Virus record (IMG/VR): IMGVR_UViG_3300044730_000425
Span: 1 to 23,104 of that record
DNA: 23,104 bases
Strand: one strand, 5' to 3'
From: a virus
The position numbers were made by a program, and so were the translations under genes. Numbering within the stretch: position 1 is the first letter of the stretch; each line of letters starts with the position of its first letter. The notes beneath the pieces were generated by a model. The model saw only the letters and a list, made by a program, of their open reading frames with translations. It did not search any database and was not told the DNA's origin. Below, one piece after another: positions 1 to 23,104 of this stretch.

Positions 1-364
1 TTGCGATTGCTGGGTCTACATCAGCAAGGCTGAATAGTTCCAACGCACGTGTTACCAACACTGAGTTACCATACTCGTTAAGAGTAATAGTTACAGAGGT
101 TGGTGTGGACATTGCTACTGCATCTGGGTCAGCATCCTCAGTGAGGGCTGTAGTTGCAGCAGATAGGTCAACATAGCGTTGTAGAACAACTGTTGAACCA
201 GGGATTGCTTGGCGTGCTGGACGCTTGTCTGCAACTGAACGAATTAATGGCTCAGAGCGAAGAGCGAATTCAAGAAGACGGTCATACGCCTTCTGTACTA
301 AACCAGCAGAACCAGCGGTTCCTCCTAATGAGGACGAACCTGTTGATACGTAGGCGTTAGCCAT
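1..364 (-). CDS. Major capsid protein, N4-gp56 type (partial, N-terminal 121 residues)
   Basis: This gene forms the phage head shell. It starts with ATG at 364 behind a strong GGAGGTGAAAC ribosome site and runs off the left edge, so only the N-terminal part is present. I translated it by eye: it opens MANAYVSTGSSSLGG and continues with RPARQAIPGSTVVLQRY, LSAATTALTEDADPDA and TVTITLNEYGNSVLVT-like segments (the first residues of the last read SVTITLNEYG). This order, a basic P-x-x-x-G-x-x-V segment, then ALTEDADPD, then an EYG strand with TRALEL, is the pattern of N4-gp56-family (HK97-fold) capsid proteins. It is the last gene seen in the leftward head block and lies directly after the scaffold-like gene, the usual scaffold-capsid order. 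The C-terminal half is outside the window. Confidence 0.85.
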   Translation of the reverse strand, partial: MANAYVSTGSSSLGGTAGSAGLVQKAYDRLLEFALRSEPLIRSVADKRPARQAIPGSTVVLQRYVDLSAATTALTEDADPDAVAMSTPTSVTITLNEYGNSVLVTRALELFSLADVDPAIA

Positions 365-396
365 GTTTCACCTCCAGGGTGATTAATAACGGAATT

Positions 397-873
397 TTAT
401 TGTGAGCGGAGTACATCCAATAATGCATCCATCGAATCTGCATTATCAATGCGAAGATTTAAATCTTCTGCTCGGTCTGGGGTCATAGCGTTAGACGTTA
501 GAACATCCTGTTGACGCAATGCGGCACGGTCTTGTTCTGATGCTTTAGGCTCCTCTTTAGTAACTGTTAGTCCGAATAAGTCTGCGTTATCATCGAGCCA
601 GTTATTAACTGACTCCTCGTTAACATCATCCAAATCCTTAAGAACTAATCTTGCTGCTTTAAGGTTGACGCCCTTCTTTTCTAGGACTTCTTTTACTGTA
701 CGCTCACGCTGCACCTTGGATAATCCCTCAAGTTGCTCAGTGAGTTCCTTGATACGCTTCTCATCGTTACGCTTGGCTTTTCGCAATTTTTTAAGTAAAT
801 CGCTTCCATCCATTTGCGTATCGGTGTCGGTATCTTGGTCGTCTTCGTCTTCATCCCAGTAGTTGTTGCTCAT
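397..873 (-). CDS. Capsid scaffold-like protein
   Basis: Probable internal scaffold for procapsid assembly. The 158-residue product is very charged. It has an acidic N-terminus rich in Asp (residues about 5-20), a helical Lys/Glu/Arg coiled-coil-like middle (KKLRKAKRNDEKRIKELTEQ and onwards, about 28-65), a segment with NNWLDDNADLFGL, and a C-terminal helix ending DALLDVLRSQ. Short, acidic, coiled-coil proteins directly upstream of the capsid gene are typically scaffolds; I rely on this position and composition rather than a recognised domain. ATG at 873 is chosen over GTG at 882 because AAGGGTGG sits at suitable spacing upstream of it. Confidence 0.75.
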   Translation of the reverse strand: MSNNYWDEDEDDQDTDTDTQMDGSDLLKKLRKAKRNDEKRIKELTEQLEGLSKVQRERTVKEVLEKKGVNLKAARLVLKDLDDVNEESVNNWLDDNADLFGLTVTKEEPKASEQDRAALRQQDVLTSNAMTPDRAEDLNLRIDNADSMDALLDVLRSQ

Positions 874-882
874 AGCAACCAC

Positions 883-1000
883 CCTTCTATTCGTTTGGTT
901 AGTCGCAAGCCTCAGATTCTGGTCGGGGAACCAGGCTGGCTCTTGCTATCGGTCTTTTACGCTATGTGAGGCCGATGGATTCACATAGGATTCTATTTGT
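883..1000 (-). other. Structured intergenic segment before the scaffold gene
   Basis: About 118 bases separate two leftward genes that otherwise belong to a tightly packed block. Two inverted repeats are visible: CTATGTGA (962-969) with TCACATAG (981-988), and a compound hairpin with GCAAG/CTTGC outer arms (905-909 and 942-946) and a CTGGT/ACCAG inner arm (919-923 and 930-934). There is no clear T-run after the first stem on the minus strand, so a classical terminator is not supported. It may be a processing site or a leader for the highly expressed scaffold and capsid genes; that is inference. Confidence 0.35.
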
Positions 1001-2260
1001 TTAAATCATACCTCTGGCTTGAGAAGCAAATGACCTACTGCCTGCTGTTCCAGGACGTCTAGCAAATCTTGCTTCTTCACGTAATTCTAAATCTGCCAAT
1101 TTTTGAAGTTCTGCTGCGTTCTGGTCAAATATTGCAGAGAATGCTTGTTCTTGACCGTAGGCTTTTCCTGGTTCAATTCCAGTTTCCATAGACGTTAATT
1201 TTTGCGCAGTTGGAAGAATTGTTGCTGCTCTTCCAAATTGAGGTTTAGAAGTTCCATATCTTACGCCTTTAGCAAGTAATTCACTTGCTGCTTCTTCACC
1301 AACAGTCAACCCTTGGCTTTGGGCTGCTGCCATAATTCCATACCTATTAACTTCTCGTTCTAATTCTTCTGCACCCTTAGTGCCAAGCAATAGTGCTTTT
1401 GCAAGCATTGGTTCTGTCGCAAATGGCATTTTTGTTTTAACCATATTTTTCCAGTCTTCTGGAGCAAGTCTAATAGCATCATAAACATCTGTAATAATCT
1501 TAGTTGTTGCTGCTACTGATTTTCCAGTACCCATAACTTCATTTAAAAATGATTCTGTAGCCAACTCACCTAAATTTGTAGAACGAAATACTTCAGCAAG
1601 ACCTTCTTGGGACTTTACATATTCAGCAAGTGTAGGGACGTCAATCATTTCACCAGCAGCACGACGGTCTGCTAGTTTAAATATTCCACTAAAACGATTA
1701 GTAAATTCAGGAATAAGTTTATTTTCCCTAGCATCATATAACGCTAAATTAATAGCGTCTGATATGCTTGAACCACTCTTATAGTATTTAGAAACTAATT
1801 TGTAAAGTTCTTTTACGTATGGCTTAGATGCCTCTGCGCTACCCATCAATAATTTTAAAGAACTAACAAACGCTTCTTCTGCTAAATTTATTATTGCTTC
1901 ATCTTTTGGCGTTGGCGCTACTGGCACTATTGGCACTATTGGCGTTATTGTTGGCGCCTTTGGTTTTGCGACATTAGTGTTTGGGTCATAGTCATAACCA
2001 AGGGTTTCATATTGAGTTGTAACTTGCTCCGTTAATTTGTCGGTAGAAGCAAAAGCCTTTTCAAATGCCGCTCTAACCTTAGGGTCTTTAATTTCAGATA
2101 ACTGTGAACGCATTCCCTCGTAAGTAGGTTTAGATGTATCAGCGACTGGATTGGTAATGTTTCTTACGACATCAACTGGACTTGGTTGGGCATTTAATGC
2201 TGCAAGTTGACGCTCTAGGTCAGCGGCTAATCTATCTGCTTCTGTTTTTTTTCTGGCCAT
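1001..2260 (-). CDS. Unknown virion-block protein (419 aa) with proline-rich linker
   Basis: I do not recognise a family. The product starts MARKKTEADRLAADLERQLA, a basic and helical N-terminus, and carries a Pro/Ile/Val linker around residues 100-115 (TPIVPIVPVAPTP). A long, mainly helical Ala/Leu/Glu-rich region follows. The C-terminus is basic and Arg/Gly/Ser-rich (FARRPGTAGSRSFASQARGMI is its last part). It abuts the upstream gene without a gap, and both lie between the 1685-residue protein and the scaffold. Together with the next two upstream genes it may be a set of internal or ejected virion proteins, but only its position supports that. Codons are more A/T-rich than in the portal and terminase genes. 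Confidence 0.8.
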   Translation of the reverse strand: MARKKTEADRLAADLERQLAALNAQPSPVDVVRNITNPVADTSKPTYEGMRSQLSEIKDPKVRAAFEKAFASTDKLTEQVTTQYETLGYDYDPNTNVAKPKAPTITPIVPIVPVAPTPKDEAIINLAEEAFVSSLKLLMGSAEASKPYVKELYKLVSKYYKSGSSISDAINLALYDARENKLIPEFTNRFSGIFKLADRRAAGEMIDVPTLAEYVKSQEGLAEVFRSTNLGELATESFLNEVMGTGKSVAATTKIITDVYDAIRLAPEDWKNMVKTKMPFATEPMLAKALLLGTKGAEELEREVNRYGIMAAAQSQGLTVGEEAASELLAKGVRYGTSKPQFGRAATILPTAQKLTSMETGIEPGKAYGQEQAFSAIFDQNAAELQKLADLELREEARFARRPGTAGSRSFASQARGMI

Positions 2261-3130
2261 TTATATACCAAACCCCATTGCTCTCGCAAGTTGATTTCCA
2301 GCGGTTCGAGCAGCCGTAATATACTTTGTACTTTTATCTGCGTTTGGATGCACTGCTGCTTTCATTCTAGCCTCCGCTATAGTTGCTGGCGATGCTTTGC
2401 CAATTGTTCCGTCTGGACGAATTAAACTATCAATAAATGGGTCATTTAAATCTAGTGAGTCGGCTTCCACTTCCCACTCTTCTGCTATTGCTTTTAGTAT
2501 TGGATTATTTAAACTGCGTGTTGTTGCACCAGGAGTATTTTTAAATCTTTCCCCATACTGAGGATATTCTGCGGCAGCCAATCTTCCTAGTTCGGTTATG
2601 TAATCATCTTTAGTCATTTTACCGCTAGCAATTTTTTTGGCTGCTTCACGTATTTCTATATCAGACACAGTACTTAGATTAAAGTCTCTAGCAATTTTAC
2701 GGGCCTCAGTTAAAGCATCTAATGCCTTAGCACCCAAAGTCTTTTCATCTGCAAAATTTACCTTGGTCCATAGATAATCTGTAGTAAAATCTTTTGGTTG
2801 AAAAAAACTTGGTGAAGTAGTTTTAATAATATTTTTAATATCTTCAGGAGTGTCGCCAGGTTTTGTTTGGCTTCTTACTGTTTGAACTACTGTTTCAAGT
2901 TGCTTGTTAGCCTCTTTGTTATATTTCTGAACAAAGTCAGATAAGTCCTCTTTTGACAATTTACCAGTAAACTGGATATCGGTCATAATAGCATCAAGAA
3001 GTTGCTTGGCGCCAGCCTCAGTAAGTTTGATAGCATCTTTGGCAATAGTAGTGCCATCTGCTCCACCAGTTGTACCCATTATGCCTGATAGTATGGCATT
3101 TACTAATGCTTCAATTTGTTCTGGCGTCAT
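2261..3130 (-). CDS. Unknown virion-block protein (289 aa)
   Basis: No recognised domain. The product begins MTPEQIEALVNAILSGIMG, an amphipathic hydrophobic helix followed by a Gly-rich turn (TTGGADGTT). The rest is helical with many Lys/Ala/Asp residues (for example KYNKEANKQLETVVQTVRSQ near residue 70-90) and ends NQLARAMGFGI. Its ATG overlaps the stop of the upstream giant gene in a 4-base ATGA arrangement, which indicates translational coupling. A small hydrophobic N-terminal helix next to a giant helical virion protein would fit an ejection or internal core protein, but I cannot confirm this from sequence. Confidence 0.8.
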   Translation of the reverse strand: MTPEQIEALVNAILSGIMGTTGGADGTTIAKDAIKLTEAGAKQLLDAIMTDIQFTGKLSKEDLSDFVQKYNKEANKQLETVVQTVRSQTKPGDTPEDIKNIIKTTSPSFFQPKDFTTDYLWTKVNFADEKTLGAKALDALTEARKIARDFNLSTVSDIEIREAAKKIASGKMTKDDYITELGRLAAAEYPQYGERFKNTPGATTRSLNNPILKAIAEEWEVEADSLDLNDPFIDSLIRPDGTIGKASPATIAEARMKAAVHPNADKSTKYITAARTAGNQLARAMGFGI

Positions 3131-6100
3131 GATTTTGCTTCCTTTAATGTATCTTCGGAAAAGTTTCTAACTATTAGTTCTTTCAATTTAGGATGCCATG
3201 TTTCTGAAAATCTATCTATTAACTCATTATAGGCATCAATAGTTTTTGCTTTTCTAGGGTCTCTTTCTGGCAATTTAGAATAAAAACTGCTAAATGTATT
3301 TCTCATTACTGTAAAAGTTTTTACATCTTCCCAAAGTTTAGTTTTACCATATTGCTCCATGAATTTTTCATTAGAAACAATATCGTTTAAACCATTAGCA
3401 TATTTAAAGGCTCTGTCTTCAGAGCCACCCTTGCTCCATTGTTTCCACCAATCTTCACTAATTTTTTTTAGTTCGGTATTGGCAAATTCTTTAAGAACTG
3501 CTTTCAACTCAGGATGAGAGCGCAAAGACTTTCCATCTGCATCTTGTGCTTTTTGTTCTAATCCATCTACCATGTAATTATATCCAGCCCAAGCACGATT
3601 TATCATTCTACGGCGTTCTTGTTCTTTTGGCGTAATCATGTAAGAGTTTAATGGACTACCATCTGGCAGTTTAGTCTTTGGGTCTCTTAAAATGTTATAG
3701 ACGGTAAGATTAAAGTTTTCTTTAGTATCTATGTCTAGGCTAAGCAACCCAATTAATTCTGGGTCGTTTTGTGCTAATTTAACTGCAAGGTCGGTATTGT
3801 CTTTAAATACTCTATTATAAGATTCAACATTTGGCTGTATGTACGCTTCTGGGCTAGAACCTTTAAAAGTAATTCTATCCAATGGGAACTTAACACCCAA
3901 ACGCTCATTCATTTCCCTACCAGCAAGTTTTTTAGCATCTTGTTCGCTATAAGTTGTAAACTGTCTAGTAATTGGGTCGATTATACCAGTTCTATACTTG
4001 TTGACCAACATATCAAATAGGTCATCATATATAACCATAGGGTTTGTATCAACCTTGGCTGGTATACCAAAAATGTTAGCAAATGACCAACTGGCTTTTA
4101 ATCCAAATTGCTCTCTAGTAATTTTATTAATTTCATCCATGCCAGGATATTTTTGAATTCCTAATTCACTTAATGTCATATAATAATTATGAACATCTGT
4201 CCATGAATCAAGAAAATCTCTTTTGCCTTCAGGACCTTCAACGTAATTTCTAAAGTCGCTTAACCATCTAGGTTCAAAGGCTCTAAAAAAACTAGTTTGC
4301 GGGCCATACGGAAACACTATATCGTAATTAGAACCTAAATATTGTTTAAGTGAATCTTCAACTGTTGGGTAGTTTTTATAAACTTCTGCAACAGTAACAC
4401 TTGTGAAAAGAGAGGGAGTTGGATAGTTGAGTAAGAATCCAATGGCTCTTGTATTTAACCTAATACCTTTACCGCCAAAAAATCCCATTTCTTTTGATAA
4501 TGGAAGAACTAAGTGAGTAGCCTTTAATGGGTCATCCACTGGCGCACCGTATTTATCTACACCAAAAGACGTAAATGCTGCCTGATAGTTATATAAAAAT
4601 TGAGATACTCTCTCTGGATTGTCTAGTGCAAATTTACCGTATCTGTAAAAAGCATTTAAAGATGCAGTCGGGAAAGCGGTTGCTAGACGTGCAGCATATA
4701 AAGGTTTACTTTGTCTGCGAGTTGTATAAAACGTTTTTTCGTTTTGCTCTAAGGCTTCTCTTGAAGCAGCGGAGCGCAAGTCGTTTATTTTTTCCATATC
4801 GACTGTTCCGTCTTTTTTAAGAAAATTAAAACCTTGTTTTTCCAATTCAGTTACTCTACGTTGAACATTTCCAACAAAAAATTTATTACCAGAAGCCCAG
4901 CGAATTGGATTTTCTGGTGCAGTTAACTTTGAAAATATTGCAGATGCAGATTTATCAAGCCATCTTTCAAGTCTTCCCAAATCCCTTACGCCTAGTTCAG
5001 ATGCTGTATGAACATCAAAATCAAGTGGGTGTATAGGGCTTAAATTTCTTAAGTCCTTAGAAAGAATTTTTTGAAGTTGAACTGAATCTACCTCACCAGC
5101 CAACGCAGCAAGTCTTGCCTCTTTGTCAGGCAAAAATCTATTTACTAATGCAACTTTGTCTGCAACTATGTTAGGAATATCTGCTTTGCTTACTGGACCA
5201 AATTGCTCAAAGTACCCAATGTTTTTATTGCCCCATTCGATTAATTCTTTTTCTGGGACATCAGCAAGTATCTGGTCTATTAACTTATCGCCCCTTAAAG
5301 AACGATTTGTAAAGTGTGCTAGTTCTTCAAAATATATTGGGTCATTTACATAGGTTACAGTAGAGGAACCTCTTCTAGTAATCATTCCTTGGCGAATGCC
5401 AGTAGTCAACTCTCCTAAATATGTTGAGGTAACGGTTCTAGCATTTCCAAATTCTTGTTTCATTGCAAGACCAAATTGATTTGGAGAAAGCAAAGTTTCC
5501 ATAGGAACGTATTCGTTGTTTACAAAAATGTAATCATCTTTTTTACCGTAAAAACGTTCTTTATATTTGCTACCCTTTTCATATACTAGGGCTTGACTAT
5601 ATTTAGCCTCTCCTAAACTTTCAAGAATATCTTCAATTTTTTTATACTGTAAAGCAATTTCTTTATTTGCTTGAAGTATCTCTTTAGAATCAGGGGCTAG
5701 GGTCGCTATTGCTCCCTTGGCTTTAGTGATTGCGTTTTTAGCAGCAAAAACCTCACCAGAATATTTTCCCTTTGTATCAATTTCGTTTTCTAAAAACTTA
5801 ATTCTTCTTTCCAGACCTGGAATAGTTGGAACCTGTCCAGTTAATTTTCCAAATGGACGAACAGCAGCCCTAAGTTCTAGTTCTATATCATCAACAAGTT
5901 TACTTGCAGCGGTAAGTTCATCAATAACTTTAGCCTGATTATCTCTAATTGCTTTTGGAGATGGCTTAATTGTTCCTTTGCCTAAAAATACATCAAGTTC
6001 TGCTGTCAAATTGTTTAAGTTAGTAACCGCTGTATCTAGTTGGTCGGTTAAGCCTTCTACGGTTTTGTTAACCGCAGTTATTTCTTTAGCATTATACTTT

Positions 6101-8184
6101 TTAGAAATTTGACCAAAAAGTCTATTTTTATTATTTTTAATAAAGTTTTTAGTCATGCTAGGAATACCATCTATGGCAATTGAGGTTCCATGCGCCATTA
6201 CAGCGCTAAGAGAAGGTTCAAAAAGGCTGTTCTTTGGAATGTAGTTAGGTCTAGCCAAAACATCAATAGACCAGTATTTATTTGATACTTCAAAAACTCT
6301 TTGTGCAACTTCAGAAGTAGTTATAAGGGTTTTTTGACCCCTCTTTGTAGTTGTTGGTCCTTTAATTAATGATGATTTTTTAATTTCATTTTCAATTAAA
6401 TTCCAAGGTATCATTCTGCGGGATTCAATTAACTGTCTTTGAGTTTGAACGTCAGTTAACACTCTCATGCCCTGAGCATCCATGCCGTAACCAGTTTTTG
6501 TTATTTGGTTAATGCTTTTAAAAATTTCATTTTTGGCTTGTTGTACAAACTCTTGAATTTTAGCAACATCATAATACTTATATTTAGCGGCTATAACAAT
6601 TCCAAGTTGGTCATCAAGTTTGTCTAATACATTGTTTCTTGCAATATCGTCAGCGGCGCTTACAAAATCTGATATAGCCTTATTGCGAAAATCTTGAACA
6701 CTTATAAATTCGCCTGGTTTTATTTCAACCATATTTGTTTTTCCAGCAAAAAACGTTTTACTGTATCGTAACGCATCAATACTATCAAACATAGCATTTA
6801 GTTCTTTTACACCATCAAATGGTCGAAGACCAGAAAAGGTTACATGCCCTAAAGGTAATTGAGAACCAGAAAAATTAACAACTCTGGTTAATGGACCATT
6901 TAAACTGTTGCCAATAATTCTTTGTCTAATAGTTCCAGCAGATATTGCAGCCTTTGCGCCTAAAGCAAATTTAGGTTCAATTGGTGAATAATTCTTACCC
7001 ATCATTTTGGGTACGCCTCGTGCGGGGTCAAGAAGTGCATCTTTAATTTGTCTATATTCTGGCACACGATTAATTGCATCATCAAATGCAGCATTCAAAC
7101 GTGACCAAGAAGACTCACTAAATTCTGGTATGCTTCCAGTTTGAGCAATCTTGTTTTTAATTATTGCATTTACGTTGCCAATTTCATATAAATCTGCTGG
7201 AGCATTTTTTGAAAGCCTATCTAATGCAGGCAAGTACCCCTTATCCGCAAGTATTAAATCTTTTACAGTTTCAGGATTTTTTGCTCTTAATACTGGACCA
7301 ATCAAATCTTCATTATTTGTAAATTTTTTAAGAGTTTTTACAACATAATTAGGATTTGTGCTTTCGGCAAGTTTTGTTATTAAATCGCCAGATACTGTTT
7401 GCTTCCCCCCAGCAACTCCAGTTCCAAAGGCTATTCCGTCATTAATATTTTTTTCAAGTTCACTACTAGCAATATTTCTTGTTGTGTAACCAGTTTTTTT
7501 AGCAGCAAGTTTGCCGCCTTTGCTGATAGCACTAAAAGCGCCACCAACCGCTATATTACCGCCTACAAAATCAAGTGTTCCCGTAAAATATTTTCCAACA
7601 TTATTGTCAACAAATGCAGCCTGAATGTCATCATCATCCCATAAGTCTATTTTGTCTAAATCTATTTGACCTCTATCAAATACAACATCCGCAACTCTTT
7701 TTATTTGCGTTAAATCTGACTTAGTAAAAGCCTGTCCTAAACTTACTTCTTCTGAACGATTATAGGCTCTTTTTAAATCTTTTACTTGAAAGCCTTTTTC
7801 AAATTCTTCAGATATGTATAATGGAGAATCAAAATCGGTTAATAATCCTAAGGTAGATACTGACCTAGTAATATATGGAGAAATAAACTCATCATGAAGT
7901 TTTACTCCAGCCTGCAATACTAAGTCATTGCTTACTGCTTGATTTTTAACAGAATATTTAAGATTTTCTTTAACTGCTTCTTGAGCAGATTTTTCTAAGC
8001 CCATATTGGCTAATTGTTTGCTGGTTCCAATATCTACAGCGGCAGGAAGTACAATGTTGCTAACCGCTGCTGCTGGGCTTTGAATATTACCAGTAAACCA
8101 ACCAGCCCAATCTTTAGCACCACTTGCTATCCCGCTACCTATTGGTTTAGCAATATTGTCAAGGAAATCATTCCAAAGTGACAC
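3127..8184 (-). CDS. Giant putative internal virion / ejection protein (1685 aa)
   Basis: This is by far the largest gene in the window. It starts at GTG 8184 behind AGGAGG. The N-terminus (MSLWNDFLDNIAKPIGSGIA) and a Gly/Ala-rich hydrophobic stretch near residues 205-230 could contact membrane. A coiled-coil-like zone rich in Leu, Asp and Glu lies around residues 690-760. The C-terminal half is rich in aromatic and charged residues (for example FPTASLNAFYRYGKFALDN). No Walker, protease or lytic motif is visible, and I find no motif set for an N4-type virion RNA polymerase. Giant helical proteins encoded between portal and capsid genes in short-tailed phages are often packaged and injected with the DNA; that role is inference. 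Its codons are noticeably A/T-rich compared with terminase and portal. Confidence 0.8.
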   Translation of the reverse strand: MSLWNDFLDNIAKPIGSGIASGAKDWAGWFTGNIQSPAAAVSNIVLPAAVDIGTSKQLANMGLEKSAQEAVKENLKYSVKNQAVSNDLVLQAGVKLHDEFISPYITRSVSTLGLLTDFDSPLYISEEFEKGFQVKDLKRAYNRSEEVSLGQAFTKSDLTQIKRVADVVFDRGQIDLDKIDLWDDDDIQAAFVDNNVGKYFTGTLDFVGGNIAVGGAFSAISKGGKLAAKKTGYTTRNIASSELEKNINDGIAFGTGVAGGKQTVSGDLITKLAESTNPNYVVKTLKKFTNNEDLIGPVLRAKNPETVKDLILADKGYLPALDRLSKNAPADLYEIGNVNAIIKNKIAQTGSIPEFSESSWSRLNAAFDDAINRVPEYRQIKDALLDPARGVPKMMGKNYSPIEPKFALGAKAAISAGTIRQRIIGNSLNGPLTRVVNFSGSQLPLGHVTFSGLRPFDGVKELNAMFDSIDALRYSKTFFAGKTNMVEIKPGEFISVQDFRNKAISDFVSAADDIARNNVLDKLDDQLGIVIAAKYKYYDVAKIQEFVQQAKNEIFKSINQITKTGYGMDAQGMRVLTDVQTQRQLIESRRMIPWNLIENEIKKSSLIKGPTTTKRGQKTLITTSEVAQRVFEVSNKYWSIDVLARPNYIPKNSLFEPSLSAVMAHGTSIAIDGIPSMTKNFIKNNKNRLFGQISKKYNAKEITAVNKTVEGLTDQLDTAVTNLNNLTAELDVFLGKGTIKPSPKAIRDNQAKVIDELTAASKLVDDIELELRAAVRPFGKLTGQVPTIPGLERRIKFLENEIDTKGKYSGEVFAAKNAITKAKGAIATLAPDSKEILQANKEIALQYKKIEDILESLGEAKYSQALVYEKGSKYKERFYGKKDDYIFVNNEYVPMETLLSPNQFGLAMKQEFGNARTVTSTYLGELTTGIRQGMITRRGSSTVTYVNDPIYFEELAHFTNRSLRGDKLIDQILADVPEKELIEWGNKNIGYFEQFGPVSKADIPNIVADKVALVNRFLPDKEARLAALAGEVDSVQLQKILSKDLRNLSPIHPLDFDVHTASELGVRDLGRLERWLDKSASAIFSKLTAPENPIRWASGNKFFVGNVQRRVTELEKQGFNFLKKDGTVDMEKINDLRSAASREALEQNEKTFYTTRRQSKPLYAARLATAFPTASLNAFYRYGKFALDNPERVSQFLYNYQAAFTSFGVDKYGAPVDDPLKATHLVLPLSKEMGFFGGKGIRLNTRAIGFLLNYPTPSLFTSVTVAEVYKNYPTVEDSLKQYLGSNYDIVFPYGPQTSFFRAFEPRWLSDFRNYVEGPEGKRDFLDSWTDVHNYYMTLSELGIQKYPGMDEINKITREQFGLKASWSFANIFGIPAKVDTNPMVIYDDLFDMLVNKYRTGIIDPITRQFTTYSEQDAKKLAGREMNERLGVKFPLDRITFKGSSPEAYIQPNVESYNRVFKDNTDLAVKLAQNDPELIGLLSLDIDTKENFNLTVYNILRDPKTKLPDGSPLNSYMITPKEQERRRMINRAWAGYNYMVDGLEQKAQDADGKSLRSHPELKAVLKEFANTELKKISEDWWKQWSKGGSEDRAFKYANGLNDIVSNEKFMEQYGKTKLWEDVKTFTVMRNTFSSFYSKLPERDPRKAKTIDAYNELIDRFSETWHPKLKELIVRNFSEDTLKEAKS

Positions 8185-8193
8185 TATTGCCTC

Positions 8194-8400
8194 CTAATAT
8201 TGTATGTTGTAATTTGTAGAGTTTTCACCTTTTGGTATATCTCCAGTAACAGTTTCTATAAAAGCATCTCTATCTTCTATTGATTCCCAAGGAATCATTC
8301 CTAAAGTAATTGCTATTCCTGCATTTTCGTAACCCAAAGAATTAGCAAATACATTTATATTATCGTATAAACTACCAGGATGCCACTCAGACGTTGACAT
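8194..8400 (-). CDS. Small unknown protein (68 aa)
   Basis: A short gene between two larger virion-block genes on the same strand. The product starts MSTSEWHPGSLYDNINVFAN and is mildly acidic. It has a hydrophobic middle (AGIAITLGMIPW) that is too short and polar-flanked to call a membrane segment. Its start overlaps the end of the upstream gene by 14 bases, and nine bases separate its stop from the giant gene start. This packing argues that it is translated. No family recognised. Confidence 0.65.
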   Translation of the reverse strand: MSTSEWHPGSLYDNINVFANSLGYENAGIAITLGMIPWESIEDRDAFIETVTGDIPKGENSTNYNIQY

Positions 8401-8890
8401 TAATTTTGCTCATTAAGTAATTAGTAAATCTTTTAAATGATTCTGGAGCATTTTTTGATTTTGCTGCATTAGCAAATGCTGGTAAATATTTTATAACTAT
8501 CTCTTTGTTTTCAATAGACCTAGTATCTGGTCTAGCATATCCAGGAAGTGCGTCAGAACCCGCTCCTCTTCCAAAGTCTATGCCAGTACTCATTGGCTCT
8601 AAAGGATTGTCGTCTTCATCTAATAATCCTTTTAAATTAAGTCCCATTGCACCTTGTCCGCCACCTTTAGGTAGGGCACCCATTGGGCGTTTTGCTCTAT
8701 TGTCTGCCATTACCGCTCCACCTTGTTGCATCATTGTTTCAGTTCCAGTAGAACCTAAACTTTTCATTCCTGGTATATATCTTTTAGGTTGTCCTTCTTT
8801 TGAGCCAGCACCACCCATTGCTGATACGCCAAAATTACTTTGAGGTGCGTCTGGGCGGTCTCCACCGCTTCTGCCTTTAACTCCAGCCAT
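8387..8890 (-). CDS. Unknown Gly-rich head-block protein (167 aa)
   Basis: The product begins MAGVKGRSGGDRPDAPQSNF, and its first 110 residues are rich in Gly, Met, Ala and Pro, probably disordered. A more ordered helical end follows (about 125-167: IVIKYLPAFANAAKSKNAPE and onwards, ending SKINVNV). The start has an excellent AGGAGGCGTC leader. It sits directly downstream of the proteasome-like hydrolase and upstream of the small 68-residue gene. A disordered basic N-terminus with a helical tail could be a minor head or adaptor protein, but no family is recognised. Confidence 0.75.
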   Translation of the reverse strand: MAGVKGRSGGDRPDAPQSNFGVSAMGGAGSKEGQPKRYIPGMKSLGSTGTETMMQQGGAVMADNRAKRPMGALPKGGGQGAMGLNLKGLLDEDDNPLEPMSTGIDFGRGAGSDALPGYARPDTRSIENKEIVIKYLPAFANAAKSKNAPESFKRFTNYLMSKINVNV

Positions 8891-8898
8891 GACGCCTC

Positions 8899-9441
8899 CT
8901 ACTTAATTTTTTTAGGTTGTTCTTTTGACATATAAGGTCCTGCCGTAAATGCTGTAAGTTTAGATGCAATTTCCATTGCTTCATATGCATCTGCACCAGC
9001 ATGTATAGCACCTAGTGCATATGCCGCTCCTGAACCTGCAGCGTATACTCCATCTGCAGATTTACTTATAGATAATTCTTGGTCGACATCAAATATTTCT
9101 CCACCAACAGCCATTATAAACTGAAAGCGAGTTTCTTTAGTGTCTTCATCAAAATTGTAGCCATTTTCTGTCATGCATTTACGTAAAGATGGCATTGCTT
9201 TTACAATCATAAAATGATAAAGGTCTTCTCGGTCTTGCTTAGTTGGAGTTGGTGGCTCCCAAACATGTTGCGCTATATCACAAGGTAATGTTTCGCCAGA
9301 ACCAGCAATTAAAAACATTCCATTTTCTGAAATTTTCTGTACTTGAGGATGAGTGTAAATTCTTCCATCATTATCCGTAGTTCTACTATCGGCAACTATA
9401 AAGCAGCGGTCTTTATGCTCTAAGCCAATTATTGTTGTCAT
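8899..9441 (-). CDS. Proteasome/HslV-like Ntn hydrolase, candidate prohead protease
   Basis: Predicted Ntn-fold threonine peptidase. The product starts MTTIIGL, so removing Met would expose a Thr nucleophile as in HslV and proteasome beta subunits. Other expected active-site positions are present: Asp18 in VADSRTT, Lys36 in QKISENG, then IAGSGE at 45-50 and the family-like GSGAAYALGA at 136-145 (Ser137), followed by the helix AYEAMEIASKL that resembles the HslV ending. The 180-residue length matches HslV. No HslU-like ATPase is seen nearby. The gene lies between portal and scaffold/capsid genes, exactly where head maturation proteases sit in other phages, and no other protease is visible in the block. 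The family call comes from these motifs; the role in head maturation is inferred from position. Confidence 0.8.
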   Translation of the reverse strand: MTTIIGLEHKDRCFIVADSRTTDNDGRIYTHPQVQKISENGMFLIAGSGETLPCDIAQHVWEPPTPTKQDREDLYHFMIVKAMPSLRKCMTENGYNFDEDTKETRFQFIMAVGGEIFDVDQELSISKSADGVYAAGSGAAYALGAIHAGADAYEAMEIASKLTAFTAGPYMSKEQPKKIK

Positions 9442-9454
9442 GTCCCCCGCCTAG

Positions 9455-11230
9455 TTATCCTCTGGTTACTACTCTTCCGCCTGCTCTTCCACCTGCTGTT
9501 AAACTGGAAAGAATTGTTTGAATGTCTGGTTCCTCTTGTGGGGGTAAAGATATTGGTTCTTCTTGAGGAGAGCCTCCTACTGGGGCACCAGAGGGAGCAG
9601 GGGACGTTTGCTCAACCATTGGATTAGAGGCACCAGCAGGAGGGACTTGTTGTTGCGGTGCAAAGGTAGCCTCAATAGCATCTTCTAATGCTTGTCCCTT
9701 TTGGCGAGCCTTAATTACCGCAGCAATCTTTCTAACGACTTCAGATGCGTCCTGTCCCTGTGTAGCCATCTGTGGAATTGCTTGTGTGTATGCAGTTAGT
9801 GAGCCCAGTAGCGCAGTACGCATATCTTCAATTTCAATTTTTTCAAGTTCCTGTGTTACGTTAACAGTAAATGGCAACTCACGCATAGCCATATCTTTGG
9901 AGATTAACTTACCACCAAGTGCTTGTAACATAAAAATAAGACCTTGGGCTGGGTTAAGACCAGCAAGCATTCCGTAACGGACATCGGCTGAATAATCACC
10001 CTTGATGTCTTTACTTGGTTTATAGGTAATTTCATATGGTGAACCAGAATCAACACCACGAATTGTTTTCTCTTCTGGATAGATTAATTCATCAATTTCA
10101 AAACACACACTGATTACATCACGAAGTGCTGCTGCAAAAATTGCTTGGGCTGATTTGACTTGAGTATCAAATGCTCCCATAAGAGCCTGTACACCTTGAC
10201 CAGTAACGATAGATGCGTCAATGTTACCAGTACGTGATTCTGGATAACGAGCACCAACTCTAAGTTCTTGGTTAAGTAGTGTTTGTTCTGTGAATGCGCC
10301 TTGTGGCAATGTAAGTTCCACACGTCGAACACCCGCTGGGTTGGAAGTACGGATAACCGCATCGCCACCCAACTGGAGTTCTTGTACATCTTGTGGAAGT
10401 ACAATTGGTGCCTGTACTGATTTCTCCGCTGCTTCCATTGCCAATAAGGCGAAACGGTTGCGGAGTAATTGAATTCCAAGTACATCATCAAACTGTCCAC
10501 GTAGGTCACCATCGATAGATGGTTTACGTGCTACAACTATCATCATCTTACCAAGAGGATTCTTGGCTTGTGATAAAATTAAATTATCTTTTGCTGGAAC
10601 ATATACAACTGATTGGTCTTTATCGTAGTAACGAATAATTTCTACTTGACCATTTAGGTCTTGCTTATATCCCATCCCACCAAGCAGTATGTTGTCATAC
10701 TCTGGGAATTGTGCTACTAACTCACCAAGTGTCATTGTGTAGCGTTTTGCAAATGCAACGCATCGTCCATAACGGTCAAACTCTGGGTAAGCACCAATAG
10801 GATTTTCTACACGGATGCGAGGAAGTTTATCTTCGTCGTCTAATTCTATAATAAACGGAACAAAACCGTAGGTTATATACCAGTCTGCTCCTGAGTACAT
10901 TTGGACCGAGAGGTCAGAGTGTGAAAAATAATTGCTAGCAATACGAGTACGCTTATCGGCAAAAGAACGAGCACGGTCATTGACCTGATTAGCGGCTGAG
11001 CAGTTAACCGCCGGAAGAGGCGCCATAACCTCAGAAAGGTCCCTGGCAACGATATCAATAAAATTTGCAACGACATTAGCATCTACACCATCTGGAAAAA
11101 AGTCTGGATAGACTTCAGCAATTTTTCCTTTACGAACAGCAAGTACGTCAAGATTGCGAGCATCTCTCTCGCTGTTACGATAACGCAGAGATTGAACTCG
11201 TGCCGATATCTGCTCTATTGATAATGCCAT
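9455..11230 (-). CDS. Portal protein
   Basis: Forms the dodecameric DNA-entry ring at the head vertex. The 591-residue length fits a portal of a short-tailed or siphovirus-like phage, and the N-terminal part shows the typical succession of helical stretches followed by beta-rich wing segments (DWYITYGFVPFIIELDDEDK, then RIRVENPIGAYPEFD with a following GRCVAFAKRYTM). The body contains SRTGNIDASIVTGQGVQALM, similar to the clip/stem region of portals. The C-terminus (about 520-591) is a Pro/Gln/Gly-rich tail. It lies two genes downstream of the terminase and directly before the candidate protease, the canonical terminase-portal-protease order. Start ATG 11230 has AGGACG upstream. Confidence 0.85.
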   Translation of the reverse strand: MALSIEQISARVQSLRYRNSERDARNLDVLAVRKGKIAEVYPDFFPDGVDANVVANFIDIVARDLSEVMAPLPAVNCSAANQVNDRARSFADKRTRIASNYFSHSDLSVQMYSGADWYITYGFVPFIIELDDEDKLPRIRVENPIGAYPEFDRYGRCVAFAKRYTMTLGELVAQFPEYDNILLGGMGYKQDLNGQVEIIRYYDKDQSVVYVPAKDNLILSQAKNPLGKMMIVVARKPSIDGDLRGQFDDVLGIQLLRNRFALLAMEAAEKSVQAPIVLPQDVQELQLGGDAVIRTSNPAGVRRVELTLPQGAFTEQTLLNQELRVGARYPESRTGNIDASIVTGQGVQALMGAFDTQVKSAQAIFAAALRDVISVCFEIDELIYPEEKTIRGVDSGSPYEITYKPSKDIKGDYSADVRYGMLAGLNPAQGLIFMLQALGGKLISKDMAMRELPFTVNVTQELEKIEIEDMRTALLGSLTAYTQAIPQMATQGQDASEVVRKIAAVIKARQKGQALEDAIEATFAPQQQVPPAGASNPMVEQTSPAPSGAPVGGSPQEEPISLPPQEEPDIQTILSSLTAGGRAGGRVVTRG

Positions 11231-11256
11231 TTACGTCCTAACGATAGAAAATTGAA

Positions 11257-11619
11257 TTAATTACCAGTCCAGTTATAACGAGCCATATCACCTGAAAATG
11301 GTCCTTTATTTTTAGTTGGATTTTTTTTAGGTGTTGAATTTTTAACCACAGAAGGATTTTTATTTCCTATAGCACCGTCTCTTTTTTCAGCAACGTGCGT
11401 TGGTTTCTTAGATATAGATGAACTTGTAGGGGGTTTAGGTGGAGTTGGATTTAAAGGTTTACCGCCTGGTGGTGCCTTTGGAACTTCCACTTGACGATAA
11501 ACAGGATTAATACTCTTACTACCCTTACCTATAATCCCACCTGCTGCTCGTATTGCTAATTTCTTTGCTACTGCGCTAGCAGCGGCTACTGCGGCTGCTC
11601 CTACTAATGGTACTGGCAT
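11257..11619 (-). CDS. Small Ala-rich then Pro/Lys-rich protein (120 aa)
   Basis: Unknown function. The first 35 residues are small and hydrophobic (MPVPLVGAAAVAAASAVAKK), resembling an amphipathic or membrane-contacting helix. From about residue 45 onwards the protein is Pro/Lys/Ser-rich and likely disordered (GGKPLNPTPPKPPTSSS), with a short end of GDMARYNWTGN. The gene sits between terminase and portal and has a GGAG site before its ATG. It could be a minor structural or DNA-binding head protein; no family is recognised. Confidence 0.7.
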   Translation of the reverse strand: MPVPLVGAAAVAAASAVAKKLAIRAAGGIIGKGSKSINPVYRQVEVPKAPPGGKPLNPTPPKPPTSSSISKKPTHVAEKRDGAIGNKNPSVVKNSTPKKNPTKNKGPFSGDMARYNWTGN

Positions 11620-11630
11620 TTTATTTCTCC

Positions 11631-13499
11631 TTAGTTATAAGTTTCTTGCCATTGCTCTGCAAAGGCTTCGTCTAAATTAAGTGAACCACGTCCAGCCATC
11701 TGTGCTCTGGTAGCCCATCTGTTTGTTTGGTACTGCCCAACTCTACTTGATGTCTGCATAAGTTCTCTACAACGAATAACGGCAAACCATAAGGCCATTA
11801 CACAGTCGGTAGGGTTCTTAGTGTCAGGCTTCCAAATGATAAGTTGCTGTACTAAAGACTTAAGGCCTTCAGAGCCTTCATTGCTTGGTAATTCAAGTAT
11901 ATTATTATCTTGGAATCTGCCATCCTTGGCTGAACCAAAGAGGCTTGCCATAGATGCTACACCAAATCCAACATCCCATTTGTTCTTACCAGTAAAGTGT
12001 GAGTTAAGTTGACATCCATAGGATGCTAAATAATCACGCAACTCTGTATCCATAGCATAGTACTTCTGGTGGGCGTTGATTTCTACTCTAAATTCTTGTG
12101 GCTTAAATCTTTCCACCCACTCTTTAATAAGAGCGTTTTCCTTCTGTGGGGAAGGGTCAACCATGTTGACGCAATCCAAAACGTAAATTTTTCCGTCTGC
12201 ACGGTTATAAGATACTGCTACGAAAGCAGAGCGTCCCGTTACCGCAGGGTCAAAGCCAATAATGGTATAGGTTGAATCTACGTTCTTGGGGTGGCCTGCC
12301 GTGTCTTTTCTAAGCGGTCCACGCTTTCGCATACCGTTAACACATCCAGCGACAATTGTTGGCGAGAAGATAGAGTCGGATTGGACGTCTTCTTGCTGGT
12401 AGACCATAGCCCAGACTGACGGAGCCACTTCAGACCGCCTTGTAAAAAGCGAAGGTCCATCCCATTTGGGATATAGTCCTTGCTCATTAGGTTCGTCCTG
12501 TTCTCCCTCTGCTCTGTCTGTCCAAGGCCAAAGAGTTTTCCAATTTTTTGGGTTCTCATCAAATTCTAATACTGATGGCATAGCCATGTATGTAAATGGA
12601 GATTTCCCGCCTGTCCACTGGTCGGGGTCTCTAATCATCTTATATAAATCTATAGGTGCGACACGGGTTCCTACTATAAGCAGTTTTCCATGTCGCCCTA
12701 GGCGGGTGATGACTTCTTTTTGAAGCCATTCAATTTGCTTCTCCCACTCATGGGCATTTGCATTCATCACCACATCGTCAAGGATAATCAAGTCAGCACG
12801 AGCACCGTAAATTTGTGACCCGAATCCTAATGCTTGAACAGTTGGGTCCTTCTCACCTGAGTCACGTCCTGCACCCAAGTAAATCATGTCAGCAGACCAG
12901 GTTGGTGAATCTGCCTTATAGCCACCGTTAGGTCCGAAGGACACCTGCATTTTGGTCCAGTTAGGATGGCTTAATCTTGTCTTTATCGCAGATAGGAACT
13001 TACGTGCCATACCTTGCGTCTTTGATACAATAATGATTCTAACGTTAGGGTCTACTGCTAAACGGTAGGTAACGTAGTTGATGGTAAGTACAGTTGACTT
13101 AGCATGCTCTGGTGGAACGTTAATTAAAATACGATTGGTTGCTGCTTGTTCGTAGGTCATGCTAGGGTGGATGAACCTTGGCTCTTTACCCTCGACCAAA
13201 TCAATCCAAGACTTATGATGGTCAAACAACTTAGTCTCTAAGAATTGCTCTGAAAAATCTTCGAAAGAGATATCCTTTAGGTTGGCTAGGTCCGCTTTGA
13301 TACCTTTGCCCGAAAGGCGTGCTTTGTCCGCTTTGTCCTTAAAGTCAGGGTCTGCCATAGACCATTGGCGGAAGGTAACATCGTTCCTGCCTACAGCCTT
13401 CATAGCATCTACTACGGTAGCCCCTTGGGCTAACAGTTCTAACACCTGCAGTTGGGCAGCATCTTTAGGGATGTTTTGTACCCCTGGCTTACGACCCAC
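11631..13499 (-). CDS. Terminase large subunit with N-terminal HTH (TerS-like) segment
   Basis: ATP-driven DNA packaging motor with nuclease. In numbering from the longest frame (TTG 13556), a variant Walker A, VPPEHAKS, is at 147-154, Walker B LIILDD at 256-261, and the coupling motif GTR at 296-298. RNase H-like nuclease acidic residues are visible as GFDPAVTG (Asp436), LDCV (Asp461) and TDCVMALW (Asp584). Residues 34-80 (LQVLELLAQGATVVDAMKAV, then FRQWSMADPDF) resemble the helix-turn-helix of small terminases, and no separate small subunit is seen. I place the start at GTG 13499, which has a G-rich site and leaves room for a leader; TTG 13556 lacks any ribosome site. The start is uncertain, the identity is not. 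Confidence 0.9.
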   Translation of the reverse strand: MGRKPGVQNIPKDAAQLQVLELLAQGATVVDAMKAVGRNDVTFRQWSMADPDFKDKADKARLSGKGIKADLANLKDISFEDFSEQFLETKLFDHHKSWIDLVEGKEPRFIHPSMTYEQAATNRILINVPPEHAKSTVLTINYVTYRLAVDPNVRIIIVSKTQGMARKFLSAIKTRLSHPNWTKMQVSFGPNGGYKADSPTWSADMIYLGAGRDSGEKDPTVQALGFGSQIYGARADLIILDDVVMNANAHEWEKQIEWLQKEVITRLGRHGKLLIVGTRVAPIDLYKMIRDPDQWTGGKSPFTYMAMPSVLEFDENPKNWKTLWPWTDRAEGEQDEPNEQGLYPKWDGPSLFTRRSEVAPSVWAMVYQQEDVQSDSIFSPTIVAGCVNGMRKRGPLRKDTAGHPKNVDSTYTIIGFDPAVTGRSAFVAVSYNRADGKIYVLDCVNMVDPSPQKENALIKEWVERFKPQEFRVEINAHQKYYAMDTELRDYLASYGCQLNSHFTGKNKWDVGFGVASMASLFGSAKDGRFQDNNILELPSNEGSEGLKSLVQQLIIWKPDTKNPTDCVMALWFAVIRCRELMQTSSRVGQYQTNRWATRAQMAGRGSLNLDEAFAEQWQETYN

Positions 13500-13621
13500 A
13501 GTTGCCCCCAATAACGCTGATTTAACGGTCCCTGTAAACGGGCAGACTATTCCCAATATAATTATAAATTATAAATTCTATATAGGAGGAGCGGAGTCTT
13601 AAACGGAGCGACTCCGTATAT

Positions 13622-13650
13622 TATATATATACTATAGATAACCTGTTCAA
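13622..13650 (-). promoter_or_regulatory. Candidate leftward promoter for the virion block
   Basis: On the minus strand, TTGAAC (13650-13645) is followed after 17 bases by TATATA (13627-13622). Transcription would start near 13615 and run into the terminase. The DNA here is so A/T-rich that a TATATA match is weak evidence; the better -35 and exact 17-base spacing are what recommend it. Confidence 0.35.
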
Positions 13651-13858
13651 AGTACTAAAAACGAACAGATAGGTTATAATTACGCTCATTCTGAGCGTAT
13701 AATATATATATCCCCCTATATAATATAACAGTAATTTTTTATGGGAGTATATATATGTATATTGACGCAGATTAAATAACCCTAGGGTCAAATCAAACCC
13801 TCAACCTTTACTAAAGGGTTAGAGTTTATTAACTCTCAACCTAATGTAGAGAATTAGA

Positions 13859-13867
13859 CTATCCACA
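13859..13867 (+). other. DnaA-box-like site CTATCCACA
   Basis: One mismatch to the bacterial DnaA box consensus TTATCCACA. Lies about 40 bases from a perfect copy in the same orientation. Confidence 0.4.
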
Positions 13868-13899
13868 ATAAAGATTTTCTACGGGGGCATAATAAATAA

Positions 13900-13908
13900 T
13901 TATCCACA
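13900..13908 (+). other. DnaA box TTATCCACA
   Basis: Perfect match to the consensus. It is followed by TGTGGACAG (13912-13920), a weaker box in the opposite orientation, so the two form an inverted pair. Confidence 0.5.
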
Positions 13909-13925
13909 ACCTGTGGACAGACTAC

Positions 13926-13939
13926 AACGAGGTCGGGCG
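13926..13939 (+). repeat. 14-bp direct repeat, copy 1
   Basis: AACGAGGTCGGGCG, repeated exactly at 13975-13988, 49 bases downstream. The first copy runs into a GGGCG/CGCCC hairpin (13935-13947). Confidence 0.7.
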
Positions 13940-13974
13940 TGTCGCCCAACACAAACCCTGAGAGTTTGCTGAGC

Positions 13975-13988
13975 AACGAGGTCGGGCG
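13975..13988 (+). repeat. 14-bp direct repeat, copy 2
   Basis: Exact copy of the 13926-13939 sequence. It overlaps the left arm of the longer inverted repeat that flanks the 14219 gene. Confidence 0.7.
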
Positions 13989-13997
13989 AGTCTAGCT
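13981..13997 (+). repeat. 17-bp inverted repeat flanking the 14219 gene, left arm
   Basis: GTCGGGCGAGTCTAGCT is the reverse complement of 14915-14931 at 15 of 17 positions. The two arms bracket the 14219 gene and its terminator. Confidence 0.65.
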
Positions 13998-14013
13998 ATC
14001 CCTTTTGTCCGAT

Positions 14014-14042
14014 TTGCCCTATCTGCCCCAGTATGATACAAT
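14014..14042 (+). promoter_or_regulatory. Candidate rightward promoter for the 14219 gene
   Basis: TTGCCC (14014-14019), a 17-base spacer and TACAAT (14037-14042) fit a housekeeping-sigma promoter with four of six matches at each box. It would give a leader of about 170 bases containing an ACTGG/CCAGT hairpin (14152-14166) and the palindrome at 14170. Confidence 0.45.
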
Positions 14043-14169
14043 TAGTCCTAATTGTCCTAGTTTGGTCGGTGTGATGTACTTCACAAAAGATTTTCGGGAA
14101 ATTAGCAAAATGAACTAGACAAAAGGCAGACCGAGGCACTAAATTTGGGGTACTGGAAAAACCAGTTAG

Positions 14170-14188
14170 GTGTCTGAAAATCAGACAC
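14170..14188 (+). repeat. Start-associated palindrome, copy 1
   Basis: GTGTCTGAAAATCAGACAC: perfect 8-bp arms around AAA. It ends 30 bases before the ATG at 14219, with GAAAAGGA in between. Acts at the DNA level as an operator or at the RNA level as a hairpin; unresolved. Confidence 0.8.
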
Positions 14189-14218
14189 TAGAAAATCCGA
14201 GAAAAGGAAAAGCACCAA

Positions 14219-14866
14219 ATGACTACAAAAGAAAAAGCACCAAAGGCAACAAAAGAAAAAGCACCAGTAGTACTGGATTCTCAAATAGTTAAAAACTATC
14301 GGGAACTAGTAAAGAATTCCCTAGAAAGTCACTGGGGATTTATCACCACTACTTATGGAAAAATGGTAGATGGCTCGGCTTCTGTCCGAATTGTTAAGGC
14401 TTCTATAAATGAAGCAAGCAAGGACGGAAAAGATTCCATCATCAAGGCATCACAGGTTGAGGGATTTGGAATTGCCCTAAAGGTCAAAACACTTTCGGGA
14501 GCAGATAAACAAACTATCTCCAACATCCTCAAGGTGTCCATGCGTGCCAAGCGTTTGGATGGTGTTGATGCGGTAGATTCCCTACTGGATGGTATCAAGA
14601 CTTACGAGGGATTTATCGCTAGGCTTGAGGATGCCGAGGATGCCAAAGCAGAAGCCACCGATAAGGCAGAAGCAGAAGCAGAAGCCACCGAGAAGCCACT
14701 CGATTTGGCGGGGATTACATGGGAAGCATTAGCGGAAATTGTAATTCGAAAGGCAAGCCTAGAAAAAAACATGGCGGACGCTTCATGCGATACAAAACTC
14801 GCAGGACAAGCCACCGCAGTTTTTCACCAACTAGTAAAAAATTCCAAGGTGAAGGCTAACGCTTAA
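14219..14866 (+). CDS. Unknown Lys/Ala/Glu-rich protein (215 aa) within the origin-like region
   Basis: No family recognised. The N-terminus carries a tandem repeat of T-K-E-K-A-P (residues 3-16), mirrored in the DNA by GAAAAAGCACCA units, and an almost identical unit even overlaps the ribosome binding region. The middle (about 30-125) looks globular and includes SHWGFITTTYGKMVDGSASV. An Ala/Glu/Asp/Lys low-complexity stretch lies at 135-155, and a helical C-terminal domain follows (ITWEALAEIVIRKASLEKNM). It stands alone: a candidate promoter and palindrome upstream, a strong terminator right after, and DnaA-like boxes, ACACAAAC words and 17-bp inverted arms on both sides. A role tied to replication or DNA binding is possible but only by position. 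Confidence 0.8.
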   Translation: MTTKEKAPKATKEKAPVVLDSQIVKNYRELVKNSLESHWGFITTTYGKMVDGSASVRIVKASINEASKDGKDSIIKASQVEGFGIALKVKTLSGADKQTISNILKVSMRAKRLDGVDAVDSLLDGIKTYEGFIARLEDAEDAKAEATDKAEAEAEATEKPLDLAGITWEALAEIVIRKASLEKNMADASCDTKLAGQATAVFHQLVKNSKVKANA

Positions 14867-14880
14867 ACCCGACAAAGTAG

Positions 14881-14914
14881 CCTCACCCCTTAGGGGGTGG
14901 GGTTATTTTTTTTT
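14881..14914 (+). terminator. Rho-independent terminator
   Basis: CCTCACCCC (14881-14889) pairs with GGGGTGGGG (14894-14902) around a TTAG loop, giving nine pairs including one G-T, followed by a long T-run. It ends transcription 15 bases after the 14219 gene. Confidence 0.9.
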
Positions 14915-14931
14915 AGCTAGACACGCCCGAG
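14915..14931 (-). repeat. 17-bp inverted repeat flanking the 14219 gene, right arm
   Basis: AGCTAGACACGCCCGAG pairs with 13981-13997 at 15 of 17 positions. Confidence 0.65.
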
Positions 14932-14942
14932 TGCGTTGTGAG

Positions 14943-14951
14943 TTATCCACA
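14943..14951 (+). other. DnaA box TTATCCACA
   Basis: Perfect consensus match, in the same orientation as the box at 13900 and immediately before the ACACAAAC cluster. Confidence 0.5.
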
Positions 14952-14957
14952 GCCCCG

Positions 14958-14993
14958 ACACAAACCAACACAAACCCCTTGCCCAACACAAAC
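14958..14993 (+). repeat. Iteron-like ACACAAAC cluster
   Basis: Three direct copies of ACACAAAC at 14958, 14968 and 14986. Further copies lie at 15058-15065 and, left of the gene, 13949-13956; the latter and the 14986 copy share the longer context GCCCAACACAAAC. Same-orientation clustering beside a DnaA box resembles plasmid or phage origin iterons. Two stray copies occur inside genes at about 17985 and 19700. Confidence 0.5.
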
Positions 14994-15121
14994 TATTAGA
15001 GGCGTGCTAGTGATTAGGTCGAAGCCACGAATCAAACCAGCCACAGAAATTTTTTCAACACAAACTCATGAGGCGAGGTGGGGAAACAACTCATGCGAAA
15101 ATGTGAGGGTCTAAGGGTGGC

Positions 15122-15138
15122 TGTCTGAAAATCAGACG
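15122..15138 (+). repeat. Start-associated palindrome, copy 2 (upstream of promoter)
   Basis: TGTCTGAAAATCAGACG; one end position is T opposite G. It lies 15 bases upstream of the -35 box at 15154 and is the only copy placed before a recognisable promoter. Confidence 0.75.
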
Positions 15139-15153
15139 CCCCTAAAAGTGAAT

Positions 15154-15182
15154 TTGACAATGAGCCTGAGGTATGTTATACT
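15154..15182 (+). promoter_or_regulatory. Strong housekeeping-type promoter
   Basis: TTGACA (15154-15159), exactly 17 bases, then TATACT (15177-15182). This is a near-consensus SigA/sigma-70 promoter. The start of transcription would fall near 15189, so the mRNA would begin with the ACTTAAG/CTTAAGT hairpin followed by the palindrome at 15215. Probably the main rightward early promoter. Confidence 0.85.
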
Positions 15183-15214
15183 GAAGCCACTTAAGAAAAA
15201 CTTGTCTTAAGTTA

Positions 15215-15232
15215 GTGTCTGAAAATCAGACA
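15215..15232 (+). repeat. Start-associated palindrome, copy 3
   Basis: GTGTCTGAAAATCAGACA, ending 14 bases before the ATG at 15247, with AGGATAA in between. Confidence 0.8.
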
Positions 15233-15246
15233 GTTAGGATAAACAA

Positions 15247-15393
15247 ATGCTAGACCAAAATATGGAAAATGCGTTAGTCCAACTAGCGCAAAAGATAGAC
15301 GCTAGTCATGAAGTAGAGCGTAATAAGTTAGAGCAAGCAAACCGCAATAAAGTTAATCCTGAGTACCTTCGGGTAATGGGGTTAGCATTATGA
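15247..15393 (+). CDS. Small unknown helical protein (48 aa)
   Basis: First gene after the strong promoter. The product starts MLDQNMENALVQLAQKIDAS and is a highly charged, probably all-helical peptide ending YLRVMGLAL. ATG at 15247 follows the palindrome and an AGGATAA site, and the stop overlaps the next ATG (TTATGA), which supports both starts. Being the first product of the rightward operon suggests an early host-interaction peptide, but nothing in the sequence names a function. Confidence 0.7.
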   Translation: MLDQNMENALVQLAQKIDASHEVERNKLEQANRNKVNPEYLRVMGLAL

Positions 15394-15533
15394 GCCCTGA
15401 CGATATTGCCCTAGACTTTATGACCGAAAGTGAAATAGCCGAGATTATAGCAACCGAGGATATTTTTCAAGTAGACCTGTCCAATATTGATGATTTACTT
15501 GAGGATGTTGCTTCGGACTCGGACTACGAATAG
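15390..15533 (+). CDS. Small acidic protein (47 aa)
   Basis: The product starts MSPDDIALDFMTESEIAEII and is strikingly acidic throughout, with an end of DVASDSDYE. Its ATG overlaps the upstream stop by four bases, so the two are translationally coupled. Highly acidic small phage proteins often mimic DNA or bind basic host proteins; that is only a possibility here. A GTTGCT/AGCAAC inverted repeat (15507-15512, 15532-15537) spans the stop codon. Confidence 0.7.
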   Translation: MSPDDIALDFMTESEIAEIIATEDIFQVDLSNIDDLLEDVASDSDYE

Positions 15534-15543
15534 CAACTGGACA

Positions 15544-15590
15544 GCCCACGCTGGTGCGTGTTATTATGGGTTCAATTCCCATAGTGGGCA
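15544..15590 (+). ncRNA. tRNA-like minihelix without an anticodon arm
   Basis: GCCCAC (15544-15549) pairs with GTGGGC (15584-15589) like an acceptor stem, followed by a discriminator-like A. Between them ATGGG-TTCAATT-CCCAT (15566-15582) is a perfect T arm with the invariant GTTCAA-type loop. Only about 15 bases (containing CTGGT, reminiscent of a D loop) lie between the 5' acceptor arm and the T arm, so D and anticodon stems are missing and the following bases are CGA rather than CCA. It may be a remnant of a tRNA gene, an attachment-site-like tRNA 3' end, or an RNA that mimics tRNA. It lies in a non-coding gap directly before palindrome copy 4. Confidence 0.5.
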
Positions 15591-15593
15591 CGA

Positions 15594-15612
15594 GTGTCTG
15601 AAAATCAGACAC
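15594..15612 (+). repeat. Start-associated palindrome, copy 4
   Basis: GTGTCTGAAAATCAGACAC, perfect. It ends 19 bases before ATG 15632, with GAAAGG in between. Confidence 0.8.
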
Positions 15613-15631
15613 TTATTAACGAAAGGCAATC

Positions 15632-15763
15632 ATGTATATCGAGATAACAGATACGATAGCAATTATAATTGCGCTAACTACTAGCACCACGCTGGTAATT
15701 ACTACCGCAATTAGAAATGCTAAACTTACTCGTGCTTTGCGTGAGTTAAGTGTCCAAAAGTAA
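15632..15763 (+). CDS. Small single-pass membrane protein (43 aa)
   Basis: The peptide starts MYIEITDTIAIIIALTTSTT and contains one long hydrophobic segment (about residues 5-27) followed by a basic tail (RNAKLTRALRELSVQK). This predicts a single transmembrane helix with a positive, probably cytoplasmic C-terminus. GAAAGG lies about eight bases before the ATG. Its 3' end overlaps the next gene by 14 bases. Small membrane peptides of phages include holins and superinfection-exclusion factors, but one helix without context cannot decide. Confidence 0.65.
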   Translation: MYIEITDTIAIIIALTTSTTLVITTAIRNAKLTRALRELSVQK

Positions 15764-15971
15764 TGTAGATTATGCCAATGAGATTATCCTGACACTTACT
15801 AGAGATGAACTAGAAACTGTCAGGGAATCTCTTAGGCAATTCTCTATACATAATACGAGGCATGGTTTCGAGGGGCGTGCTAAGTATGCTGATGATTTGC
15901 GAGATAAAATCGTGAATATAATTCTTGATAGTGTCCAGCGTAGAATTGACAAAGAGGCAGAGTTAGTGTAA
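15750..15971 (+). CDS. Small unknown protein (73 aa)
   Basis: Starts at GTG 15750, overlapping the membrane peptide gene; no ATG is available nearby and the ribosome site is weak. The product begins MSKSNVDYANEIILTLTRDE and continues as amphipathic helices with many Arg, Asp and Glu residues, ending QRRIDKEAELV. The opening strand followed by TRDELETVRESLRQF is reminiscent of small phage helical proteins, but I recognise no family. Palindrome copy 5 follows 21 bases after the stop. Confidence 0.7.
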   Translation: MSKSNVDYANEIILTLTRDELETVRESLRQFSIHNTRHGFEGRAKYADDLRDKIVNIILDSVQRRIDKEAELV

Positions 15972-15992
15972 ACTAATCTCACTCAACAAGAA

Positions 15993-16010
15993 GTGTCTGA
16001 AAATCAGACG
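15993..16010 (+). repeat. Start-associated palindrome, copy 5
   Basis: GTGTCTGAAAATCAGACG with a T opposite G at the arm end. It is followed by GAAAGGATAGAG and the ATG at 16023. Its own GTG is in frame with the gene, giving a spurious ten-residue extension. Confidence 0.8.
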
Positions 16011-16022
16011 GAAAGGATAGAG

Positions 16023-17249
16023 ATGGAAACTGTTGATGAGGTAGAAACCAAGTGTTGTATTGCTTGTGATACTACATTAGATAGTGATGATGGCAGTACT
16101 ACCAGTAGCGGAGACCCTGTCTGCGAAAGTTGTATGGTAATGTGTATGAAATGTGAAGATGTTATCACATGTGATGACGAATTCAATGATGTGGAGGGTG
16201 AGTTATGGTGTCAGGGTTGTACCCGTAATGATGCTCATTGGTGCGACTTGTGCGATACCTATTTCACGGGTTATACCTATGGTACAGACGATTGTACTGA
16301 CACTATGTGTGAGAGGTGTTATGAGAATAATACCCATTACTGCGAAACTTGTGATGCTACATATCTAAATGGTTGTGAGTACAACCATGATGAGGATAAT
16401 GATGGCAGGATAATACATGATTATTCGTATCGCCCTGACCCTATCTTTCGCAAGTCAGATGATGAGCAGACACGCTTGTACTTTGGCATAGAGATAGAAA
16501 CTGAGGTGAGAGGTGGCGACTATAGTTATAGGACTACTGCTGCCGAATATGCTCACCAACAGTTAGAGATGTATGACCTAGCCTATCTTAAATCTGATGG
16601 CTCACTTGAGTGTGGGTTTGAGATAGTATCGCATCCATTATCTCATAGTTATTTCATGAAGGATGCCACTAGGTTATGGGATACAGTAAGTAAACTTAAG
16701 AGTGATTATGGCATGATGGCGTGGGGTACGAAAACCTGCGGGCTTCATGTACATATATCTCGTGCTGGATTCAATGGTGGTTCACACCAACATAGATTCC
16801 TACAATTAGTTTACAATAACAAGGACTTTTATGAGGTGCTTGCTGGCAGGTCATCTAGTCATTGGGCTAAGTTTGATGATAATGTTGACCCCGATACTGG
16901 ACGGAAATCTTTTAAGCATAAGTTCGACAGGCATGGTAGCGATAGATACTCTGCTGTAAATACCAACAATAGAAATACTTTAGAGATGCGAATCTTTAGA
17001 GGTAGTTTGAATCCGAGATTCATTAAGTCTGCTATTGACTTAGCGCATGCCAGCGTTGAGTTCACTAGGGTAATGAGTGTCAAAGAAGTTAGAGATGGTG
17101 GTCTATCCTGTCTGAATTTCAGACAGTACATAGAGAGTAAGCCTGAGTTATATCCATCACTTATTGAAAGAATAAAAATCCATTCAGATGTTTTAACTAG
17201 GATAGAAAGGAAAGAGCATGTGCCTACTGGTAGTAAGTTCACCGAATAG
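16023..17249 (+). CDS. Phage-type amidoligase with N-terminal multi-CxxC zinc region
   Basis: Predicted ATP-dependent carboxylate-amine ligase of the amidoligase (Amidoligase_2 / glutamine-synthetase-like) superfamily. The 408-residue form begins at ATG 16023 behind GGAAAGGATAG. Residues 1-125 hold seven CxxC-type pairs (12-15, 34-37, 41-44, 63-66, 74-77, 96-99, 107-110), which would bind several zinc ions. The catalytic part shows FGIEIETE (154-161), LKSDGSLE (189-196), GFEIVS, CGLHVHIS (239-246) and EMRIFRGS (321-328), the metal- and nucleotide-binding strand pattern of this family. The gene overlaps the next, a glutamine amidotransferase, by 32 bases; that partner could supply ammonia. The acceptor is unknown; family members act on peptides or small metabolites. 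A further palindrome copy lies inside the gene at 17108. Confidence 0.8.
   Translation: METVDEVETKCCIACDTTLDSDDGSTTSSGDPVCESCMVMCMKCEDVITCDDEFNDVEGELWCQGCTRNDAHWCDLCDTYFTGYTYGTDDCTDTMCERCYENNTHYCETCDATYLNGCEYNHDEDNDGRIIHDYSYRPDPIFRKSDDEQTRLYFGIEIETEVRGGDYSYRTTAAEYAHQQLEMYDLAYLKSDGSLECGFEIVSHPLSHSYFMKDATRLWDTVSKLKSDYGMMAWGTKTCGLHVHISRAGFNGGSHQHRFLQLVYNNKDFYEVLAGRSSSHWAKFDDNVDPDTGRKSFKHKFDRHGSDRYSAVNTNNRNTLEMRIFRGSLNPRFIKSAIDLAHASVEFTRVMSVKEVRDGGLSCLNFRQYIESKPELYPSLIERIKIHSDVLTRIERKEHVPTGSKFTE
17108..17126 (+). repeat. Start-associated palindrome, intragenic copy 6
   Basis: CTGTCTGAATTTCAGACAG: perfect 8-bp arms with the outer pair swapped from G-C to C-G and an ATT centre. It is inside the amidoligase coding sequence, 91 bases before the next start, with no ribosome site directly after it. 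It may be functional or a chance variant constrained by coding. Confidence 0.6.
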
Positions 17250-18036
17250 CACACCACGCAAGAAGGATTTAGATAATGCTTCTTGTAATAATCCGCATGG
17301 CTTTGGCTATGCTGTACTTGCTGGTAATAAGATTATTACTGGTAAGGGTATGTCCGCTAAGAAAGTAATCAAAGAATTCTTAGAGGTACGTAAAAAATAT
17401 CCAAAGAGTTATGCTATGTATCATGCTAGATTTGCTACGCATGGCGTAAAGAATGAGGAAAACTGTCATCCATTCAAGGTAGGTGGTAGCGACCTTACAT
17501 ACCTAGCCCATAATGGTATATTACCTGTACATATTGAGCCTACTGACAAGCGTAGTGATACTCGCATATTTGCCGAGGATATACTACCATCAATGGGTGG
17601 CATTACAGCGTTAGACAATCCTAATCTGTATGGCATGATAGAGAAATGGTCTGCTGGCAATAAGATAGCGGTCTTTACCTTAGACCCTAATGCTGAGTAC
17701 GATTGCTACATCATCAACGAGGACTTAGGTCATTGGGACAATGAGGGCAACTGGTGGTCTAACGATGGCTACAAGCCTAGTGTTTATAGTAAGTACTTTA
17801 ATTACTATAATGATGGTAGTGATATAGGTAATGCCGAAGATGATTACATATGCTACGGATGCGGTGAACCAGTAATGGATGATGGTAATCCATATCATTG
17901 TCAAACATGCCTTACATGCTTTGATTGCAGTATGGTCAAAGATGATGGATGCATGTGCTGGTCGCCTGAATACGACGCATACCGACACAAACAAATGACG
18001 GGAGTATACAATGGACAGTATGACTTTGGCTTCTAA
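17218..18036 (+). CDS. Class II glutamine amidotransferase with C-terminal zinc ribbon
   Basis: Predicted Ntn-type glutaminase that releases ammonia from glutamine. The product starts MCLLVV, placing Cys at position 2 as the N-terminal nucleophile after Met removal. GFGYA (28-32), HARFATHG (69-76), CHPF (83-86), AHNGIL (97-102) and DTR (114-116) match conserved segments of class II enzymes. From about 210 there is a Cys-rich tail: CYGC (212-215), CQTC (228-231), CFDC (234-237) and CMC (245-247), probably zinc-binding. ATG 17218 has AAGGAAAG upstream and overlaps the amidoligase end by 32 bases, and a start coding Met-Cys is required for activity, so this start is firm. The tail echoes the zinc region of its neighbour and suggests a physical complex. 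Confidence 0.85.
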   Translation: MCLLVVSSPNSTPRKKDLDNASCNNPHGFGYAVLAGNKIITGKGMSAKKVIKEFLEVRKKYPKSYAMYHARFATHGVKNEENCHPFKVGGSDLTYLAHNGILPVHIEPTDKRSDTRIFAEDILPSMGGITALDNPNLYGMIEKWSAGNKIAVFTLDPNAEYDCYIINEDLGHWDNEGNWWSNDGYKPSVYSKYFNYYNDGSDIGNAEDDYICYGCGEPVMDDGNPYHCQTCLTCFDCSMVKDDGCMCWSPEYDAYRHKQMTGVYNGQYDFGF

Positions 18037-18151
18037 AGAAGAAGTCAGAAAAGTAATTATAGAGTTAATCTCTATCGCTAATTTGACAACCGAAAGAGAT
18101 GATGTTATAATTGCTAATGCTAGACTAATACTACAAAAACTAGGTGTCTGA
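18011..18151 (+). CDS. Small unknown helical protein (46 aa)
   Basis: Begins at ATG 18011 after a GGGAG site and overlaps the amidotransferase end by 26 bases in another frame. The product starts MDSMTLASKEEVRKVIIELI and is likely two helices. Its TGA stop lies inside palindrome copy 7, so translation of this gene would run through part of the palindrome. No family recognised. Confidence 0.6.
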   Translation: MDSMTLASKEEVRKVIIELISIANLTTERDDVIIANARLILQKLGV

Positions 18152-18162
18152 AAATCAGACAC
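18144..18162 (+). repeat. Start-associated palindrome, copy 7
   Basis: GTGTCTGAAAATCAGACAC, perfect. It ends 14 bases before ATG 18177, with GAAAAGGATAGAT in between; it also contains the stop codon of the preceding small gene. Confidence 0.8.
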
Positions 18163-18176
18163 AGAAAAGGATAGAT

Positions 18177-18404
18177 ATGAAACTAAAAGTACACCACCCA
18201 AGCGGTGATGTGATAGCAGAGGTGTATGATTTTGCTGCTGGCGCATTACTAATGAGTCTGTATGGAGATGGCTCGCATATTTCATACAGGGGCAAAGCAT
18301 TATGGCGTGAAGGCATAGATGGTGAGGGTGCCGAGAGTTATGATACAACAAGCATGGTAATAGATAGCCGACTAATAGAAATGGGAGTACAAGTTGACGG
18401 GTGA
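18177..18404 (+). CDS. Small unknown protein (75 aa)
   Basis: ATG 18177 is chosen over the in-frame GTG inside the palindrome because AAAAGGATAG lies at proper spacing and the other palindrome-led genes start in the same way. The product starts MKLKVHHPSGDVIAEVYDFA and has alternating strand-like segments, ending MGVQVDG. Such short beta-rich proteins could be regulators or inhibitors, but I see no diagnostic motif. It overlaps the next gene by 11 bases. Confidence 0.7.
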   Translation: MKLKVHHPSGDVIAEVYDFAAGALLMSLYGDGSHISYRGKALWREGIDGEGAESYDTTSMVIDSRLIEMGVQVDG

Positions 18405-18636
18405 AGTAACGATTACGGAACTAATGGATACTTACATGATATCATCTGATGAAAAGATGAGTACTGGGTTCACTAAATCTATTATCATGAATGATGGGAC
18501 TAATCAGTATTCGGGTAGACTTCATTGGGATTCTAATGATGGATACTCTATGGCGTGGGATACATCTGCGCCACCTGAGGCAGACCGCCCCGAGTTCGAA
18601 TATGTACTTGATTGCATAACAGACTTGGAGAGATAA
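18394..18636 (+). CDS. Small unknown acidic protein (80 aa)
   Basis: Likely starts at TTG 18394, seven bases after a GGGAG site, with ATG 18424 as an alternative. The product includes TITELMDTYMISSDEKMSTG, then SGRLHWDSNDGYSMAWDTSA, and ends YVLDCITDLER. It is acidic and beta-rich. The stop overlaps the following ATG (TAATG). No family recognised. Confidence 0.65.
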   Translation: MTGEVTITELMDTYMISSDEKMSTGFTKSIIMNDGTNQYSGRLHWDSNDGYSMAWDTSAPPEADRPEFEYVLDCITDLER

Positions 18637-18782
18637 TGGAAAATGTAGACGAAGTATTGTGGGAAGCAAGAGTTAGAAGGATGGATGTTGGCGATATGGG
18701 CGATGAGGAAATCAAAGCCTTGCAACTAGAACTTACAAATGCTATGCGTAGAATTATGTGGGACTACGGAATAGTAAACTAA
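18636..18782 (+). CDS. Small unknown helical protein (48 aa)
   Basis: Starts at ATG 18636, sharing a base with the upstream stop, and ends just before palindrome copy 8. The peptide begins MENVDEVLWEARVRRMDVGD and continues EEIKALQLELTNAMRRIMWD, charged and amphipathic helices. Position and overlap are the main evidence that it is a gene. Confidence 0.6.
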   Translation: MENVDEVLWEARVRRMDVGDMGDEEIKALQLELTNAMRRIMWDYGIVN

Positions 18783-18783
18783 C

Positions 18784-18800
18784 TGTCTGAAATTCAGACA
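18784..18800 (+). repeat. Start-associated palindrome, copy 8
   Basis: TGTCTGAAATTCAGACA: perfect 7-bp arms with an AAT centre. It ends 14 bases before GTG 18815, with AAGGAGGATA in between, the strongest ribosome site of the set. Confidence 0.8.
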
Positions 18801-18814
18801 CTAAGGAGGATAGT

Positions 18815-18955
18815 GTGAGGACAAGCAGAGAAGTAAAGGAAGAGTTAGAGGCTATCGTCAGGGAACATATCACAACTGATGGTACTGAGGATATCCTTAC
18901 AGGATGGATTGAGGCATTAGAGTGGGTGCTAAGCGAGTACAAGGGAGATGAGTAA
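18815..18955 (+). CDS. Small unknown protein (46 aa)
   Basis: Begins with GTG 18815 behind AAGGAGGATA. The GTG two bases earlier is followed at once by a stop, so it cannot be the start. The peptide starts MRTSREVKEELEAIVREHIT and contains GWIEALEWVLSEY near its end, consistent with a small helical bundle. Its stop shares a base with the next ATG (TAATG). No family recognised. Confidence 0.65.
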   Translation: MRTSREVKEELEAIVREHITTDGTEDILTGWIEALEWVLSEYKGDE

Positions 18956-19071
18956 TGGGTGAACCAATGTATTTACAAGGTGATGATTACGCCTTGAATG
19001 GAACAGAGGATGATATAGATGAAAATGATACTGGACTACCCGATAGAATGTGGGAGGACGAGGATGCTTAA
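18955..19071 (+). CDS. Very small acidic protein (38 aa)
   Basis: ATG 18955 overlaps the upstream stop. The peptide starts MGEPMYLQGDDYALNGTEDD and is very acidic (ending MWEDEDA). The stop overlaps the preferred whiB start by eight bases, so it may serve partly as a coupling leader for whiB translation. Coding potential is supported only by tight packing. Confidence 0.5.
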   Translation: MGEPMYLQGDDYALNGTEDDIDENDTGLPDRMWEDEDA

Positions 19072-19417
19072 CGGCAATTGTACTGGTGATGAAAACCCTG
19101 ACTGGTGGTTTCCCGAGATTCCCACAGGGAGAAGTAACCCTGAGAGCATTAAAAGAGTTGCGTCTCAGATAAACTATGCGCTACAATTATGTGCTACCTG
19201 CCCTGTCAAAGAAGCATGCTTTGCAGAGGGTATGAAAATGGAGAAGATGCCGTCAGGTAAAACTGGCTGGGGTAATCTACCATTTGGGATATGGGGTGGA
19301 ACTATGGCTGCTGAAAGATTAGCATCTGCTGGGATAAGACCTAGCACCTCTAGGAGTAGTGCTTCTTACCAAGCATACAAATTATACAGTCTAACTAAAG
19401 ACCTGATAGGGCGGTGA
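19064..19417 (+). CDS. WhiB-family [4Fe-4S] transcription factor
   Basis: Actinobacteria-specific regulators that hold a [4Fe-4S] cluster and contact the housekeeping sigma factor. The 117-residue product has the four ligands Cys6, Cys43, Cys46 and Cys52 (C, then CATC, then C five residues later), an N-terminal NPDWWFPE segment typical of the family, and the signature GIWGG at 75-79. A Ser/Arg-rich tail follows. I prefer ATG 19064 with GGGAGGACGAGG over ATG 19019, because it gives the normal distance to the first Cys and uses the better ribosome site. It is the clearest marker for an actinobacterial host. Phage WhiB proteins can interfere with host WhiB2 or redirect transcription; which applies here is not shown. 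Confidence 0.92.
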   Translation: MLNGNCTGDENPDWWFPEIPTGRSNPESIKRVASQINYALQLCATCPVKEACFAEGMKMEKMPSGKTGWGNLPFGIWGGTMAAERLASAGIRPSTSRSSASYQAYKLYSLTKDLIGR

Positions 19418-19420
19418 ACC

Positions 19421-19807
19421 ATGAAGAAACTATTGCTATTATTTATAGGAATATTTTCTCTTGCTGGAGTATCAAGGGTAGAAACATTACCACAACCAAT
19501 GGAATGGACAGTCAATGATAGTAAACTATACGCTAGAGATTCATTATTAGCATGGCACCATAATCAATGGTTATGCCTAGATAAATTGTGGACAAAGGAA
19601 TCTAACTGGAGGCATGAGGCTTACAATAAGCAACCTGTATATCAAAAGGGTGAAAAGCGACATGCTGGTGGGATTCCACAAATCCTAGGACTTTCGCCCG
19701 ACACAAACCCAACAGAGCAAATCGATAGAGGATTGGATTATATAATCTATCGGTATTCCACACCATGCCAAGCGTGGAAATTTTGGCAGAAAAATAGATG
19801 GTATTGA
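19421..19807 (+). CDS. Secreted lytic transglycosylase-like protein
   Basis: Predicted peptidoglycan-cleaving enzyme with a lysozyme-like fold. The N-terminus is a clear signal or anchor peptide (MKKLLLLFIGIFSLAGVSRV). The catalytic region shows LDKLWTKESNW (53-63) with Glu60 as the expected acid, then AGGIPQILG (82-90) and, near the end, TEQIDRGLDYIIYRY followed by CQAWKFWQKNRWY, the usual arrangement in short SLT/RPF-like transglycosylases of actinobacteria and their phages. Cys52 and Cys116 might form a disulfide outside the membrane. Only 128 residues long, it lacks a separate cell-wall-binding domain. It could act in lysis or as an early remodeller of the wall; no holin is certain nearby. 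Confidence 0.8.
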   Translation: MKKLLLLFIGIFSLAGVSRVETLPQPMEWTVNDSKLYARDSLLAWHHNQWLCLDKLWTKESNWRHEAYNKQPVYQKGEKRHAGGIPQILGLSPDTNPTEQIDRGLDYIIYRYSTPCQAWKFWQKNRWY

Positions 19808-19992
19808 TGCCGAATTATGACTTCAAATGTAATGATTGTGGTAACACTAGAGAACAGTTTATATACCACAAAGATTACGAAAAATATGTTGTTAGGTGTC
19901 CAACCTTAAACTGCAATAAAGTAATGGAACGTGTGTATACAGTACCAGGAATCAAATTCAAAGGTCCTGGATTCTATTCGACAGGAGGATAA
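19807..19992 (+). CDS. FmdB-type zinc ribbon protein (61 aa)
   Basis: The product begins MPNYDFKCNDCG, the hallmark opening of FmdB/CxxC_CXXC_SSSS-type putative regulatory proteins, with zinc ligands at Cys8, Cys11, Cys31 and Cys36. Typical family members also start M-P-x-Y. For this reason, and because the ATG overlaps the upstream TGA (TGATG), I start at 19807 and not at 19798. The Gly-rich end KGPGFYSTGG also fits the family. Molecular role is unknown in general; nucleic acid or protein binding is likely. Confidence 0.85.
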   Translation: MPNYDFKCNDCGNTREQFIYHKDYEKYVVRCPTLNCNKVMERVYTVPGIKFKGPGFYSTGG

Positions 19993-20426
19993 TGAAGAAC
20001 TCTAATTGGGATTTAGACCTGCGTGATGGGGAATTAGGTGAGAGTAAACTTGCCGACCTATTGCATATGGATACAGTAGAAGTTAAGACAGATAGACGCT
20101 GGATAGAGACAGGCAATCTATTTATAGAAGAGTCATGTTTCTATCAAGGAAGTGGACAATGGGAACCATCAGGACTTGCTGTAAGTAAGGCTACTCATTG
20201 GGCTTTCATAATAGATAACAATGTAATCATTACACCAATAGACCATCTAATAAATGTTGTTAGAGATTGTGGTAAACCAATAGAGAATAAGCAAGCACCC
20301 AACCAATCAAAGGGGCATTTAATTACACCAGCACAGTTAATTGGTTATAAAAGAGTTAAAAATATGGAGTTTGATATAGCAGTAGAACAATACAAGAACT
20401 ACATGGAACAGGAGTATCCAATCTGA
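19992..20426 (+). CDS. PD-(D/E)XK nuclease-like protein (144 aa)
   Basis: A putative small phage nuclease. The visible motif is GELGESKLADLL (13-24) followed by TVEVKTDRRW (28-37), where Glu30 and Lys32 form an E-x-K pair, then TGNLFIEESCFY and SGLAVSKATHWAFII. This helix, E-x-K strand, then GNL-x-x-E strand pattern is that of restriction-endonuclease-like and Holliday-resolvase-like folds. The start ATG overlaps the zinc ribbon stop, with AGGAGG just before it. It is the last rightward gene; the converging operon ends 11 bases away. I am confident of the fold pattern, less of nuclease activity, and its substrate is unknown. Confidence 0.65.
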   Translation: MKNSNWDLDLRDGELGESKLADLLHMDTVEVKTDRRWIETGNLFIEESCFYQGSGQWEPSGLAVSKATHWAFIIDNNVIITPIDHLINVVRDCGKPIENKQAPNQSKGHLITPAQLIGYKRVKNMEFDIAVEQYKNYMEQEYPI

Positions 20427-20437
20427 AGATTAGATTA

Positions 20438-21169
20438 TTACTCTTCTCTAGACCCATCTTCTTCCCCTTGTTCCTCATATTTCTCTATCAATTCGGTCTC
20501 TGGGGCTTTATCCTCTTGAGTATTATTATCAAAATCCTTATCTGACCAAGGTCGGAATCCACCGATTCTAGTTATAAGTTTTTTGACTGCACGATTATGG
20601 CGCATACGAGCAGCATCTTCGCTACTTAAATTCATCTCGGTAGCGACATCGCCATAGTCCATAGATTCAGCGTACCTGTAAAACAGTACCGTCCTATCCT
20701 CGGTGCTGAGTTTGCGGTACGCTTTATCTATTTCAATCATCATCACCATCATGTTGCCGCCTTCAGCGGGAGCAGGTGGTTTACTTGGACCAACTAGATT
20801 TAACTTGTGCGACACACCAAATTCACCTCGTAAAACTGAGGGTAAGAGTGCTTCAATTATATCTGATTCATAAAAGAATACATCTGAAGTTTCGTAGCCA
20901 ACAGACTTGGCTTTCCACTCTAAACAATAATCCAATGCATCATTACGCAAGCAACGATAGATTAAATTCTTAGCATCTTTCTCACCTATTGCTTCCCATT
21001 CATTTAACTTATTGGGATGCTCAAGGAACCATTTATATAATGATTGTTTGATGTCTTCGAGTTCAACCATATCATATTTTCTATGGTATTCAGAAGCAAC
21101 AGCGACTACAATATAGTCCCATTTTTCTATACGCTTCCATTCTAAATGTTTATTGTCTACCATTTCCAA
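20438..21169 (-). CDS. Sigma-70-like RNA polymerase sigma factor
   Basis: Predicted phage sigma factor that could redirect host RNA polymerase. Residues about 15-85 look like region 2 (WDYIVVAVASEYHRKYDMVE then LEDIKQSLYKWF), and 145-203 like region 4 with a helix-turn-helix (AYRKLSTEDRTVLFYRYAES, DVATEMNLSSEDAARMRHNR). The linker at 125-145 is Pro/Gly/Met-rich, and the C-terminus is an acidic tail. The longest frame starts at TTG 21169, six bases after GGAAGG, and overlaps the upstream metallophosphoesterase by 13 bases; ATG 21163 is an alternative. It is the last gene of the leftward operon. Late-gene transcription of the virion block is a plausible job, as no other phage polymerase is visible here. 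Confidence 0.75.
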   Translation of the reverse strand: MEMVDNKHLEWKRIEKWDYIVVAVASEYHRKYDMVELEDIKQSLYKWFLEHPNKLNEWEAIGEKDAKNLIYRCLRNDALDYCLEWKAKSVGYETSDVFFYESDIIEALLPSVLRGEFGVSHKLNLVGPSKPPAPAEGGNMMVMMIEIDKAYRKLSTEDRTVLFYRYAESMDYGDVATEMNLSSEDAARMRHNRAVKKLITRIGGFRPWSDKDFDNNTQEDKAPETELIEKYEEQGEEDGSREE

Positions 21170-21897
21170 GTCTTACCTTCCACAGTAAAAGACCTATTTA
21201 CGATAGGTACTAATTGAGGCACAACAGTTTTGCCATCAACATGCAAGATGCCAAAGCCTTGTTGCCACGTAAACAATCCAGCCTTAATATATTTAGCACT
21301 ACTATAATTCATTAGATTGCCTAGTTCCATGCCCCAAATTGTTTTAGGTTTACCACCACGATATGTTTGAGTATGGTGAGTCAAACCCATACGATGCGTG
21401 TGCCCACAGACTACTGACATGCCTGAGCGTTTGGCTAATCCAAGGGCTGTAGCACCAGCCGTAGGCTGTACGTTACCCTCATCACCATGCATTAACAACC
21501 AGCCAGGAGCCAGTTCATATGGGTCTTTGTGATATTTAATTTCTAATTCATCAAGACCTAAGAAGTTTTCCAACTGCAACTCAGGTAAACCAAGTAGTCC
21601 TGGTGCTCTCATAGCAACTGTATTAAATAATCTATCTGTATGGTTGCTACGAATCATATGCTCAACAGTTAAGTCATAAAGAACTTGGCGAGTAGTGTCT
21701 CTATCACGTCCGATAGAACGTTCAAACTCTAACTCAGTCCCTTTACTCCATTTCGATATAGTCTGCATATCCATTTCGTCACCACAGGATACGACAGTAT
21801 CAGGTTGGTAAGCCTTAATGAATTTAGCCACAGCCTTAACTGCTTCTACATCGTGGTACGGTACTTGAAGGTCTGAGATACATACAATAGTTTTCAT
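21157..21897 (-). CDS. Calcineurin-like metallophosphoesterase
   Basis: Predicted two-metal phosphoesterase. Ligand motifs appear in the right order: SDLQVPYHD (Asp9, His15), SCGDEMD (Asp40), SNHTDRL in place of GNHD (Asn85, His86), LLMHGDEG (His137) and CGHTHRMG (His166, His168). The 246-residue size fits phage enzymes of this class. It overlaps the methyltransferase stop by one base (TAATG), and the following sigma-like gene overlaps it, so the operon is tightly coupled. Substrate could be nucleic acid ends or nucleotides; motifs alone do not tell. Confidence 0.88.
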   Translation of the reverse strand: MKTIVCISDLQVPYHDVEAVKAVAKFIKAYQPDTVVSCGDEMDMQTISKWSKGTELEFERSIGRDRDTTRQVLYDLTVEHMIRSNHTDRLFNTVAMRAPGLLGLPELQLENFLGLDELEIKYHKDPYELAPGWLLMHGDEGNVQPTAGATALGLAKRSGMSVVCGHTHRMGLTHHTQTYRGGKPKTIWGMELGNLMNYSSAKYIKAGLFTWQQGFGILHVDGKTVVPQLVPIVNRSFTVEGKTWKW

Positions 21898-22400
21898 TAG
21901 GCTACTTCCTCTATTAGTTTGATTGCTTCTGACATACTATTACTGCCAGGAAACAAGTCATCTAAAGTGTCTCCCTTTTCATACTGTAATAAATTTAATA
22001 TCCAAGTGTTAAAATCTAATGGCTTGGCTCCATAAAAGTTTTTCTTCATAGCAATTCTGCCTGAATGCCAATCTCTAATCATAGGTTTTACTGGTGTTTC
22101 TTTGCGCCCACCACGCCATATTACAGGCTCCCAAGCGTATTGGATTGCCACATTTACCCTTATTTGATGAAATGTTTTAGCCCAAATTGCAACTCTTATA
22201 TCATCTGGACATGCAGATAAATATAGTTTTAGTGAAGGAGCCGATAGCGATACCGCCCACCCATCAGGGTACTCATCAGTTAATTTTTCAACTAATTGAG
22301 TATGAGATTTAGGGTCATCCCATATCTCCGCTTCTGTATGAAGTGAAGAATATTTTTTACCCATACCTAAATATGGTGGGTCAGCATACGCAAATTTCAT
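21897..22400 (-). CDS. Small DPPY-type DNA methyltransferase
   Basis: Probable SAM-dependent amino-methyltransferase acting on adenine N6 or cytosine N4. The catalytic motif ADPPYLG is right at the N-terminus (6-12), and the SAM-binding motif is near the C-terminus: KPLDFNTWIL (126-135) and DTLDDLFPGS (144-153), the order of motif IV before motif I seen in permuted classes. At 167 residues it is short and has no evident target-recognition domain. Its ATG overlaps the HNH stop (ATGA). It may protect phage DNA, or act with the neighbouring HNH enzyme. The exact base and site are unknown. Confidence 0.8.
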   Translation of the reverse strand: MKFAYADPPYLGMGKKYSSLHTEAEIWDDPKSHTQLVEKLTDEYPDGWAVSLSAPSLKLYLSACPDDIRVAIWAKTFHQIRVNVAIQYAWEPVIWRGGRKETPVKPMIRDWHSGRIAMKKNFYGAKPLDFNTWILNLLQYEKGDTLDDLFPGSNSMSEAIKLIEEVA

Positions 22401-22678
22401 TTCTTTTTAGCACGTCTCTTATTCTCTAAGCCTACATTTTTCTTTTTGGATAAAACTCTTAAGTTAGATATCTTATCATTACCTTTGCGACCTTTGTTAT
22501 CTTTATGGTCCACTTCTTGATTGCGTTTTAACTTCTTACCAGTAGCCTTCTTATAATCTAAGCGGGCTTTGTTGGTAGATGTAGTCTCAGTAGTGCCATC
22601 TTTTTTCTTGCGTTTAATAACATAGATTGGGCGACCACCGTTTTGTTTGCTGCCTTTGTAAGGTCCAAATATTTTCAT
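22397..22678 (-). CDS. HNH endonuclease
   Basis: Small, very basic nuclease. The core EVDHKDNKGR followed by NDKISNLRVLSKKKN is the HNH signature, including the His-Lys-Asp step and the Asn that follows. The C-terminus is a Lys/Arg tail (NKRRAKKK). I start at ATG 22678, which overlaps the upstream stop as ATGA and has GAGGAG nine bases before it; ATG 22687 is too close to that site. At 93 residues it could be a homing-type nuclease, a packaging-associated HNH or part of a nuclease-methyltransferase pair. The site is not near the terminase, which weakens the packaging idea. Confidence 0.85.
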   Translation of the reverse strand: MKIFGPYKGSKQNGGRPIYVIKRKKKDGTTETTSTNKARLDYKKATGKKLKRNQEVDHKDNKGRKGNDKISNLRVLSKKKNVGLENKRRAKKK

Positions 22679-23040
22679 TCGTCCCATTCTCCTCTCAGTA
22701 CTAGCAATCCTATGATTGCATAGTTAGCCATATCTTTGAATGAATCCTCAAGAGATTCATGCTCTGGTTGCAAGGCACTACCATATAAATTATTTATGCG
22801 TGCCAATTTGTCATGCATACGAACACGTAGTCCATTGATGGCACCGCCAGGGGCGTCAGCAATATTCTTCGGACCGTAATCTTTATGTTTAGACAACAGT
22901 AGGTCTAATAATTCTTGGAAGGTTTTTCCAACATGGTATTCAAAAGTGGTATTTTGAGCGTCAATATGAGTGATTTTTCCTCTATCTGTTTCTTGGTTAT
23001 ATGGAAACCTTGCGTTTCCAAGTGGGTTATAATCTGCCAT
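22675..23040 (-). CDS. DUF1599-like / Nmad1-like nucleotide-metabolism protein
   Basis: The 121-residue product is mainly helical. Residues about 45-75 (LLLSKHKDYGPKNIADAPGG, then GLRVRMHDKLARINNLY) and 95-115 (SLEDSFKDMANYAIIGLLVL) match the pattern of DUF1599-like proteins: a KDYG segment, a GL-x-x-R-x-x-D-K-x-x-R helix and an E-x-x-x-D-x-x-D/N-Y-A metal-binding helix resembling all-alpha NTP pyrophosphohydrolases. It probably acts on nucleotides for DNA synthesis or modification. GGAGAG lies upstream of the ATG. It is coupled with the HNH gene by ATGA overlap. Confidence 0.75.
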   Translation of the reverse strand: MADYNPLGNARFPYNQETDRGKITHIDAQNTTFEYHVGKTFQELLDLLLSKHKDYGPKNIADAPGGAINGLRVRMHDKLARINNLYGSALQPEHESLEDSFKDMANYAIIGLLVLRGEWDE

Positions 23041-23046
23041 ATCTCG

Positions 23047-23103
23047 TCACTCTCCATCTTTCTCTTCGTTAGTTTCTGTTAAAAAGTGTGTTAGTTCACT
23101 ATC
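23047..23103 (-). CDS. C-terminal fragment of an upstream gene (partial)
   Basis: The right edge cuts a leftward gene. The last 18 residues read DSELTHFLTETNEEKDGE before a TGA at 23049-23047, six bases before the next start. The tail is acidic like many phage C-termini. Identity cannot be told from this fragment. Confidence 0.5.
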   Translation of the reverse strand, partial: DSELTHFLTETNEEKDGE

Positions 23104-23104
23104 A

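Follow-up and report, generated by a model that had tools for sequence, protein, structure and literature searches.

Repeated palindromes as probable operators of a putative phage-encoded early-gene regulator in freshwater actinophages

The stoperators of the temperate cluster A mycobacteriophages (L5, TipsytheTRex) are asymmetric 13-bp sites, which are oriented with transcription, distributed genome-wide and bound by the immunity repressor as a monomer (PMC9283540, PMC6550527). In that system the bound repressor halts elongation of the transcript. For the cluster K mycobacteriophages (PMC3203893), two elements are described. The start-associated sequences (SAS) are asymmetric, ribosome-site-like 13-mers resembling GGGATAGGAGCCC that are located 3-7 bp before start codons, and the extended start-associated sequences (ESAS) beside them consist of a pair of imperfect 17-bp inverted repeats that stand 4-13 bp apart. 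The ESAS consensus varies between subclusters, and DNA-binding proteins of different specificity are favored by the authors as the explanation; no cognate protein is named in the passages considered. On plasmid RK2, KorB is a CTP-dependent clamp of the ParB family and KorB-OB is a self-encoded global silencer (PMC11790492).

The whole stretch of viral DNA analyzed here (23.1 kb, hereafter the window) was scanned for the palindrome TGTCTGA-N3-TCAGACA. Eight copies were found between 14171 and 18800, all of them on the + strand:

14171..14187, + strand: palindrome 1, 5' leader of the regulator gene described below; putative autoregulatory operator
15122..15138, + strand: palindrome 2, 5' of the -35 box of the 15154 promoter, 94 bp from palindrome 3
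15216..15232, + strand: palindrome 3, 3' of the 15154 promoter and 5' of the start of ORF 15247
15595..15611, + strand: palindrome 4, 5' of ORF 15632
15994..16010, + strand: palindrome 5, 5' of the amidoligase ORF 16023
17109..17125, + strand: palindrome 6, within the amidoligase ORF 16023-17249, 93 bp 5' of the glutamine-amidotransferase-like ORF 17218
18145..18161, + strand: palindrome 7, overlapping the stop codon of ORF 18011-18151, 5' of ORF 18177
18784..18800, + strand: palindrome 8, 5' of ORF 18815 (GTG start)

Six of the copies were exact, those at 15122 and 15994 deviated in the last base alone, and the 15-bp core carried no mismatch in any of the eight. The sole further match in the window at up to three mismatches was a 3-mismatch site at 21870; the shuffled window yielded 1.1 such matches on average and four at most. 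The preliminary description of this DNA, which had reported eight copies or near copies here and none in the leftward blocks, was thereby confirmed on both points. At least three copies of one such palindrome were present in just 2 of 94 other viral loci, and one of these two (L092) turned out to be a member of the same phage family.

As had been described earlier, six of the copies stood shortly before start codons, their 17-mers ending 12-31 bases upstream. The gap between the end of the core and the start codon was 32, 15, 21, 13, 16 and 15 bases for the cores at 14172, 15217, 15596, 15995, 18146 and 18785, respectively, and the cores at 15123 and 17110 were 109 and 93 bases away from the next start. 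An AAGGATA-like ribosome site followed directly at four of the eight copies (15216, 15994, 18145 and 18784), and neither this site nor the start association was supported as the defining feature; reading the sequence from palindrome to start at each site revealed ribosome sites of the ordinary AGGA type only. Palindromes were also located within coding sequence, upstream of a promoter, at gene ends and beside terminators, and those inside ORFs occupied all three reading frames. The repeated unit was therefore taken to be a DNA dyad, very probably an operator and not a translation-start sequence, and the earlier concept of a start-associated composite of palindrome and ribosome site was not supported. 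Across the family the dyads measured about 15-18 bp with a centre of 1-3 bp, the window copies being single 17-bp dyads. The 94-bp pair of palindromes 2 and 3 was conserved in group A.

Several putative transcription signals were recognized around the sites:

14116..14145, + strand: putative sigma-70 promoter of the regulator gene, TAGACA-N18-TAAATT, 9/12 consensus positions
15154..15182, + strand: putative sigma-70 promoter between palindromes 2 and 3, TTGACA-N17-TATACT, 11/12
15946..15974, + strand: putative sigma-70 promoter 5' of palindrome 5, TTGACA-N17-TAAACT, 10/12
18083..18111, + strand: putative sigma-70 promoter 5' of palindrome 7, TTGACA-N17-TATAAT, 12/12
14874..14919, + strand: strong intrinsic terminator-like hairpin with a T run, immediately 3' of the regulator gene

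Since the terminator-like hairpin and T run directly follow it, the regulator gene was considered a one-gene unit. Family-wide, 91 of the 421 sites had a promoter scoring 10/12 or better in the 60 bp upstream, compared with 3% of random positions, and the promoter-linked sites were mostly 20-38 bp downstream of the -10 box. At 78% of the sites no strong sigma-70 match was detected within 60 bp upstream, so direct occlusion of promoters cannot be general.

The first gene of the early module encodes the candidate regulator:

14219..14866, + strand: putative cognate regulator, 215 aa, of no known family
14459-14461, + strand: codon of Glu81, the specificity-linked residue, in the predicted helix-turn-helix of the regulator (residues 56-67 and 77-89)

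The AF2 model of this protein had a pLDDT of about 96 over residues 41-110 and placed residue 81 close to where helix 77-89 begins; this helix comes after helix 56-67. No family match was obtained against Pfam, PHROG or PDB sequences. The best fold matches in the PDB were not significant, leaving no significant structural template, and one viral model matched the fold with an E-value of 8.6e-4. The protein was found in 60 contigs, all of which contained palindromes. In 56 of them (six with 1-2 mismatches) a site preceded the regulator start by 26-228 bp, and in the other four this region was cut by the contig end. The 16 palindrome contigs lacking the regulator all began no more than 2.8 kb from the marker gene used below, and the position of the regulator is therefore uncovered in them. 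A tblastn search of 50,697 phage records with five members of the family gave no match. Neither the protein nor a comparable repeated palindrome was detected in the Ca. Planktophila phage isolates OX376641 and OX376640 or in Streptomyces phage FlowerPower, and a terminase search of genome contigs for the host gave no relative.

Relatives of the phage (n = 80) were collected via the amidotransferase gene, which served as the marker. One palindrome per genome, in 3-10 copies, was present in 75 of the 80, and 21 sequence classes were distinguished with the window counted in. The positions relative to the marker gene were often the same between relatives, as judged from coordinates (among the more distant relatives, alignment to the window failed for several sites), and the palindrome sequence differed between genomes. 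The two refuting conditions raised at the outset did not refute the element: a palindrome is retained at corresponding positions in relatives, where its sequence switches in concert. Nor was it scattered at random: two near-complete 40.7-kb relatives carried seven copies of TGTCTGA-N3-TCAGACA each, all inside one 4-kb early module, and in 16 near-complete contigs of about 40 kb every copy was confined to 3.7-6.3 kb. The genome-specific element of the preliminary description was supported, as was its grouping of small early genes into one regulon.

The switching was followed at individual sites. Palindrome 6 was changed to TGTATTAATTTAATACA in a relative of the TGTATTA class, with altered amino acids, and it was decayed in three other classes with 89-94% identical flanks. 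Palindrome 7 was switched in three relatives (G030, L154 and G029) between flanks of 74-84% identity. Much of the half-site was rewritten by such specificity changes, also where the marker genes of two phages exceeded 90% identity. As a separate observation, L154 retains one site belonging to another class.

Among the widespread protein families, that of the 14219 protein (58 genomes) followed the palindrome class most strongly. Its identity was below the genome median by 9 points in same-class pairs and by 47 points in different-class pairs. Among pairs with 85-95% amidotransferase identity, the DNA-binding region reached 81% identity in the 36 that shared a class and 22% in the 20 that did not. 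Part of this association reflects linkage inside the module, because the smaller neighboring families 15247, 15390 and 15750 also track the class to some degree. In all 17 lineages residue 81 fitted half-site base 4: Glu or Asp went with C, Gln with A, and Pro or Ser with T (EEEDQQPPPPSQQEQQE against CCCCAATTTTTAACAAC). This rule was derived from odd-centre palindromes only; in the even-centre classes the residue was E, P, S, R or K. The mutual information between residue 81 and base 4 was the highest of 1288 tests and was equalled in none of 2000 shuffles. On new loci the rule fitted in six of eight cases, including the unseen class TGTAAGAT with Gln; two proteins deviated (Ala with T, His with A). 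Residues 56 and 57, at the start of the preceding helix, tracked half-site bases 1-3. The single trans-acting factor proposed in the preliminary description, phage or host, was thus supported and resolved to the phage-encoded 14219-14866 protein and not to a host one.

The computations support the sites, their positional conservation, their concerted switching and their association with the 14219 protein and with one predicted helix-turn-helix residue. Judged from sequence, the palindromes are very probably DNA sites of a protein that the phage itself encodes right beside them. In the mechanism that we infer, the 14219 protein would bind the dyads directly and symmetrically, probably as a dimer, with one helix-turn-helix per 8-bp half-site. 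The operators would follow early promoters closely or lie in the gaps from one early gene to the next, where the bound protein most likely blocks promoter escape or elongation, its own gene included. Once sufficient protein was made, the early genes would be shut down together. The most likely role of the 14219 protein is therefore a repressing one: a self-encoded early-gene repressor or roadblock of freshwater actinophages. Because protein and sites change specificity together, its action would be limited to phages of its own class, and this restriction would give it a further part in the competition of phages that co-infect or superinfect a cell. The proposal as a whole (dyad operators, the 14219 protein, an early-gene block and class-specific action) was judged to be fairly probable.

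Other explanations were weighed against it. The palindromes could act as RNA hairpins that, from their place beside the ribosome site, regulate translation or the stability of the mRNA: six of the eight copies are in 5' leaders 12-31 nt ahead of a start, each copy can form a 7-8 bp hairpin, and the AAA centre keeps one constant orientation to the genes throughout the window. However, an unpairable C.A outer pair occurred 11 times among distinct sites versus one C-G, the orthologous 18146 site of two relatives (G001 and L063) had the centre reversed, with TTT in place of AAA, and in some classes the palindrome is perfect and leaves no loop, e.g., TCCGTTTAAACGGA. The copies within ORFs in different frames, before a promoter and beside terminators, and the fact that the sequence rather than pairing alone tracks the predicted helix-turn-helix residues, also speak against hairpins. 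This explanation was rejected as very improbable on the outer pair, the flipped centres and the coding-frame evidence. The same class-tracking evidence for binding would apply if the 14219 protein switched early genes on or served as an anti-roadblock, and palindrome 2, placed 5' of a -35 box, is at a possible activator position. Such activation is nevertheless unlikely, as the promoter-linked sites are mostly downstream of the -10 box, where a bound protein usually blocks, and the best promoters (12/12 and 11/12) are near consensus and should need no activator.

Many identical dyads of 16-17 bp close to the gene of their putative binding protein are also reminiscent of centromere-like parS sites for partition, packaging or DNA organization, and ParB-parS (6t1f) had the highest probability (0.13) among the non-significant PDB fold matches. 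This ParB-like alternative was likewise considered quite improbable, since no PF13614 (ParA), PF00589 or PF00239 (integrase) match was found in the 16 near-complete records and the sites follow gene starts and promoters instead of forming one cluster. In favor of a host-encoded protein, phages often borrow host regulators, and the TGTCTGA palindrome is also present in unrelated HMO-2011-like marine phages. Yet close relatives carry differing palindromes, each matching its own 14219 protein, and the first-gene protein of the HMO-like group was unrelated to the 14219 protein by profile comparison, so the shared palindrome points to independent convergence; CRP-1 gp01 was likewise unrelated by profile comparison. 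A host factor was rejected as highly implausible. A canonical phage repressor was rejected on the absence of HTH_3 from 25 records.

The preferred reading of a self-encoded repressor would assign a function to an uncharacterized protein family, along with its predicted binding site and a residue that is a candidate determinant of specificity. Among cultured phages, those closest to this group infect Ca. Planktophila of the order Nanopelagicales, actinobacteria that are abundant in freshwater (PMC10202952). The roughly 21 matched protein-site pairs very probably represent, as far as sequence comparison can indicate, a previously unrecognized regulatory lock-and-key system, and about 20 putative natural regulator-operator pairs would allow the study of how DNA-binding specificity evolves and how dispersed sites change jointly. 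If repression is true, class-specific regulation, as in temperate phages, would exist in phages without detected lysogeny genes, which bears on competition among co-infecting phages. It is suggested tentatively, with slightly more doubt than belief, that these phages harbor a previously undescribed regulator family with about 20 mutually exclusive operator specificities, an apparent base-4 code and 5-10 dispersed sites rewritten in place. If so, this split of specificities would amount to an immunity-like arms race in phages with no sign of lysogeny.

Compared with KorB, no PF13614 ParA match was present in the 16 records, and the 14219 protein had no Pfam, PHROG or PDB sequence match, its best ParB fold match having an E-value of 4.2 and a probability of 0.13. 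It resembles KorB-OB in being self-encoded (putatively here) and in having repeated operator sites on one replicon (PMC11790492). The preliminary likening to the ESAS of cluster K was apt in arrangement: repeats are found just 5' of start codons in both cases, in cluster K at non-structural genes (PMC3203893), and the ESAS too are inverted repeats with a consensus that varies, there from one subcluster to another. The present sites differ from the SAS, since the GGGATAGGAGCCC-like 13-mer is absent before the starts, and from the ESAS repeat pair in being a single 17-bp dyad. In contrast to the asymmetric, genome-wide stoperators of the temperate cluster A phages, the sites described here are dyads whose centres face either way and which all fall within about 5 kb, in phages where no integrase (PF00589, PF00239; 16 records) or HTH_3 (25 records) was detected; no sequence relation of the 14219 protein to any solved structure was detected. 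As with those stoperators (PMC9283540, PMC6550527), there are many dispersed sites, of which some are at promoters and a large number in the short gaps between genes, and a phage-encoded DNA-binding protein, putative here, diverges together with its site consensus between related phages.

The palindrome TGTCTGA-N3-TCAGACA had been described in eight copies (14170, 15122, 15215, 15594, 15993, 17108, 18144 and 18784), and all of them were confirmed on the + strand with 0 or 1 mismatches. The 15-bp core GTCTGA-N3-TCAGAC matched perfectly in 8/8 copies, and elsewhere the window held a single site with 3 mismatches. Six cores were placed 13-32 bases from the next start, and the other two 109 and 93 bases from it. 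One copy lay within a gene:

17109, + strand: palindrome within amidoligase ORF 16023-17249, ahead of glutamine-amidotransferase-like ORF 17218

The former ORF was an amidoligase (Pfam PF12224), and the Pfam score of the latter was under the cut-off. The two genes were adjacent (16023-18036), each with several CxxC motifs, and the pair was present in nearly all relatives.

The window belonged to an actinobacterial tailed phage, as marked by the TerL, portal, WhiB and sigma-like proteins identified in it. Its terminase was 74% identical to those of LanE43AprF5 and AprE7, phages of Ca. Planktophila (PMC10202952). The F5 genome contained relatives of most window genes outside 14219-18955. Both isolates lacked the palindromes and the putative regulator (215 aa, 14219-14866, + strand), and F5 also lacked every window gene between 14219 and 18955. 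The host is thus presumed to lie in or near Nanopelagicales. Searches of 16 near-complete relatives yielded no integrase, and in near-complete relatives the palindromes were confined to the early module.

All evidence came from comparing sequences and from a single predicted structure of the monomer; genes outside the window were called by a simple script. A scan for the exact palindrome returned three sets of phages: two of related phages (group A close, group C further removed) and a third of unrelated, HMO-2011-like marine phages, whose DNA polymerase was 78% identical. In the related contig L092, GTCATA-N3-TATGAC occupied the position of the window's palindrome, and this difference prompted a search by the amidotransferase gene, which gave 80 loci. 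The commonest 6+6 palindrome of each locus was then picked without a presupposed sequence. One palindrome in 3-10 copies was found in 75/80 relatives (76/81 sequences including the window); among other viral loci such repeated palindromes occurred in 2/94, one being L092, a family member.

The palindromes fell into 21 sequence classes, and in close relatives of any class the copies were located at about -3.1, -2.1, -2.0, -1.6, -1.2, -0.1, +0.9 and +1.6 kb relative to the first base of the amidotransferase gene. Base-level alignment to the window worked for part of the sites only. At site 18146, flanks 84, 82 and 74% identical to the window enclosed palindromes of the classes TGCCGTA, TGTCATA and TGTATTA in relatives G030, L154 and G029, respectively. 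The coding-sequence site 17110 read TGTATTAATTTAATACA in G029, with altered amino acids, and was decayed in G030, L154 and G038 (flank identity 91, 94 and 89%). L154, which is the same contig as L092, carried four TGTCATA sites and retained one TGTCTGA site at the window 18785 position; hence, switching can be incomplete, and this mixed genome was possibly mid-switch or recombined.

For each protein family, pairwise identity relative to the median of that genome pair was compared between same-class and different-class pairs. The gap reached 38 points for the 14219 (regulator) family (58 genomes), 39 for the 15247 family (20 genomes), and 25 and 22 for the 15390 and 15750 families; most other widespread families ranged between -10 and +16. 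At 85-95% amidotransferase identity, regulator residues 21-110 were 81% identical within a class versus 22% between classes. Across distant clades of the same class, regulator identity was moderate (41-56% at marker identity of 57-65%), so classes may recur through either transfer or convergence. The regulator was found in 60 contigs, with palindromes in 60/60, and every palindrome contig without it began <2.8 kb from the amidotransferase gene. A site was present 26-228 bp upstream of the regulator start in 56/60 contigs (50 exact, 6 with 1-2 mismatches), and in the remaining four the contig end cut the upstream region.

Further, every column of the alignment was compared with every position of the half-site in the odd-centre classes (17 lineages, <50% identity within class). 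Of these 1288 tests, the one pairing residue 81 of the window protein with base 4 scored highest (mutual information 1.58 bits), a pattern spotted by eye before all columns of the same sequences were tested. Glu/Asp occurred with C, Gln with A and Pro/Ser with T, with zero exceptions in 17 lineages. The score was matched by 0/2000 shuffles, a p-value that is optimistic because shuffling takes no account of ancestry. Residues 56 and 57 tracked bases 1-3. The base-4 rule, which covers odd-centre and not even-centre classes, was obeyed in 6/8 odd-centre cases among later-fetched loci, some close to proteins already used; one fit was the unseen class TGTAAGAT with Gln, and the exceptions were Ala with T and His with A. 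The AF2 model of the regulator (mean pLDDT 83.7, about 96 over residues 41-110) contained predicted helices at 56-67 and 77-89. A PDB fold search with it returned zero significant matches; the viral model A0A6G6XMX5 gave E 8.6e-4 and TM 0.30.

The palindrome very probably acts as a DNA rather than an RNA element, since the outermost pair among distinct sites was C.A 11 times and C-G once, centres occurred in both orientations, sites ran into coding sequence in each of the three frames (read as CLNFRQ at 17109, as GV-stop at 18145 and as SENQT-type in relatives), and some classes were perfect palindromes without a loop.

The interval from ORF 15390-15533 to palindrome 4 contained a tRNA-like mini-element (47-52 nt; window 15544-15593), made up of an acceptor stem and a T-arm with a TTCRATT loop, without D or anticodon arms, which recurred with differing sequences in many relatives. 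In a set of 16 distinct sequences, standard pairs filled 97.6% of pair cells, and 36 cells were compensatory; ARAGORN reported zero tRNA at 15544-15593. An AT-rich divergent intergenic region (13560-14110 and 14920-15100) with short repeats CACAAAC and CGAGGTCGGGCG is possibly an origin or control region.

Unrelated marine podophages carried their own repeated palindromes, several ahead of early genes, as a possible second, independent system of like kind:

Group B (HMO-2011-like): TGTCTGA-N3, L130 4568-11276
HMO-2011: AGTCCG-N4-CGGACT, NC_021864 60, 1261, 1926
CRP-1: GTCCAA-N2-TTGGAC, MK613343 429, 1059, 2228, 6868

Another viral contig (L105, 57% GC) held six AGGACA-N2-TGTCCT copies at 5277-7635, apparently mostly intergenic.

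Five sigma-70-like matches in the window ended 20-34 bp before a palindrome core, the first four listed being the best on the + strand:

18083, + strand: 12/12
15154, + strand: 11/12
15538, + strand: 10/12, overlapping the tRNA-like element and so may be no promoter
15946, + strand: 10/12
14116, + strand: 9/12

Among distinct sites, 91/421 had a match of at least 10/12 with its -10 end within 60 bp upstream, versus 3% of random positions; the distance from the -10 end was mostly 20-38 bp (mode 31-34). Other sites lay within operons or adjoined terminators. The regulator gene had its own promoter match, site and terminator, a layout consistent with negative autoregulation. A protein bound at a promoter-linked site would occupy roughly +15 to +45 of the transcript. 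It was proposed, by likeness to stoperators, that roadblock repression would best fit this site placement.
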